DNA from: Geodermatophilus pulveris
GTDB taxonomy: Bacteria > Actinomycetota > Actinomycetes > Mycobacteriales > Geodermatophilaceae
DNA length: 64,000 bases
Direction: 5' to 3'
NCBI RefSeq assembly: GCF_900188375.1
Contig: NZ_FZOO01000011.1
Span: 62,001 to 126,000, forward strand
The notes beneath the pieces are model-generated. The model was given only the letters and a program-made list of their open reading frames with translations. It had not been told where the DNA came from and ran no database searches. Both the position numbers and the translations under genes were made by a program. This document shows, piece after piece, positions 1 to 64,000 of the stretch (within the stretch, counting starts at the first letter, position 1; every line of letters starts with the position of its first letter).

Positions 1-3000
1 CAGGCTGCGGTCGGGCTGCTGCCCGTAGTGGGCGGTCACCACGCCGGTGGCGTGCTGGGTCAGCTCCGCGAGGCGACGGCGGGACTCGTGGTAGGAGTCC
101 TCCGGCTCGTCCGCGATGGTGTACCGGTTCCAGCCCTCGTCGCTGGCGGCGTAGGCGTAACCCTGGCGCAGCGCGATGTCCTTGTAGACCGCGTCGTTGC
201 TGAACTCGTCGCCGGAGAACCCCCGGCTGGAGGTCAGCAGGCCGCCGTTCCAGTCCTCGGGCAGGGCGAGCTGGTAGGCGGCGTCACCGATGCTGCCGTG
301 GACGTAGCGGTGACCGACCGGGTCGGCCCGGCGTTCGTCGGCGTCGACCACCGGCGTCTGGTCGGCCAGCGCCGACCCGGGGTCCACGCCCGGGCCGTCC
401 GGCACCACGAGGACGCGCAGCCCCGGCCGGTCCCGGCCGGGGGTGGCGAACCCGACGACGTGGGCGGTCTGGTGCGAGCCGGCTCCCGCGACCACGTCGC
501 CGACCACGGCGAGCACCTCGTCACTGCCGGCGGCCAGCAGGCGCACGTCGTGGGTCCCAGCGTCCAGGCGCAGGAGACCGCTGTCCTCACCGGTGGCGAT
601 CCCGGTGGCGACCGTGGCCCACTCCCCGTCCGGCGTGGCGCGGACCTGGACGTCCACGGCACCCAGGTCGGGGCCGGCGTGCGCGACGCGCAGTCCCGCG
701 GACGGTGCCCCGGGGTCGGCGGGAGCGTCCAGCACCGACAGCGCCAGCGGCACGCCGTCGCCGGTCGCCGAGCCCACGACGCCCACCGTCACCGGTTCCG
801 CCCCGGCGGAGACGGTCCCCGCGAGCAGGGCGTGGTCGGCGGTGGTCGACGGTGCGGCCCGCACCTCGACGCGGTGCCGGCCGGGGGCCACGGGTACCAG
901 GTCACCGAGGGTCCCGAACTCCGCCGACTCGACGACCCGCTCGCCGTCGACCCACACGTCCACCGGACCGGCGTCCGGGGCGGCGTGCACCACCCACAGC
1001 GCCCCGCTGCGGCTGGTACCGGGCAGGACGTCGCTCAGGTAGGCGGCCTGCACCGCACTGCGGGCGTCGGCGGGCAGGAGCAGCCGGTCGGCGACCAGCG
1101 CGTCGGCCGCGGCGCGCACGGCCTGCACGTACCCCTCGTGGGTGCCGTACAGGTCCTGCAGGGTGGGCCGCTCGTCGCCGTCGACGGCGTCCGCGGCGGT
1201 GCCCGCCAGCGGGACCTGCATGCCGGTCAGGCCGCACACGTCGCCGACGGTGTAGGGCTCGGCCTGCAGGTTCCACCCGGTCAGCGTCGCGGTCGGGGCG
1301 GCCACCTCGGGCAGCTCCAGGCCGCCTTCGTCGATGCCGACCGCGTCGACGCTCGGGACGCGCACGTCGTAGGGCTGCACGACGTCGGCGTGCCGCCAGT
1401 CGTCGATGATGCCCGCGTTGCCCACCACCCGGGGGCCGAAGTCACGCTCGGCCGCGGCGTTGTACAGCCCGGTGTACCCGACGCCCGGGATCGCCGGGAA
1501 CCCGGTGGCGTCCCGGTCGCTCGCGACCAGCGTCCCGCCCGCGATGGACGGCGCACGGCTCGCGGGCGGTTCCGTGCCGTCGACCACCCACTCGTCCAGC
1601 GAGACGAGCAGGGCGCGCAGCGCCGGCCCGACGTGCGTGGGGTTGCTCGCCTGCTGGCAGGTGCCGGGCGTGGGCTCCGCGTTCGCGGCCGCGAAGTGCT
1701 GGGAGCCGGAGAGCAGGTACTGGCGCACCGTGTCCGGGAGCGCGACGTCGTGGCCGAACCCGTCGGTGCTCACCAGGGACGCCTGGAACTGCCAGTACTC
1801 CGTCGAGCTGTCGGTGTGCACCACGAGGGGGTCGGTGGCCGGCCGCGTGAGGATGCCGTCCGTCCGCCCCGAGACCGGGTCCTGCCGGACCCCGTAGTTG
1901 AACGGGAAGCCGACGTAGGGCATGTAGCGGTCGCGGTGCTGCGTGGAGAACGGGTTGGGCTGGGCGAAGCGGTAGTTCAGGAACAGCTTCTGCGCCCCGG
2001 GGATGTGGATGTTCACCCCGTCGAAGACCGCGCGGCCCTCGGTGTCCTCGTTGAAGCCCTGGTACACGAAGTCCCGCAGGTACATCCCGCTCGAGGAGAT
2101 CCCCTGGCCCAGCACGTGGGTGACGCCCCCGCCGGCGGCCAGGGGGTTGGCGTCACCGTCGGCGTCGACGGTCCCGTGCCGGAGGAAGGACACCACGTCG
2201 CGGGTGGCGGCGTAGCCCAGTCCCATCACGCGCGGGTCGCGGGCGGTGTAGCCGAGCTCGTAGACGTTGCCCGGCCGGAAGCCGCCGTCCACGCAGATCG
2301 CCTCGTCGCCGTCGAAGCGCCAGGCGTCGGCCGGGACCGTCTCGCCGCGCGGGATCTCCGGTCCGGACGGGCGGGGGGAGTCGCTGGGCCGGACGCGCAG
2401 CTCCGCGGCCTCGTCGGTCACCGCCGGGTAGCTGGCGAAGTCCGCCGACCCGGACAGCGGCAGGCACCCGGTGCTGCCGTCGGCGGCGAAGTCCGTCTCG
2501 TGGAACTCCACGACCGTCTCGCCGGTGATCGCGCTGCCGTCGGCTTCGGTGGGGACGGGCAGCCGGATCGTCATGCGGTTGTTGCCGGGCAGGACGTCGC
2601 CCTCCCAGCCGGCCCAGGCGATGGCGTAGCCCTGCTCGAGGAGGAAGCCGGTCCCGAAGTCCTCCACGGTGGACGGGTCGCTGAGCCGGTCCTGGGACAC
2701 GACCGAGCTGTTGACGTAGGCGAGCGTCCGCTTGTTGCCGCGGTTGTTCACCTCGAAGAACACCTTGCCGTTCCACCGGGACCGGTCCTGCGGCACGAGC
2801 AGGTAGAAGTCGGTGTCGTAGGCCACCATGCCGTCGGAGTCGCGGGGGGCCTTGTCCAGGTCGGTGATCACCGCGTTGCGCGGGTCGTCCGGATCGACCC
2901 GGAGCGCGATGGTGCCAACCAGCTTCTCGTAGGCGCCGGCGTCGCCGAACGAGTGGCCGTCGGCCACGACCTCCGAGCGGGACAGGTCCAGGTCGACGGC

Positions 3001-3087
3001 GGACTCGCGTTCCTGCGCCGCGGCGGGGGCGACGCCCAGCACCGACGCGAGGAGCAGCAACACCAACAGGAGGACGGGCTTCCTCAT
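1..3087 (-). CDS. Secreted alpha/beta hydrolase with two DUF4397 repeats (3' end outside window)
   Basis: The minus-strand frame is open from ATG 3087 to the window edge, so at least 1029 codons are present and the C-terminus is missing. Residues 1-25 form a signal peptide (MRKPVLLLVLLLL, then an Ala-rich cleavage region ending AAAQ). Residues about 30-640 match the alpha/beta hydrolase domain family PF20091; GISSSG near residue 327 looks like the nucleophile elbow. Two repeats starting near residues 692 and 795 (VVHAAPDAGPVDVWVDG and RVAHAGPDLGAVDVQV) are DUF4397-like. From about residue 920 a further segment (YVHGSIGDAAYQLALPEDWN) looks like the start of a second hydrolase domain. Export is predicted; the substrate is unknown. 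Base composition is like the neighbours. Confidence 0.82.
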   Translation of the reverse strand, partial: MRKPVLLLVLLLLASVLGVAPAAAQERESAVDLDLSRSEVVADGHSFGDAGAYEKLVGTIALRVDPDDPRNAVITDLDKAPRDSDGMVAYDTDFYLLVPQDRSRWNGKVFFEVNNRGNKRTLAYVNSSVVSQDRLSDPSTVEDFGTGFLLEQGYAIAWAGWEGDVLPGNNRMTIRLPVPTEADGSAITGETVVEFHETDFAADGSTGCLPLSGSADFASYPAVTDEAAELRVRPSDSPRPSGPEIPRGETVPADAWRFDGDEAICVDGGFRPGNVYELGYTARDPRVMGLGYAATRDVVSFLRHGTVDADGDANPLAAGGGVTHVLGQGISSSGMYLRDFVYQGFNEDTEGRAVFDGVNIHIPGAQKLFLNYRFAQPNPFSTQHRDRYMPYVGFPFNYGVRQDPVSGRTDGILTRPATDPLVVHTDSSTEYWQFQASLVSTDGFGHDVALPDTVRQYLLSGSQHFAAANAEPTPGTCQQASNPTHVGPALRALLVSLDEWVVDGTEPPASRAPSIAGGTLVASDRDATGFPAIPGVGYTGLYNAAAERDFGPRVVGNAGIIDDWRHADVVQPYDVRVPSVDAVGIDEGGLELPEVAAPTATLTGWNLQAEPYTVGDVCGLTGMQVPLAGTAADAVDGDERPTLQDLYGTHEGYVQAVRAAADALVADRLLLPADARSAVQAAYLSDVLPGTSRSGALWVVHAAPDAGPVDVWVDGERVVESAEFGTLGDLVPVAPGRHRVEVRAAPSTTADHALLAGTVSAGAEPVTVGVVGSATGDGVPLALSVLDAPADPGAPSAGLRVAHAGPDLGAVDVQVRATPDGEWATVATGIATGEDSGLLRLDAGTHDVRLLAAGSDEVLAVVGDVVAGAGSHQTAHVVGFATPGRDRPGLRVLVVPDGPGVDPGSALADQTPVVDADERRADPVGHRYVHGSIGDAAYQLALPEDWNGGLLTSSRGFSGDEFSNDAVYKDIALRQGYAYAASDEGWNRYTIADEPEDSYHESRRRLAELTQHATGVVTAHYGQQPDRSL

Positions 3088-3263
3088 GGCGGACCTTCTC
3101 TCGGGCGAGACGGTGACCGCGACGGAGGAGGCCGGTCGTGCAGACGACGCCGCGCCGGGGCCGGGTGGAGGAACCGGGAGGACCGTCACCCCCTGGGCGG
3201 CGGCGTGTCAAGCCGCCGGCTCGTCCTCGCCCGCGTGTCCCGGGCGACCTGCCGACGACCGGC

Positions 3264-4034
3264 TCAATCCGCGGCGGGCACCCAGCGGGCCGGGCGCTTC
3301 TCGCGGAACGCCGCGATGCCCTCCTGGCCCTCCGCGCTGGCGAAGAAGCGCGCGGACAGCTCCAGCAGCTCGTCGGCCGACCCGCGCAGCCCTCCGGCGC
3401 GCAGCAGCCGCTTGGTCTCGGCCAGCGCGGCCGGTGCCCCGGCGGCGAGCGCGGTGACCTGGGCGGCCACCGCGGCGTCCACCTCGGCGTCCGGCACCGC
3501 CAGGTCCACCAGCCCGCCGGCGGCCGCCGCGGCCGCGTCGAACACCTCGCCGGTGAGCATCAGCCGGTGCGCCACGTGCGGCACCATCCGCGGCAGCACC
3601 ACCGCCGAGATCACCGCCGGCACGATGCCCAGCCGCACCTCGGAGAAGGCGAACGTCGCCGAGCGGGCGGCGACGACGACGTCGCAGGCCGCCGCCAGCC
3701 CCACCCCGCCGGCCCGCGCCGGTCCGCGCAGGACGGCCAGCACCGGCTTGGGCGAGCGCCACACCGTCTCCAGCAGCGCCGGCAGCTCGCGCACCCCCTG
3801 GTCGCCGGCGGCACCGCCGGTGGCCTCGCCGAGGTCCATGCCGGAGCAGAACACCCGGCCGGTGTGGTCCAGCACGACCACCCGCACCGCGTCGTCGGCC
3901 AGCGCGCCGGCCAGCGCGTCGCGCAGCTGCGCGCGCATCGCCCGGGACAGCGCGTTGCGGTTGGCGGGGGAGTCCAGCGTGAGGGTGGCGACCCCCCGGG
4001 ACGTCGAGACCTGCAGCACGGTGTCGTCGCTCAC
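3264..4034 (-). CDS. Enoyl-CoA hydratase/isomerase family protein, methylglutaconyl-CoA hydratase-like
   Basis: A 256-residue crotonase-fold protein of normal family length. The oxyanion-hole loop is FCSGMDLGEA and the second half carries FSEVRLGIVPAVIS, which supplies one active-site Glu. In the first catalytic loop the sequence is AGGVGLAAACD, with Gly where crotonase has Glu. GGVGL together with SEVxLGxxPAVIS is typical of LiuC/AtuE methylglutaconyl-CoA hydratases of leucine or isoprenoid breakdown, so that subfamily is the best guess. No acyl-CoA dehydrogenase or carboxylase genes lie beside it, so the pathway is not confirmed. It diverges from hemW with 38 bp between the start codons. 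Confidence 0.85.
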   Translation of the reverse strand: MSDDTVLQVSTSRGVATLTLDSPANRNALSRAMRAQLRDALAGALADDAVRVVVLDHTGRVFCSGMDLGEATGGAAGDQGVRELPALLETVWRSPKPVLAVLRGPARAGGVGLAAACDVVVAARSATFAFSEVRLGIVPAVISAVVLPRMVPHVAHRLMLTGEVFDAAAAAAGGLVDLAVPDAEVDAAVAAQVTALAAGAPAALAETKRLLRAGGLRGSADELLELSARFFASAEGQEGIAAFREKRPARWVPAAD

Positions 4035-4072
4035 GACCGCGCATCCTGCCCGGCGCGGCAGACTGGGGGCAG

Positions 4073-5290
4073 ATGAGCACCCTCCTGCCGCCGGACGCGC
4101 CGCCGCGGACCCTGCCGCTCCCCGACGGCGCCCGCGCGGGGCTGTCCCGCGCGCCCTTCGGGCTGTACGTGCACGTGCCGTTCTGCGCCACCCGCTGCGG
4201 CTACTGCGACTTCAACACCTACACCGCCGAGGAGCTGGGCCCGGGCGCCGCCCGCAGCGAGTACGCCGGCACCGCGATCGCCGAGCTGCGCCAGGCCGCC
4301 GAGACCCTCGGCCCGGACCTGCCGACCGTCGCCACGGTCTTCGTCGGCGGGGGCACCCCGACGCTGCTGCCCGCCGACGACCTGGCCGCCGTCCTCGCCG
4401 AGGTCCGGCGGCTGTTCCCCGTCGCCGACGACGTCGAGGTCACCACCGAGGCCAACCCGGAGACGGTGACCCCGGACTCGCTGGCCACCCTGCGCGCGGC
4501 CGGCTTCACCCGGGTCAGCCTGGGCATGCAGTCCGCCGCCGAGCACGTGCTCGCCGTCCTCGACCGCCGGCACACGCCCGGCCGCGCCGTCGCCGCCGCC
4601 CACGAGGCCCGCGCGGCCGGCTTCGAACACGTCAACCTGGACCTCATCTACGGGACGCCGGGGGAGACCCGCGCCGACTGGGCCGCCTCGCTGGACGCCG
4701 TCCTGGCCGCGCCGGTCGACCACGTGAGCGCCTACGCCCTCATCGTCGAGGAGGGCACCCGGCTGGCCCGCCGCATCGCCCGCGGCGAGCTGCCCATGAC
4801 CGACGACGACGTGCTGGCCGACCGGTACGAGCAGGCCGACGCGACCCTGCGCGCCGCCGGCCTGGACTGGTACGAGGTGTCCAACTGGGCGCGCGGGCCG
4901 GCCGCGCGCTGCCGGCACAACGAGCTGTACTGGACCGGCGCCAACTGGTGGGGGGTCGGGCCCGGCGCGCACAGCCACGTCGGCGGGCTGCGGTGGTGGA
5001 ACGTCAAGCACCCCGCCGCGTACGCCGGGCGGCTGCTGCGCGGGGAGAGCCCCGTCCAGGACACCGAGCTGCTCGACGACCACGACCGCGCCCTGGAGAC
5101 GGTGATGCTGGGGCTGCGGCGGCGCGAGGGCCTGCCGCTGACCGCGCTGTCCGACGCCGGCCGGCTGCGCGCCGCCGGCGCCGTCGCGCGCGGCCTGCTC
5201 GAGCCGCGCGCGCACGCGGCCGGCCGGGCCGTGCTCACCGACCGCGGCCGGCTGCTCGCCGACGCCCTGGTCCGCGACCTGACCGACTGA
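4073..5290 (+). CDS. hemW: HemW-type radical SAM protein (coproporphyrinogen III oxidase-like)
   Basis: A 405-residue radical SAM protein. YVHVPFCATRCGYCDFNTY holds the CxxxCxxC cluster ligands (Cys38, Cys42, Cys45), followed by GGGTPTLL near residue 97 and the family segments HVNLDLIYGTPGET and SNWARGPAARCRHN. HemW is now seen as a haem chaperone rather than the oxygen-independent oxidase HemN. Start ATG 4073 has an upstream GGGGGCAG. In actinobacteria hemW often lies beside hrcA-dnaJ; here about 7 kb of other genes separate them. The hairpin repeat at 5292-5352 follows the stop. Confidence 0.93.
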   Translation: MSTLLPPDAPPRTLPLPDGARAGLSRAPFGLYVHVPFCATRCGYCDFNTYTAEELGPGAARSEYAGTAIAELRQAAETLGPDLPTVATVFVGGGTPTLLPADDLAAVLAEVRRLFPVADDVEVTTEANPETVTPDSLATLRAAGFTRVSLGMQSAAEHVLAVLDRRHTPGRAVAAAHEARAAGFEHVNLDLIYGTPGETRADWAASLDAVLAAPVDHVSAYALIVEEGTRLARRIARGELPMTDDDVLADRYEQADATLRAAGLDWYEVSNWARGPAARCRHNELYWTGANWWGVGPGAHSHVGGLRWWNVKHPAAYAGRLLRGESPVQDTELLDDHDRALETVMLGLRRREGLPLTALSDAGRLRAAGAVARGLLEPRAHAAGRAVLTDRGRLLADALVRDLTD

Positions 5291-5291
5291 C

Positions 5292-5352
5292 GAAGGACCT
5301 CCCTGCCCCTTCACCGCTCGCAGGCTCGCGGCGGGCCCCTGCAGGGAGGCCG
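5292..5352 (+). repeat. Intergenic hairpin repeat, copy A (terminator-like)
   Basis: Directly after the hemW stop. The arms CCTCCCTGC (5298-5306) and GCAGGGAGG (5341-5349) are perfect inverted repeats around a loop containing CGCTCGCAGGCTCGCGGCG. The same unit, diverged in the arms but conserved in the loop, recurs at 12357-12413 and, inverted, at 12832-12888. Arm changes keep or nearly keep pairing, which suggests a folded RNA or cruciform such as a transcription end. Its role as a terminator is inferred. Confidence 0.6.
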
Positions 5353-5482
5353 TTCCAGCACGTCACCCGGCGGTCCGTCCGGCCTCGCCCGACGTCCCCT
5401 CTCCCGGCTGCTGACGGTTCCGGCCAGGGGACCATGAGCGGTCAGGACCTCGCGTGAACGGCTGCTCCGGCTGACGGCACGG

Positions 5483-5701
5483 GTGGCGCGACGGGTGCGC
5501 GCAGAATGTCGCGATGATCCCTCCAGAACGACACGCCCGGGCGGTGGTGGTCTCGCGCTCGCGTTCGTCCTCCTGCACGTCGGGCTGGTCGCCGTGATCG
5601 CGGCCCACGTGCTCTTCGACGCGGTCGTCCTCAGATCCCACTCCCAGGTGGTGGCGGACCGGCCACTCCCCGACAGGGTCGTCCAGGGCGTGGCGGCGTG
5701 A
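5483..5701 (+). pseudogene. Possible C-terminal remnant of a CPBP-family membrane protein
   Basis: A short frame of 72 codons whose middle (LALAFVLLHVGLVAVIAAHVLFDAVVL) is one hydrophobic helix ending in an HxxxD pattern, as in the last motif of CPBP intramembrane proteases. The rest of such a protein (EExxxR and FxxxH motifs) is absent upstream, where the frame is closed by a stop at 5435. The stop overlaps the GTG of the ABC exporter (GTGA), so it could be coupled to it. It may equally be non-coding; the family assignment rests on one short motif. Confidence 0.3.
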
Positions 5702-7503
5702 TCCCCGCCGGGCCGGGCTGCCCCGGGGAGACGGCGGCAGACGGAGGCGTCCTCCCCTTCGCGGACGAACCGCGCGCGGGCCTCGCCGAGCTGTGGGGGA
5801 TCCTGCGGCCGGTCCGGGGCGTCCTCGTCGCAGGAGCCCTGCTCGCCCTGCTCGGTGCCGTGGCGTCGTTGCTCCAGCCACTGCTGATGACCCGGCTCAT
5901 CGACGCCGCGACGACCCAGCGCTCCCTCGCCGTGCCGCTCGCCGCTCTCGCTGCCGTGTTCCTGCTCGACGGGGTCCTCACGGGTCTCCAGTCGTTCGTG
6001 CTGCTCCGCGGTGGTGAGTCGCTGGCGCTCTCGATCCGTGAACGGATGATCCGGAGGATCGTGTTCTGGCGGTTGAGGTCCCACGAGAGGTTCCGCTCCG
6101 GCGACCTGATCGCGCGCGCCGGCAACGACGTGGCCAGCCTGCGGGCCATCGTGAGCGAGGGGGCGGTCGACCTCTTCGGCGCCGTCCTCTCCTTCGCCGG
6201 CGCCGTCGTCCTGATGCTGTACATCGACCCGGTGCTCTTCCTGGTCAGCACCGCCGTCATGGCCATGGCCGCGGTCGTCGTGGTGGCGTTCCTCGTCCGC
6301 ATCAAGGACGCGACCGAGACCTCACAGCGCGAGGTGGGTGCGATGTCGGCCGACCTCGACCGGGCGCTCTCGGGGATGCCCACCGTGATCACCGCGGACA
6401 TGCGCGCCTTCGAGTACGACCGCATCACCGGTCGCGCCGTCGCCGCCTGCACCGCCGGGCGACGGGCCGCGGCGTGGGAGGCCCTCGTCGCACCCGTGCT
6501 GCTGACCGGCGCCAACGCCGCCTTCCTGGTCCTCTTCGGGGTGGGAGGCGTCCGGGTCGCGAACGGCACGACCGACCTCGCCGCCTTCATCTCCTTCCTG
6601 CTCTACTTCGCCATCCTCGTCACGCCGCTGATCGTGTCGTTCCAGGCGATCACCACGATCCAGCGCGGTCTGGGGTCCCTGCAGCGGATCCAGGAGGTCC
6701 TCGACGAGCCGAGCGACGAGGACACCGTCGGAGCCCCCCGCTCGCGGGTCGCCCATGGCGTGCGGGACTCCGGGTCCGACGGTGCAGCGCCCCTCGGCCG
6801 TCCGATCTCGGTCGAGTTCGACGACGTCACCTTCGCCCACGCCGGAGACCGCAGCCCGCTGTTCGCGGGTCTCGGCCTGCACGTCCCGCCCGCCACGGTC
6901 ACGGCGGTGACCGGGCCGTCGGGGCAGGGCAAGACGACGTTGCTGTCCCTCCTGCTCCGCCTCGACGACGTCGACGGAGGGACGATCCGGCTGAACGGGG
7001 TGCCCCTCGACGAGATCGGCGAGGTCGACCTCCGCCGCGCCGTGGCCTACGTCCAGCAGGACGCCCCGCTGTTCTGGGGGACGCTGCGCGACAACCTCAC
7101 CTACGGCGCCCGTGACTGGACCGAGGCCGACGTCTCCGACGTGGTCGATCGGCTCGGCCTCGGCTACCTCGTGCGGGGGCTGCCGGAGGGGCTCGACAGC
7201 GAGGTCGGGGACCGCGGGGTCCGGTTGTCCGGCGGTGAACGTCAGCGGATAGCGCTCGCCCGGGCGGTGCTCCGCCGGCCGCGTCTGCTGGTGCTCGACG
7301 AGCCGACCTCCCAGATCGACGGGGAGGCCGAGGTCCTGGTGGTGGCGGAGCTGGTCCGCCTGAAGCAGCGGTGCACCGTGGTGCTCACCTCCCACCGCGA
7401 CACCACCGTCGGAGCGGCGGACGTCGTCGTCGACCTGGCGGCCTGCCCAGGGGTCGGCGCCGGGACCGGAGCCTCGCCTCCGGTGTCCGGGGCGGCGCGC
7501 TGA
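5698..7503 (+). CDS. ABC transporter, fused permease and ATPase (exporter type)
   Basis: A 601-residue half-exporter. About six membrane segments occupy residues 30-330 and the ATPase follows: Walker A GPSGQGKTT near residue 406, signature LSGGERQR near 511, Walker B LLVLDEP near 532, H-loop LTSHRD. Members of this MsbA/LmrA-like class act as dimers; with no second half-transporter nearby a homodimer is likely. Between the two domains is a loosely conserved Ser/Gly-rich linker (residues about 345-365). Start GTG 5698 overlaps the previous short frame by four bases. Cargo is unknown. Confidence 0.85.
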   Translation: MIPAGPGCPGETAADGGVLPFADEPRAGLAELWGILRPVRGVLVAGALLALLGAVASLLQPLLMTRLIDAATTQRSLAVPLAALAAVFLLDGVLTGLQSFVLLRGGESLALSIRERMIRRIVFWRLRSHERFRSGDLIARAGNDVASLRAIVSEGAVDLFGAVLSFAGAVVLMLYIDPVLFLVSTAVMAMAAVVVVAFLVRIKDATETSQREVGAMSADLDRALSGMPTVITADMRAFEYDRITGRAVAACTAGRRAAAWEALVAPVLLTGANAAFLVLFGVGGVRVANGTTDLAAFISFLLYFAILVTPLIVSFQAITTIQRGLGSLQRIQEVLDEPSDEDTVGAPRSRVAHGVRDSGSDGAAPLGRPISVEFDDVTFAHAGDRSPLFAGLGLHVPPATVTAVTGPSGQGKTTLLSLLLRLDDVDGGTIRLNGVPLDEIGEVDLRRAVAYVQQDAPLFWGTLRDNLTYGARDWTEADVSDVVDRLGLGYLVRGLPEGLDSEVGDRGVRLSGGERQRIALARAVLRRPRLLVLDEPTSQIDGEAEVLVVAELVRLKQRCTVVLTSHRDTTVGAADVVVDLAACPGVGAGTGASPPVSGAAR

Positions 7504-7590
7504 CAGGGCACGGGACGGCGCTGAGGCGCCCTCACCGGGTTGAGGCAGGCCCGGGGGGCTGCCCGCGCGGGCGCGTGTGACCATCTGCCG

Positions 7591-8496
7591 ATGGAGCAGC
7601 TCTCGGTCGGCGAGGTGGCCGCCCGGCTCGGCGTGTCGCCGTCGGCGGTGCGCATGTGGGGGACCCGCTACGGGCTGGTCGCCTCGGCCCGGTCCACGGG
7701 GGGCCACCGCCGGTACACGGCGGAGGACGTCGCCCTGCTCCAGGCCGTGCACGAGGCCGTGCTCTCCGGCACCGACCCGGCGGCGGCGGCCGCCGCCGTG
7801 CGCGGCATCGAGGACGTCGAGGGCGCCTCCGACGGCCCGCGGCGCCGCGCCGGCGCGGGCGGCACCGGGCTGGCCGTGCCCGGTGCCGGCAGGGCGGCTC
7901 GGGGCCTGGCCCGGGCCGCCGCCCGGCTGGACGAGATGCGCGCCGAGGACGCCGTGCTGACCGCGCTGCGTGCCAGCGGCACCCTGACCGCCTGGGACGA
8001 GGTCGTCCGGCCGGTGCTCATCGCCGCCGGCGCGCACTGGGCCAGCACCGGGGCCGGGATCGAGATCGAGCACCTGCTCACCCAGGCGGTGACCACGGCG
8101 CTGGTCCGGCACGCCGCGACGCTGCCCGAGCCGCCGTCGGAGCGGCCGGTGCTGCTGGCCGGCGGCCCACGGGAGGAGCACGTCATCCCGCTGTACGCGG
8201 CCCGGGCGGCGCTCACCGAGGCCGGTGTCCCCTCCCGCCTGCTGGGCCCGCGCACGCCCGTGGCGGCGCTGGCCACCGCGGCCCGACGCACCCGGGCCGC
8301 CGCCGTCCTGGTGTGGCTGAGCCGGCCCGACGACGACGCCGTGCAGGGGCTGCCCGAGCTCGCCGCCGCGCACCGGCGGGTGCGCGTGCTGGTCGGCGGC
8401 CCGGGCTGGGACGGCGTCGACACCGGGCCGGCCGCGGTGCCCGCAGACCTCGGCGCGGCCGTCGAGGCGCTCCGGCAGGCCTGGCGCGGCACGTAG
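7591..8496 (+). CDS. MerR-family regulator with cobalamin-binding domain (CarH/LitR-like photoreceptor)
   Basis: A 301-residue protein. Residues 1-70 are a MerR winged helix (LSVGEVAARLGVSPSAVRMW, then GGHRRYT). A low-complexity linker leads to a helical plus B12-binding region. Residue W150 is followed after nine residues by E160-H161, the W-x9-EH motif that marks adenosylcobalamin-dependent light sensors such as CarH. EEH (E195-E196-H197) fits the ExHxxG lower-ligand motif, though the Gly is Pro200 here. CarH-type proteins repress promoters in the dark and release DNA after photolysis of the Co-C bond. Its place directly upstream of the opsin and blh genes suggests it controls them. The start was set at ATG 7591 because the HTH begins there. 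Confidence 0.85.
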   Translation: MEQLSVGEVAARLGVSPSAVRMWGTRYGLVASARSTGGHRRYTAEDVALLQAVHEAVLSGTDPAAAAAAVRGIEDVEGASDGPRRRAGAGGTGLAVPGAGRAARGLARAAARLDEMRAEDAVLTALRASGTLTAWDEVVRPVLIAAGAHWASTGAGIEIEHLLTQAVTTALVRHAATLPEPPSERPVLLAGGPREEHVIPLYAARAALTEAGVPSRLLGPRTPVAALATAARRTRAAAVLVWLSRPDDDAVQGLPELAAAHRRVRVLVGGPGWDGVDTGPAAVPADLGAAVEALRQAWRGT

Positions 8497-8525
8497 CCCG
8501 ACGGTGGACGGCACGCCGCACAATC

Positions 8526-8555
8526 TTGCACAACTTCGCTGATCGGGTGCATGCT
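8526..8555 (+). promoter_or_regulatory. Putative opsin promoter with overlapping inverted repeat
   Basis: TTGCAC (8526-8531), an 18-bp spacer and CATGCT (8550-8555) resemble -35 and -10 boxes ahead of the opsin gene. TGCAC (8527-8531) and GTGCA (8547-8551) form an inverted repeat that spans the promoter, the geometry expected of a MerR/CarH-type operator. Only five-base arms are visible, so operator function is speculative. Confidence 0.33.
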
Positions 8556-8624
8556 CGGGTCGCGGTCGGTACTGCCGGCCGTCCCGACAACCGGCAACGA
8601 CGCCGAAAACCTGGAGCCGCCGTC

Positions 8625-9497
8625 ATGGGCACTGACACTGGGATCTCGGTCCCGGAGCTCTCCGCAGTCCAGTACTCGACCGTGTACAACCTGTTCAGCC
8701 TGGTCATCGCGTCGATGATCTTCACGGCGCTGTACCTGCTCTTCTCGCGCGGCCGAGTAGCGCCGCGCTACCGCAACGCGCTCGTGGTGTCGGCGATCGT
8801 CTGTGGCATCGCCGCGTACCACTACATCCGGATCTTCGACAACTTCCAGGCGAGCTACCCGGCGGGGGCGACCATCGCCGACCCCCACCTGCTCTCCAAC
8901 GTGGAGTTCAACGAGGGCTACCGGTACGTCGACTGGCTGCTCACCGTCCCGCTGCTGCTCATCGAGACGGTGGCGGTCATGGCGCTGGCCAAGAGCGAGG
9001 CACGCAAGCTGCTGTGGAAGCTGGTCCCGGCGTCGGCGGCGATGATCGCGCTCGGGTACCCGGGCGAGATCACCAGCGAGGTCGGCCCCCGGCTGCTGTG
9101 GGGGACGCTGTCGACGATCCCGTTCATCTACCTGCTGTGGGTGCTCTTCGTCGAGCTGACCAGGTCCATCGACCGCCAGCCGCCGCAGGTGCAGCACACC
9201 ATCAAGATGCTGCGGCTGGCGCTGGTCGGGCTGTGGGGCGTCTACCCGATCGCCTACCTGTTCCCGGTCATCGGCGGTGACTTCTTCGGCGGATCGGACG
9301 GCTTCGTCCTGCGGCAGGCCGGCTACAGCATCGCCGACATCCTCGCGAAGGCGGCCTACGGTCTGGCCATCTACAAGATCGCGCGGGTGAAGAGCTCGCT
9401 GGAGGACCCGGCGTACGACGACGACCACGCCGTGCCCGGGCCCGGGGACGGCACGGCGGCCCGGCCCACCCCCGGCCGTGACACCGTCGCGGCCTGA
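8625..9497 (+). CDS. Microbial rhodopsin, outward proton pump (proteorhodopsin/xanthorhodopsin type)
   Basis: A 290-residue seven-helix retinal protein. Helix C reads YRYVDWLLTVPLLLIE: D103 (proton acceptor), T107 and E114 (donor) form the DTE motif of outward H+ pumps. H66 (AYHYIRIF) matches the His that pairs with the acceptor Asp. The Schiff-base lysine is K242 in DILAKAAYG. L111, at the colour-tuning site, predicts green absorption. LGYPGE and LWGTLSTIPF in helix E, with Gly160, resemble xanthorhodopsin-like pumps whose helix E glycine opens space for a carotenoid antenna; that assignment is inference. Start ATG 8625 has GGAG eight bases upstream. Retinal would come from the next gene. 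Confidence 0.93.
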   Translation: MGTDTGISVPELSAVQYSTVYNLFSLVIASMIFTALYLLFSRGRVAPRYRNALVVSAIVCGIAAYHYIRIFDNFQASYPAGATIADPHLLSNVEFNEGYRYVDWLLTVPLLLIETVAVMALAKSEARKLLWKLVPASAAMIALGYPGEITSEVGPRLLWGTLSTIPFIYLLWVLFVELTRSIDRQPPQVQHTIKMLRLALVGLWGVYPIAYLFPVIGGDFFGGSDGFVLRQAGYSIADILAKAAYGLAIYKIARVKSSLEDPAYDDDHAVPGPGDGTAARPTPGRDTVAA

Positions 9498-9526
9498 CCC
9501 AGAGCGGTCGTCGTGACCGTCGCACC

Positions 9527-9560
9527 GCGGACCGCCGCCGCTTCCGCGGCGGCGGTCCGC
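9527..9560 (+). terminator. Perfect 15-bp hairpin between opsin and blh
   Basis: GCGGACCGCCGCCGC (9527-9541), loop TTCC, and its exact complement (9546-9560). It begins 30 bp after the opsin stop and ends about 55 bp before the preferred blh start. There is no U tract, as is usual for actinobacterial terminators. It could stop most transcripts after the opsin or protect the opsin 3' end, giving more opsin than Blh. Confidence 0.55.
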
Positions 9561-9614
9561 CCGCCCGCCGGAACTGCGCCCGTCCCGCGGCCCCGCGCGC
9601 TGCAGGAACTGCCG

Positions 9615-10514
9615 GTGCTCACCCGGCTGCCGGTGGCCGTCCTGGCCGCGGTGCTCGCCCTGAGCGTGCTCGCCCCGGGGACGGCGGCCGCCGTCGCGCT
9701 GCCGGTGGCCGTGGTCGGGGCCGTCGTCGGCATCCCGCACGGCGCCGCGGACCACCTGGTCCCCTGGTGGTGGTCCGGTGGCCGGCAGGCCCCGCGGCGC
9801 ACCCTCGCCCTGGTCACCGCCGGCTACGCGGCCGTCGCCGCCGCGGCCGCCGCGGCGCTGCTGCTGCTCCCCACCCCGGCGCTGGCCGCGGCCCTGGTGC
9901 TCTCCGCGGTCCACTTCGGCCGCGGCGAGGTGGTCGCCTGGGCCGAGCGGGCCGGCCGGCCGGTGCCCGGCCCGGCCACGGACCTGCTGCCGTGCGCCGC
10001 GCACGGGCTGGCCGTCGTCGGCCTGCTGCTGTGGGTCGACCCGGCCACCACCGACCCCTGGGTGAGGGCGCTGTCGCCCGGCATCGCCGACGCCGCGCTG
10101 GCCAGCCGCACGCCGGGGCTCCTGCTGGTCGCGGTGACGGTCGCCGCCGCGACGGCGTGGCTGCTCGCCCGGGGGCGGGTGCGCGACGCCGGCGAGCTCC
10201 TGCTGGTCGCCGCCGTCTTCGCGGTCGCCCCGCCGCTGGCGGCCTTCGGCGCCTACTTCGGCCTCTGGCACGCCGTCCGGCACACCGGCCGACTGCTCGA
10301 CCTCGCCCGCCCCGCCGGGGGAGGACCGGGGTGGGGCCCGGCGGTCCGCCGGCTCGCCCGGGCCGGCGCGCTGCCGAGCGCCGTCGCGCTGGCCGCGGTG
10401 GCGGCGCTCTGGCAGCTGGGCGACGTCGCGGGCCTGCAGGCCCAGGTCAGCGTGCTGCTGGCGCTGACCTTCCCCCACGCCGCCGTCGTCTGGGCCCTCG
10501 ACCGCCGCGGGTGA
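9615..10514 (+). CDS. blh: Brp/Blh-family beta-carotene 15,15'-dioxygenase (retinal synthesis)
   Basis: An integral membrane enzyme that cleaves beta-carotene into two retinals. Family histidines are visible in GIPHGAADH, SAVHFGRGE and FGLWHAVRH, which supply the non-haem iron ligands. About eight hydrophobic segments are present. Two starts are possible. GTG 9513 gives 333 residues but places a perfect hairpin inside the first codons. GTG 9615 has AGGA seven bases upstream, begins just before the first membrane helix and gives 299 residues, the usual family length, so it is preferred. Pairing with the upstream opsin is the standard opsin-Blh partnership. Beta-carotene synthesis genes are not in this window. 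Confidence 0.88.
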   Translation: MLTRLPVAVLAAVLALSVLAPGTAAAVALPVAVVGAVVGIPHGAADHLVPWWWSGGRQAPRRTLALVTAGYAAVAAAAAAALLLLPTPALAAALVLSAVHFGRGEVVAWAERAGRPVPGPATDLLPCAAHGLAVVGLLLWVDPATTDPWVRALSPGIADAALASRTPGLLLVAVTVAAATAWLLARGRVRDAGELLLVAAVFAVAPPLAAFGAYFGLWHAVRHTGRLLDLARPAGGGPGWGPAVRRLARAGALPSAVALAAVAALWQLGDVAGLQAQVSVLLALTFPHAAVVWALDRRG

Positions 10515-10518
10515 CCCG

Positions 10519-10538
10519 GGCCTGACGGATGTCAGGCC
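10519..10538 (+). terminator. Hairpin after blh
   Basis: GGCCTGAC, loop GGAT, GTCAGGCC: an exact 8-bp stem starting four bases after the blh stop and upstream of the histidine kinase. It probably closes the light module. Confidence 0.55.
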
Positions 10539-10593
10539 GCCGCGCCGACGTCCGGCACTGCCGGGCGTCGGCGCCGGGCAGCACACTGCCCCC

Positions 10594-11754
10594 GTGCACG
10601 TCGAGAGCGGTCCCGCGCCGGTGCGGTCCCGGCCCGGCCCCGCGGACCCCCGGCCGCGCTGGTACCGCCTGAGCTGGGCGCTGCCCTGGCTCCTGTTCCA
10701 GTTCTTCCCCGTCGCCGACCTGGTGACCACCGACCGGCCGCCCGCCGTCCGGCTCGCCGCCGGCGCCGGGCTGGTGGTCTTCACCGCCGTCTACCTCGAC
10801 GTCTTCCGCCGGGCCTTCGGCGGCGGCGGCGGCGGCAGCGGGGACCGCGGCCCGGTGCTGGGCCGGCTGGCGGTCGTCGCCGGCCTCGGCCTCGTGCTTG
10901 CCGCGACGATGGGGCCGCCGTGGGCCGGGCTGCTCATCTACGTGTCCGCAGCCGCGGCGGCGGCGCTGCCCCAGCGCTGGGTGTGGCCGGCCGTGCTGGC
11001 CGCGGCCGCCGTGTGCGCCGCGGTGGTCACCCTCGGCGGGGACGGCGGGCCGCTCATCCTGCCGGTGATGTGCCTGCTCACCGCCTTCGCGCTGCGCGGC
11101 ACCCGCCACCTGGTCTCGGTCAACGCCGAGCTGGTGGAGGCCCGCGACGAACTGGCCCGCTCCGCCGTCGCCGAGGAGCGGCTGCGCTTCGCCCGCGACC
11201 TGCACGACCTGCTCGGGCACAGCCTGTCGCTCATCGCGCTGAAGTCCGAGCTGGCCGGCCGGCTGGCCGAGCGCGATCCCGCCCGCGCCCGAGCCGAGAT
11301 GGCCGACGTCGAGGCTGCCGCCCGCCGCGCGCTGGCCGAGGTCCGGGAGGCGGTCAGCGGCTACCGGCAGGTCGGCCTCGCCCTGGCGCTCGCCGAGGCC
11401 CGCGCCGCCCTGTCCGCCGCCGGCGTCGGCCTGTGGGCGCCGTCGGCCGTGCCCGACCTGCCCGGTCCGGTCGACGCCGTGCTCGGCTGGGTGGTGCGCG
11501 AGGCGACGACGAACACGCTGCGGCACAGCGGCGCCCGCACGCTCACCGTCGGCCTGTCCCGCTCCGGGGAGGACCTCGTCCTGACCGTCACGGACGACGG
11601 CCGCGGCCCCGGCGGCCCGCCGGGCGCGGGGCTGACCGGGTTGGCCGAGCGGCTGCGCGGGTTCGGCGGCCGGCTGGAGCACGGCCCGGCGCCAGGCGGC
11701 GGGTTCCGGCTGGCCGCCCGGCTGCCCGCGGCCGACCGGGTGGGTGCCCGGTGA
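10594..11754 (+). CDS. Sensor histidine kinase, HisKA_3 (DesK/NarX-like)
   Basis: A 386-residue kinase. About five membrane helices lie between residues 25 and 175 with almost no extracytoplasmic domain, so the signal is probably sensed in or at the membrane. The dimerisation helix has RDLHDLLGHSLSLIALK with the phospho-acceptor His. The ATPase domain has the N box (REATTNTLRHSG) and G boxes (TDDGRG, GLTGLAERL). Start GTG 10594. It overlaps the response regulator by four bases (GTGA), so the pair is co-translated. DesK homologues sense membrane fluidity; the signal here is unknown. Confidence 0.9.
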   Translation: MHVESGPAPVRSRPGPADPRPRWYRLSWALPWLLFQFFPVADLVTTDRPPAVRLAAGAGLVVFTAVYLDVFRRAFGGGGGGSGDRGPVLGRLAVVAGLGLVLAATMGPPWAGLLIYVSAAAAAALPQRWVWPAVLAAAAVCAAVVTLGGDGGPLILPVMCLLTAFALRGTRHLVSVNAELVEARDELARSAVAEERLRFARDLHDLLGHSLSLIALKSELAGRLAERDPARARAEMADVEAAARRALAEVREAVSGYRQVGLALALAEARAALSAAGVGLWAPSAVPDLPGPVDAVLGWVVREATTNTLRHSGARTLTVGLSRSGEDLVLTVTDDGRGPGGPPGAGLTGLAERLRGFGGRLEHGPAPGGGFRLAARLPAADRVGAR

Positions 11755-12356
11755 TCCGGGTGCTGGTCGCCGAGGACCAGGCGATGGTCCGCGGCGCGCT
11801 GCGGGCGCTGCTGGAGCTGGAGGAGGACATCGCCGTCGTCGCCGAGGTCGGCCGCGGGGACCTGGTCGTCGACGCCGCCCGGGAGCACCGGCCCGACGTC
11901 GCGCTGCTGGACATCGAGATGCCCGGCTGCGACGGGCTGGAGGCCGCCCGGGCGCTGGCCGCGGCGGTCCCCGGCTGCCGGGCCGTCGTCCTCACCACGT
12001 TCGGCCGCCCGGGCTTCCTGCGCCGCGCGATGGAGGTGGGTGCCGCCGGGTTCCTGGTCAAGGACGCGCCGGTCGCCGAGCTGGCCCGCGCCATCCGCGC
12101 CGTCGTCGCCGGCGAGCGGGTGATCGACCGGGACCTGGCCGCCGCGGCGCTGGCGCTCGGCGCGACGCCGCTGTCCACCCGGGAGGCCGACGTGCTGCGC
12201 GCCGCCGCCGACGGCGCGACGGTCGCCGACATCGCCCGGGGGCTGTTCCTGTCCGAGGGGACGGTGCGCAACTACCTGTCGTCGGCGATCGGCAAGACCG
12301 GCGCGCGGACCCGGGTCGAGGCCGCGCGGGTGGCCGCCGACAAGGGCTGGCTCTGA
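11751..12356 (+). CDS. LuxR/NarL-family response regulator (DesR-like)
   Basis: A 201-residue regulator. The receiver domain has the acidic pair (AEDQAM), the phospho-acceptor Asp in VALLDIEMPG, the switch Thr in LTTFG and the Lys in VKDAP. The C-terminal HTH has LSTREADVLRAAADG and FLSEGTVRNYLS. It partners the upstream kinase. Start GTG 11751 overlaps the kinase stop. The stop is followed at once by hairpin repeat copy B. Confidence 0.92.
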   Translation: MIRVLVAEDQAMVRGALRALLELEEDIAVVAEVGRGDLVVDAAREHRPDVALLDIEMPGCDGLEAARALAAAVPGCRAVVLTTFGRPGFLRRAMEVGAAGFLVKDAPVAELARAIRAVVAGERVIDRDLAAAALALGATPLSTREADVLRAAADGATVADIARGLFLSEGTVRNYLSSAIGKTGARTRVEAARVAADKGWL

Positions 12357-12413
12357 GGGACCCCCTCGCCCTCCACCACTGGCTCCGCTCGCGGCGGGCC
12401 CCTGCGGAGGGCC
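12357..12413 (+). repeat. Intergenic hairpin repeat, copy B
   Basis: Second copy of the unit described at 5292-5352. It shares GCTCGCGGCGGGCCCCTGC and the flanking GGACC and GGCC blocks. The arms CCCTCGC and GCGGAGGG pair with one bulge. It lies in the 58-bp gap between two convergent genes, where a bidirectional terminator would be expected. Confidence 0.55.
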
Positions 12414-12414
12414 T

Positions 12415-12732
12415 TCAGCCCTGGATGGCGGGGACGATCGCGTCGAGGTCCAGCACCCGCACGTGGATGACGTTGCGCTGCTGCAGCGCCGCCCGCAGCG
12501 CCCGGTGCAGGCCGTCCTCCAGGTACAGCTCGCCCTGCCACTGGACGGCGTGCGGGAACAGGTCGCCGTAGAAGGTGGAGTCCTCGGCGAGCAGGGTGTC
12601 CAGGGCCAGCTCGCGCTTGGTGGTGGTCATCGTGTCCAGCCGGACCTGCCGCGGGGGGATCATCGCCCAGTCCCGCGCCGACAGCCCGTGGTCGGGGTAC
12701 GGCCGGCCGTTCCGGACCGCCTTGAAGATCAG
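12415..12732 (-). CDS. Conserved actinobacterial protein of the hrcA neighbourhood (sometimes labelled VapB-like)
   Basis: A family commonly found next to hrcA in actinobacteria (comparable to mycobacterial Rv2375, from memory). Conserved blocks are GRPYPDHG, DSTFYGDLFPH and YLEDGLHRALRAALQQR. The last block and the size have led to the label VapB-like antitoxin, but no toxin gene is adjacent. An ATG at 12630 would give 71 residues and drop the conserved GRPYPDHG block. A CTG at 12732 has GGAGG seven bases upstream and gives 105 residues, matching homologues, so this unusual start is preferred. Function is unknown. Confidence 0.7.
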   Translation of the reverse strand: MIFKAVRNGRPYPDHGLSARDWAMIPPRQVRLDTMTTTKRELALDTLLAEDSTFYGDLFPHAVQWQGELYLEDGLHRALRAALQQRNVIHVRVLDLDAIVPAIQG

Positions 12733-12831
12733 GGTGGAGCCTCCGCTCTGCACCGCCCGTGCGGGCGCTGGACCGCGGCCCACCCTATCGACCCCCCTGC
12801 TGCCTGTCCGGCCCCGTCCAGAGGCCCACCC

Positions 12832-12888
12832 GGCCCCGTCCCGAGGCTCGCCGCGAGCCTGCGAGCGGTGAGCAGGACGGGGTCCTTC
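12832..12888 (-). repeat. Intergenic hairpin repeat, copy C (inverted)
   Basis: Third copy, in the opposite orientation to copies A and B. CCCCGTCC (12834-12841) pairs with GGACGGGG (12875-12882), and the loop again holds the reverse complement of CACCGCTCGCAGGCTCGCGGCG. It ends about 25 bp before the hrcA promoter. Confidence 0.58.
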
Positions 12889-12915
12889 TACGGGGAGGGG
12901 ACGGAGTCCGTCGCG

Positions 12916-12951
12916 TATGCTGGGCTGGCACTCTGTCCGTGCGAGTGCCAG
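12916..12951 (+). promoter_or_regulatory. CIRCE operator with adjacent -10 box, upstream of hrcA
   Basis: CTGGCACTC (12925-12933), nine bases, GAGTGCCAG (12943-12951): a perfect 9-9-9 inverted repeat matching the CIRCE consensus TTAGCACTC-N9-GAGTGCTAA in the core GCACTC/GAGTGC. A -10-like TATGCT lies at 12916-12921, so bound HrcA would cover the transcription start. This predicts that hrcA-dnaJ-rsmE represses itself and is released by heat. Confidence 0.85.
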
Positions 12952-13033
12952 TGCCCGGGGCTCCGCCGCCCGGGGTGCCGGGGCTCCGGCCGGGGTCCGC
13001 CCGACGCGTCGACCGGTACGGGGAGGTGTCACC

Positions 13034-14056
13034 GTGGCGCACGACGAGCGCCGCCTGCAGGTCCTGCGGGCCATCGTGCAGGACTACGTCTCGACCAACG
13101 ACCCGGTGGGCAGCAAGGCCCTGGCCGAGCGGCACGACCTCGGGGTCTCGCCGGCCACGATCCGCAACGACATGGCCGTGCTCGAGGAGCAGGGCTACAT
13201 CACCCAGCCGCACACCAGCGCCGGCCGGGTGCCCACCGACAAGGGCTACCGGCTGTTCGTCGACCGGCTGTCGGCGGTCAAGCCGCTGTCGGTCGCCGAG
13301 CGGCGGGCGATCGAGCGCTTCCTGGACGGCGCGCTGGACCTGCACGACATCCTCAGCCGCACGGTGCGGCTGCTCGCCCAGCTCACCCACCACGTCGCCG
13401 TCGTGCAGTACCCGACGCTGTCGCGCAGCGCCGTCCGCCACCTCGAGGTGGTGCAGGTGGCCGCGGCCCGGCTGCTGCTGGTGCTGATCACCGACACCGG
13501 CCGGGTGGAGCAGCGGCTGGTCGACTGCCCGGTCGACTGCGACGGCGACGACGTCGCCGAGCTGCGCGCGCTGCTCAACCAGACCTTCGCGGGCACCCGG
13601 CTCACCGACGCCGCCGGGCGGGTGCCCGACCTGCTGGACACCGCGCCGCCGCACCTGCGCCGGCTGGTCGCCGCGGTCAGCGCGGCCCTGGTCGAGACGC
13701 TGGTGGAGCCGGGGGAGGACCGCCTGGTCGTCGGCGGCACGGCGAACCTCGCCCGGGTCGCCGTCGACTTCCCCGGCAGCCTGCGCCCGCTGCTGGAGGC
13801 GCTGGAGGAGCAGGTCGTCGTCCTGCGGCTGATCAGCGAGGTGGACGCCGGCGGGGCCGTCCTGGTCCGGATCGGCGAGGAGAACGCGCACGAGGCGCTC
13901 TCCGGTGCGTCGGTCGTCTCCGTGGGGTACGGGTCCGGTGACCGCGCCCTCGGCGGGCTGGGCATCGTCGGCCCCACCCGCATGGACTACCCGACCAACA
14001 TGGCCGCGGTGCGCGCCGTGGCCCGCTACGTCGGCCAGATCCTGGCCGAGAGCTGA
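13034..14056 (+). CDS. hrcA: Heat-inducible transcription repressor HrcA
   Basis: A 340-residue repressor that binds CIRCE and needs GroEL for activity. The N-terminal winged helix includes [36 protein letters not shown] and [14 protein letters not shown]. The GAF-like middle domain and C-terminal [19 protein letters not shown] are typical. Start GTG 13034 follows GGGAGG with good spacing. A longer upstream frame would run through the CIRCE leader and is rejected. Confidence 0.95.
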
Positions 14057-14071
14057 GGACAGACCCCCCTG

Positions 14072-15202
14072 ATGGCAACCGACTACTTCGCCGTGCTGGG
14101 CCTCCCCCGTGGTGCCAGTGACACGGACATCAAGAAGGCCTACCGGCGGCTGGCCCGGGACCTGCACCCGGACGTCAACCCCGAGCCGGAGGCCAAGGAG
14201 CGCTTCCAGGAGGTCAGCCGCGCCTACCAGGCGCTGACCGACCCGGACAAGCGGCGCATCGTCGACCTGGGCGGCGACCCGTTCGACACGGGACCGGGCG
14301 CGGGGGCCGGCGCCGGCGGCTTCGGCGGCCCCGGCTTCGGCGGCCTGGGCGACATCATGGACGCCTTCTTCGGCGGCGGGGCCGCGCGCGGCCCGCGCAG
14401 CCGGGTGCAGGCCGGCGGGGACGCGCTCATCCGCCTGGACCTCGACCTGGACGAGACGGTGTTCGGCACCACCCGGGACATCACCGTCGACACCGCCGTC
14501 CTGTGCGACGCCTGCACCGGTGCCGGCACCGCGCCGGGCACCCACCCGACCACCTGCACCACCTGCGCCGGGCGCGGCGAGGTGCAGAGCGTGCAGCGCT
14601 CCTTCCTCGGCCAGGTCGTCGCCACCCGCCCCTGCCCGACCTGCGCCGGCACCGGGCAGGTCATCCCGGAGCCGTGCCCGAAGTGCGGCGGCGACGGGCG
14701 GGTGCGCGCCCGCCGCACCATCCCGGTCAAGGTGCCCGCCGGCGTGGAGGACGGCATGCGGATCCGGCTCACCGGCCACGGCGAGGTCGGCCCCGGCGGC
14801 GGGCCGGCCGGCGACCTGTACGTGGAGATCGCCGAGCGCCCGCACGACGTGTTCACCCGGGACGGCGAGGACCTGCACTGCCGGGTCACCCTGCCGATGA
14901 CCGCCGCCGCCCTGGGCACGACGCTCACCCTGGAGACCCTCGACGGGCCGGAGGAGGTCGACATCCGCCCGGGCACCCAGTCCGGCAGCGTGCTCACCCT
15001 GCGCGCCAAGGGCGCCCCGCGGCTGCGCGCCACCGGCCGCGGCAACCTGCTGGTGCACGTCGAGGTGGAGACGCCCACCCGGCTGGACGCCGAGCAGGAG
15101 AAGCTGCTCCGCGAGCTGGCCGCGCTGCGCGGCGAGGACCGGCCCGCGGCCGCCGGGTCGGAGAACAACCACGGCGGGCTGTTCTCCCGGCTGTTCAAGT
15201 GA
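14072..15202 (+). CDS. dnaJ: Chaperone protein DnaJ (DnaJ2)
   Basis: A 376-residue type I DnaJ. The J domain (residues 3-68) contains the HPD tripeptide in RDLHPDVN. A Gly/Phe-rich stretch follows ([14 protein letters not shown]), then four zinc repeats [24 protein letters not shown] and CPKCGGDG, and the C-terminal substrate domain. It stimulates DnaK ATPase and holds unfolded clients. It starts 15 bp after hrcA in the same operon, so it should be heat-induced through CIRCE. A second dnaJ usually sits with dnaK elsewhere. Confidence 0.95.
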
Positions 15203-15215
15203 CGCCGGCGGCGGC

Positions 15216-15983
15216 ATGAGCACCGTGCCCACCGACGACCGGGTCCCCGAGCTGGACGGCGCGCCGCTGTTCCTGCTCGACCAGCTGCCCGACACCGCCG
15301 AGCTGCTGGTCGGCGGGTCCGAGGGGCGGCACGCCGTCGACGTGCTGCGGCTGACCCCCGGCGAGCGGGTGCGGGTCGGCGACGGCCGCGGCACCGTCGC
15401 CGAGGGCGAGGTCGCCGCCGCCGGGCCGGAGGGGCTGCGGGTGCGGGTCACCGCCCGCCACGAGGTGCCCCCGCGGGCGCTGGAGCTGGTGCTGGTGCAG
15501 GCCCTGCCCAAGGGCGAGCGCGGCCCGCTGGCCGTGGAGCTGGCCACCGAGCTCGGCGTCGACCGGATCGTGCCGTGGGCGGCGTCCCGCTGCGTCACCC
15601 GCTGGCGGGAGGACCGCGCGGCCAAGGGCGTGGCGAAGTGGCGGGCGGCGGCCCGGGCGGCCAGCAAGCAGTCCCGCCGTCCCCGCGTGCCGGAGGTCAC
15701 CGACGTCATGACCACCCGGCAGGTCTGCGGCGAGCTGGCCGAGCTCGACGTGGCGCTGGTGCTGCACGAGCAGGCCCGCCACCCGCTGGCCCGCGTCGAC
15801 CTGCCGTCGTCCGGTTCGGTCGCGGTGGTGGTGGGCCCGGAGGGCGGGCTCAGCGACGGCGAGGTGGTCGCGCTGAACGCCGCCGGCGCCCGCCCGGTGC
15901 GGCTGGGCCCGGAGGTGCTGCGCACCTCGACCGCCGGCGCCGCCGCGCTCGCCGCCCTGTCCGTGCGCACCCGCTGGGCGTAG
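15216..15983 (+). CDS. rsmE: 16S rRNA (uracil1498-N3)-methyltransferase RsmE
   Basis: A 255-residue SPOUT-class methyltransferase that modifies U1498 of 16S rRNA. The knot region has VVVGPEGGLSDGEV and LGPEVLRTSTAGAAAL, the S-adenosylmethionine site. The N-terminal PUA-like domain contains GRHAVDVLRL. It follows dnaJ by 13 bp and ends the heat-shock operon. In many actinobacteria hinT or phoH comes next; here transporter genes intervene. Confidence 0.93.
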   Translation: MSTVPTDDRVPELDGAPLFLLDQLPDTAELLVGGSEGRHAVDVLRLTPGERVRVGDGRGTVAEGEVAAAGPEGLRVRVTARHEVPPRALELVLVQALPKGERGPLAVELATELGVDRIVPWAASRCVTRWREDRAAKGVAKWRAAARAASKQSRRPRVPEVTDVMTTRQVCGELAELDVALVLHEQARHPLARVDLPSSGSVAVVVGPEGGLSDGEVVALNAAGARPVRLGPEVLRTSTAGAAALAALSVRTRWA

Positions 15984-16078
15984 AGCTCCCGGTGTGCCGC
16001 GACGCGGGGCCCGGAGGGCTCCCGGCGCGGTGCGCGGCAGGGCTCAGCGTGAGCCGGGGACGGGTACGTGGCCGCGGT

Positions 16079-16096
16079 GTCGGCCGGTAGGCCGAC
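16079..16096. terminator. Hairpin between convergent rsmE and the phnE-like gene
   Basis: GTCGGCC, loop GGTA, GGCCGAC: an exact 7-bp stem in the 134-bp gap between convergent genes. A smaller 6-bp stem (GGCTCA-GCG-TGAGCC) lies at 16041-16055. Either could serve as a bidirectional terminator. Confidence 0.42.
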
Positions 16097-16117
16097 GGTG
16101 TCACCGGGGCCACCGCA

Positions 16118-17722
16118 TCAGCGCAGGGCGGCGCGGGCGCGGTCGCTCACCACGTCGACGGCCCAGGTCAGGACGACGACCGCGGCGAGCACCGTCGTCA
16201 CCGCCGCCCAGTCGAACGTGGCCAGCTCCGTGGCCAGCAGCGCGCCGAGGCCACCGGCGCCGAGCAGCCCCACCAGCACCGTGTCGCGGACGGCGACCTC
16301 CCAGCGGTGCAGCGCGTGCGCCAGCACCGGCCCGGCCGCCCGCGGCGCGACGCCGTACAACCACGCCCCGACCGGCCGGGCGCCCAGCGCGGCGAGCGCC
16401 GCCCGTGGCCGCGGGTCGAGCTCCTCGGTGACCTCGGCCGCCAGCCGGCCCAGCACGCCCAGCGTGCCGGCGGCCAGCGCCAGCGCCCCGGGCAGCACCC
16501 CGGGCCGCAGCACGAACAGCGCCACCAGCGCCCACACCGGCGCCGGCACGGTGCGCAGCAGGAGCAGCCCGCCGCGCACCAGCGCCCCGGTCACCCGGCG
16601 GGCCGGCGTCGGCCGCTCCGCGCGGGCCGCGGGGCCGGCCAGCAGCAGCGCACCGGGCAGCGCGACGGCGACCGCGAGCACCGACACCTGCACGGTGTCC
16701 ACCGCCAGCCCGGCGACCGTCCGCAGCAGCCCGCCGTCGGTGGCCGGCGGCCAGGCCGCCGCGGACAGGTACGCCAGCTGCTCGGCCGTGCCCGCCGACA
16801 CCAGCGACGCCGGGGACAGCGCCAGGTACCAGGCGGACCACCCGACCAGCACCACGGTGCCGGCGGCGGCCGCGGTGAGCACCGGGTCCCGCCGCTCCGA
16901 CGGCGACGGCGGCGGCGCGGCCAGCCGGCGGCGCGCCGCCCGCCCGCCGAGCTCGGCGAGCAGGCTCAGCGCGGCGAGGGCGTAGACCGCGGTCCACACC
17001 TGCGCCCAGCGCAGCGAGGCGAACGACAGCGCCAGCTGGTAGCCCAGCCCGCCCGCGCCGACCATGCCCAGCACGACCGCCGAGCGCACCGCGCACTCCA
17101 ACCGGTAGGCGGCGTAGGACAGCAGCCCGCCCGCGGCCGGGGGCAGCAGCCCGTACAGCGCCGCGGCCGGGCGCCCGGCGCCGGCGGCCAGCAGCGCCCG
17201 GTACGCCTCCCGCGGCACCTCGTCGACCAGGGCCGCGAACACCTGGGCGGTGGCCGCGCCGGCGGGCAACCCGATCGCCAGCACCGCGACCCACGGGTCC
17301 AGGCCCAGCACGTTGACCAGCAGCAGCCCCCACACCGCCTCGTGCAGCCCGCGGGGGACGGCGAGCAGCCCGCGGGCGGCCCACCGGCGACCCCCGGCGG
17401 CGCGGGAGACCAGCACCGCCCCGGCGGCGCCGACCACCAGCGCCAGGGCGGTGCCGGCCGCGGCGTGGGCGACGGTGACCAGCACCGACCGGGCGAGCAC
17501 GCCGAGGTACGGCGCGTCCAGGGCGGGGTCCCACGCCGCCGCGGCGAACCGGGCGAGCTGCGCCGTCCCCCCGGGGTTGACCACCCCGCCGCCGGACGAC
17601 CCGGCGCCGGCCAGCGACCAGACCAGCAGCGCCGCCGCGCCCAGGCCCCAGGCCCAGCGGCGCCGGTCCCGCCGCAGCCGCGGCGCGGCCCGGTGCACCG
17701 GCCGCGGCAGCGTCGCCGTCAC
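16118..17722 (-). CDS. phnE: Phosphonate-type ABC permease, two PhnE domains fused
   Basis: A 534-residue membrane protein made of two tandem permease domains (about 1-270 and 275-534), where PhnE is normally a single domain of about 270. Each half has its own ATPase-contact loop (VDEVPREAYRALLAAGAG and TEELDPRPRAALAALGA) and a downstream G-A-G-G-L-G motif. One polypeptide can thus supply both halves of the channel. Start GTG 17722 overlaps the ATPase stop by four bases. Substrate could be phosphonate, phosphite or another oxyanion; no C-P lyase or hydrolase genes are near. Confidence 0.85.
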   Translation of the reverse strand: MTATLPRPVHRAAPRLRRDRRRWAWGLGAAALLVWSLAGAGSSGGGVVNPGGTAQLARFAAAAWDPALDAPYLGVLARSVLVTVAHAAAGTALALVVGAAGAVLVSRAAGGRRWAARGLLAVPRGLHEAVWGLLLVNVLGLDPWVAVLAIGLPAGAATAQVFAALVDEVPREAYRALLAAGAGRPAAALYGLLPPAAGGLLSYAAYRLECAVRSAVVLGMVGAGGLGYQLALSFASLRWAQVWTAVYALAALSLLAELGGRAARRRLAAPPPSPSERRDPVLTAAAAGTVVLVGWSAWYLALSPASLVSAGTAEQLAYLSAAAWPPATDGGLLRTVAGLAVDTVQVSVLAVAVALPGALLLAGPAARAERPTPARRVTGALVRGGLLLLRTVPAPVWALVALFVLRPGVLPGALALAAGTLGVLGRLAAEVTEELDPRPRAALAALGARPVGAWLYGVAPRAAGPVLAHALHRWEVAVRDTVLVGLLGAGGLGALLATELATFDWAAVTTVLAAVVVLTWAVDVVSDRARAALR

Positions 17723-18438
17723 GGCACCGCCCCGTAGAGGCCGCCCAGGTCGGCGGCGGACACCCCGGCCACCGGCCGGTCGAGCACGACGCGGCCGCCG
17801 GCCAGGCCGACCACCCGGTCGCAGTGCCGCCGCACCAGGGCGGGGTCGTGCAGCGCGGCGACCAGCGCGCCGCCGCGGGCCGCCGCCGTCTCGCCGAGCA
17901 GGGTCAGCGCCCGGTCGGCGAGCACCGGGTCCAGGGCGGACGCCGGCTCGTCGGCCAGCACCAGGTCCGGCCGCTGCACCAGCAGGCGGGCGAGCGCCAC
18001 CCGCTGCCGCTGGCCGCCGGAGAGCCGCTCGGTGCGCTCGAAGGCGCGGTCGGCCAGGCCCACGCGCTCCAGCGCGGCCAGCACCTCGGGCAGGCCCTGC
18101 GGGCGCACCAGCGACCAGGCCGCCCGCGCCGCCGACCAGTCGGCCAGCAGGCCGGCGTTCACGTTGTGCACCACCCGCAGCCGGCCGACCAGCTCCAGCG
18201 ACTGGTGCACGGTGCCCACCCGGGCCCGCACCCGCCGGTCGGCGGGCGAGCCGCCGAGCACCCGCACCGCCCCGGCGGTGGGCGCGACCGACCCGTTGGC
18301 CACCGCCAGCAGCGTGGACTTCCCGGCCCCCGAGGCCCCGAGCAGGGCCACCCGCTCGCCGGGAGCCACCGTCAGGTCGACCCCGTCCAGCGCCGCCGTC
18401 CCGCCGTACCGCACCGTGACCCCCGCCAGCCGCAGCAC
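17719..18438 (-). CDS. phnC: Phosphonate-type ABC transporter ATPase
   Basis: A 239-residue ATPase. Walker A is GASGAGKSTLL, Q-loop GTVHQSLELVGRL, signature LSGGQRQRVALARLL, Walker B LVLADEP, with the usual H-loop (ALHDPAL). PhnC-like by its neighbours: PhnD-like binding protein upstream (5-bp gap) and double PhnE downstream (4-bp overlap). It energises import through the fused permease. Confidence 0.87.
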   Translation of the reverse strand: MLRLAGVTVRYGGTAALDGVDLTVAPGERVALLGASGAGKSTLLAVANGSVAPTAGAVRVLGGSPADRRVRARVGTVHQSLELVGRLRVVHNVNAGLLADWSAARAAWSLVRPQGLPEVLAALERVGLADRAFERTERLSGGQRQRVALARLLVQRPDLVLADEPASALDPVLADRALTLLGETAAARGGALVAALHDPALVRRHCDRVVGLAGGRVVLDRPVAGVSAADLGGLYGAVP

Positions 18439-18443
18439 GGCGG

Positions 18444-19361
18444 TCAGCGGAGCAGCCCCAGCTCGCGGCCGACCTGCTCGATCCGGTCGTGGTCGGAGGC
18501 CTGCACCGCGACGAACGCGCCGGCCCCGAAGAGGTCGAGCACCGGGTCACCGGGGCGCAGCCCGGTGAGGAACGCGACCAGCCGGTCGTGCAGGTCGGGG
18601 ACGCCGGTGCGCCCGGCCGCCGCGGGGTGCAGCAGCCAGTGGTAGTCGGCGTAGGGCGGGGTCTCGGCGTGGCGGACGACGGCCGGGTCGACCGCGCCCT
18701 CCGCGGTGCGGGCCCGCCAGACCTGCGCGTTGAGCACCCCGGCCTCGTACGTGCCGGAGGCCACCAGCGCCAGCGTCGCGTCGTGCGAGCCGGCGAACCC
18801 CGGGCCGCCGGGAAAGCCCTCCGGGTCGACGCCGGCCTCGCGCAGGAACCAGGCGGGCATCAGCCGGCCGGACGTCGAGGTGGGGCTGCCGTAGGTGAAC
18901 CGCAGCGGGGCCAGCGCGGTGAGGTCGCCGGACGGCGCGAGCCCGGTCGCGGTGTTGACCACGAACACCGAGGTGAAGGCCCGGTCGACGTCGCGCTGGG
19001 CGACCGGCCGGGCGCCGGGGGTCTGCAGCCGGGCCTGGACGCCGGTGAGGCCGCCGAACCAGACGAGGTCGAGGTCGCCGGTGCGGAAGAGGGAGACGGC
19101 GGCGGCGTAGTCGGTGACCGGGGTGTAGGCCACCTCGCGGCCCAGCGCGCCGGCCACCGCGGCGGAGACGGTGCCGAACAGGCGCTGCAGGACCTCGGGG
19201 TCCTGGTCGGGGATCGCGCCGATGCGCAGCGGGGCCGACCCGCCGGCGGCGGGGCGGCCGCAGCCGGCGAGCGCGACGGCGGCACCGGCGGCGAGCAGGG
19301 AGCGGCGGGAGAGGGACGGGACTCCGGGGCCACCCGACCGGGCGGCGCGTCGAGGGCCCAC
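18444..19361 (-). CDS. phnD: PhnD-like substrate-binding lipoprotein
   Basis: A 305-residue periplasmic-type binding protein (PF12974 class). The N-terminus has SRRSLLAAG, a Tat-like twin arginine, and lipobox LAGC, so it is probably lipid-anchored. Family features include IPDQDPEVLQRLFG, DLDLVWFGGLTGVQA, FTYGSPTSTSGRLMP and AGSHDATLALVASGTYEAG. Start GTG 19361 was chosen as the last start codon before the signal sequence. It is the first gene of the phnDCE-like operon. Ligand is uncertain. Confidence 0.85.
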   Translation of the reverse strand: MGPRRAARSGGPGVPSLSRRSLLAAGAAVALAGCGRPAAGGSAPLRIGAIPDQDPEVLQRLFGTVSAAVAGALGREVAYTPVTDYAAAVSLFRTGDLDLVWFGGLTGVQARLQTPGARPVAQRDVDRAFTSVFVVNTATGLAPSGDLTALAPLRFTYGSPTSTSGRLMPAWFLREAGVDPEGFPGGPGFAGSHDATLALVASGTYEAGVLNAQVWRARTAEGAVDPAVVRHAETPPYADYHWLLHPAAAGRTGVPDLHDRLVAFLTGLRPGDPVLDLFGAGAFVAVQASDHDRIEQVGRELGLLR

Positions 19362-19616
19362 TACGTCCTCGAGCACGGGGTCCCCGGTCGGGGGCTGCGG
19401 CGGGGGACGGGCACGGGGACCTCCGGGGTGGGCGGGCGGGCCCCCATCCTGTACCGGCCCGGGGGCGCCCGCGCCGCTGGCCCGCGACCCCGGCCGCAGG
19501 TCACGTTCTGGGCACGGTGCCACCACCCGCGCCGGGCCGCCGCGGCCGCGTGCTTACGGTGTCGGCTGCCACGCGCCGGCCCGGGTGCGGTCGTCGTGCA
19601 CGAACAGGGGAGAGAC

Positions 19617-20792
19617 ATGCGCGTTCACCTGCACACCGCCGTCGCCGCCGCGGCGGCCCTCGTCCTCACCGCCTGCGGCTCCGGCGACACCGGTGGGGGC
19701 GGTTCCGCCGCCTCCGGAGAGCTCTCCGGTGAGGGCACCGGGGACTCCTGCACCATCGAGGCCGAGGTGCCCGTCGGGGCGGTGCTCAGCCTGACCGGTG
19801 CGGCGGCCAGCTACGGGGAGTCCCAGCAGCGCGGGCTGGAGCTCGCCGCCGCGCAGCTGGCCGAGAAGGGCGGCGTCACCTACGACCTGCGGATCGAGGA
19901 CGACCAGACCGACCCCCGGCAGGGCATCACCCTGTTCGACCAGTTCGTCACCGACGGTGTCAGCCTGATCATCGGTCCCACGCTGTCCAACGCCGCGGTG
20001 CAGGCCGACCCGATCGCGCAGGAGGCGGGGGTCCCGGTGCTGGGCATCTCCAACACCGCCGCCGGCGTGACCGAGATCGGCGACTACATCTTCCGCAACT
20101 CGCTCACCGAGCAGGCGGTCATCCCGCAGACCATCGCCAAGGCCACCGAGGAGTTCGGGCTGCAGGACGTGGTCGTCATGTACAGCAACGACGACGCGTT
20201 CACCGAGTCCGGCTACGAGGCGTTCTCCGCCGCGCTGGAGGCCGAGGGCGTCACGGTGAGCGAGACGATCACCTTCTCCAAGGCCGACACCGACTTCCGA
20301 GCCCTGCTCACCCAGGCCCAGCAGAGCGACCCCGACGCCATCGTCGTCTCCGCGCTGATCGAGGCCGCGATCCCGCTGGTCACCCAGGCCCGCGAGCTCG
20401 GCATCGAGGTGCCGATCATCGGCGGCAACGGGTTCAACAACCCGCGGCTGATGGCCGACGCCGGCCAGGCGGCCGAGGGCGTCGTCGTCGGCGCGGCGTG
20501 GAACTCCGCGTCGGACAACCCGGAGAACACCGCGTTCCTGGCCGACTACGAGGCCGAGTACGGCGCCCAGCCCGACCAGTTCGCCGCGCAGGCCTACACC
20601 GGCCTGATGCTGGTCGACCAGGCGGTGCGGGCCAACTGCGCCGCCGACCGGGAGAGCATCAAGGCCGCGCTGGGGGAGCTGCAGGACGTCCCGACCGTGC
20701 TCGGCCAGTTCTCCATCGACGAGAACCGGGACGCCGAGCACCCGGCGGTCGTGCAGGTCGTCCGCGACGGGTCGTTCGCCGTCCTGGAGTGA
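19617..20792 (+). CDS. Branched-chain amino acid-type ABC transporter binding lipoprotein
   Basis: A 391-residue LivJ/LivK-like lipoprotein. Signal peptide with lipobox LTAC (Cys near residue 20), a Gly/Ser linker, then a Leu/Ile/Val-binding fold: VGAVLSLTGAAASYGESQQRG, DDQTDPRQGI, IIGPTLSNA and YSNDDAFTESGYEAF. Start ATG 19617 has AGGGGAGAG upstream. It diverges from phnD. A strong hairpin separates it from the permease genes. Ligands of this family include amino acids, amides and urea. Confidence 0.88.
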   Translation: MRVHLHTAVAAAAALVLTACGSGDTGGGGSAASGELSGEGTGDSCTIEAEVPVGAVLSLTGAAASYGESQQRGLELAAAQLAEKGGVTYDLRIEDDQTDPRQGITLFDQFVTDGVSLIIGPTLSNAAVQADPIAQEAGVPVLGISNTAAGVTEIGDYIFRNSLTEQAVIPQTIAKATEEFGLQDVVVMYSNDDAFTESGYEAFSAALEAEGVTVSETITFSKADTDFRALLTQAQQSDPDAIVVSALIEAAIPLVTQARELGIEVPIIGGNGFNNPRLMADAGQAAEGVVVGAAWNSASDNPENTAFLADYEAEYGAQPDQFAAQAYTGLMLVDQAVRANCAADRESIKAALGELQDVPTVLGQFSIDENRDAEHPAVVQVVRDGSFAVLE

Positions 20793-20794
20793 CC

Positions 20795-20830
20795 CCGGTG
20801 GGACCCCTCCGCGCACGGGGGTCCCACCGG
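20795..20830 (+). terminator. Strong intercistronic hairpin after the binding-protein gene
   Basis: CCGGTGGGACCCC (20795-20807) and GGGGTCCCACCGG (20818-20830) form a perfect 13-bp stem with a 10-nt loop, two bases after the stop. Such hairpins behind a binding-protein gene commonly stabilise its mRNA or stop most transcripts, so that the binder exceeds the permease. Confidence 0.65.
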
Positions 20831-20894
20831 TACGTTCCGCGCGGGGACCCGGGTCCACCGGGTCCCCGCGCACCCGACCACGACGGGAACGGCT

Positions 20895-21770
20895 GTGCAG
20901 CAGCTCCTCAACGGCATCTTCATCGGCTCGATCTACGCGCTGTTCGCCATCGGGTTCACCCTGGTCTTCGGCATCCTGGACCGGCTGAACCTCGCCCACC
21001 CCGCCGTGTTCGCCACGTCGGCCTTCGTCGGCATCGAGCTGGTCGAGCGGGGCGGGCTGTCGCTGTGGGCGGCGCTGCCGGTGGTGTTCGTCTTCGGCGC
21101 GGTGCTCGGGCTGGTGATCGAGCGGCTGGCGTTCCGCCCGCTGAAGAACCGGCCGGACGCCCACTTCGCCGGGCTGATCTCCTCGATCGCGCTGGCCGGC
21201 ATGCTCATCGCCCTGCTGCAGTGGCGCTACGGCCCGGACACCCGCCGGTTCCCGGCCGGCGCCTTCCCGGAGACCCGCTACGAGGTCGCCGGCGCGCAGG
21301 TGACGCTGGCCCAGCTGGTCATCCTCGCCGTCTCCCTCACCCTCATGGTCGGGCTGACGTACATGGTCACCCGGACCCGGCTGGGCCGCGGCATGCGCGC
21401 CGTCGCGGAGAACCCCACCGCGGCCCGCGTGCTCGGCGTGGACGTCGACCGGATCACCGCGGTCACCTTCGCCATCTCCTCGGCGCTGGGGGCGGTCGCC
21501 GGCGTGCTGTTCGCCATCAACGTCAACACCGCCCAGCTGGGCATGGGCTACGCCATCGAGCTCAAGGGGCTGGCGGTCATCATCGTCGGCGGCATGGGCT
21601 CCCTGCCCGGCGCGCTCATCGGCGGCCTGGTGCTCGGGCTGGCCGAGGTGTTCGCCGTCCAGTACATCGGGTCGTCCTGGCGGGACGTGATCGCCTTCGG
21701 GCTGCTGTTCCTCATCCTGCTGGTGCGCCCGCAGGGCCTGCTCGGCGCCCGGAAGGTGCGGGAGGTCTGA
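20895..21770 (+). CDS. livH: Branched-chain amino acid-type ABC permease LivH
   Basis: A 291-residue permease with about eight membrane helices. Family segments are NGIFIGSIYALFAIGFTLVF, LNLAHPAVFA, MRAVAENPTAARVLGVDVDR and LKGLAVIIVGGMGSLPGA. Start GTG 20895. Its stop overlaps the ATG of the LivM-LivG fusion (TGATG), implying coupled translation. Confidence 0.9.
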   Translation: MQQLLNGIFIGSIYALFAIGFTLVFGILDRLNLAHPAVFATSAFVGIELVERGGLSLWAALPVVFVFGAVLGLVIERLAFRPLKNRPDAHFAGLISSIALAGMLIALLQWRYGPDTRRFPAGAFPETRYEVAGAQVTLAQLVILAVSLTLMVGLTYMVTRTRLGRGMRAVAENPTAARVLGVDVDRITAVTFAISSALGAVAGVLFAINVNTAQLGMGYAIELKGLAVIIVGGMGSLPGALIGGLVLGLAEVFAVQYIGSSWRDVIAFGLLFLILLVRPQGLLGARKVREV

Positions 21771-23611
21771 TGCTGGCCCAGTACGCCACCCCGCTGACCT
21801 TCATCGCCCTCGGCGCGGTCTTCGCCTACTCCTTCTACGCCGTCCTCATCGCCGGTCAGCTGAGCCTCGGCCAGGCCGGGTTCGCCTCGCTGGCCGCCTT
21901 CACCGCCGCCAGCCTGGCGCCCAGCGGTGACGACGTCGGCGACGTCCCCGCGCTGCTGACCGCCGTCGTCATCGGCATGGCGGTCGGCGCCACGGCCGCG
22001 GTCGTGCTGGGCCTGCCGACGATGCACCTGCGCGGCGTCTTCCTCGCCATCGCCACCCTCGGCTTCGCCGAGGCGGTGCGCGTCGTGCTGCTCAACCTGG
22101 AGTGGACCGGCGGCGCGCAGGGGCTGGCCGTGCCGCGGGTCCTCACCGTCGGGATGGCCTGGACGGCGCTGGCCGTCGTCGCCTACTGGTTCTGGCGGAT
22201 GGGCCCCTCCCGGTACGGCCGGGCGCTGGAGGCCATCCGCGAGGACGAGCTCGCGGCCCGCTCCATGGGCATCGACGTGGGCCGCCACCGGCTCGCCGCG
22301 TTCGTCACCTCCGGCGCGGTGGCCGGCCTGTACGGGGTGCTGTTCGCCTACTACGTGCGGCTCATCGCGCCCAGCGACTTCGACTTCGCCGCCGCCGTCG
22401 ACGGCCTGGTCACCGCCGTGCTCGGCGGCTCCACCATGTTCCTCGGCCCGGTCCTGGGCAGCGGCTTCCAGACGATGGTCCCCGAGATCCAGCGGGCGGT
22501 CGGGGTGGAGGCGGGCTGGATCCGGCCCTTCCTCGCCGGCCTGCTGCTGCTCGTGGTCATCCTCTTCCTGCCCGGCGGGCTGACCAGCCTGATCCCGCGG
22601 CGCACCCGCGTGCCGGCCGCCGGGGACGGCGACCCGGACGGCGACGCCGCGCCGGGGCTGGCCGCCCGCCGGCACCCGGCCCCGGGGGAGACCGTGGTCA
22701 GCCTGGCCGGCCTGTCCAAGGAGTACGGCGGCGTGCACGCCGTCCGCGGCGTCGACCTGGAGGTCCGCGGCGGCGAGGTCGTGGGCCTGATCGGCCCCAA
22801 CGGCGCGGGCAAGACCACGCTGGTGAACATGGTCAGCGGGCTGGTGCCGCCCAGCTCGGGCACCGCCACCGTCCTGGGGACGGCGGTCGGCCGGACCCCC
22901 GTGCACCGGGTGGCCGCGGCCGGGGTGAGCCGCACCTTCCAGCACTCCAAGCTGTTCAACCGGCTGTCCGCGCTGGAGAACGTGCTGGTCGGCGCCCACC
23001 TGGTCAGCCGGCCCACCTTCCTGCGCCGGCTGCTGTGGCTGCCCTCGTCCCGGCGCGACGAGCGGGCGGCCCTGGAGCACGCGACCCGCTGCCTGCACCG
23101 GGTCGGGCTCGGCCACCTGGCCGGCACCCGGGCGTCCGCGCTGTCCTACGGCGACCAGCGCCGGCTGGAGATCGCCCGCGCGCTGGCCGCCGAGCCCTCG
23201 CTGCTGGTCCTCGACGAGCCGGCCGCCGGCATGAACCACGTCGAGGCCGGGCAGCTGTCCGAGCTGATCCGGTCGCTGGCCCGCGACGGGCTGACCATCC
23301 TGTTCATCGAGCACAACGTCGGCATGGTCCTGGAGACCTGCACGCGGGTCGTCGTCCTCGACTTCGGCCAGGTCATCGCCAGCGGGACGCCGGCGCAGAT
23401 CGCCGCCGACCCCGCCGTCATCGAGGCCTACCTCGGCACGGCGGACCCGGACGACGGCGAGCCGGCCCGGGGGTCGGTCGCCGACGGCACCCTCGCCGAC
23501 CCCACCGGGGGTGGTGGCGACGGCGGCGCGACCGGCGCGGTCACCAACGCCCGGCCGAGCGTCGCCGGCACGCTCGACCCACCGGACACCACCCCGAGGA
23601 ACGCGACATGA
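21770..23611 (+). CDS. livM: LivM permease fused to LivG ATPase
   Basis: A 613-residue fusion. Residues 1-300 are a LivM permease (GQLSLGQAGFASLAAFTAA, AIREDELAARSMGIDVGRHR, GGSTMFLGPVLG). Residues about 335-585 are LivG: Walker A GPNGAGKTT, RTFQHSKLFN, signature LSYGDQRRLEIARAL, Walker B LLVLDEPAAGMN and H-loop IEHNV. A Gly/Ala-rich tail follows. The families are usually two proteins. The fusion is continuous with no internal stop. It overlaps livH upstream and livF downstream. Confidence 0.9.
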   Translation: MLAQYATPLTFIALGAVFAYSFYAVLIAGQLSLGQAGFASLAAFTAASLAPSGDDVGDVPALLTAVVIGMAVGATAAVVLGLPTMHLRGVFLAIATLGFAEAVRVVLLNLEWTGGAQGLAVPRVLTVGMAWTALAVVAYWFWRMGPSRYGRALEAIREDELAARSMGIDVGRHRLAAFVTSGAVAGLYGVLFAYYVRLIAPSDFDFAAAVDGLVTAVLGGSTMFLGPVLGSGFQTMVPEIQRAVGVEAGWIRPFLAGLLLLVVILFLPGGLTSLIPRRTRVPAAGDGDPDGDAAPGLAARRHPAPGETVVSLAGLSKEYGGVHAVRGVDLEVRGGEVVGLIGPNGAGKTTLVNMVSGLVPPSSGTATVLGTAVGRTPVHRVAAAGVSRTFQHSKLFNRLSALENVLVGAHLVSRPTFLRRLLWLPSSRRDERAALEHATRCLHRVGLGHLAGTRASALSYGDQRRLEIARALAAEPSLLVLDEPAAGMNHVEAGQLSELIRSLARDGLTILFIEHNVGMVLETCTRVVVLDFGQVIASGTPAQIAADPAVIEAYLGTADPDDGEPARGSVADGTLADPTGGGGDGGATGAVTNARPSVAGTLDPPDTTPRNAT

Positions 23612-24339
23612 GCACGCCGATCCTGAGCGTGGAGGACCTGCGGGTCACCTACGGGCGGGTCGAGGCCGTCCGCGGGGTCTCCTTCACCGCCGAGCAGGGC
23701 TCGCTGGTGACACTGGTGGGGGCCAACGGCGCAGGCAAGTCCTCGGTCATCAACGCCGTGTCCGGGCTGCTGCGCCCGGCCGGGGGGCGGATCACCTTCG
23801 AGGGCCGCGACATCACCCGGACGCCGGCGCACAAGCTGGTCGGCCGCGGGCTGGTGCAGGTGCCCGAGGGCCGGCAGATCCTGGCCACGCTCACCATCGA
23901 GGAGAACCTCCGGATGGGCGCGTGGCACACCGGGGCGGGCGCCCAGCGGTCGATCGACGCCGTGTACGACCGCTTCCCGGTGCTGGCCGAGCGCCGCGCC
24001 CTGCCCGCCGGGTCGCTCTCCGGCGGGGAGCAGCAGATGCTGGCCATCGCCCGCGCGCTGGTGGCCGCGCCGACGGTCATGCTGATGGACGAGCCGTCCA
24101 TGGGGCTCGCCCCCAAGATCGTCGACGAGGTGTTCCGGGTGATCGCGGAGATCCGGGCGTCCGGCACCACCGTGGTGCTGGTCGAGCAGAACGCCCGCCG
24201 GGCGCTGCGCGCCGCCGACCACGGCTACGTGCTGCAGAGCGGCGAGATCGTGCACTCCGGCCCCGCGGCCGGCCTGCTCGCCGACGAGCGCATCGTGCAG
24301 GCCTATCTCGGGGTGGAGACCACGCCCGGCCAGCACTGA
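23608..24339 (+). CDS. livF: Branched-chain amino acid-type ABC transporter ATPase LivF
   Basis: A 243-residue ATPase. Walker A is GANGAGKSS, then GRGLVQVPEGRQILATLT, signature LSGGEQQMLAIARAL, Walker B VMLMDEPSMGLAP and H-loop VEQNA. It starts at ATG 23608 inside the end of the LivM-LivG gene (ATGA overlap). With the LivG domain it forms the two-ATPase motor of the importer. Confidence 0.92.
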   Translation: MSTPILSVEDLRVTYGRVEAVRGVSFTAEQGSLVTLVGANGAGKSSVINAVSGLLRPAGGRITFEGRDITRTPAHKLVGRGLVQVPEGRQILATLTIEENLRMGAWHTGAGAQRSIDAVYDRFPVLAERRALPAGSLSGGEQQMLAIARALVAAPTVMLMDEPSMGLAPKIVDEVFRVIAEIRASGTTVVLVEQNARRALRAADHGYVLQSGEIVHSGPAAGLLADERIVQAYLGVETTPGQH

Positions 24340-24352
24340 GTCCGGCACCGGG

Positions 24353-24394
24353 GTGACCGACTGCCTGCTCTGCCACCTGGTCGCCAGAGAGCTC
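24353..24394 (+). repeat. Partial copy of the 5' end of hinT
   Basis: The 42 bases from 24353 match the first 42 bases of the HIT-family gene at 24538 with 36 identities by eye. They encode VTDCLLCHLVARELL against VTDCLFCRMVAGEVP, so the GTG start and CxxC are kept. The frame then degenerates and ends at 24541, where its stop overlaps the hinT start as GTGA. It looks like a tandem duplication truncated by deletion, 185 bp from the intact gene. Confidence 0.6.
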
Positions 24395-24537
24395 TTGCGC
24401 TGTCTCCCCCGCTCCCGCGGTACTGCAGGGCCGCAGGAGCCGGGAGGACACCGCAGGAGCAGTGGCTGCAGCTCGGCACCTCGCTGCCGGACTCGGCCCG
24501 CGACGAGGACGACGGTCCTCGTGACTACGGTCGGCGC

Positions 24538-24897
24538 GTGACCGACTGCCTGTTCTGCCGCATGGTCGCCGGGGAGGTCCCGGCCGACGTCGTGCACGAG
24601 ACCGACCGGACGCTCGCCTTCCGGGACATCAACCCGCAGGCGCCCACGCACGTCCTGGTGATCCCCCGGGACCACCACCCGACGGTGGCCGCGCTGGCGC
24701 AGGCCGACCCCGACCTGCTCGGTGCCGTCGTCCGCGCCGTGTCCGCCGTCGCCGTCCAGGAGGGGCTGGCCACCGAGGACGGCGCCGAGCCCGGCTACCG
24801 GGTGGTGACCAACACCGGCCCGGCGGCCGGGCAGACCGTCCACCACGTGCACCTGCACGTGCTCGGCGGCCGCGACCTGCGCTGGCCGCCCGGCTGA
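24538..24897 (+). CDS. hinT: HIT-family nucleotide hydrolase (HinT-like)
   Basis: A 119-residue histidine-triad protein; HHVHLHVLGG is the catalytic triad loop and CLFC near the N-terminus is a zinc-type pair. HinT enzymes hydrolyse nucleoside phosphoramidates such as aminoacyl-AMP. In related genomes hinT sits between rsmE and phoH. Here it is flanked by transporter and accessory genes. Start GTG 24538. Confidence 0.92.
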   Translation: MTDCLFCRMVAGEVPADVVHETDRTLAFRDINPQAPTHVLVIPRDHHPTVAALAQADPDLLGAVVRAVSAVAVQEGLATEDGAEPGYRVVTNTGPAAGQTVHHVHLHVLGGRDLRWPPG

Positions 24898-25091
24898 GCC
24901 GGCCTGGTGCGCGGGCTCGTCCGGGGTGGAGCCAGCACCTCCGAGCATCGTCGGCCGTGGTCGTGTCTGACTCTCGCGCGCCCGGCCGACGACCTTCCCC
25001 ACTCGCGACGGCGCGCCGCTGATCACAGTGCACCGCGCGCAGCTGCAGCCGGCCCTGGTCTCGAGCCCGGCCAGTCGCGGCCGGGGACCGT

Positions 25092-25451
25092 CTACTGCGA
25101 CACGGTCTGTGGGCCGGCGCCGAACAGCGCAGCGATGGGCGTGACCGCCTCGGTGGCACCCGCGGGCGCCGTGACGCGCAGGATCGGGTGGCCCTGGACC
25201 TCCGTCACGCTCCAAGCGACGAAGGAGCAGCACGTCTGCTCGGCGGCCGCCAGGTCCGCCAGCTCCTCCTGCACGCCCGGGCCCGGCTGGTAGCGGACCT
25301 CGAGCTGGCCATCGTGGAGGCGAGCGACGGGGGCTGCGGTGTCATGGAGCCGCTGCCACCGGAGCAGTCGAGCTGGGCCGTCCGCGGGTCCGAGCGTGCA
25401 GGCCACCGGCAGCGGGGTGCGCTGGTCGAGGTCAGGCGTCCCGTCGTCCAC
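25092..25451 (-). CDS. Small conserved protein with a CCSF motif
   Basis: A 119-residue soluble protein with no signal peptide. The conserved core is ELADLAAAEQTCCSFVAW followed by a beta-rich end (GHPILRVTAP). Proteins with an AExxCCxFxxF pattern are common in actinobacteria, often near MerR-type regulators or metal genes, and the Cys pair suggests metal or redox chemistry, but no function is established. Start GTG 25451 was chosen by length of the conserved region; an upstream ATG at 25583 gives an implausible N-terminus. It diverges from the next gene. Confidence 0.55.
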   Translation of the reverse strand: MDDGTPDLDQRTPLPVACTLGPADGPARLLRWQRLHDTAAPVARLHDGQLEVRYQPGPGVQEELADLAAAEQTCCSFVAWSVTEVQGHPILRVTAPAGATEAVTPIAALFGAGPQTVSQ

Positions 25452-25597
25452 ACCCCGAGTGCACCGAGTCGTCCTGTCCTGGTCAAGTCCGTCCCGCCGG
25501 GGATCCCGCCCGCGGCGGACACCGCCGATGAGGCCTGCACCCACCTCCTGGACGTCGGGTCGTGGCTGAGACCGCCGGTCCACGTCAGGATCACGAC

Positions 25598-26191
25598 GTG
25601 AGCGGTGAAGCGGAGTGGCTGGCGAGCCTGCGTCCGTCCCGGATCAGGGAGGTCCAGGCTGGTGCGACCAGTTGGACCGCGGTCGACCTCATCGACATCG
25701 ACTCCGGGCACGGGGCGGTCCTGCGCGCGGCGCTGGAGACGTTCGGCATCCAGGTCAACCGCCTCCCGGTCGGGCAGGGCCGCCACCTGCTCCGAGCGCT
25801 GTCGGGGGAACTGCGTGCACCCTTCGTCGTCCTCGCCTGCCACGGCGATGAGGGCAACATCGTGCTGCCCGAGCTGGCGCCGCAGCTGGAGCGCTACCAG
25901 CCCTTCTCCTGCAGGATCACCCCTGAGGAGCTGCGCTCCTTCGCCTGCTTCGACGGCGCCACCGTGATCGCGACCGGCTGCGACACCGGTCACCCCGCCC
26001 TGGTCGAGGCGGTACTGGACTGCGGCGCCAGCGCCTACCTGGCACCCGACGGCGCTCCGTTCGGCTACGCCAGCTTCTTCGCGCCGGTCTTCCTCTTCTA
26101 CGAGCTGACCGAGCAGCGCACCCTGGCCGAGGCGGTGCAGCGACTCCGGGACCACGACCGGGAGCTGGGGATGTGGCGACTGCACACCTGA
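25598..26191 (+). CDS. Small standalone CHAT/caspase-like (clan CD) domain protein
   Basis: A 197-residue soluble protein. PFVVLACHGDEGNIVLPEL gives a His-Gly pair at the end of a hydrophobic strand, and GATVIATGCDTGHPALVEA gives a Cys at the end of the next strand; this His then Cys layout is the signature of clan CD peptidases (caspases, CHAT). The C-terminus (GASAYLAPDG, then FLFYELTEQRTLAEAVQRL) also matches CHAT-domain order. No repeat or sensor domain is fused. Start GTG 25598 has AGGA seven bases upstream. Fold assignment is from motifs only; peptidase activity is not shown. Confidence 0.6.
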   Translation: MSGEAEWLASLRPSRIREVQAGATSWTAVDLIDIDSGHGAVLRAALETFGIQVNRLPVGQGRHLLRALSGELRAPFVVLACHGDEGNIVLPELAPQLERYQPFSCRITPEELRSFACFDGATVIATGCDTGHPALVEAVLDCGASAYLAPDGAPFGYASFFAPVFLFYELTEQRTLAEAVQRLRDHDRELGMWRLHT

Positions 26192-26222
26192 CGCCGCACT
26201 CCGGGAGCCCGCTCCGGCCCGT

Positions 26223-27165
26223 GTGCGAGGGACAGTGTGGATCACCGTCCCAGCGACAGCGGCTCCCGCTGTGGCCCCCGCCCCTGGACGGTCACGCCCC
26301 GGTAGCAGGCTCAAGGGTGTCCTGCTGGACTGGCGCGGGACGTTGGTGGTCGCTCCTGCGCACCCCCGGCTGGTGCGCACGGCACTGCAGCGCATGGGGC
26401 GGGACGTCTCCCCGGCTGCCGTGGAGGTGGTGCTCAGCCGGTTGCGCGGTGTCGACGACAGCGAGGTGGCGTCCTCGGCCGTCGACACCGATGCGGCGCT
26501 GCACCGCTCGGCGTACTCCTCGTGGTTCCGCCGTGCCGGTCTCGACGACGAGTTGGCGGTGGAGCTCCACACGGTGGAGTCCGACGCGTCGCTGGACCCC
26601 TTCGCGCACGACGTGGGGCCGCTGTTGCGATCGCTGCACGCGGCCGGGGTGCGGATCGGTGTGGTCAGCGACATCCACGTCGACCTGCGACCCGGTGTTC
26701 GCCGGGCAGCAGAACCCCGACGGCAGCACCTGGGCGGACCTGGTGGATGCGTGGGCGCTGTCCTCCGAGCTCGGGGTCGCCAAGCCCGACCCGGCCGTCG
26801 TCACCGTCGCGCTGCAGCGGCTGGACCTGGGCGCGGAGGAGGTCCTGAAGGTCGGTGACCGCGGTTGCTGGGACGGCGCGACGGCCGAGGTCGGGATCAC
26901 GACGCTGCTCGTCCCGTCGTTGCGGGCGGTGGACGACCTGCGGCTCCACAGCGTCCTCGATCTCGTACTCCCCGGCGGGACGCTGGTCGAGTGGCACCGC
27001 CGACCCGCTCGTGGCGGCGCCTCCGGACGCACCGGACGCGTGTCCACCATGCCGCCGCTGCCGGCGTGGTCCTCCCGCCGCGAGCACGTGCCCGTCCCCC
27101 ACCGAGTGGGTTGCTGGCACCAGACTCCCGATGAGTCCGTGCCCTCGCCGGGTCAGTACCGGTGA
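26223..27165 (+). pseudogene. HAD-family hydrolase, broken by a frameshift
   Basis: The first part (start GTG 26223 or 26235) encodes GVLLDWRGTLVVAP, the first HAD motif in altered form, and IGVVSDIHVD (motif II). Near 26695 the match moves to the +1 frame: PVFAGQQNPDGSTW, then GVAKPDPAVVTVALQRL with the motif III Lys and KVGDRGCWDGATAEVGI (motif IV). Removing one G from the GG after CGACCC (about 26694-26698) would restore a single frame of about 270 residues. Motif I has DWRGT where DxDGT is usual. It is a recent inactivation or a base-call error. Confidence 0.65.
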
Positions 27166-27194
27166 CCCTCACCCACAGCCAGCAGGAGGACCCC

Positions 27195-27812
27195 GTGCGC
27201 AAGGTCGTCGTCTCGTCCATCGTCTCCCTCGACGGCCACGTCGCCGGCCCCGGCGGGAACGTCATGGCCCTGCCGATGGACGCCTTCTTCGACGAGCACA
27301 ACCTCGAACGCCAGCGGCACGCCGACACGCTGCTGCTCGGACGGACCACCTACCTGGGCCTCAAGGCCTACTGGCCTGCGATCGCGGAGGACCCGACCCG
27401 GTCACCGGCGGTGCAGCTGGACCCGACCACGGCGGAACTGCACCGGGAGACCGCACAGCGCAACAACAGCCTGCGCAAGGTCGTGGTCTCCGACACCCTC
27501 ACCCAGGCCGACACCGATCCCTGGACCGGCACGACGACCATCGTCCGCCGGGCCGATGCGCACGACGCCGTCCGCCGGCTCAAGGAGGAGCCCGGCGACG
27601 ACCTGCTCGTCTTCGGCAGCAGCACCCTGTGGGCGGACCTGCTGCACGCCGGCCTGGTCGACGAGCTCCACCTGCTCGTCGGCCCCGTCGTGCTCGGCAG
27701 CGGTCTCCCCGCCTACGGCCCCGGTCCCGTGCCACCGCTGCACCTGCTCGACGTCCGTCGCCGCGCAGGGTCGGACAACGTGCTGCTCAGCTACGCCGTC
27801 CGGACCGGCTGA
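27195..27812 (+). CDS. Dihydrofolate reductase/RibD C-terminal domain family protein
   Basis: A 205-residue protein with the RibD_C/DHFR-like fold. VVVSSIVSLDGHVAGPGGN opens it, ADTLLLGRTTYLGLKAYW follows, and DDLLVFGSSTLWADLLHAGL with VDELHLLVGPVVLG closes it. Such proteins bind NADPH; the substrate is unknown. Start GTG 27195 follows AGGAGGA. A fragment of a MarR-family regulator lies just downstream. A distant paralogue is at 59604-60245. Confidence 0.82.
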   Translation: MRKVVVSSIVSLDGHVAGPGGNVMALPMDAFFDEHNLERQRHADTLLLGRTTYLGLKAYWPAIAEDPTRSPAVQLDPTTAELHRETAQRNNSLRKVVVSDTLTQADTDPWTGTTTIVRRADAHDAVRRLKEEPGDDLLVFGSSTLWADLLHAGLVDELHLLVGPVVLGSGLPAYGPGPVPPLHLLDVRRRAGSDNVLLSYAVRTG

Positions 27813-27827
27813 CGAGGGGCCGGCACA

Positions 27828-28028
27828 GGCCGGGTCGTCCGCCGACGCGACTCCCAGGACCGGCGCGCCTATCAGCTGCAACTCACCGCAGCCGGGCACG
27901 CCGCCCTCCAGGAGGCCGTCCGGGTCGTCGAGCGCGTCCAGGACGAGGTGTTCGCCCCCCTCGACCGCGGCCAGCGCGAGCAGCTCCAGGCCATGCTCAC
28001 CGCGCTGCTACGTCACCTCACCGCCTGA
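27828..28028 (+). pseudogene. MarR-family regulator, C-terminal fragment
   Basis: A frame of 66 codons encodes VVRRRDSQDRRAYQLQLTAA, the beta-wing of a MarR winged helix, then the final dimerisation helix up to the stop at 28026. The first helices and a start codon are missing, because the frame runs straight out of the end of the preceding reductase gene. A deletion probably removed the N-terminal half; MarR and RibD_C genes are often neighbours. Confidence 0.6.
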
Positions 28029-28256
28029 CCGAGCGGACGTCCCCGCCGGGGATCTCGGACGGGCGTGGCACGCTCCGAGGGGCTCCGGCGGCACGGCGTT
28101 GCCGGCAGGCCTGCCGGGTCACGGGCGTCACCAGGCACCGGCGTGGGTCGCGGCGAGCGGTCGCCGCGGGCAGCGCGGCCACGAACGACGTCCACGCGGC
28201 CCGTCCTCCGCACCCGCACCCGACGTGTGGTGCTCCTGCCTGCCAGGCTGCCGGAC

Positions 28257-29075
28257 ATGACCGAGACCGCGCCCGTGCGCATCGAGCGGGACGGCGACGT
28301 CGCCGTCGTCGTCCTGGACAACCCGCCGCTGAACCTCTTCGACGCCGCCGTCTTCGACGCGCTCGACCGGGTCACCGACGAGCTGGTCCGGCTCACCGAC
28401 CCCACCGACCCGTCCCGGGCGCGGGCGGTGCTGGTCGAGGCCCGCGGCAGGGTCGTGTCCGGGGGCGTGGACGTGACCGTGTTCCGCGACATCGCCGAGG
28501 GCCCGGAGGCGGCCGGCCGGGGTGCGGACCTGTGGCGGCGGCTGCTGCGGGTGACCCAGACCGTCGAGGACCTCCCGGTGCCGACCGTGTTCGCCGCGCA
28601 CGGGCTCACCCTCACCGCCGCCTTCGAGCTGGCGCTGGCCTGCGACGTGCTGCTGGCCGCGGAGCGGGCGTCGTTCGGGCTGGTGGAGATCGTCGTCGGG
28701 CTGACCCCGTCGATGGGCGGGCCGCAGCGGCTGGCCGAGCGCGCCGGGTCCGCCCGCGCCAAGGAGTTCGTGTTCACCGGCGAGCGCTACCCGGCCGCCG
28801 TCCTCGAGCGCTGGGACGTGGTCAACCGCGTGCTGCCCGACGAGGGCTTCGCCGAGGCCGCCCGCGGCTACGCCCACCGGGTCGCCGCCGGGCCGACGGT
28901 GGCGCACGCGGCCACCAAGCGGCTGGTCACGACCGCGGTCCGCCAGGGGGCGCGCGCCGCCGACGACCTGGTGCCCGACGTCTCCGGCGCGCTGTTCGCC
29001 ACCGAGGACCTGCGCGGCGCCGTGGCCTCCTTCCTCTCCGAGGGACCGGGGAAGGCCACCTACTCCGGGAGGTGA
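28257..29075 (+). CDS. Enoyl-CoA hydratase/isomerase family protein
   Basis: A 272-residue crotonase-fold protein. Both active-site glutamates are in place: one in LTLTAAFELALACD and one in FGLVEIVVGLTPSMGG. The oxyanion loop is VVSGGVDVTVF. It therefore looks hydratase-competent, unlike the paralogue at 3264-4034 which lacks the first Glu. Start ATG 28257. It stands alone between accessory genes and phoH. Confidence 0.85.
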   Translation: MTETAPVRIERDGDVAVVVLDNPPLNLFDAAVFDALDRVTDELVRLTDPTDPSRARAVLVEARGRVVSGGVDVTVFRDIAEGPEAAGRGADLWRRLLRVTQTVEDLPVPTVFAAHGLTLTAAFELALACDVLLAAERASFGLVEIVVGLTPSMGGPQRLAERAGSARAKEFVFTGERYPAAVLERWDVVNRVLPDEGFAEAARGYAHRVAAGPTVAHAATKRLVTTAVRQGARAADDLVPDVSGALFATEDLRGAVASFLSEGPGKATYSGR

Positions 29076-29168
29076 GCGGTCGCCCGGACGGCGGTTCCCG
29101 GGTCGGGCGCGCGGGTAGACTCCGGCGGGTCCGCACCTCCTCTCGCAGGAAGGCAGGGTCGAGGGTTC

Positions 29169-30311
<1,143 letters not shown>

Positions 30312-30316
30312 CCGCC

Positions 30317-30820
30317 GTGCCCGTCGAGGTCGCCAACGAGTCCGAGATCGCCGTCGACGAGTCCTCCCTCGCGGCCATCTGCACGTACGTGCTGGCCGAG
30401 CTGGGCGTCAATCCGATGGCCGAGCTGTCGGTGCTGTGCGTGGACCCGGACTACATGAGCACGCTGCACGAGCGCTGGATGGGGGAGAAGGGGCCGACCG
30501 ACGTCCTCGCCTTCCCGATGGACGAGCTGGACACCGGCCGTCCCGACGAGCCCGACCCGGGCCCGGCGCTGCTCGGGGACGTCGTGCTGTGCCCCTCGGT
30601 CGCCATCCGCCAGGCCCGCGCCGCCGGCCACACCATGGACGACGAGCTGATCCTGCTGGCCACCCACGGCGTGCTGCACCTCCTCGGCTACGACCACATG
30701 GAGCCCGGGGACGAGAAGGAGATGTTCGGCCTGCAGACCACCCTGCTCGACGGCTGGCGGGCCGCCCCGCGCGCCCCGATGACCGGGGAGCCGGTCGAGC
30801 GGGGGCCGGTCCCCCGATGA
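30317..30820 (+). CDS. ybeY: Endoribonuclease YbeY
   Basis: A 167-residue metal-dependent ribonuclease that matures rRNA. The zinc motif HxxxHxxxxxH is [11 protein letters not shown], preceded by [11 protein letters not shown]. Start GTG 30317 lies 5 bp after phoH. The stop overlaps the next ATG (ATGA). Confidence 0.95.
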
Positions 30821-32238
30821 CCTCCGGCGAGATCACCCTGCTGGTGGTCGCCGTGCTGCTCATCCCGCTGGCCGGGCTGTTCGGCGCCATGGACGCCGCC
30901 CTGCAGCGGGTGTCCAAGGCGCGCGTGGACGAGCTGCGCCGGGACGGCGTCAAGCGCGCCGGCGTGCTGTCCGGCGTCGTCGCCGAGCGGGCCCGGCACG
31001 TGGCGCTGCTGCTCCTGCTGCGGATCACCTGCGAGATGGTGGCCGCCACCCTGGTCGCGGTCATCCTGTACCGGATCTGGGGCGGCGGCTGGCAGCCGGT
31101 GCTCGTCGCCGCCGGGGTGATGACCGTGGTCAGCTACGTGCTGGTCGGCGTCGGCCCGCGCACGCTGGGCCGCCAGCACGCCTACGGCTTCGCGCTGCGC
31201 ACCGCCGGCGTGATCGGCGCGCTGGGCCGGGTGCTCGGCCCGGTGGCCACCCTGCTCATCCTGGTCGGCAACGCGATCACCCCCGGGCGCGGCTTCCGTG
31301 ACGGGCCGTTCTCCTCCGAGGTCGAGCTGCGCGAGCTGGTCGACATGGCCGAGGAGCGCGGCGTCGTCGAGTCCGGCGAGCGCAACATGATCCACTCGGT
31401 GTTCGAGCTCGGCGACACCATCGCCCGCGAGGTCATGGTGCCGCGCACCGACGTGGTGTGGATCGAGCGCACCAAGACCCTCCGCCAGACCCTGGCGCTG
31501 GCCCTGCGCAGCGGGTTCAGCCGCATCCCGGTGATCGGCGAGAACGTCGACGACGTCGTCGGCGTCATCTACCTCAAGGACCTCATCCGCCGGACCGCCG
31601 GCGGGCAGGACGTCCGCAGCGACGTGCGCGTCGAGGACCTCATGCGCGCGCCGACGTTCGTCCCGGAGTCCAAGCCGGTCGACGAGCTGCTGCGGGACAT
31701 GCAGGCCCAGCGCATCCACATCGCGATCGTCGTCGACGAGTACGGCGGCTTCGCCGGGCTGGTGACCATCGAGGACATCCTCGAGGAGATCGTCGGCGAA
31801 ATCGCCGACGAGCACGACCGCTTCCAGCGCCCGCCGGTCGAGCACCTGGAGAACGGGTCGGTGCGCATCACCGCCCGGCTGCCGGTCGAGGACCTCGCCA
31901 CCCTCTTCGAGGTGGAGCTGCCCCGCGACGACGACGTCGAGACCGTCGGCGGGCTGCTGGCCCGCGAGCTGGGCGTGGTGCCCATCGAGGGCTCGCAGGC
32001 CGAGGTCGCGGGGCTGCGGCTGGTCGCCGAGAGCACCGGCGGGCGGCGCAACCGCATCGACACCCTCCTGGTCTGCCGGGTCCCCGAGCCCGAGGAGGGC
32101 GCGGACGGCGACGAGCCGCCGGCCGAGCCGCCCGCCGCGGAGGACACCGGGGCCGATGGGTCCGGGGCCACCGCGTCCGGGGCCACCGCGTCCGGCGCCA
32201 CCCGCGTCGAGCAGCCGGCCGGCGCCCTGGAACGCTAG
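30817..32238 (+). CDS. CNNM/CBS-domain transporter (CorC/HlyC family)
   Basis: A 473-residue membrane protein: N-terminal DUF21/CNNM domain with about four helices (residues 5-150), two CBS domains (about 205-330, containing [12 protein letters not shown] and [20 protein letters not shown]), and a CorC_HlyC domain (about 345-430). The family is tied to Mg2+ or Co2+ handling. The C-terminal tail carries a short repeat ([14 protein letters not shown]) encoded by a 15-bp tandem repeat near 32160-32203. It overlaps ybeY by four bases. Confidence 0.9.
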
Positions 32239-32244
32239 GCGCCC

Positions 32245-32577
32245 GTGACCGATCTCGACCCCGAGGACGCCAAGCTCGTCACCCTGGCCCGCTCCGCGCG
32301 CGGCCGCACCGGCGCCCCGGAGGGTGCCGCCGTCCGCGACACCGACGGCCGCACCTACCTCGCCGCGACCGTCGCGCTGCCCTCGCTGCAGCTGACGGCG
32401 CTGCAGGCCGCGGTCGCCGCCGCGGTGTCCAGCGGGGTGCAGGGGCTGGAGGCTGCGGCGGTCGTGACGGCCGCCGAGGCCCTGGAGGACGCCGGGCTGG
32501 CCGCCATCCGCGACCTCGCCCCGTCGGCGCCGGTGCTCCTCGCCGGCCCGGACGGCGCCGTCCGCACCACCGTCTGA
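32245..32577 (+). CDS. Cytidine deaminase-like protein without zinc ligands
   Basis: A 110-residue protein in the slot that holds a cytidine deaminase gene before era in many actinobacteria. The fold-level match includes LVTLARSARGRTGAPEGAAV and LTALQAAVAAAV. The zinc-binding (C/H)AE and PCxxC motifs of true deaminases are absent; the protein has no cysteine. Deaminase activity is therefore not expected. Start GTG 32245, six bases after the upstream stop, indicates the same operon. Confidence 0.72.
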   Translation: MTDLDPEDAKLVTLARSARGRTGAPEGAAVRDTDGRTYLAATVALPSLQLTALQAAVAAAVSSGVQGLEAAAVVTAAEALEDAGLAAIRDLAPSAPVLLAGPDGAVRTTV

Positions 32578-32628
32578 GGGCGGAGGTCCTCGGTACGCCG
32601 CGCCCGATCGGGACGCTCGCCGGCGTTT

Positions 32629-32677
32629 TGTGCACACATCGCGGGTGGGGCGACCTCCGAACAGCGGGATGTGCACA
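32629..32677. promoter_or_regulatory. Pair of TGTGCACA palindromes upstream of era
   Basis: Two exact 8-bp palindromes TGTGCACA lie at 32629-32636 and 32670-32677, 41 bp centre to centre (about four helical turns), in the 160-bp gap between the CDA-like gene and era. The spacing fits a dimeric repressor bound on one DNA face. No cognate regulator is identified. Confidence 0.35.
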
Positions 32678-32737
32678 CCCCGTCATCCGCTCGACGCCGA
32701 CGCGGTGGTGTCGGCGCCGGGTGGGAGGATGGACGGC

Positions 32738-33655
32738 GTGAACCCGCCAGACGAGCCGCCGTACCGCAGCGGCTTCGCGTGCCTGGTGGGCCGCCCCAAC
32801 GCCGGCAAGACCACGCTGACCAACGCCCTGGTCGGCGAGAAGGTCGGCATCGTCAGCAACCGCCCGCAGACGACCCGGCACGCCATCCGCGGTGTCGTCC
32901 ACCGACCCGGCGGCCAGTTGGTGCTGGTCGACACGCCCGGCCTGCACAGGCCGAGGAGCCTGCTGGGCCGCCGGCTCAACGACGTCGTCCGCGACACGCT
33001 GTCCGACGTCGACGTGGTCGTGTTCTGCGTGCCGGCCGACCAGCCGGTCGGCACCGGCGACCGGTACATCGCCCGCCAGCTCGCCGAGGTGCGGGCGCCG
33101 GTCGTCGTCGTGGTCACCAAGACCGACGCCGCGTCGAGGAAGCAGGTCGCCGAGCAGCTGCTCGCCGCCAGCTCGCTGGTGGAGGCCGCCGAGGTGGTGC
33201 CGGTGAGCGCGGTGCGCGGCGACCAGGTGGAGCTGCTGGAGGACCTGCTGGTCGGCCTGCTGCCCGAGGGCCCGCCGCTGTACCCGCCGGCGCAGACCAC
33301 CGACGAGGACGTCGAGCGGCAGCTGGCCGAGCTGGTCCGCGAGGCGGCACTGGAGAAGGTGTTCCAGGAGGTGCCGCACTCCCTGGCGGTCACCATCGAG
33401 GAGCTGATCCGCCGGCCCGACCCCAAGCGGGACGGCGGCGAGCTGGTCGAGGTGCACGCGCTGCTGCACGTCGAGCGGCCCAGCCAGAAGCCGATGCTGC
33501 TGGGCAGGGGCGGCTCGATCGTGAAGGCGATCGGCACCGAGGCCCGGCAGGGGATGGAGGCGCTGCTCGGCGCCCGGGTGCACCTGGACCTGCACGTCAC
33601 GGTGCTCGGTGAGTGGCAGGACGACCCGAAGAAGCTCAACCGGCTGGGTTACTGA
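32738..33655 (+). CDS. era: GTPase Era
   Basis: A 305-residue ribosome-assembly GTPase. G1 is [10 protein letters not shown] (commonly GRPNVGKST), switch I RPQTTRH, G3 DTPG, G4 TKTD, and the C-terminal KH domain has [14 protein letters not shown]. Start GTG 32738 has GGAGG nine bases upstream; an ATG at 32729 would sit directly on that site. It binds 16S rRNA near its 3' end, close in function to YbeY. Confidence 0.95.
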
Positions 33656-33656
33656 C

Positions 33657-34451
33657 GTGAGCACCACGCCGAAGTCCCTGTACCGGGACGAGGGGATCGT
33701 CCTGCGCACCCAGAAGCTGGGCGAGGCCGACCGGATCGTCACGGTGCTCACCCGCCGGCACGGCAAGGTGCGGGCGGTGGCCAAGGGCGTGCGCCGCACC
33801 AAGAGCAAGTTCGGCGCCCGGCTGGAGCCGTTCAGCCACGTCGACCTGCAGTTCTACACGGGCCGCACCCTCGACATCGTCAACCAGGCGGAGTCCATCC
33901 GGTCCTACGGCCAGACGATCGCCGCCGACTACCCGGCCTACACCGCCGGCACCGCGGTGCTGGAGACCGCCGACCGGCTCATGGCCGAGGAGGAGAAGGA
34001 GCCGAACCTGCGGCTGTTCCTCCTGGTCGTCGGCGCGCTGCGGGCGCTGTCCGAGCGCACCCACCCCGCGCCGCTGGTGCTCGACGCCTTCCTGCTGCGC
34101 GCCATGTCGGTGGCCGGGTGGGAGCCGGCGCTCGGTGGCTGCGCCCGCTGCGGCGAGGAGGGCCCGCACCGGCACTTCTCGGTGCCCGCCGGCGGCATGG
34201 TCTGCCCGCCCTGCCGGCCCACCGGCTCGGCGATGCCCAACCCGGCCACCATCGAGCTGCTCGACGCGCTGCTGTCCGGCGACTGGACCACCGCCGAGGC
34301 CAGCCAGACCACCAACCGCCGGGAGGGCAGCGGGCTGGTCGCCGCGCTGCTGCAGTGGCACCTGGAGCGCGGGCTGCGCTCCCTGCCGCTGGTCGACCGC
34401 TCCGATCCGCCGGCGCCGCGCCAGGAGGTGGGTACGGCCCGTGAGGCGTGA
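33657..34451 (+). CDS. recO: DNA repair protein RecO
   Basis: A 264-residue protein with the N-terminal OB fold ([40 protein letters not shown]) and a helical C-terminal half with zinc motif CARCGEE...CPPC. RecO loads RecA with RecR on gaps. Start GTG 33657 is one base after the era stop. Confidence 0.94.
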
Positions 34452-35205
34452 GGTGAAGGCGCCGAACCCGCACCCCTCCGGCGCCCGGCCGCCGCAGCTG
34501 CGGGCCGACCGGGTGCCCGGCCACGTGGCGATCGTCATGGACGGCAACGGCCGCTGGGCCAAGCAGCGCGGGCTGCCGCGCACGGCCGGGCACGAGGCGG
34601 GGGAGTCCTCGCTGTTCGACTGCGTCGAGGGCGCGATCGAGCTGGGCGTGCGGGCGATCAGCGCCTACGCCTTCTCCACGGAGAACTGGCGGCGCAGCCC
34701 GGACGAGGTGCGCTTCCTCATGGGCTTCAACCGCGACGTCATCCGCCGCCGCCGCGACGAGATGCACGAGCTGGGCGTGCGGGTGCGCTGGGCCGGCCGC
34801 CGTCCGCGGCTGTGGCGCAGCGTGATCCGGGAGCTCGAGGTCGCCGAGGAGCTCACCCGCGACAACGACGTCCTCACGCTGACCATGTGCGTCAACTACG
34901 GCGGCCGGGCGGAGATCGCCGACGCCGCCGCCGCGATCGCCCGCGAGGTCGCCGCCGGCCGGCTGGACCCGGGCACGGTGGACGAGCGCACCGTCGCCCG
35001 GTACCTCGACGAGCCGGACATGCCCGACGTCGACCTGTTCGTCCGCAGCTCCGGGGAGAACCGCACCAGCAACTTCCTGCTGTGGCAGTCGGCCTACGCC
35101 GAGCTCGTCTTCCTCGACACGCTCTGGCCGGACTTCGACCGCCGCCACCTGTGGGCCGCGTGCGAGGAGTATGCGTCCCGGCAGCGCCGCTTCGGCAGCG
35201 CCTGA
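34441..35205 (+). CDS. uppS: Isoprenyl transferase (undecaprenyl/decaprenyl diphosphate synthase type)
   Basis: A 254-residue cis-prenyltransferase that makes the lipid carrier of cell-wall synthesis. [20 protein letters not shown] binds the allylic diphosphate; [12 protein letters not shown] and [15 protein letters not shown] are conserved. Start GTG 34441 overlaps the end of recO; GTG 34453 is the alternative. It is the last core gene of the phoH operon. Confidence 0.93.
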
Positions 35206-35222
35206 CCCGAGGGAGGACCCCC

Positions 35223-35519
35223 GTGTTCGTGGTGACCCGGTTGCGGGTGGCCGAGTCCGACGCCGCCGGCCTGGCCGCCGACGTCGACGCCCTGCTGGCC
35301 GCCCTCGCCGCGCGCCCCGGCTACCGGGACGGCGAGGTCGGCCGGTGCACCGACGACCCGGCGCTGTGGGCGCTGGTCACCCGCTGGGAGGGCGTCGGCG
35401 CCTACCGCCGGGCGCTGTCGGCCGCCGAGGTGAAGATCGCCGGCGCCCCGGTGTGGCTGCACGCCCTCGACGAGCCCGGGGCCTACCTGCCGCAGGACGG
35501 CGGTGTCGCCCCGCGGTAG
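35223..35519 (+). CDS. Antibiotic biosynthesis monooxygenase (ABM) domain protein
   Basis: A 98-residue single-domain protein with the ABM ferredoxin-like pattern: an opening strand VFVVTRLRVAE, a helix ending in ARPGYRDGEV, a strand WALVTRWEG and a helix YRRALSAAEVK. Such proteins act as small monooxygenases or haem-binding dimers. Start GTG 35223 lies 17 bp after uppS, after GAGGGAGGA. Its role here is unknown. Confidence 0.7.
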   Translation: MFVVTRLRVAESDAAGLAADVDALLAALAARPGYRDGEVGRCTDDPALWALVTRWEGVGAYRRALSAAEVKIAGAPVWLHALDEPGAYLPQDGGVAPR

Positions 35520-35531
35520 GCCGGGTGCCGG

Positions 35532-36986
35532 TCAGCCGCCGAAGAGGTTCTGCAGCTGGGCGCGGAAGGTGAGCGCGGACAGCGTGCCGAACAGCAGGAT
35601 CGCCCAGACCAGCGCGCCCAGCCGGACCCCGCGCACCCGGATCGGCGCGGGCAGGATCCGGCGGTTGACCAGGATGAGCAGGCCCGCGTAGAGGAACATC
35701 ATGAACCCGCCGACGACCGCGGAGATGACCAGGAGCACCAGCGGCTGGCTGAAGCCGGCCAGCAGCACGACGATGCCGATGGCGATCAGCCCCCACACCA
35801 ACGCGGCGTAGACCTTGCTCTCGTTGGCCTCCCGGGCGTAGGAGGTCTTGACGACGTCGGCGGCCAGCCGGCTGGTGTAGTCGACGATGCCCAGGGCGGC
35901 GGCGAAGAGCGAGAACCCGCCGATGCCCCAGAACAGGTACTGGAACCACGTCCCGACCCGCTCGCCGAGCACCTCGCCCTCGGTCTGGATGAAGTCGATG
36001 CTGTTGGCCACGTCGTCCCGGCCGAACACCGTCGAGTACGCCAGCAGCGAGGTGAACAGGATGGTGACGAAGGTGATCAGGACGAAGGTGGTCAGCTGCT
36101 CGAGGTTGGCGAACCGCCACCAGCCGCGCCACCGGCGCAGGTTGTCCTGGGTCGGCTCGAACACGTAGCCGGTGCTCGGCACGGCCTCCGGCTCACCGGT
36201 GATCGGGCTGACCAGCCGCGGCACGTAGGCCCCCATGCCGAAGCCCTTGTCCCGGATCCAGTTGGACTGCACCAGGTTCTGCCCGCCACCCCCGCCGGCG
36301 AAGGCCAGCGCGCCGAGCAGCAGGGCGAAGCCGAGTTCCTCGACGGGGATGCGCGGGCGGGTGACGACCTGCGGCACGTCCGCCCACGCCGAGGCGCCGA
36401 TCGCGACGACCGCGGCCACGACGAACAGGACCAGCACCGCGGCGACCTTGAGCATCTGCGCCCGCTCGAGGGCGACGTAGACGACCGGCGCCAGGGTGAG
36501 GATCAGTCCGATGGTGATCAGCATGCCGATCGCGATCCAGCGCGGTTCCCCGCCGACCAGGTAGGTGACCAGGGTCGCCGAGCTGGTCGCCCACCCGGGC
36601 CACAGGTTCGCGAAGTAGGTGAGCAGCGCGAAGACCAGCCCCCAGTGCCGCCAGTAGCGGCTGAACCCGGTCAGCGCGGTCTCGCCGGTGGCCAGCGTGT
36701 ACCGCTCGATCTCCATGTTGAGGAAGTACTGGGTGGCCAGCCCGACCAGCGCCGCCCACACGAAGACCAGCCCCACCTGCGAGGCGATGTAGGGGTAGAG
36801 GATGAACTCCCCGGAGGCCAGCCCGACGCCGGCGGCGATGATGCCCGGGCCGATCAGCCGCGCGTACCGCCGTGGCTCGTCGGGCATGTCCCGCACCTGC
36901 GGCCGCGGGTGGTGCCGGGTGGGGAACGCGTCGGCGACGTCCGCCACCGGCGCACCGCCGGCTGGTCCCCGGTCTGGCCTCGCCAT
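35532..36986 (-). CDS. Nramp-related membrane transporter without the canonical metal site
   Basis: A 484-residue protein with about eleven helices and an Nramp/LeuT-like fold. In Nramp metal importers helix 1 has DPGN and helix 6 has MPH. Here helix 1 reads GPGIIAAGVGLASGEFILYP and the helix 6 region reads AFAGGGGGQNLVQSNWIRDKG, so both metal motifs are lost. This resembles the Nramp-related group of unknown substrate common in actinobacteria. Start ATG 36986 has GGGAGG upstream. It is convergent with the preceding gene. Confidence 0.8.
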   Translation of the reverse strand: MARPDRGPAGGAPVADVADAFPTRHHPRPQVRDMPDEPRRYARLIGPGIIAAGVGLASGEFILYPYIASQVGLVFVWAALVGLATQYFLNMEIERYTLATGETALTGFSRYWRHWGLVFALLTYFANLWPGWATSSATLVTYLVGGEPRWIAIGMLITIGLILTLAPVVYVALERAQMLKVAAVLVLFVVAAVVAIGASAWADVPQVVTRPRIPVEELGFALLLGALAFAGGGGGQNLVQSNWIRDKGFGMGAYVPRLVSPITGEPEAVPSTGYVFEPTQDNLRRWRGWWRFANLEQLTTFVLITFVTILFTSLLAYSTVFGRDDVANSIDFIQTEGEVLGERVGTWFQYLFWGIGGFSLFAAALGIVDYTSRLAADVVKTSYAREANESKVYAALVWGLIAIGIVVLLAGFSQPLVLLVISAVVGGFMMFLYAGLLILVNRRILPAPIRVRGVRLGALVWAILLFGTLSALTFRAQLQNLFGG

Positions 36987-37233
36987 TCGGACCTCCCCGG
37001 GCGCGTTCCCACCGGCTCGCCGACCGGTCGCGCCACCCGGTCGCCGGGTGCGCCCACTCTGCCCGGACGGGGACGGCGACGCGAGCCCCCGGTCCCGCGG
37101 CTCCCGGCCGCCGCGGGGAGACCACACTCACGGGGGGACGACGTGTGGCCGGCCACCCGGCTGGCTATCCAAGGCGCACCTGCAACCCCCGCCGCAGCCG
37201 AGCGGCGCCGCCAGGACGACGTGTGGAGCACCC

Positions 37234-37716
37234 GTGAGCCAGCAGTCCACCGCCGGGCCACGCCGCCCCGGTCGCCCCGAGCCGGTCGAGGACCGCACCC
37301 GCCCGGTCGCGCTCCCGCCGGCGCCCCCGACGCGGATGTCGGGCAACTTCGCGGTCCCGCCCGCCGAGGCCCCGTCACCGGCCGAGCCGGCGACCGAGCC
37401 GGCCGCCGTGGCCGGGCCCCCGACGACGGTGCAGCCGGCGCTGCCCCCGGTCGCCGGCCCCCGGCCCGGAGCGGCGGACCAGGCGCCCGCCGAGCCGCCG
37501 GCCGCGCGCACCACGGACCAGCCCACCATCAACCTGCCCGGCGGCACCGGCCGCCCGGAGGACGCGGCCACGGTCACCTGGCTGGCCGGCCCGGGGCCGG
37601 GCCCGCGGCCGTACCCGCGGGTCGTCCCGCGCCGCCACCCCGTCCGCAACCTGCTGCTGTTCCTGCTCGTCCTCGCGCTGGCCGTCGGCGGGGCGTGGGC
37701 GGTCCTCGTCGCCTGA
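37234..37716 (+). CDS. Pro-rich protein with one C-terminal membrane anchor
   Basis: 160 residues. Residues 1-130 are low-complexity and rich in Pro, Ala and Thr; a single hydrophobic helix LLLFLLVLALAVGGAWAVLV ends the chain, preceded by basic RRHPVRN, giving a tail-anchored layout with the long part in the cytoplasm. No family is recognised. Start GTG 37234 is uncertain. It precedes glyS in the same direction. Confidence 0.5.
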   Translation: MSQQSTAGPRRPGRPEPVEDRTRPVALPPAPPTRMSGNFAVPPAEAPSPAEPATEPAAVAGPPTTVQPALPPVAGPRPGAADQAPAEPPAARTTDQPTINLPGGTGRPEDAATVTWLAGPGPGPRPYPRVVPRRHPVRNLLLFLLVLALAVGGAWAVLVA

Positions 37717-37803
37717 CGGCGGGTGAGCGGCGGGCCGCGCCGCCGCGGCAACTACCGTGGACGGGTCACCCCGCCGACCGCCAGCCGGATGGAGCCCCGC
37801 GCC

Positions 37804-39207
<1,404 letters not shown>

Positions 39208-39915
39208 TCTGAGGCGGTGGGCCGCGGCCGGCGTGGCGACGCCCGGAGCGGGCCTGGGCGCACGTCGTCGGGCGATCCCCAGCGGATCGAGCTCAGCCCG
39301 AACTCCTCATCCGCAGCCGCCTTCAGCCGGCTGACGGCGGGGAGCCAGCCGTCCTCGGCAGCACCGTTGGCTAGCTGCAGGGTCGCGGCCGCGGCGTCGA
39401 CCAGTGCTGGATGCAGGCGGGGGCCGAGCAGCAGCTGCCGGACGTTCAGGTCTTCGTAGACCGCCGTCAGGGGAACGAGGTCGCCGCCGACGAGGAATCC
39501 CTCAGGGAGCGTCTGTCCGTGCCGCCCGCGGTTCACCTCCGTCGTGATGCGCTGCAGCCGGGTGAAGAGATCGAGGAAGGCCAGGTAGCGATCGGTGAGG
39601 ATCTTCTCCTCGAACCCGGACCGCCGGCCGAGCCGCAGGCGCAGGTCCTCCGCGTAGACGTCGAGCCGGGCGGAGACCGCCTGCTCGACGACCGTCTTCG
39701 CCAGGAAGAGGAAGGCTGCGCCGACGGCCAGGAGCGCGACGACGATCGGGGAGTAGTCCCTCAGCCAGTCGATCAGCTCGTTCACGGTGGCCCCCTCGGA
39801 GCTGAGGGAAGTCCAGCAGACCCGTCAGCCCGGATCCAGTGGCAACGGCACGCCGAACGTGCGGACGGCCGGACGTCGAGGACGGCGCAGGTCGCCGCCT
39901 ACCCTTGGTGTCGTG

Positions 39916-41073
39916 ATGAGCACGCCCGAGCCAACGACGGCCGCGCTGCCGCCGTTGAAGCTCGGCGCGCTCGCGGTCGACCCCGCGGTGGTGCTCGCCC
40001 CGATGGCCGGCATCACCAACCCGGCCTTCCGCACGCTGTGCCGGGAGTTCGGCGCCGGCCTCTACGTCTGCGAGATGATCACCACGCGGGCGCTGGTCGA
40101 GCGCAACGAGAAGACGCTGCAGATGGTGCGCGCCACCCCTGACGAGGAGGACGCGTTCTCCGTCCAGCTCTACGGCGTCGACCCGGCCACCGTCGGCCGC
40201 GCGGTGGAGATGCTCGTCGACGAGCGGGTGGCCGGCACCCGCCCGGCGCACGTCGACCTCAACTTCGGCTGCCCGGTGCCCAAGGTGACCCGCAAGGGCG
40301 GTGGCTCGGCGCTGCCGTGGCGCCGGGTGCTGTTCCGCGACATCGTGCGCGCCGCCGTCCGCGCCGCCGGCGACGTCCCGGTCACCGTCAAGACCCGCAT
40401 CGGCATCGACGCCGACCACGTCACCTACCTGGACGCCGGCCGGATCGCCCAGGACGAGGGCGCCGCCGCGGTCACCCTGCACGGCCGCACCGCCGACCAG
40501 CTCTACAGCGGCACCGCCGACTGGGCCCCCATCGCCCGGCTGGTCGAGGCCGTGGACATCCCGGTGCTGGGCAACGGCGACCTGTGGGAGGCCGACGACG
40601 CGCTGCGGATGGTCGCCGCGACCGGCTGCGCGGGCGTGGTCGTCGGCCGGGGCTGCCTGGGCCGGCCGTGGCTGTTCGGCGACCTCGCCGCCGCCTTCGC
40701 CGGCCGCGCGGAGCGCGCGCTGCCGACGCTGCGCGAGGTCGCGGCGGTCATGCTCCGGCACGCCACGCTGCTGTCGGAGGAGCAGGGCGAGCTGCACGGC
40801 TGCACCGACTTCCGCAAGCACGTCGCCTGGTACCTGAAGGGCTTCTCCGTCGGCTCCGACGTCCGCCGGGCGCTGGCCATGGTGGGCGCGCTGGACGAGC
40901 TGGCCGGGCTGCTGGCCGGCATCCCGGACCAGCCCTACCCGACGGCGGTGCTCGGCGCGCCCCGCGGCCGCACCAGCCCGCCGCGCCCGGTGGCGCTGCC
41001 GGAGGGCTGGCTGGCCGACCGCGACGACCCGCGGCCGCCGGCCGGGGCCGAACTGCTCGTGAGCGGCGGGTGA
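39916..41073 (+). CDS. dusB: tRNA-dihydrouridine synthase (DusB type)
   Basis: A 385-residue FMN enzyme that reduces uridine in tRNA. VVLAPMAGITNPAFR starts the barrel, the catalytic Cys is in DLNFGCPVPKVTRKGGGSAL, FMN-site segments are VTVKTRIG and VTLHGRTADQLYSG, and VLGNGDLW follows. The C-terminal helical domain has DFRKHVAWYLKG. ATG 39916 is taken; GTG 39913 is possible. Confidence 0.93.
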   Translation: MSTPEPTTAALPPLKLGALAVDPAVVLAPMAGITNPAFRTLCREFGAGLYVCEMITTRALVERNEKTLQMVRATPDEEDAFSVQLYGVDPATVGRAVEMLVDERVAGTRPAHVDLNFGCPVPKVTRKGGGSALPWRRVLFRDIVRAAVRAAGDVPVTVKTRIGIDADHVTYLDAGRIAQDEGAAAVTLHGRTADQLYSGTADWAPIARLVEAVDIPVLGNGDLWEADDALRMVAATGCAGVVVGRGCLGRPWLFGDLAAAFAGRAERALPTLREVAAVMLRHATLLSEEQGELHGCTDFRKHVAWYLKGFSVGSDVRRALAMVGALDELAGLLAGIPDQPYPTAVLGAPRGRTSPPRPVALPEGWLADRDDPRPPAGAELLVSGG

Positions 41074-41078
41074 GCGCC

Positions 41079-41525
41079 ATGGCACAGGGCCCCTACCTCT
41101 ACGACGACGACCCCGCGCCCCTGCACACCGGCACCCCGCGGCCGGCCCGGGCGCTGATCCTCTCGGTCATCGGCGGGACCGTCGCCGTCGCCGTCGGCAT
41201 GGCCGTCGGCCTGCCCCTGATCAAAGGCAGCCCGGAGGAGCAGGCCCGCGAGGTGACCGGCGTCTTCCTCGCCGCGCTGGCCGCGGACGACGTGGAGACC
41301 GCCCACGGCCTGCTCTGCGCGGCGGAGCGGTTCCGGCTGCCCCCGGAGGCGGTGCCGGCCGAGTACGCCCCCGACGGCGCCGGCGAGGTCACCGGCACGA
41401 CCGACGGCGAGGTGGACGGCGCACCGGCGCAGCGGGTCGAGGTGACCTGGGACGACGGCACCACCTCCACCCTCACCGTGGTCAGCGAGCAGGGCGCCCG
41501 CGTCTGCGGGACCGTCCCGGGCTGA
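41079..41525 (+). CDS. Hypothetical membrane-anchored protein
   Basis: 148 residues. A short Asp/Pro-rich cytoplasmic start (MAQGPYLYDDDPAP), one helix (residues about 24-46) and an extracytoplasmic domain of about 100 residues with a NTF2-like beginning (ARE VTGVFLAALAADDVETAH). One Cys lies in each half of that domain, so a disulphide is possible. GTG 41070 would overlap dusB by four bases and is an alternative start. Confidence 0.65.
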   Translation: MAQGPYLYDDDPAPLHTGTPRPARALILSVIGGTVAVAVGMAVGLPLIKGSPEEQAREVTGVFLAALAADDVETAHGLLCAAERFRLPPEAVPAEYAPDGAGEVTGTTDGEVDGAPAQRVEVTWDDGTTSTLTVVSEQGARVCGTVPG

Positions 41526-41627
41526 TCGAGGACCTCCCCACGGCGCCGTCCCGCCACGTCCCCGGGCGGTGCGGCACACCGCTCCGGGGGTCCACGGAGC
41601 GACGGACCCGCGTGGTACCCATGACGG

Positions 41628-42257
41628 GTGGGCGTGCGCGTGGCAGACCTGGTGGGCCGGGCCGTCGGCGCACTGCTGCTCACCGCCGTCCTGCTCGTCG
41701 TCTCCACCGCGACGGCGATCTGGTGGACGGCGCGGCAGGACGCGCGGCCGGCGTCCGACGCGATCGTGGTGCTCGGCTCGGCGCAGTACAACGGCGTCCC
41801 GTCGTCCATCTTCGCCGCCCGGCTCGAGCACGCGCTCAGGCTCTACGCCGAGGGCGTAGCGCCGGTGATCGTGACGGTGGGCGGCCGCGCCGACGGCGAC
41901 CAGTACACCGAGGCGGCGTCCGGGCGCGCCTACCTGGCCGACGCCGGCATCCCGGGGGAGTCGCTGCTGGCGGTCGAGGAGGGGGTGGACACCCTGGAGA
42001 GCATGCGGGCCGTCGGCACGGCGTTCGACGAGCGCGGCTGGTCCTCGGCCGTGCTGGTCACCGACCCGTGGCACGCGCTGCGTGCCGAGCGGATGGCCGA
42101 GGACGCCGGCATCACCGCGGACAGCTCCCCGACCCGGCAGGGCCCCGCGGTGCAGACCCGCACCACCCAGTTCCGGTACATCCTCCGCGAGACCGCCGCC
42201 TACCTGCTCTACCGGGCGACCGGCGAGAGCGTCGCCGGCGCACCCGGGATCGGCTGA
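41628..42257 (+). CDS. YdcF/DUF218-family protein
   Basis: 209 residues with one N-terminal helix (about 12-34) and an extracytoplasmic DUF218 domain. Conserved blocks are DAIVVLGSAQYNGVPS, VIVTVGGRADGDQYTEA, LESMRAVGTAFDERGW and VLVTDPWHALRAERMAED. The family includes SanA and ElyC, linked to envelope integrity and undecaprenyl carrier recycling. Start GTG 41628. Confidence 0.82.
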   Translation: MGVRVADLVGRAVGALLLTAVLLVVSTATAIWWTARQDARPASDAIVVLGSAQYNGVPSSIFAARLEHALRLYAEGVAPVIVTVGGRADGDQYTEAASGRAYLADAGIPGESLLAVEEGVDTLESMRAVGTAFDERGWSSAVLVTDPWHALRAERMAEDAGITADSSPTRQGPAVQTRTTQFRYILRETAAYLLYRATGESVAGAPGIG

Positions 42258-42268
42258 GGGGGACGGCG

Positions 42269-42799
42269 GTGCTCGAGCTGGGCGGGGCCGACGCCGGCGG
42301 CGTGCTGCCGGTGCTGCGCGACGGCGCCCCGGTGGCCACGCTGCGCGCCGGGGAGGGCGAGGTCACCGCGGCCGCCGAGGTGGGCGGGCAGCGCTGGGTC
42401 TACACCCGGCGCGGCGCCGAGCTGACCGCCCGCCGGGTCGGCGACCCGGAGGACGCGGTGCGGCTGCGGGCCCGCCGGACGTCGGTGTGGAAGGGCACCT
42501 GGGCGGTGGAGCTGGAGGGCCTGGCGGTCGACGTGGCCAACACGTCGGTGTGGCGGGGCACCCGCCGCTACTCCGCGGTCGGTCGGCGGCTGGCCGACAG
42601 CGGCAGCACCGGCGGGTGGACGCCGCGGCCCACCCTGGACCCTGATCCCGCGCTGCCGCTGGAGCACGCGGTGTTCCTGCTGTGGGTGGAGCTGGCCGCC
42701 AGCCACCGGGTCGGCGACGGCGCCGGCGTGCTCGTCGCCGGAGCCGACGGGGGCGCCGACGGTGGCGCCGACGGCGGCGGGGGCGGGGGCGGGGACTGA
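42269..42799 (+). CDS. Conserved protein with Gly-rich repeat tail
   Basis: 176 residues. The body is beta-rich (VYTRRGAELTARRVGD, WKGTWAVELEGLAVDV) and looks like a LURP-one/scramblase-type beta barrel, though this is weak. The C-terminus is a tandem repeat (GADGGADGGADGGGGGGGD) encoded by GGCGCCGAC-like units. The TGATG junction couples it to dnaG. Confidence 0.6.
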   Translation: MLELGGADAGGVLPVLRDGAPVATLRAGEGEVTAAAEVGGQRWVYTRRGAELTARRVGDPEDAVRLRARRTSVWKGTWAVELEGLAVDVANTSVWRGTRRYSAVGRRLADSGSTGGWTPRPTLDPDPALPLEHAVFLLWVELAASHRVGDGAGVLVAGADGGADGGADGGGGGGGD

Positions 42800-44682
42800 T
42801 GGCCGGGCGGGGACGCATCCGGGCCGCGGACATCGCGCTGGTGCGCGAGCGGTCCAGGATCGACGAGGTCGTCGGCGAGCACCTGCAGCTCAAGCGGGCT
42901 GGCGGCGGCAGCCTCAAGGGGCTGTGCCCGTTCCACGACGAGAAGTCGCCGTCCTTCCACGTCACTCCGTCGAGAAACCTGTTCCACTGCTTCGGTTGCG
43001 GAGTGGGTGGAGACGTCATCTCCTTCATCCAGCAGATCGACCACCTGACCTTCACCGAGGCCGTCGAGCTGCTGGCCGGACGGGCCGGGGTGGACCTGCA
43101 CTACGAGGACGACGGCGGCCGGCCCACCGGCGCCCCGGACCGCGCGCAGGCCGGCCAGCGGGCCCGGCTGGTCGCGGCGAACACCGCGGCGGCGGCCTTC
43201 TACGCCGCGCAGCTGGGCAGCCCGGAGGCCGCGCCGGCCCGGCAGTTCCTCGCCGACCGCGGCTTCGACCGCCAGGTGGCCCTCGACTTCGGCTGCGGCT
43301 TCGCCCCCGGCGGGTGGGACGGGCTGACCCGCCACCTGCGCGCGCAGGGCTGGTCCCAGCAGGAGCTGGTGACCGCGGGCCTGGCCAAGGAGTCCAGCCG
43401 CGGCACGCTCATCGACCGGTTCCACCGCCGGCTGGTCTGGCCGATCCGGGACATCACCGGCGACGTCATCGGCTTCGGTGCCCGCAAGCTCATGGACGAC
43501 GACCCGGGCCCGAAGTACCTCAACACCCCGGAGACGCCGCTGTACAAGAAGAGCGGTGTGCTCTACGGCATCGAGCGGGCCAAGCGCGACATCGCCCGCC
43601 GGCACCAGGCCGTCGTCGTCGAGGGCTACACCGACGTCATGGCCTGCCACCTGGCCGGGGTCACCACCGCCGTCGCCTCCTGCGGCACCGCGTTCGGCCC
43701 GGAGCACATCGGGGTGCTGCGCCGGCTGCTCATGGACCAGGACGAGTTCCGCGGCGAGGTCATCTACACCTTCGACGGCGACGCCGCCGGGCAGGCCGCC
43801 GCGATGAAGACCTTCGCCGAGGACCAGCGCTTCGTCGGACAGACCTTCGTCGCCGTCGAGCCCGACGGCCGCGACCCGTGCGAGCTGCGGCAGGCGCACG
43901 GCGACGCCGCCGTCCGCGACCTGGTGGGGCGGCGGACGCCGCTGATCGCGTTCGTCCTCAAGACCACGCTGGCCGGCTACGACCTGGACACCGTCGAGGG
44001 CCGGGTGGCCGCCCTGGACAAGACCGTGCCGCTGGTCGCCCAGATCAAGGACCACGCGCTGCGCCCCGCCTACGCCCGGCAGCTGGCCGGGATGATCGGC
44101 AACACCGACGAGGCCGAGGTGCTCGACCGCATCCGCCGGATCACCGGCGACACCGGCGGGCCACCGCAGCGCGGGCGAGCGCGGACGCCGCAGAAGAGTG
44201 CCGACGACGTCGCCGTGGAGGTCGAGCGGGAGGCGGTCAAGGCGGCCCTGCAGAGCCCGGAGCTCGCCGGGCCGTCCTTCGACGCCGTCCCGGTCGAGGC
44301 CTTCACCGACCCCGACCTGGCCGCGGTGGCCGCCGCGGTGGCGGCCGCCGGGGGAGCGGCCGCGACCCGGGTCTCCGGTGCGGAGTGGCTCGATGTCCTG
44401 GCCGCGCACTGCACCCGGGACAGCGCGTCGGCGCTGCTGACCGCGCTGGCCGTCGAGCCGATGCGCGCGGCCGGCGAGGCGGACGCCGTCTACGTCGGCG
44501 CGGTGCTGGCCCGGCTGGAGGAGATGCACACCGTGCGGCAGGTGGCCGCGCTCAAGGGCAGGCTGCAGCGGATGAACCCGGTCGAGGCCGGCGACGAGTA
44601 CATGCGGGCGTTCGGCCGGCTGATGGCGCTGGAGCAGCAGGCGATCTCGCTGCGCAAGCGGGCAATGGGCGGGCTGGGATGA
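42799..44682 (+). CDS. dnaG: DNA primase
   Basis: 627 residues. The CHC2 zinc domain has GLCPFHDEKSPSFHV and NLFHCFGCGVGGD. The Toprim core has VVVEGYTDVMACH and YTFDGDAAGQ. The C-terminal DnaB-binding domain is degenerate, as usual. It makes RNA primers for lagging-strand synthesis. Start ATG 42799 overlaps the previous stop; its own stop overlaps the next start. Confidence 0.95.
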   Translation: MAGRGRIRAADIALVRERSRIDEVVGEHLQLKRAGGGSLKGLCPFHDEKSPSFHVTPSRNLFHCFGCGVGGDVISFIQQIDHLTFTEAVELLAGRAGVDLHYEDDGGRPTGAPDRAQAGQRARLVAANTAAAAFYAAQLGSPEAAPARQFLADRGFDRQVALDFGCGFAPGGWDGLTRHLRAQGWSQQELVTAGLAKESSRGTLIDRFHRRLVWPIRDITGDVIGFGARKLMDDDPGPKYLNTPETPLYKKSGVLYGIERAKRDIARRHQAVVVEGYTDVMACHLAGVTTAVASCGTAFGPEHIGVLRRLLMDQDEFRGEVIYTFDGDAAGQAAAMKTFAEDQRFVGQTFVAVEPDGRDPCELRQAHGDAAVRDLVGRRTPLIAFVLKTTLAGYDLDTVEGRVAALDKTVPLVAQIKDHALRPAYARQLAGMIGNTDEAEVLDRIRRITGDTGGPPQRGRARTPQKSADDVAVEVEREAVKAALQSPELAGPSFDAVPVEAFTDPDLAAVAAAVAAAGGAAATRVSGAEWLDVLAAHCTRDSASALLTALAVEPMRAAGEADAVYVGAVLARLEEMHTVRQVAALKGRLQRMNPVEAGDEYMRAFGRLMALEQQAISLRKRAMGGLG

Positions 44683-45260
44683 GGGTCTTCGACCGGGTGC
44701 GGCAGCGGTTCGCGCGGCCGCCGGAGCCCGTGCGGGCGGTGGTCCTCGCCTCGCCGGATCCCCACGAGCGGGTGCTGGCCTGGGGCGTCCTCGTGCGCGA
44801 CGGCGGGTGGCTGGTCGCGACGTCCCGGGGGCTGCGCCTGGTGCCGGCCGACCTGCCGCTGACGGAGGCCGGCGAGGTCGGCGTCCTGCCGTGGCACCAG
44901 GTGGGCACGGCACGGTGGACGGCGACCGCCGACGGTGGGGGCCACGTCGAGGTGACGCCGCTCACCGAGGTGGAGCCCGGGGTGCAGGCGCGGCTGCCGG
45001 TCGAGCGGCACGCGCTGTCCGACGCGGGGGGCCTGCCGCCCGTCGTCCGCCGGCGGGTGGACGAGACCGTGGTCGCCAGCCGGCGCGTCCCGCTGCCCGA
45101 CCGGGGCGGGGTGGTGCTGGTCGCCCGGCGGCTGCCCGGCCAGGCGGCGCGGGAGTGGACCGTGGTCTTCGACGACGACGCCGACCGCAGCGACCCGGCC
45201 GCGCGTGAGGTCGCGCGGCAGAGGCTCGCCGAGGTGGTCGCGGCCGACCAGCCCGACTGA
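44679..45260 (+). CDS. Hypothetical protein coupled to dnaG
   Basis: 193 residues, soluble, no known motif. Segments such as LAWGVLVRDGGWLVATSRGL and VLPWHQVGTARWTA resemble a PH-like beta barrel. ATG 44679 overlaps the dnaG stop (ATGA), so the two are co-translated. A link to replication is only inferred from position. Confidence 0.62.
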   Translation: MRVFDRVRQRFARPPEPVRAVVLASPDPHERVLAWGVLVRDGGWLVATSRGLRLVPADLPLTEAGEVGVLPWHQVGTARWTATADGGGHVEVTPLTEVEPGVQARLPVERHALSDAGGLPPVVRRRVDETVVASRRVPLPDRGGVVLVARRLPGQAAREWTVVFDDDADRSDPAAREVARQRLAEVVAADQPD

Positions 45261-45263
45261 GGG

Positions 45264-45575
45264 TCAGACCCCGCCGGTGGTGTCCGGCGGCGGCACCGGC
45301 GCGCTCGACGGCCGGGTCGGGCCGGACGCCGCGCGGGCGCGGGGGGCCGACTCCGGCCCGCCGGGCGTCGCGTTGCCGCCCAGGCCGATCCGGGCCTTGG
45401 CCGAGTTGACCACGCCGTCGGCGCGGGCCTGGGCCATGCCCGCCAGCCCCTGCAGCTGCGGGTTGTCCTTGGCCTGCTCCCAGGCGCGGCGGATCTGCTC
45501 GTACCGCTCCGTGCCCGCCTTCGCGCCGAGCACGTAGCCGGCGCCGAAGCCGACGAGGAAGGACAGCTTCGCCAT
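45264..45575 (-). CDS. YtxH-like small membrane protein
   Basis: 103 residues. LSFLVGFGAGYVLGAKAGTERYEQIRRAW is one Gly-zipper-like helix with the AGxERYEQIR pattern of YtxH-type proteins; the rest is low-complexity and Pro-rich. It is convergent with the gene before it and lies between dnaG and the tRNA. Confidence 0.68.
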   Translation of the reverse strand: MAKLSFLVGFGAGYVLGAKAGTERYEQIRRAWEQAKDNPQLQGLAGMAQARADGVVNSAKARIGLGGNATPGGPESAPRARAASGPTRPSSAPVPPPDTTGGV

Positions 45576-45715
45576 GGAGAACCCCCAGGTGGGACGCGGG
45601 ACGGTGGACGATCAACCTAGCCGCGCCGGGAGTGGTGCGCGACGCGGAGGGTCGTCCGCGGCCGGCCGCGCGGCGTGCGGTAGCCTCGTCGCTGCGCGCG
45701 GGCGACCCCCGCCGT

Positions 45716-45788
45716 TCCCCCGTAGCTCAATTGGCAGAGCATGCGACTGTTAATCGCAGGGTTATTGGTTCGAGTCCAATCGGGGGAG
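45716..45788 (+). tRNA. tRNA-Asn (GTT)
   Basis: 73 bases fold as a complete cloverleaf: acceptor TCCCCCG/CGGGGGA, D arm GCTC/GAGC, anticodon arm TGCGA-CTGTTAA-TCGCA with anticodon GTT, T arm ATTGG-TTCGAGT-CCAAT, discriminator G. CCA is not encoded. Its 3' part is duplicated at 56222-56259, so it has served as an integration site. Confidence 0.97.
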
Positions 45789-45789
45789 C

Positions 45790-46504
45790 AAAACCGCAGG
45801 TCAGACGGCAGCCAGCTCCTTGAACGTCCGAGCGGGCCATGGAAAACCCATGATCTAGGTGCGGATCCTGGCGCCTCAGCGAGCTGCGGTCGGATCAGCG
45901 CAGTCGCGGAGCTCGATGGGCCAGTCGATGCCGGACGCCAGGCAGCCGAGGTGCCGGGGGAGGATCAGGCTCAGCTTGGCGGGTCGGCAAGGTCGCCACC
46001 ACCGGCGCCGCCGCTGTCCTCGAGACGCTCGGCTCCTGACCGGCATGACGGACCAGCAAACTCCTGTCCGCCACGACGCTCGCAGTACAGAGCGACGGAG
46101 TCCTGGGTCGCATAGCCGGACTTCTGATGCGTGGACGCGCCGCGCGGATCCTTAAATGCTGTGTGAGCACGCTCGTGTTGGAGGAGCTCGGACCGGCGGC
46201 GGATGACCAGCTGTCGCACCTCCCCGTTGCTGGATGAGTGCACACTCCTGTCGCGTAGTTCCCCGAGCAGCGCGATGCCTCGCGCGCATGGGACGAAGTC
46301 CTCGCTAGCCGCAGCGGAGGATCGGCCGTCCGGTACGCCGTTCCAGACTGGCCCACGTTTGGGGTCAGCGCCAGATACGCCCTATTCCATTCGCCGTATG
46401 ACGACACCTCGGATGGCAGGTTTCCTCTGGTTGTGAGAAGGCCCCGGGACTCATCGTCACGAGACCGTTCAGCACACACCGGCTTCCTGCGGATTGCGCA
46501 CCTC
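45790..46504. other. Low-GC stretch after tRNA-Asn, no convincing gene
   Basis: About 700 bp with visibly lower GC than the core genes. Open frames are short or lack recognisable motifs and start signals. It is probably decayed mobile or foreign DNA at the head of the island. Confidence 0.5.
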
Positions 46505-47274
46505 TCAGCCGATGCGCAAAGCGATTCGATCCACGTGACTCTTCACCCAAGCCCTGTAGTTCGCGACTCCTCGCCTGTACTCGACAGCCTCCCCCTCGAC
46601 ATCCACCTCCGGCTTGGGGATGCCTCCTGGGATCATCTCGAATAGCCCGAGCTCCAGATGTGGATCTAGTCCTCTGTGACAAGTGTGGCATGGGGTTATC
46701 AGGTTGCCCGGCTCAGTCAGCCCCCTTTGCCGTGCGGCCAGATATGGTGCACGTGCAGCTCAAGGCCGACGTAATCGGCAGACCGCCGGCCACAGGCTCT
46801 GCAGCGGTAGTCGTCTCGCCTCAACACATCCATGCGAAGTTTTGGAGTAGGCGCATGCCGTAGAGCTTTCGGTTGCACATCTGCCATCGAGCGGACACCC
46901 CACCAGCTTGGCGCACACTCGACGGGCTCGAAGAGTCTCGGAAATCGTCCTCGAGCGATGGACTCCTCAACATGAGCATTGCCTCCGGCGCGCAGGAAGA
47001 ACGAAAGTGTTCCGAGGTCAGCGACTACAATCGACGTCTGGCCGACGTCTCCCCATGCTCTGCGCATGCTAAGCGCGTTGACCGGAGCGGAGACCCTCAA
47101 CTCCCAATAGGGCTTTGCGCCTGGGCCCACATATATCGTTTGGCTTGCCCAGCGGATGTGGCCATCGTCTGTCGCGGTCAGAGTCAACGCGTAGTAGATC
47201 GCATCAAGATCAACGCGGGCCAGGGCGCTTCGCAGCCGGGTCGCCGTCCCTTCGTCCAGGGCCATGCCTCCCAT
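46505..47274 (-). pseudogene. HNH endonuclease-domain protein, frameshifted
   Basis: From ATG 47274 (or 47265) an N-terminal domain of about 150 residues precedes a zinc HNH region: KLRMDVLRRDDYRCRACGRR, then LHVHHIWPHGKGG. The frame stops at 46717, right after a run of five G. The -1 frame then carries the missing half: LTEPGNLITPCHTCHRGLD, which supplies the Asn, the second His and CxxC, and runs to a stop at 46505. One extra G would restore a protein of about 255 residues. Codon use is far less GC-biased than the core genes, consistent with transfer. Confidence 0.7.
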
Positions 47275-47775
47275 CTTCCCTGGCACCAGTGACGCGTCCA
47301 ACGCGACTCGTCCATGGTCCACGGGTTGCGCCGCCCCTGGGGTGGCCGGTGGCGAAGCCGGTGTTTGGATGGGGGCGCAGCCCACCCCTGGGGACGACCA
47401 AGACGACGACCGACGCGATGAGGACGCCATCGATCCGGGCGGCAACGAGCCGCTGACCCGGGAAGGCGGCCGCGGCCACCGTGATTAGAGCGGGGTTGAA
47501 TGCGTTGGCCAGTGCCGCACGAGACCCGCTGATGCCTGGCACCGCCCAACGCCGCGACGGCGTCCCAGAATGCCTCGGCGCCCAAGCCCGGCCCGGCCGC
47601 CGGTAAGCCGGTCGAGCGGGCTGCGGCCTTGGTCAACGCGGCAGGCGGCAGGTCGGCCACGGTCGGGAACATGCGCAGCCGCTCACTTGCGGGCGACGAT
47701 CGTCAGCAGGGACCAGGTGTCGGCAGAGCCAGCTTGGTAAGGGTGGCCCCGCATGGTGACGTAGCCGAATCCACG
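47275..47775. other. Intergenic remnant region
   Basis: About 500 bp between two pseudogenes. Short minus-strand frames (for example near 47480-47672, ADLPPAALTKAAARSTGLP) look protein-like, but no complete domain can be named. Probably debris of decayed genes. Confidence 0.4.
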
Positions 47776-48228
47776 ATGAGCCGTATGTCGGTTGAGGGGC
47801 GAACTCAAGACCTCGTGGTAGTTGTGCCGGGCATCTTGCGCTCGGCGCTCCACCGTGACGGCGAGCCTGTATGGGACTTTCACCCGTCCCGGCTGCGCCG
47901 GACGCTGGCCACGGCCCGCCACGGGGCCTAGCCCTGTCCGCGGACGAGGCCGGCCCTGCGCACGATGGCGTTGTGGCAACCAGGCTCGTGGCAGGACTGC
48001 GACTCTTGCGCGGCCTGACTGCCGTGCACGGTTGCCGGGCCATGCTGGAGGCTCTGCGGAGCAGGCGCCCGGCACAAGGACGGCGTGGTGGAGTTCCCGT
48101 ACGACTGGCGCTTGGCCGGTGGAGGTTGGGCGGTCGTCCGCCGACTAAACCGGGTCGAGCTGTTGCAGGAGACCGTCCGGCTGCGGCGGGTTGGTGCGGC
48201 GCAAGCAGGCGCAGATGACGTAGGCTAA
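47776..48228 (+). pseudogene. LCAT-like esterase/lipase, N-terminal part, multiply frameshifted
   Basis: From ATG 47776 the frame encodes DLVVVVPGILRSALHRDG, the oxyanion strand of LCAT-like esterases. The match then moves frame to DGVVATRLVAGLRLLRGLTA and again to KDGVVEFPYDWRLAGGG, the family hallmark VEFPYDWRL, ending at 48228. The catalytic Ser, Asp and His regions further on are absent. In actinobacteria this esterase family often occurs with peptidase and STAND-type conflict systems, but none is intact here. Confidence 0.62.
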
Positions 48229-48253
48229 ACACCCGCGCGGAAGCCATTTGCAA

Positions 48254-49240
48254 CTACCAGCCAGGGGCCCGGTAGTACTCGAATCGGATACCCTCCTGTT
48301 CCACCAGTACGATAACGGGCGCTCCGGGCGCCCATTCACGCGGAAGCAGGAAGTGGCGATCCTCCGACCTGATCAAGAAAACCAGTCCTTCGTACCCGTA
48401 TTGATAGGCCCCCTCTTCCCCCGATAGCTGGATCTCAGTGATTCCCGGCCCGCTGACGCTGAGTGGGCTTGCACTGAGGACGCGAACGTAGGGTTGGGAC
48501 TCCAGGCTGAGGGACACGGCCCGCGCGACCTTAGTACCGCGCTCCTGAAGGTAGATTGAAAGGCCCCCGAATAGGGCCCCCAAGATGAGTGCGACCACAG
48601 CCAATTGGGCGACAGGTCCGAAGCTATCGTGCCGCCCGGTGTAGGTTCGGGCACGCAGAGCCAAGCCGTAGAAGCTCACCGCAAGACCGGCGGCCAAGAG
48701 TAGCCAAAATACGGCAGGGTTTGGCACGTAACCCGCAACGCCGAAGGCTAGCGCAGCAGCAGTCCCTGCTTGGCAGAGCCCAATCCACGTAATAGTCCCC
48801 AGGATCCGTCGCCGGATGAGAGGGCTCTTCTTCTGTAGCGCACCGACGAGTTGAGGATGAATGAGGGCGAAGATGGCCGTCAGGAAGCCCGCCAGCATGA
48901 TAGGGGAGAGCGCGGACCCGGCGGCCCGAACAACGTACTGGGCTGTCGAGAACTCAACTAGTGACGACGGTACGCCAAAGTATCGCAATGTCGCGCCCGT
49001 CTGGACGTACCCGACGTAGTACGCCAAAGCTGTCAAGCCACCCACTTGTCCTGCGAAGAATCCAACCGCTGCTCGAACTGAGATGGGCTCCTGGATGACC
49101 TCGGCTGCCTCCGAAACCGCTTCTCCGTTCTCTGCAAGGGAGGGCGCCTGTCCTGCTCCCCTCTTCGAGGTGCGCCATCTGGTATGTCCCACTGTCGTGG
49201 GGCGGATCCTCACACGTTGCGTGTCTTGCCTCCCCGCCAT
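48254..49240 (-). CDS. Unknown multi-pass membrane protein of the island
   Basis: 328 residues, intact. A cytoplasmic start of about 55 residues is followed by roughly five helices (AGFFAGQVGGLTALAYYVG-type, PIMLAGFLTAIFALI, GLCQAGTAAALAFGVAG, WLLLAAGLAVSFYGLAL, LAVVALILGALFGGLSIYL) and an extracytoplasmic or cytoplasmic domain of about 85 residues ending FEYYRAPGW. No family is recognised. Codon use is less GC-biased than the core genes, so it was probably acquired. Nearby genes are decayed, so its intactness suggests selection or recent arrival. Confidence 0.65.
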   Translation of the reverse strand: MAGRQDTQRVRIRPTTVGHTRWRTSKRGAGQAPSLAENGEAVSEAAEVIQEPISVRAAVGFFAGQVGGLTALAYYVGYVQTGATLRYFGVPSSLVEFSTAQYVVRAAGSALSPIMLAGFLTAIFALIHPQLVGALQKKSPLIRRRILGTITWIGLCQAGTAAALAFGVAGYVPNPAVFWLLLAAGLAVSFYGLALRARTYTGRHDSFGPVAQLAVVALILGALFGGLSIYLQERGTKVARAVSLSLESQPYVRVLSASPLSVSGPGITEIQLSGEEGAYQYGYEGLVFLIRSEDRHFLLPREWAPGAPVIVLVEQEGIRFEYYRAPGW

Positions 49241-49356
49241 CCCCCATAGGTACTCCCTGGTGACAGGAAGTACCTAGAGGCTTCGGTAACTAATGCCTGG
49301 ACACCGTATGGCTGACCCGGCGGAGCGGATCGGGCAACTAGGGCCTGTCCCGCGGA

Positions 49357-50231
49357 TCATGTGCTGAGCCAGAGCACGGCGCTGACCAGCAGCAGGATCG
49401 CGCGGTAGAAGGCAGCGCGCTTGGCGTAGCGGGTGGCCAGGGCGCGGAACTGCTTGAGCCGGTTGAAGCAGCGTTCCACGACGTTGCGCTGCTTGTAGCG
49501 GTCACGGTCGAAGTTCGGTGGTCGTCCACCGGCCGAGCCGAGGCCTCGCCGGCGCGCCTGCTGGTCGCGCTTCTCCGGAATGGTGTGCCCGATGCCGCGG
49601 CGGCGCAGCGCCCGACGGGTCGAGGGGTGGGAGTAGACCTTGTCCGCGATCAGCTGATCGGGGCGCTTGCGGGGTCGGCCCGCTCCGACCCGAGGCACTC
49701 GGATGTCATCCAGCAGGGGCAGCAGCTGGGGGTTGTCTCCGGCCTGCCCGGGAGTCAACCGCACCAACAGCGGCCGACCGCGGCCGTCGACGGCCAGGTG
49801 CACCTTGAAAGTCAGCCCGCCGCGGGAGCGCCCCAGCGCCTCCCCGTCGACGGCGAGGGCCTCGACCGCAGCGCTGCAGCCCCCTTTTTCCGGGCGCCAG
49901 CGGCGTGCTGGTGGGCCCGGACGTTGGAGGAGTCCACGCTGATCGTCCACTCGACCGCGCCGACGGCGTCGTCCTTGACGACCACGTGCTCCAGGATGCG
50001 TTCCCAGGTGCCATCGGCGGTCCACTTCCGCAGCCGTTCATGCACGGTCTTCCAGGGCCCGTAGCGCTGGGGCAGGTCCCGCCAGGGCACACCGGTGTGG
50101 GCATGCCACAGGATGCCGTTGATCACCTGCCGGTGATCCCGCCACCGCCCGCCCTGACCACCGGTCACCGGCAGCAACGGCTGGATGCGGGCCCAGGACG
50201 CGTCGGTGAGCTCGTGTCGGCCAACCATCAC
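49357..50231 (-). CDS. IS5-family transposase OrfAB, made by -1 frameshift
   Basis: The first frame (50231 to 49812) gives the HTH and first catalytic Asp (ISVDSSNVRAHQHA). The second frame, -1, reaches a stop at 49357 and gives the second Asp (LIADKVYSHPSTRR) and Glu (ERCFNRLKQFRALATRY). The heptamer AAAGGGG at 49887-49881, read A-AAG-GGG in the first frame, is a classic slippery site exactly where the frames meet. The fusion is about 290 residues, a complete DDE transposase. Confidence 0.82.
49812..50231 (-). CDS. IS5-family OrfA (unshifted product)
   Basis: 139 residues read without frameshifting: ELTDASWARIQPLLP, the DUF4096-type N-terminal domain (GVPWRDLPQRYGPWKTVHER), and a short out-of-frame tail after the slippery site. 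Such OrfA proteins can repress transposition. Start GTG 50231 or ATG 50228. Confidence 0.72.
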   Translation of the reverse strand: MMVGRHELTDASWARIQPLLPVTGGQGGRWRDHRQVINGILWHAHTGVPWRDLPQRYGPWKTVHERLRKWTADGTWERILEHVVVKDDAVGAVEWTISVDSSNVRAHQHAAGARKKGAAALRSRPSPSTGRRWGAPAAG

Positions 50232-50274
50232 TCAAGCCTGAATTACGCGGACGGAAGATCGCCAGGACAGGCCC

Positions 50275-50838
50275 TAGTCGCTTGAGGGCGTGCAGCCAGG
50301 TGAAGCCGCGCTCGACCACCCAGCGCTGGCGGCCCAGGCCGGAGCCGTGGGCAACACCGCGGCGGGCGATCCGCGCGGTGATGAGACGGGCGCGCAGCTG
50401 GCGCCGGGATGCCGCCGGCGTCGCAGATCAGGTGGTGCTCGGAACGCGGCCGGCCGCGGTCGACCGGGGACGGGACGACGTGGCCCCCTTTGAGCGCGCG
50501 CACGTGGGAACCGTCGACCGCGCAACAGTCCGGGTCCAGCGCCCCGGCGCCGCGCAGCTCGGCGAGCAGCAGCTCGTGCAGGACTGGCCAGACGCCGGCT
50601 TCGCTCCAGTCCCGCAGCCGCCGCCAGCAGGTCACCTCCGAGCAGCCGACCAGGGAGCTGGGCAGCTGGTTCCAGGCGATGCCGGCTTTCAGGACGAACA
50701 CGATCCCGGCCAGCGCAGCGCGGTCGTCGATCGGCCGGCGACCCGGACAGCAGTAGCGGTGCGGCTCGGACGGCGTGAAGCAGCGCAGCGACCCGCCCCC
50801 ACCAGCCGTCAGGGGGTCAGTTCCTCGGCGATGGCTGA
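50275..50838 (-). pseudogene. Older IS5-family transposase, deleted and interrupted
   Basis: The minus strand encodes AALAGIVFVLKAGIAWNQLP, CSEVTCWRRLRDWSEAGVW, a catalytic-type AVDGSHVRALKGG and EHHLICDAGGIPA. About 70 residues are then missing and the frame changes to IARRGVAHGSGLGRQRWVVE, with the final Glu region, before it is cut by the 49341-50274 element. The N-terminal end (from about 50838) is also frameshifted. It is a dead element that served as target for the younger IS. Confidence 0.7.
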
Positions 50839-51138
50839 CACGCCATGTCGACGCGCAGACGAACTCGACAGTGGTGGACTCCGCTCACCGTCGCTGCCAG
50901 GCCGTGTCCGGGCGAGCGGGCGCTGCGATCGGCGTGTCGCGAAACACGCGGGACACACGTTCGACATCGCCGCGAGATACTCGGGAGGCTCCATCCGGTG
51001 CGTCACGGCGCGCCGCGCCGCGCCGGGACCGCGGCCTGTGCGGGCTCCAGCGCCTTGATCGCCTCCGTTGGACGGGACGAATGTCCGCCTGGCCCGAGGG
51101 GCCGAGTGGCCCTCCGCCGGTGCACCCGGAGGTCCGAC

Positions 51139-51438
51139 ATCGCCGTCTACCTGTACCGCTGCCCCGACCACGGCACGACCGAGACCCGCTGCGCGATGGG
51201 CGCCGCCCCGGCCGCGGTCGAGTGCCCGGCCTGTGGGACGTCCGCCGCGCGGGTGTTCACCGCACCCCGCCTGTCCTTCGGCTCCCCGGTGCGGCGCGCT
51301 CTCGTCGAGCGCACGGAGCGCACCCGGGACGAACCCGACGTCGTCTCCTCGCCGCCGCCGCCGCCGCCGGGGCGGGGCCCCGGCCGGCGAGCCGACGTGC
51401 TGCGCAATCCGGCCCTGAGCCGGCTTCCCCGCCCCTGA
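51139..51438 (+). CDS. fmdB: FmdB-type zinc-ribbon protein, first copy
   Basis: 99 residues with an N-terminal zinc ribbon: YLYRCPDHGTTETR and VECPACGTSAARVF (first knuckle CPDH instead of CxxC), then a Pro/Arg-rich tail. No ATG, GTG or TTG fits near the domain; ATC 51139 has GGAGG six bases upstream and places the domain at the N-terminus as in homologues. GTG 51109 is an in-frame alternative without a good ribosome site. FmdB proteins accompany formamidase genes and are thought to be regulators. Confidence 0.62.
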   Translation: MAVYLYRCPDHGTTETRCAMGAAPAAVECPACGTSAARVFTAPRLSFGSPVRRALVERTERTRDEPDVVSSPPPPPPGRGPGRRADVLRNPALSRLPRP

Positions 51439-51499
51439 CGGCGGGGCGCTCCGCAGGTCCACGGGGAACCCGACCCACTCACAGAGGGGAGTGACCGAC

Positions 51500-52183
51500 A
51501 TGGCCAGCGTCGGTCTGCTGTACGTCGGAGCGGTCCTGATCGTCAACGGCCTGATGCTGCTTGGCCGGGTGGACGCCCGGGCGGCCGCGCCGCTGAACTT
51601 CTTCGTCGGCGCGCTGCAGGTGTTCACGCCGACCTACTTGATCGTCACCTCGGGAGGCGACCCAGATGTGGTCCTCGGCGCCTCCGGCCTCTACCTGTTC
51701 GGCTTCACCTACCTGTACGTCGGCCTGAACCTCATCTACGGCCTGGACGGCACCGGGCTCGGCTGGTTCTCCGCCTTCGTGGCGGGCTGCGCGGTGGTCT
51801 TCGCGGGGCTGAACTTCGGCCGGCTCGACGACCCGGCCTTCGGTGTCATCTGGCTGTACTGGGCGGTGCTGTGGGCGCTGTTCTTCCTCGTGCTCGGGCT
51901 CAAGCGGGAGGAGCTCACCCGGTTCACCGGTCTAGTGGCCGTCGTGGCCGGGGTGGTGACCTGCGCCGTCCCCGCGTTCCTGCTGCTGACCGGCGTGTGG
52001 CAGGACAACGTGATGACGTCGGCGATCGTGCTCGCCGTCGTCCTGCTGCTGTCCCTGGCCCTCTTCCCGAGGTTCCGCGACCGGCGAGCCCCGGCACCCG
52101 ACGCCCCGGCGCCCGAACTACGCGAGGGCGGGACCGCCGCGCACGCCGCTGGCCCGTCCCAGCCGGCCGACCGGAGGAGGTGA
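51500..52183 (+). CDS. amiS: AmiS/UreI-family urea/amide channel
   Basis: 227 residues with six helices and a charged C-terminal tail. Family segments are GLLYVGAVLIVNGLMLLG, APLNFFVGALQV, GFTYLYVGLNLIYGLDGTG and YWAVLWALFFLVLGL. These proteins form hexameric channels for urea or short amides. ATG 51500 has GGGGAG eight bases upstream. It precedes two FmdA amidases, so amide uptake is the likely role. Confidence 0.9.
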   Translation: MASVGLLYVGAVLIVNGLMLLGRVDARAAAPLNFFVGALQVFTPTYLIVTSGGDPDVVLGASGLYLFGFTYLYVGLNLIYGLDGTGLGWFSAFVAGCAVVFAGLNFGRLDDPAFGVIWLYWAVLWALFFLVLGLKREELTRFTGLVAVVAGVVTCAVPAFLLLTGVWQDNVMTSAIVLAVVLLLSLALFPRFRDRRAPAPDAPAPELREGGTAAHAAGPSQPADRRR

Positions 52184-52239
52184 CCCGCCGACCGAGCAGC
52201 CGTCCCACCGTTCCGCTCCCAGGACCAGGAGGCCAGCCC

Positions 52240-53493
52240 GTGCCCGAACTCGTGTTCCCCCTCGACTCCAGCAAGAAGTTCACCGAGCAGCAGTACCTCG
52301 GCCACAACCGGTGGCACCCCGACATCCCGGCCCAGGTCACCGTCCGTCCCGGGGACAGCTTCCGGGTGCACTGCCGCGAGTGGTTCGACGGGGCCATCCA
52401 CAACGACGACTCCGCCGACGACGTCCGGGACGCGCCGCTGTCCACGGTGCACGTGCTCAGCGGGCCCTTCGCCGTGGAGGGCGCCGAGCCCGGCGACCTG
52501 CTGATCGTCGACATCCTCGACGTGGGGCCGATCCCCCAGGAGGACTCCGGCCCGCTCGCCGGGCAGGGCTGGGGGTACACGGGGATCTTCGCCACGCAGA
52601 ACGGTGGTGGTTTCCTCACCGAGCAGTTCCCGGACGCGTACAAGGTGATCTGGGACTTCGCCGGGCAGACGGCGACGTCCCGGCACGTCCCGGGCGTCTC
52701 CTTCACCGGCATCGTGCACCCGGGCCTGATGGGCACCGCGCCCTCCGCGGAGCTGCTGGCCCGCTGGAACCGCCGCGAGGGCGCCCTGATCGCCACCGAC
52801 CCCGACCGGGTGCCACCGCTGGCCCTGCCGCCGCTGCCGCAGGACGCCATCCTGGGCGGGCTGGAGGGCGCCGAGTACGACCGCGTCGCCGGCGAGGCAG
52901 CGCGCACCGCTCCCCCGCGGGAGAACGGCGGCAACCAGGACATCAAGAACCTGACCAAGGGCAGCCGGGTCTTCTACCCGGTGTTCGTGCCCGGCGCGAA
53001 GCTGTCGATGGGCGACCTGCACTTCTCCCAGGGCGACGGGGAGATCACCTTCTGCGGGGCCATCGAGATGGGCGGCTTCATCGACCTGCACGTCGACCTG
53101 ATCAAGGGCGGCATGGAGACCTACGGCGTGAGCGAGAACGCCATCTTCATGCCCGGCAACGTGGACCCCCGCTACGAGCGGTGGCTGGCCTTCTCCGGCA
53201 CCTCGGTGACGCTGGACGACGAGCAGCGCTACCTGGACTCGCACCTGTCCTACCAGCGGGCCTGCCTGCACGCGATCGACTACCTGACGAAGTTCGGCTG
53301 GTCCCCCGAGCAGGCGTACATGATCCTCGGCGCCGCGCCGATCGAGGGCCGGCTGTCCGGGGTGGTCGACATCCCGAACTCCTGCTCCACCGTCTACATC
53401 CCGACCGGGATCTTCGACGTCGACGTCACCCCCTCGGCGTCCGGGCCGGCCCGGGTCGACCCCGGCATGGGCGTTCCCACGTCGAGCTTCTGA
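52240..53493 (+). CDS. fmdA: Acetamidase/formamidase family protein, copy 1
   Basis: 417 residues, FmdA_AmdA family (PF03069). Conserved segments are HNRWHPDIPAQVTV, VLSGPFAVEGAEPGDLLIV, RHVPGVSFTGIVHPGLMGTA and SQGDGEITFCGAIEM. It hydrolyses short-chain amides such as formamide to the acid and ammonium. Start GTG 52240 follows AGGAGG by seven bases. It is followed 46 bp later by a paralogue of the same architecture. Confidence 0.93.
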   Translation: MPELVFPLDSSKKFTEQQYLGHNRWHPDIPAQVTVRPGDSFRVHCREWFDGAIHNDDSADDVRDAPLSTVHVLSGPFAVEGAEPGDLLIVDILDVGPIPQEDSGPLAGQGWGYTGIFATQNGGGFLTEQFPDAYKVIWDFAGQTATSRHVPGVSFTGIVHPGLMGTAPSAELLARWNRREGALIATDPDRVPPLALPPLPQDAILGGLEGAEYDRVAGEAARTAPPRENGGNQDIKNLTKGSRVFYPVFVPGAKLSMGDLHFSQGDGEITFCGAIEMGGFIDLHVDLIKGGMETYGVSENAIFMPGNVDPRYERWLAFSGTSVTLDDEQRYLDSHLSYQRACLHAIDYLTKFGWSPEQAYMILGAAPIEGRLSGVVDIPNSCSTVYIPTGIFDVDVTPSASGPARVDPGMGVPTSSF

Positions 53494-53539
53494 GCAGGAC
53501 CGTCCGTCCATCCCGTTCGCACCGACCTGAGGAGTTCCC

Positions 53540-54802
53540 GTGCCCGACGTCATCTTCGAGATCAACCGTGACCTGAGCGTGCCGATGCGCGACCAGACGG
53601 TGCCCGGCCACAACCGCTGGCACCCCGACATCCCGCCGGCCAACACCGTCGCCCCCGGCTCGACCTACCGGATCGAGTGCAAGGACTGGACCGACGACCA
53701 GGTCCGCAACACCGACGACGCCGACGACATCCGCGACATGAACATCGACCCCTGCCACGTGCTGAGCGGGCCGTTCGCGATCGAGGGCGCGGAACCGGGT
53801 GACCTGCTGGTGGTCGACATCGTCGACATCGGCCCCTTCCAGGAACAGGAGTGGGGCTACACCGGGATCTTCGCCAAGGAGAACGGCGGCGGCTTCCTCA
53901 CCGACCACTCCCCGCAGGCGTCCAAGGCGATCTGGGACCTCGACGGCATCTGGACCAGCAGCCGGCACGTCCCCGGCGTGCGGTTCATCGGCAACTCCCA
54001 CCCGGGCCTGTTCGGCTGTGCGCCGTCGCCGGACCTGCTCGCCGAGTGGAACCGCCGGGAACAGGCGCTGATCGACCAGAACCCGGACCGGGTCACCGGT
54101 GACATCCCCGCGCACGGCGGCGAGACACCCGGCGCCCCGCAGGTCCCGGCGCTGGCCCTGCCCCCGCTGCCGAAGGACGCGCTGCTCGGGACCTTGAGCG
54201 GCGCCGACCTCGAGCGGGCGGCGGCCGAGGCCTGCCGCACCATCCCGCCGCGGGAGCACGGCGGCAACGTCGACATCAAGGACCTCGGAGTCGGCAGCCG
54301 GGTCTACATGCCGGTCTTCGTGACCGGTGGCCTGTTCTCGATCGGCGACCTGCACTTCGCCCAGGGCGACGGCGAGATCACCTTCTGCGGGGCCATCGAG
54401 ATGCCCGGGTTCATCGACCTGCACTTCGACCTGATCAAGGGCGGCATGGACCGCTACAAGCAGTCGATGCCGTTCTTCAAGCCCGGCCGGGTCGGCCCGA
54501 ACTACTCGGAGTTCCTCACCTTCGAGGGGATCAGCGTGGAGGACGGCCGCAACTACTACATGAACGCGACCGTCGCCTACCGCCAGGCCTGCCTCAACGC
54601 CATCAACTTCCTGATGCCGGCGATGGGCTGGACCTTCGAGCAGGCCTACCTGTTCCTGGGGGCGGCGCCGGTCGACGGCCGGATCGGCGGCGTGGTGGAC
54701 ATCCCCAACAGCGCGGTCTCGATCAGCATCCCGCTGTCGATCTTCGACCGGAACATCCTGCCCGGCGGCGCCGGCGGCGGCCGGGACCTGACGGCCGACT
54801 GA
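53540..54802 (+). CDS. fmdA: Acetamidase/formamidase family protein, copy 2
   Basis: 420 residues, paralogue of copy 1: HNRWHPDIPPANTV, VLSGPFAIEGAEPGDLLVV, AQGDGEITFCGAIEM and GAAPVDGRIGGVVDIPN. The two differ in many side chains, so the duplication is old or they were recruited separately; different substrates or a hetero-oligomer are possible. Start GTG 53540 has GAGGAG upstream. A 21-bp hairpin follows the stop. Confidence 0.93.
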   Translation: MPDVIFEINRDLSVPMRDQTVPGHNRWHPDIPPANTVAPGSTYRIECKDWTDDQVRNTDDADDIRDMNIDPCHVLSGPFAIEGAEPGDLLVVDIVDIGPFQEQEWGYTGIFAKENGGGFLTDHSPQASKAIWDLDGIWTSSRHVPGVRFIGNSHPGLFGCAPSPDLLAEWNRREQALIDQNPDRVTGDIPAHGGETPGAPQVPALALPPLPKDALLGTLSGADLERAAAEACRTIPPREHGGNVDIKDLGVGSRVYMPVFVTGGLFSIGDLHFAQGDGEITFCGAIEMPGFIDLHFDLIKGGMDRYKQSMPFFKPGRVGPNYSEFLTFEGISVEDGRNYYMNATVAYRQACLNAINFLMPAMGWTFEQAYLFLGAAPVDGRIGGVVDIPNSAVSISIPLSIFDRNILPGGAGGGRDLTAD

Positions 54803-54847
54803 GGACGGTGGTGCGGGGTGGGCCCGGCCCGCCCCGCACCACCGTCC
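54803..54847 (+). terminator. 21-bp hairpin after the second fmdA
   Basis: A stem running from GGACGGTGGTGCGGGG (54803-54818) to its exact complement (54832-54847), continued inward by one T-G pair and GGGC/GCCC around a CCG loop. It starts right after the stop codon. It is probably a terminator or mRNA 3' guard that lowers expression of the downstream fmdB. Confidence 0.7.
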
Positions 54848-54878
54848 CTGCTGCCCCACCCCCGAGAGGAGCACCGCG

Positions 54879-55151
54879 TTGCCGCTGTACGAGTTCCGCT
54901 GCCCCGGGTGCGGCCCCTTCGACCTGCGCCGCGACATGCGCGACGCCCCGTCGACGGCGCCGTGCCCGACCTGTGACCAGGCTGCCCAGCGCCACTACGG
55001 CGTGGGGGTCGGCTCCCGGCCGAAGGGGGTGCTGCGCGACGCGAACCGAGCGGACCGGGCGCGGGTGGACCGGGCGCGCACCGGTGAGCCGGTGGTCACC
55101 GGTCCGCCGTCGGGACGGCGACTGCCCGGCGCCGGCGCCCACCGGCACTGA
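54879..55151 (+). CDS. fmdB: FmdB-type zinc-ribbon protein, second copy
   Basis: 90 residues: PLYEFRCPGCGPFDLRRDM and APCPTCDQAAQRHYG give two CxxC knuckles, followed by a basic Arg-rich tail. Both knuckles are intact, unlike the first copy. The start is TTG 54879 with GAGAGGAG upstream. It is expected to act with the FmdA pair, probably as regulator. Confidence 0.82.
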   Translation: MPLYEFRCPGCGPFDLRRDMRDAPSTAPCPTCDQAAQRHYGVGVGSRPKGVLRDANRADRARVDRARTGEPVVTGPPSGRRLPGAGAHRH

Positions 55152-55217
55152 GCGGCAGGCACGGGCGCCGGACCCCGGCTACGGTCCAGACACCCAGTGC
55201 CTGCCGGACGGAGTGCC

Positions 55218-56045
55218 ATGCCGCTCGTCTCCCGCCTGTCCACCACCCCGGTCAAGGGCACCGCCCTGCACCATCCGCCGACCGTGACGGTCACCGACAA
55301 CGGAGTGCTGGACAACCGGCGGTTCCACCTCGTCGACGCGCAGGGCCGGCTGCGCAACGGCAAGCAGCTCGGCCCGCTCGTGCGGCTCACCGCCGAGTTC
55401 GACCCGGACGGCGCGCACCTGCGGCTGCGGTTCCCGGACCGCCCACCCGTCGAGGGCCGGGCCACCGACCTCGGGGAGGCGGTGCGCACCGACTTCTACG
55501 GGCGCGACGTCGACGGCCACGTGGTGGAGGGGCCGTGGTCGGCCGCGCTCACCGGATACCTCGGGGAGGAGGTCCGGCTGGTCGCGGTGGACCGCCCCGG
55601 TGACGCCGTCGACGTGCACCCGGTCACGCTGATCTCCACCGCCACCCTCGACCACCTGCGCAGCGTCACCCCGGACGGCGGGCGGCTGGACCACCGCCGG
55701 TTCCGGATGCTGGTCGAGGTGGACGGCTGCGCCGTGCACGAGGAGGACACCTGGGCCGGCCGGCAGGTGCGGATCGGCGGGGCCGTCGTGCGGGTGGTCG
55801 GTCCGGTGCCGCGCTGCGTGGTCACCAACGAGAGCCCCGACACCGGGGAGGTGGACTTCAACACGCTGAAGGCGATCGTGCGGTACCGCGGCGAGCTGGC
55901 CGCCGACCTGACCACCCCGGTCGCGCACCTCCCCGACAACGGCGCGGTCATCCTCGGCATGTACGCCACTGTCGAGCAGCCGGGCGAGGTCTCCCTCGGC
56001 GATCGGGTCGAGCTCCTCGACCAGACCGCCGACCAGCCTGCCTGA
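55218..56045 (+). CDS. MOSC domain-containing protein
   Basis: 275 residues: an N-terminal MOSC_N beta barrel (LVSRLSTTPVKGTALHHPP) and a C-terminal MOSC domain with CVVTNESPDTGEVDFNTLKA, including the conserved Cys. MOSC domains bind or deliver sulphur for molybdenum-cofactor enzymes. ATG 55218 has GGAG upstream. No molybdo-enzyme is next to it. Confidence 0.87.
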   Translation: MPLVSRLSTTPVKGTALHHPPTVTVTDNGVLDNRRFHLVDAQGRLRNGKQLGPLVRLTAEFDPDGAHLRLRFPDRPPVEGRATDLGEAVRTDFYGRDVDGHVVEGPWSAALTGYLGEEVRLVAVDRPGDAVDVHPVTLISTATLDHLRSVTPDGGRLDHRRFRMLVEVDGCAVHEEDTWAGRQVRIGGAVVRVVGPVPRCVVTNESPDTGEVDFNTLKAIVRYRGELAADLTTPVAHLPDNGAVILGMYATVEQPGEVSLGDRVELLDQTADQPA

Positions 56046-56221
56046 CCCGTCCCCGAGACCCCCATGCCACGGCCGACCGATCACGGCTCCACCAGATGAC
56101 TCACGACCTGATCAGGACTGTGGTCGTGGATGGGTTCGCCGTCCCCCATCCGGCACCGACGTGCCTGCTGAGGAGCCTGTAGCGGCTGCCAGGGGTCATC
56201 AGCGGTCGGGCGGAACCGGTC

Positions 56222-56259
56222 AATCGCAGGGTTGTTGGTTCGAGTCCGATCGGGGGAGC
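56222..56259 (+). repeat. Copy of the tRNA-Asn 3' end (attachment-site scar)
   Basis: 38 bp identical to tRNA-Asn 45752-45789 except at two positions, both in the T stem, where the changed bases give G-T pairs. No 5' half of a tRNA is present upstream. Such direct repeats are left by integrases that use a tRNA 3' end. A dead integrase gene begins 50 bp further on. Confidence 0.88.
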
Positions 56260-56308
56260 GAGACGAGGTCCTCGATCAGCGTGTTCGCCGGTCAAGGGCC
56301 TTCGCCGT

Positions 56309-56893
56309 TCAGTGACCAGGGACTCCATCCCCCGGTGACCCCCGGTCTCCTTCCTGTTGCCGCCCCAGGGTCAGCATCTCGGCGGCCCGCTCGGACACGG
56401 TGTGACGGCACATGGAGACGTCCTGGGTCGTGCTCGCTCGGGCGTGCCCCGGGTAGTTGGCGATCTCCCGAGCCGACGGGCCGGCCAGGTGCACCGAGGA
56501 CCCGCGCAGCGCGCAGGCCCCCGCGATCCGAGACCCCGTCCCCGCCAGCGTGGCCACGAGGTCGGGCAGGTCGCGTCGCCGAGCCTTCATGTCCGCGTCG
56601 GCGAAGGCCACCACGGCGTCCCGCTGCCTGGGCGTGAAGGCACGTTCGGTGTCGCGGGTGCCGCTCCTCGTGGTGCGGACGCTGATCGGCCCAGCCGAGC
56701 GCACCGGGTCGGCCGGGATGGCGTCATGCTCGGTCGCCAGGTCCAGCACCCCACGCACGACGATCCGGGTCATCGCCGCACCCTTTCCGCTGCTCCGAGC
56801 AACGGCGGTCAGGGACCGTTCGACACCGCCGACGGTCATCTCACGGACGGTCAGATCCGCCAGTGGAGACGGGCGGGTCTGCGTGCCGATCAC
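56309..56893 (-). pseudogene. Tyrosine integrase, inactivated
   Basis: About 194 codons. The core-binding part (LTVREMTVGGVERSLTAVA, RGVLDLATEHDAIPADPVRS) and the first catalytic region (LAGTGSRIAGACALR) remain. About 100 residues, including the HxxR box, are missing. The end reads SAREIANYPGHARASTTQDV then SMCR, where the catalytic Tyr (QDVYMGR in relatives) is Ser. It is therefore dead. It lies beside the tRNA-Asn copy, as integrase genes do. Confidence 0.8.
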
Positions 56894-56997
56894 GTGCAGA
56901 TCGCAGGTGGACGTGTGGACCTGGCGGGTGTGGACGGAGCGATCCGACGCGGACAGCTCGGCCGGCCAGACCCGGTCGGCGCTGGACGGCCGACCGC

Positions 56998-58488
56998 TCA
57001 GGACGCCGTCCCGATGGCCGGGGCGCCGTCCGGTGCGGCGCGGCCGACGGCGGCCAGCAGTGCCTGGGCCGCCAGGCCGACCACCGCGGTGTAGGTGGGG
57101 TAGGCGAACTCGGTCGTCGCGAGCACCTCAGCGCCGGCATCGGCGCGCATCGCCGCGGCCACCACCTGCACCACCTCCAGTGCCTCCTCGCCCACGGCGT
57201 GCGCGCCGAGCAGCCGACCGGCGTCCGCGGTGGTGACCAGCTTGAGGAAGCCGGTCGTGCGCCGGTCTATGACGGCGCGCTCCAACTGCGCGTAGGGCAC
57301 CGTCGCCACGAGGCAGTCGGGGTGGCGCTCACGCGCGGCGCGCTCGGTGAGCCCGACCTGGCCGTAGTCGGGGTCGGTGAAGCCGCCGGAGGGCAGCACC
57401 TCGTGCCGAGCGGTCGTCGTCGGCCCGAGGACGGCGTTGGTCCCGGCCACCACCCCGTCGACGACGCCGGCCTGCACCAGCCCCGCCCGGCCGTCGGCGT
57501 CCCCGGCCACCCAGACGTGCTCGAGGTCGGTGCGCTGGTGCTGGTCGGTCCCGATCGCGGCCCGGGTGGCGCTGACACCCACCGTCTCGAGCCCCAGGCC
57601 CTCCAGTGCCGCGGGCCACCCGGCGCAGACGACGACTGCGTCGACGTCGACGTGCTCAGCGCCGCCATCGGCGCCGGTGAACACGACCCGCCGGCGCCCG
57701 CCGACGAGCTCCTCGACCGACTGCAGCCCGCCGATGCCCACCCGCACGTCGACCCCGTCGTGGGTGAACGCGGCGGCAACGGCCGCGGAGACGTCCTCGT
57801 CGGCCGAGGGCAGCACGCGCGGCGCGACCTCGAGCACGGTGACCCGCGACCCGAACGCGGAGAAGACCGTCACCAGCTGGGCGCCGGTGTAGCCGCTGCC
57901 CACGATGGCGACCGAGGCCGGCAGGTCCGGCAGGTCGACGACGTGCTCGGGCACCGTGGTCAGCTCGGTGCCGGGCACCCCGAGGACGCGGGAGTGCCCG
58001 CCCACCGCGAGCACGAACGAGCGTCCCCGCACCCTCCGCCCGCTGCCGGCCAGGCGGATCTCGTGCCGGCCGGTGAACGAGGCGCGGCCCTCCACGTGCA
58101 GCACCACCCCGGCGGCGGCCAGCTGCCCGGTGAGGTCCTTGGCCGCGTGCACGTCCTCGACCACCCCGCGCACCCGCGCCACGGTGCGCGCCCACACCAG
58201 CTCCGGGTCGCCCACCTGCACCCCGTAGTCACCCGCTGAGCGGATGTCGCGCAGCAGTCGGGCGGTGCGGGCCAGCACGCGGACAGGCACGCACCCGGTG
58301 TTGACGCAGGTGCCGCCGACGCGCTCGGCCTCCACGACGGCGACCGAGGCGCCCAGCTCGGCGGCGCGCAGGGCAGCCGCCACCCCGGCGGGGCCGGCCC
58401 CCACCACGACCACGTCGTACTCGCTGCCGTCCACCTCGCTTCCCGCGGCGGCGGTCTGCGGATCGGTCAGGTCGGTTCCGGGCGTCAT
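56998..58488 (-). CDS. Mercuric reductase-like FAD disulphide oxidoreductase
   Basis: 496 residues, class I pyridine nucleotide-disulphide oxidoreductase. FAD site VVVVGAGPAGVAAALRA, redox pair C61-C66 (GGTCVNTGCVPVRVL), NAD(P) site VAIVGSGYTGAQLV, second FAD site VWVAGDADG. The His-Glu dyad of dihydrolipoamide dehydrogenase is absent: the C-terminal end reads EFAYPTYTAVVGLAAQ, closer to MerA. It has no HMA domain and no terminal Cys pair, so mercury reduction is not supported. Start ATG 58488. Confidence 0.85.
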   Translation of the reverse strand: MTPGTDLTDPQTAAAGSEVDGSEYDVVVVGAGPAGVAAALRAAELGASVAVVEAERVGGTCVNTGCVPVRVLARTARLLRDIRSAGDYGVQVGDPELVWARTVARVRGVVEDVHAAKDLTGQLAAAGVVLHVEGRASFTGRHEIRLAGSGRRVRGRSFVLAVGGHSRVLGVPGTELTTVPEHVVDLPDLPASVAIVGSGYTGAQLVTVFSAFGSRVTVLEVAPRVLPSADEDVSAAVAAAFTHDGVDVRVGIGGLQSVEELVGGRRRVVFTGADGGAEHVDVDAVVVCAGWPAALEGLGLETVGVSATRAAIGTDQHQRTDLEHVWVAGDADGRAGLVQAGVVDGVVAGTNAVLGPTTTARHEVLPSGGFTDPDYGQVGLTERAARERHPDCLVATVPYAQLERAVIDRRTTGFLKLVTTADAGRLLGAHAVGEEALEVVQVVAAAMRADAGAEVLATTEFAYPTYTAVVGLAAQALLAAVGRAAPDGAPAIGTAS

Positions 58489-58992
58489 GCCTGCAGCCTG
58501 CCGACCCCCGCGCGGGCATGCCACGGCAGGTGGCTGACCAGGCTGCGGCCAGGCGCCGCTCCGGCGGCGGCGGTGACCGGAGTGACGGACCCGGTGACGT
58601 CCATGACACCGACGCCGCCCGCACGTGGCAGGGCACCGCGGACCTCGGCGGGGTCCCGAACGCGGTCGCAGCGGTTGCCGCCGACGGAGCGCTGCGACGT
58701 TGACCACGCTGCTGTCGGCCTGACCCCCACCTGCTCGCCGGTCGCACCGGCTGTCCCGGACGCACGCCCGGCGATGTCGACCGCCGGTCACCCTTGTCGG
58801 GCAGTCGCGCAGCGCCGAGCCCTCGAACTCCGGGACGGGCCGAGCGTGTCCGTTGCGCGGTGCCGGAGCCCTGTGACGGTCCGGTGACGAGGACCGTCGG
58901 CTCCTCGGAACCGGGGAGGATCGGGGCCACGGCGGGAGCGGGGCACCTGGCCGAGACGCGGCCGGACCTGAGCTGGCGACGGAGGGCTCGAC
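58489..58992. other. Intergenic region, no convincing gene
   Basis: About 500 bp between divergent genes. A minus-strand frame of 81 codons ends by overlapping the flavoprotein start (ATGA), but has no recognisable motif. No operator or promoter is clear. Confidence 0.4.
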
Positions 58993-59339
58993 ATGGCGGA
59001 CACCCCGGCCGGGAGGGCCGACGACCCATCGAGGAGCGACCCACCGAGGCGCCGAGCGGTCGGGAGCCGACGCCCGGACGGGCGGCGTTCACCGAGGCCA
59101 TCGACCGGCGGACCGGCGCCATCCGCGCCAGCGGCCACCTCGACCGCCGGGCCGCCGACGTGCTCAGCAGCACCGTCGAGGCCCTGCGTCGCAGCGGGAG
59201 CGGATGGATCGTCCTCGACCTGGGCGGGGTGCAGGCCGCCGACGCCGCCGGCCTGCGCGCCGTCCGTTCCCTCGAGACGTGGATCGCGGCCGAAGGGGGA
59301 CGGGTGGCGCTGCTGGACGCGCCGCCCCCGGTGGACTGA
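58993..59339 (+). pseudogene. STAS-domain (anti-anti-sigma-like) protein, frameshifted
   Basis: ATG 58993 has GGAGG seven bases upstream (MADTPAGRADD), but the STAS domain lies in another frame: TGAIRASGHLDRRAADVL, WIVLDLGGVQAADAAGLRAV and GGRVALLDAP, ending at 59339. In the STAS frame no start codon precedes the domain closely. A shift between about 59000 and 59095 is needed to join them. It is either a broken gene or a sequencing slip. The Ser phospho-site of SpoIIAA is replaced (ADAAG). Confidence 0.55.
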
Positions 59340-59603
59340 GTCGCTCCCGCCCGGCCACTGCCGGCCGCACCCGGTAGCCCGTGACCGGCACGAGGACGTC
59401 GACGCTCGCGATCCCCCGGAACCGGTGCACCAGACCGGGACCGGGCGTGCGCATCGGTCGGTGTCACCGCCGATCGTCACGTCCGTCCCCCCGGCCACGG
59501 GCGAGCCCGTCGACCAGGGTGACGGTCAGGACCGGGTGTCACGGAGCCATGGCGCGTCCGTCCCCGGGCCGGCGGCGGCCGGCGGACCCGGTGTCCGCCG
59601 CGG

Positions 59604-60245
59604 TCACGGCGCCCTCCGGCTGCCGGGCGCCCCTCCGTGGACGTCACCAGTGGTGACGCGGACCGGAGAGGAAGGCGGCCGGGGCCGTCGGACGGCGTAG
59701 CGCAGCAGGACCACACCGTTGCCGAACCGCCGGTTCTCCACCAGCTCCAGGTGGGTCGGCTGGTCGGCGGTCTCGAACAGCCGCCGACCGCGGCCGACGA
59801 CGACCGGGTTGACGTAGAGCCGGTACTCGTCGACCAGGTCCAGCCGGCGGAACGTCCCGGCCAGGTCGGCCCCGCCGAGCGTCATGTCCCCGCCGGGCTG
59901 CTGCTGCCACGCGCGGACCTCGTCGGGGTCCACCTCCGCACGCAGCGAGGCGTTGGGGCCGACCGCCCGCAGCGTGCGGGAGAACACGACCTTGGGCACC
60001 GCCCGCCAGATGCCGGCGAACTCGCGCATGGTCGGCGGGGCGTCGGGGTCCTGGTCGGCGGTCGGCCAGAACGCCTCCATGAGCTCGTAGGTGACCCGGC
60101 CCTCCAGGAAGGCGCTGTTGGCCGCGAGCTGCTCGTTGAAGTGCGCGTGCAGCTCCTCGTCGACGAGGTGCCAGCTCAGGTCGTGGTCCGGCCCCTCGAA
60201 GTAGCCGTCCAGCGACAGCATCATGTGCACGACGATCGCCCGCAT
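59604..60245 (-). CDS. Dihydrofolate reductase/RibD C-terminal domain family protein
   Basis: 213 residues: VVHMMLSLDGYFEGPDHDLSW, EGRVTYELMEAFWPT, GGDMTLGGADLAGTF and YVNPVVVGRGRRLF are the family blocks. NADPH-dependent reduction is likely; the substrate is unknown. ATG 60245. Close downstream of an F420/NADP oxidoreductase gene in the same direction. Confidence 0.82.
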   Translation of the reverse strand: MRAIVVHMMLSLDGYFEGPDHDLSWHLVDEELHAHFNEQLAANSAFLEGRVTYELMEAFWPTADQDPDAPPTMREFAGIWRAVPKVVFSRTLRAVGPNASLRAEVDPDEVRAWQQQPGGDMTLGGADLAGTFRRLDLVDEYRLYVNPVVVGRGRRLFETADQPTHLELVENRRFGNGVVLLRYAVRRPRPPSSPVRVTTGDVHGGAPGSRRAP

Positions 60246-60303
60246 GCGTCCTCCCGATCCCACGGCCCGGTCCAGCAGCTGTGACCGGTGGCCGCGGACG
60301 ATC

Positions 60304-60936
60304 TCATCGGTCCGCGTCGGCCAGTGCCCGGCGCAGCTGGCCGGCGTCCAGGCGCACGTCGTACGCGGGCGTCCCCGGCTCGAAGCGGCGTCCCTCGGTC
60401 AGCGGGCCGGCGTCCACGACGTCGAAGCCGACCTCGTCGATCAGGCCGGCGACCACGGCCTTGGCGGCCGCGTCGTCCCCGGCGACGGGCAGGGCCCGGC
60501 GACCGGGGCTGCCGGCCGGCTGCCCGTGGGTGGCCAGGTGCTCGGACCAGATGGTGTTGAAGGCCTTGACCAGGCGGGCCCCCGGCAGGTGCCGGGCGAG
60601 CAGCTCGCTGGAGGTCGTCGTGCCGTCGTCCAGCCCGGCGATCCGGCCGTCGCGGTCCGGGTAGTGGTTGGTCGTGTCGGCGACGACCGCGCCGGCGAGC
60701 TCGGCGGCGGGCACGTCCCGGTAGGCGCCCAGGGGGATGGTCACCACGACCAGGTCGCTGCCCGCGGCGGCCTCGGCCGGGGTGGCCGCCGACGCCGCGG
60801 GCCCCAGCCGGGCGACGAGGTCGGCCAGGGTGTCCGGTCCGCGTGAGTTGCTCAGCACGACGTGGTGTCCGGCGCCGACGGACAGCCGGGCCAGCGTGCT
60901 GCCGATGTTGCCCGCTCCGATGAACCCGATCCGCAT
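60304..60936 (-). CDS. NADPH-dependent F420 reductase-like protein
   Basis: 210 residues with an N-terminal Rossmann fold: MRIGFIGAGNIGSTLARL, VVLSNSRGPDTL, SDLVVVTIPLGAYRDVP and LVKAFNTIWSEHL. This is the F420_oxidored family, which passes hydride between NADP and F420 or acts on related substrates. Actinomycetes with F420 commonly have several. ATG 60936. Confidence 0.82.
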   Translation of the reverse strand: MRIGFIGAGNIGSTLARLSVGAGHHVVLSNSRGPDTLADLVARLGPAASAATPAEAAAGSDLVVVTIPLGAYRDVPAAELAGAVVADTTNHYPDRDGRIAGLDDGTTTSSELLARHLPGARLVKAFNTIWSEHLATHGQPAGSPGRRALPVAGDDAAAKAVVAGLIDEVGFDVVDAGPLTEGRRFEPGTPAYDVRLDAGQLRRALADADR

Positions 60937-61007
60937 GCCCCCGCAACCGCCTCGGCCGGGCCGGTGTTCCGACGACGCCGGCCCCCGCGCGGCCCGTCCG
61001 GGTGTCG

Positions 61008-63008
61008 CTAGGCGGGGATCACCGGCCGCAGCGGCCGGTGCGGGCCGCCCCGGTCGCGGGGAGGGGCGTCCTCGCGCGTCGGGGCGTGCCGGACGACGTC
61101 GCCGTCGGCGAAGACCACGCCGTCCTCGCAGCGCGCCTCGACGGTGCCCCCGCCGAACTGCTCGGCGTAGAGCCGGGCGTACAGGCCGCCCTGCGCCATG
61201 AGCTCGGCGTGCGCGCCGCGCTCCACCACCCGGCCGCGGTCGAACACGAAGATCGCGTCGGCGGCGAGCACGGTGGACAGCCGGTGGGCGATGGCGATCG
61301 TCGTCCGGCCGCGCATCGCCTGCTCCAGCGCCTGCTGCACCAGCCGCTCGCTGGCGGTGTCGAGGGCCGAGGTGGCCTCGTCGAGGATCAGCACCCGGGG
61401 GTCGGCCAGCAGCACCCGCGCGATGGCCAGCCGCTGCTTCTCCCCGCCCGACAGCCGGTACCCGCGCTCGCCCACCGTCGTGCCGTAGCCGTCGGCCAGC
61501 CGCTCGATCCGGTCGTGGATGTTGGCGGCGCGCGCCGCCGCCTCGATCTGCGCGTCGGTGGCGTCGGGACGGCCGTACCGCAGGTTGTCCCGCACCGAGG
61601 CGTGGAAGAGGTAGGACTCCTGGGTCACGACGCCGATCGCCCGCGCCAGCGACGCCCGGGTGAGGTCGCGGACGTCGTGGCCGTCGAGGGTGACCCGGCC
61701 GGCGTCGACGTCGTACAGCCGGGGCACCAGGTAGGCCGCGGTGGTCTTCCCGGCACCGCTGGGGCCCACGAAGGCCACCAGCGACCCGGCCGGGACGTCG
61801 AGGCTGACGCCGTCGAGGGTCCACGGCTGGGTGCCGTCGGCGCCGGCGCGGTCGCCGCTGTCGTAGCGGAAGCGCACGTCCTCGAACCGCACGTGCCCGG
61901 CCACGTCCCGCTCGGCGAGGTCCAGCGCGCCGGGCCGCTCGACGATGGCCGGCTGCAGGTCCAGGTACTCGAAGATGCGCTCGAACAGCGCCAGCGAGGT
62001 CTGCACGTCCACCCCGACGCGGAGCAGCTGCACGACCGGGAACAGCAGCCGGGTCTGCAGCGTCGTGAACGCCACGATCGTCCCCGCCGTGAGCGTGTCG
62101 GCCCCGCCGGCGAGGAAGACCCCGCCGATCGACAGCCCGGCCACCAGGTACACCAGGGCCGGGGTGAGCCCGAAGAACGCCTGCACGGTGGCGAAGAAGG
62201 ACTGCCCGGTCATGGTCTGCCGCACCTGCAGCTCGGCCTGCCGCGCGTTCTCGGCGGAGTACCGCTCCACCTCGGTCTGCTGCCGGTCGAAGACCTTCGC
62301 GAGCAGCACCCCGCTCACCGACAGCGTCTCCTGCGTGATGGCGGTCATGTCGGCGACCGAGCGCTGGGTGGCGCCGGCGACCCGGCGCCGCACCCGGCCG
62401 ACCCGGATCTGCAGCAGCACGAAGGCCGGCAGCAGCACCACCGCGACCAGCGTCAGCCGCCAGGACAGCACCAGCATCGCCACCAGCGCGCTGACCACGG
62501 TCACCGTGTTGCCCAGGATGGAGCTGGCGGTGTCGGTGACCACCGACTGCACCCCGGCGACGTCGTTGCCCAGCCGGCTCTGGATCTCGCCGGTCCGGGT
62601 GCTGGTGAAGAAGGCCAGCTCCATCCGCTGCAGGTGCGCGAACAGCCGGTCGCGCAGGTCGCGCATGACCGCGTTGCCCAGCCGGGTGGCCAGCCAGGTC
62701 TGGGCCACCCCCAGCAGCGCGGTCAGCAGCGTGACGCCGATGCTCGCGGCCACCAGGACCAGCAGGAGCCCGATCCGCGGCTGGCCGACGGAGCCCTCGG
62801 CCGTCCGGGGGAACAGGGCCCGGTCGAAGATGGCCTGGGTCAGGAACGGCAGCGCGATGCCCAGCAGCGAGGACAGCAGGATGGTCACCGCCACCACGGC
62901 GACCCGCCGCCGGTAGGGCCCGAACAGCGCGACGACGCGCCGCCCGGTGCGGTCCGGCGCCGCAGCGACCTCCGCCGGCCCGGCGGGAGTTGGCGGGCCC
63001 GCGGTCAT
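61008..63008 (-). CDS. ABC exporter, fused permease and ATPase
   Basis: 666 residues. Six membrane helices (residues about 35-310) and an ATPase: Walker A VGPSGAGKTT, Q-loop VTQESYLFH, signature LSGGEKQRLAIARVL, Walker B VLILDEATSALD, H-loop IAHRL. All catalytic residues are present, so it can work as a homodimer. ATG 63008 is chosen since upstream sequence is non-conserved. Likely a drug or lipid exporter; cargo unknown. Confidence 0.9.
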   Translation of the reverse strand: MTAGPPTPAGPAEVAAAPDRTGRRVVALFGPYRRRVAVVAVTILLSSLLGIALPFLTQAIFDRALFPRTAEGSVGQPRIGLLLVLVAASIGVTLLTALLGVAQTWLATRLGNAVMRDLRDRLFAHLQRMELAFFTSTRTGEIQSRLGNDVAGVQSVVTDTASSILGNTVTVVSALVAMLVLSWRLTLVAVVLLPAFVLLQIRVGRVRRRVAGATQRSVADMTAITQETLSVSGVLLAKVFDRQQTEVERYSAENARQAELQVRQTMTGQSFFATVQAFFGLTPALVYLVAGLSIGGVFLAGGADTLTAGTIVAFTTLQTRLLFPVVQLLRVGVDVQTSLALFERIFEYLDLQPAIVERPGALDLAERDVAGHVRFEDVRFRYDSGDRAGADGTQPWTLDGVSLDVPAGSLVAFVGPSGAGKTTAAYLVPRLYDVDAGRVTLDGHDVRDLTRASLARAIGVVTQESYLFHASVRDNLRYGRPDATDAQIEAAARAANIHDRIERLADGYGTTVGERGYRLSGGEKQRLAIARVLLADPRVLILDEATSALDTASERLVQQALEQAMRGRTTIAIAHRLSTVLAADAIFVFDRGRVVERGAHAELMAQGGLYARLYAEQFGGGTVEARCEDGVVFADGDVVRHAPTREDAPPRDRGGPHRPLRPVIPA

Positions 63009-63288
63009 GGGGGGAGGGTGCCCCGGGGCACGCCGGGAGTCCAGCGGGCCACCGGGACGGACCCCGGCCGCCTCCTCGACGTCGACCACCGGGCGCCGGC
63101 GGCCCCGTGGGCCGGAGGACCCGGTGGTCCTCGCCGCGTCTCATGACAGCCGTGCACCACCGGGCGGGTCCGGGGACGGCCGTGGTACCCGTCGGTCATC
63201 GCCGCCGTGAGCCGACCGCGCGACGACCACCCTGTGGCGCAGACCACGGTGGGCGCATCTCCGTCGAGCAGAGGACGGTCCGTGTCGG

Positions 63289-63730
63289 GTGAACTGGGGC
63301 TCTCGCGGACCAACGGCATCCTGCGTCAGCCCTGGATCACGCCCGATCGGACGAGCGGCGGGCTGGGGTGGACGAGCAGCACCCGTCGGTGCAGCAGGAG
63401 CGGCCCTACCGGGACTCGTTCGCCGCCGCCGGCACGCACCTGGTGTCCTGCGCCTCGACGGGCCCGTCGTCGTCCGGCGCGGGCGAGGTGCGGCCAGCCG
63501 CACCCGTGAGGTGCCGGCCGGGGGCCTGTTCGTCCACCCTGCGGGGCGCGACCTGACCGTCGAGCTCGGCGGCCCCCTGCACACGGTGCACCTCCACCTG
63601 CGCGGCGACGCGCTGCAAGACGCCGGGGACGGCGACCGGCGCGTGTAGCCGGCTGAGGAACCGGGCACGAGCGACCGCCTGCTGGAACTGCTCCTGCGCT
63701 CGATGGACCAGACGCGCCCGACCCGGCCCG
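63289..63730 (+). pseudogene. AraC-type regulator, N-terminal ligand-domain remnant
   Basis: The frame ending at 63648 carries TREVPAGGLFVHPAGRDLTV and GGPLHTVHLHLRGDALQDAG, a cupin-like strand pattern typical of AraC-family sensor domains. Just after the stop another frame has SDRLLELLLRSMDQT, the linker helix of such proteins. No DNA-binding HTH follows. The N-terminus is also disrupted. It is weakly supported. Confidence 0.33.
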
Positions 63731-64000
63731 GCACTGTGGGAGCTCGCCGGCCGGCTCCGCGCCCCCTGGTCGCTCGCGGAGCTGGGCGTGCAGGAGGCCG
63801 ACCTCCCGCGGATCGCCGACCTCGCCGTCGCCGGGGGCTCGGCCTACGCCGATCCGCGCCTGGTCACCCGTGACGGCGTGCAGTCCCTGCTGCGCGACGC
63901 CTGGGCGGCCTGGTCGCGCCCTTGGCATGATCCGGGTCCGCCCCCACGCCGGACCGCTGTGTGCCCGGCCACATCTGCCCACCCGCAGTGGGGGCGTTCA
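63731..64000 (+). pseudogene. Maleylacetate reductase, C-terminal fragment (runs to window edge)
   Basis: ALWELAGRLRAPWSLAELGV, QEADLPRIADLAVAGG and DPRLVTRDGVQSLLRDAWAA match the last 65 residues of iron-alcohol-dehydrogenase-type maleylacetate reductases. All catalytic parts are missing, and the frame continues open past the natural end to the window edge. With the AraC remnant before it, this is debris of an aromatic-ring degradation cluster. Confidence 0.58.

Follow-up and report, generated by a model that had tools for sequence, protein, structure and literature searches.

A conserved actinobacterial cassette linking a CarH-like regulator to a DTE-type rhodopsin and a retinal-forming enzyme

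Genes of the cassette in Geodermatophilus pulveris

We analysed a 64,000-nucleotide stretch of the Geodermatophilus pulveris genome (hereafter the window), in which three genes follow one another on the forward strand. These encode a CarH-like MerR/B12-domain regulator (P0001, 301 aa; 7591-8496), a DTE-type rhodopsin of the xanthorhodopsin/Gloeobacter-rhodopsin kind (P0002, 290 aa; 8625-9497), and the Brp/Blh-family beta-carotene 15,15'-dioxygenase Blh (P0003, 333 aa, GTG start; 9513-10514). The regulator stop and the opsin start are separated by 128 bp, and the opsin stop and the blh start by 15 bp. The first-pass annotation had placed the three genes side by side in 7591-10538; the genes were as described, and the right-hand end lies 24 bases beyond the blh stop. 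An Rfam search of the whole window returned one tRNA and nothing else. Two sets of flanking genes were considered and excluded from the module: downstream, a histidine kinase and a response regulator (10594-12356) are retained in a genome that has lost the opsin (G043), and the upstream ABC transporter is missing between hemW and the regulator at three loci (L067, L068, and L076).

The opsin matched the Pfam family Bac_rhodopsin (4.8e-40), and its relatives in the PDB were 9hfk, 6nwd, 9wfa, and 3ddl. The motif D103/T107/E114 (DTE) and the retinal Lys K242 bore out its earlier description as a DTE-type opsin, for which outward proton pumping is predicted. Both features are shared with xanthorhodopsin and Gloeobacter rhodopsin (3ddl, 6nwd), as are the His near the proton acceptor and the Gly opening the carotenoid fenestration; the opsin differs from these proteins in that its cassette brings a regulator of its own. 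Residues H66, D103, T107, E114, G144, and K242 were unchanged in the opsins of all 18 cassettes described below, and by analogy Gly144 would permit a carotenoid antenna.

The third gene product scored above the cut-offs of both Pfam BCD (PF15461, 9.1e-36) and NCBIfam blh_monoox (TIGR03753; 140.1 bits vs 95.25), which upheld the first reading as Blh, and its linkage is the sole difference that we noted from known Brp/Blh beta-carotene dioxygenases. It was the only match to its Pfam family found in this genome, whereas a second opsin gene lies elsewhere in the same genome. Because there are two opsins and one blh, control of blh may also determine how much retinal the second opsin receives. The squalene/phytoene synthase family has a single match in the genome, on another contig. 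To call the module a self-contained switch was therefore an overstatement, since the retinal precursor must be made elsewhere and the single blh stands against two opsins.

The regulator matched MerR_1 (1.3e-11) and B12-binding_2 (23.7 bits; cut-off 23), its B12-binding score of 21.6 bits was under the cut-off of 32.1, and its 82.9 bits against the NCBIfam CarH equivalog NF052513 were far below the cut-off of 400. The best structural matches of an AlphaFold2 model (pLDDT 90.7) were photocobilin and CarH domains, and the model matched CarH of Thermus thermophilus (TtCarH) over its full length, including the MerR HTH, four-helix bundle, and Rossmann B12 domain that also characterise class I LitR. 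Sequence and predicted fold both mark the regulator as CarH-like. Photocobilins and the MerR B12 domain of Chloracidobacterium (8j2x, 8j2w, 8jbt, 8jbs) are also among the nearest known proteins. In photocobilins a biliverdin-binding domain follows the B12 domain, and they are not known to have a MerR HTH.

Linkage and distribution of the cassette

Among 112 genomes of the family, the regulator (full length, at least 46% identity) and the opsin (at least 69%) occurred in the same nine, and the order regulator-opsin-blh on one strand was kept in all nine intact family cassettes. The same order, for which a search of relatives had been suggested at first pass, recurred across families: the best 80 of 155 opsin loci were examined, and the distinct cassettes total 18, from several families of actinobacteria, each counted singly notwithstanding kinship among them. 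Six further loci (L087, L091, L094, L097, L098, and L099) were excluded because their contigs are equal in length to those of G050, G065, G100, G099, G083, and G092, which they duplicate, and the available upstream DNA was less than 1 kb in L128, L153, L158, and L162 and about 2 kb in L101. The hosts include Geodermatophilus obscurus DSM 43161, Modestobacter sp. VKM Ac-2985, and Nocardioides rubriscoriae DSM 23986, and in one of the 18 cassettes an RPE65-type oxygenase replaces Blh. In two genomes the loss of this opsin goes with loss of the B12 domain from the regulator and of the dyad site described below. The linkage of regulator and opsin is beyond chance.

A search of the order detected a regulator homologue at 1e-12 in 201 of 397 genomes, and one of the 22 returned loci outside the family had an opsin within 1.5 kb (L177, G129). 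The opsin was detected at 1e-70 in 64 of 394 genomes in a class search and in 3 of 396 in a phylum search, the window's genome included; among the 31 new opsin loci from these searches, some of which reach contig ends, the regulator was present only in L252. No close relative was found on plasmids for either the regulator (74 records) or the opsin (3 records), all being below 60% identity. A metagenome-assembled genome titled Spirochaetaceae (L088) was rejected as a case of spread to another phylum, since a cassette from the window's own class (G524/L252) gave nearly the same HMM bits; the two are probably the same record. Pairwise distances were correlated between regulator and opsin only moderately (Spearman 0.46, 18 cassettes), and between regulator and blh (0.77) and opsin and blh (0.62) across 15 cassettes; none of 2000 permutations reached any of these values.

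A conserved dyad upstream of the opsin

A 14-bp dyad, AACTTGYRCAASTT, was located within 300 bp upstream of the opsin in 18 of 18 cassettes (at most two mismatches); among 65 opsins that lack the regulator, one has such a site. The consensus of the dyad was derived from the same cassettes that were later scored. We checked it with these regulator-less opsins (66, minus L162, which has 24 bases upstream), with an unguided count, and with held-out matrices. A matrix built from the family beat all but one of the 65 controls for eight of the nine other cassettes, and the reverse matrix did so for only four of the nine family cassettes, so that the test is one-sided. In the window, phylogenetic footprinting placed a putative operator, ATCTTGCACAACTT, at 8523-8536 on the forward strand, which has one mismatch to the dyad and is the genome's only place with at most one. 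The first-pass annotation had named the gap at 8497-8624 as the regulator's target; a conserved operator-like dyad does lie there, and we treat it as a candidate site. The conservation of the dyad is a new observation, and we infer from it that the regulator may bind there.

Several individual cases qualify this pattern. The site falls inside the 3' end of the regulator in G129, and in G000 and G100 a looser form of the pattern was not exact either, with one mismatch at the cassette. L089 has a site with two mismatches, yet the regulator is missing from the 5 kb upstream. The looser pattern at one mismatch and the stricter one at two were rarer than reversed controls, so weaker places carry no meaning. 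A single exact looser-pattern place was found off a cassette (G065, C45), and the DNA around it, when read, showed no evident relation to light.

Within one family the cassette occurs in two or more kinds of genomic setting, and the regulator tree crosses families; both point to transfer, and the genes might travel as a cassette without any regulatory tie. Such co-travel is highly improbable in our judgement, given that the dyad accompanies regulator-bearing cassettes and that one regulator clade pairs with two unrelated retinal-forming enzymes.

The dyad would overlap a -35 element in 12 of the 18 cassettes, the window not among them, a placement shared with CarH and class I LitR. In CarH operators the 11-bp TnnACA repeat stands three or four times in tandem, whereas here there is one 14-bp dyad. 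The 200 bp before the opsin contain one TnnACA core in the window and exactly one in 14 of 18 cassettes; a run of two occurs in one cassette, and the window lacks the tandem arrangement of 11-bp nnnnTnnACAn repeats. A TA hexamer at the expected -10 spacing is missing in six cassettes, including that of the window and those of two sisters close to it. The lack of a clear -10 there, and the regulator's membership of the MerR family, whose proteins are often activators, would also suit a light-dependent activator of the opsin-blh promoter instead of a repressor. MerR activator sites, however, lie between -35 and -10, whereas the dyad, where a -10-like hexamer is seen, would by its inferred placement end on the -35, and we regard activation as very unlikely.

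Signature residues and the proposed light switch

The W-x9-EH signature claimed for the regulator was confirmed as W150, E160, and H161, residues kept in all 18 opsin-linked regulators. Its lower-ligand motif reads E195-E-H197-V-I-P200, with the D/E and the His present in 18 of 18 cassettes. In the first-pass annotation, Pro instead of Gly in ExHxxG had been taken to hint at altered light chemistry. That reading was rejected, as Pro is usual at this place (in 15 of the 18 opsin-linked rows and in 20 of the 26 others, among which one gene is counted twice) and a survey of myxobacterial CarH gives the classic motif, shared with class I LitR, as D/ExHx2G/P (PMC9304148). These counts come from an alignment and tree of 18 opsin-linked and 26 other rows, hand-chosen from fetched loci (L176 and L212 are one gene). 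The rows without an opsin also retained W (24/26), E (25/26), H161 (26/26), and H197 (26/26), so these residues do not single out light sensing.

The deviations that may count lie at other residues, namely Ala151, Trp242, and Arg194. Ala151 stands at the place of TtCarH His132, the lit-state cobalt cap, where all 18 cassettes have A, E, or Q; TtCarH H132A fails to monomerise after light, and Arg, Gln, or Tyr occupies this place in other light-responsive members, as reported in PMC11796333. Trp242 replaces the Ser of the B12 motif SxT/V, with W in 16 of 18 cassettes, whereas the Nocardioides rubriscoriae regulator (L103) retains S-C-V. CarH itself has the motif Ser, and many CarH proteins, though not all, have a His following the Trp. 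Of the SignatureFinder light signature, given in PMC11796333 as GxxW, EH, GxxH, and GxxxP, the regulator has GxxW, EH, and GxxxP, and R194-E-E-H in place of GxxH; position 194 is G in 8 of 18 cassettes. The LitR-like regulator found with an actinobacterial crt cluster (L223) belongs to the same subfamily and shares the Pro of ExHxxP and the Trp at 242. It differs in its neighbours, which are phytoene-synthase and desaturase-like genes, and in having His for the Trp of W-x9-EH, as does its relative L195, and both fall outside the branch that contains all opsin-linked rows.

Trp242, the missing His132 equivalent, and the sub-threshold B12-binding score would also fit a regulator that controls opsin-blh without sensing light, independently of cobalamin as CarA and class II LitR are, and that answers a partner protein or another signal. 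CarA is B12-independent and a LOV protein governs a class II LitR (PMC9304148, PMC9758184), and the opsin-less homologues, for which the wider surroundings of 15 stretches were read, include a clade at a groEL locus with no evident tie to light. We nevertheless consider this explanation unlikely, as CarA has lost the Trp (PMC9304148), whereas the opsin-linked regulators retain W, EH, and the lower-ligand His throughout, and the gene calls inspected at a few loci showed no further light-sensor gene shared by the cassettes. Rather less likely still is a sensor of cobalamin alone, by which opsin expression would follow adenosylcobalamin supply in light or dark. Related regulators adjoin tetrapyrrole methylases in three genomes of family f2 (assigned by Pfam at L209 and judged by eye from the matching gene order at L210 and L212), and the non-His residue at the His132 place would suit this role. 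Against it, light-responsive cobalamin regulators without that His exist (PMC11796333), and a B12-only signal would give no obvious reason for the tie to an opsin.

The reading that we favour, with a probability of roughly 0.6, is that of a local switch of the CarH/LitR type devoted to rhodopsin phototrophy, with repression in the dark and release in light. The regulator, which carries most of the B12 signature residues, is probably a dedicated cobalamin-dependent repressor of opsin and retinal synthesis. In the dark, the adenosylcobalamin-bound protein would occupy the dyad where the opsin-blh promoter begins, thereby blocking transcription; in light, the Co-C bond of the cofactor would split and the regulator would leave the DNA, allowing joint production of the opsin and the retinal-forming enzyme. 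Counting against such a switch are Ala151, Trp242, RxxH, the NCBIfam score, the non-tandem site, the missing TA hexamer, and the one-sided held-out test, as well as the actinorhodopsin transcript of Rhodoluna lacicola, another actinobacterium with another opsin, which goes down in light and up in the dark (PMC8591293). A bolder proposal, to which we give slightly less than even odds, is that several actinobacterial families share a separate branch of cobalamin photoreceptors for rhodopsin phototrophy, which would leave a single 14-bp dyad without a cobalt-capping His.

CarH and LitR are described mainly for light-induced carotenoid production (PMC9758184), with carotenoid genes as targets, whereas the target here would be the adjacent opsin-blh operon. 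The nearest report was one in which Gloeobacter rhodopsin is reported to act on a transcription factor (PMC11217422), and a Geodermatophilaceae genome announcement reported rhodopsin genes and not the regulator (PMC10190537). Among the titles and abstract openings listed from the open PMC library, no CarH/LitR regulator of an opsin gene was found. The clade of regulators, the DNA site, and the hosts named above make it possible to ask by experiment what decides when bacteria produce a rhodopsin pump and its retinal. If the proposed switch is real, one light-sensing pigment, B12, would license the making of another, the retinal-opsin; the cassette would supply a small light switch matched by nature to its pump and would offer a natural test of the need for the lit-state His.

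Composition and conservation of the cassette

On the forward strand of the window, which comes from a 4.38-Mb genome, hemW (4073-5290, assigned by eye on the strength of its Pfam domains) and an ABC transporter gene (5698-7503) precede the regulator (7591-8496), the opsin (8625-9497) and blh (9513-10514). Genes for a histidine kinase and a response regulator come after blh, and hrcA and dnaJ lie beyond them, all on the same strand; the last three were named by eye from their translations. The identities of regulator, opsin and blh match the first-pass annotation, which had described a module of B12 photoreceptor, rhodopsin and retinal synthase. Elsewhere in the window, at 45716-51000, a tRNA gene is followed by a drop in GC content (0.65 vs about 0.75) with few coding-like frames, and apparent transposase pieces were seen by eye at 49812-50869; this stretch is perhaps the remnant of a mobile element.

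Full-length regulators aligning at ≥46% identity were found in 9 of 112 genomes of the family Geodermatophilaceae, and opsins at ≥69% identity in the same nine (≥48% and ≥73%, respectively, in a separate comparison), the remaining opsins listed for the family all being ≤35% identical. All nine genomes (the window's and eight relatives) carry regulator, opsin and blh in this order on one strand. The cassette sits behind hemW in the window's genus; in the 14-15 kb stretches from other genera of the family, hemW, kinase, hrcA and dnaJ do not adjoin it. In a scan of named genomes, from which the best 80 of 155 opsin loci were taken, the regulator lay directly upstream on the same strand in 14 of the top 18 loci and in none of the other 62. 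Removing duplicates and adding genome G129 gave 18 distinct cassettes. Their records are titled as Geodermatophilaceae, Intrasporangiaceae, Dermatophilaceae, Kineosporiaceae and Nocardioidaceae, apart from one that comes from a further genome of the same taxonomic order and one from a bin that is probably mislabelled. This bin (L088, JAJAYQ010000179.1, titled Spirochaetaceae) was rejected as evidence of spread to another phylum: a locus from the window's own class (L252, genome G524) has nearly the same HMM bits and probably represents the same bin.

Opsin residues D103, T107, E114, K242, H66 and G144 are each present in 18/18 cassettes, and the closest PDB entries to the window's opsin are 9hfk, Gloeobacter rhodopsin and psXR. 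Blh comes next after the opsin in 15 cassettes. At L092 the contig ends, and in Nocardioides rubriscoriae (L103) no Blh was found within 5 kb, a photolyase-related gene lying beyond the opsin. In G129 (L213:5918-9419), an RPE65-family carotenoid oxygenase (E 2.6e-96) takes Blh's place, which we read as another route to retinal and an apparent enzyme swap. Genome G100 (L069:2058-8353) has one regulator followed by two consecutive opsin-blh pairs, the second opsin reading N-D-Q at its pump motif (RYMNWSIDVPVLLLQ), a pattern associated with sodium pumps.

A conserved dyad ahead of the opsin

The putative operator, a 14-bp dyad AACTTGYRCAASTT, lies 98-164 bases ahead of the opsin match start in the 18 cassettes, within the gap behind the regulator in 17 and inside the regulator's 3′ end in G129. 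With at most two mismatches it occurs in 18/18 cassettes, compared with 1/65 opsins without the regulator (L089) and 0/90 shuffles. An unguided count of 25,473 dyads of 4+4 bases ranked TTGCACAA/TTGTGCAA first (7/13 representative cassettes vs 0/66 others; p = 5.9e-7 uncorrected, about 0.015 corrected for the dyads tested). When a matrix built from each half of the cassettes was used to score the held-out half, 8/9 and 4/9 cassettes outscored the 65 controls with a single exception.

With at most one mismatch, the dyad has a single place in the window's genome, 8523-8536. A search of 12 genomes for the looser pattern AACYTGYRCAASTK gave nine exact matches, of which eight fall at a cassette; exact matches are absent from G043 and G101, which have lost the cassette site, and from G000 and G100, whose cassette sites carry one mismatch. 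A TA-starting hexamer stands 33-38 bases from the dyad start in 12/18 cassettes vs 16% in shuffles, which would place a normally spaced -35 element partly over the dyad's 3′ end; the six cassettes without such a hexamer include that of the window and those of its two closest sisters.

Descent and loss

In a regulator tree with 45 rows, whose opsin-free members were our own selection, the opsin-linked label changes three times, and on a quick tree of 84 opsins twice; 0/500 shuffles were as low in either. With a joined partial Thermus thermophilus CarH on a long branch as outgroup, a single branch of 23 rows (97/98 support) takes in all 18 opsin-linked regulators along with a tetrapyrrole-methylase-linked group and L211. 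Regulators of Geodermatophilus and of Modestobacter/Klenkia/Goekera occupy different parts of this branch, and each group has an Intrasporangiaceae row close by; this placement suggests that the cassette has moved between lineages.

Close regulator homologues at L209, L210 and L212 adjoin tetrapyrrole methylases (identified by Pfam at L209, by eye at the others), taken for cobalamin-synthesis genes; these homologues are possibly cobalamin-linked regulators. In the actinobacterial stretches L214-L222, CarH-like paralogues with a mostly intact W-x9-EH lie near groEL, with WhiB-like and GuaB-like neighbours named by eye.

Two genomes have lost the B12 domain, the site and the cassette opsin, and keep a retinal enzyme and another opsin. 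In G043, the regulator breaks off near codon 56 and continues directly into the opsin gene's 3′ end, with blh kept; in G101, it breaks off near codon 76-85 and continues into the 3′ end of the first blh, and a second opsin remains with its own blh. Since each loss is one deletion, the pair agrees with a functional tie of regulator, site and opsin, without proving it.

Retinal, cobalamin and the expected signal

The window's genome has one blh, a single squalene/phytoene synthase family match, and a second opsin (L082) 32% identical to that of the cassette, with no blh in the surrounding 14 kb. The B12-binding family has five matches, four over the cut-off and the fifth being the cassette regulator, so the cell probably uses cobalamin.

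A paper on Rhodoluna lacicola, another actinobacterium with a different opsin, describes its actinorhodopsin transcript as down in light and up in dark (PMC8591293). Light induction of the cassette would thus be an expectation drawn from CarH, not from rhodopsin biology. There is good support for a genomic module in which an opsin and retinal operon has a dedicated cobalamin-type regulator with its own conserved site; the best reading of the regulator's signal, at a probability of just under 0.6, is light acting via adenosylcobalamin.
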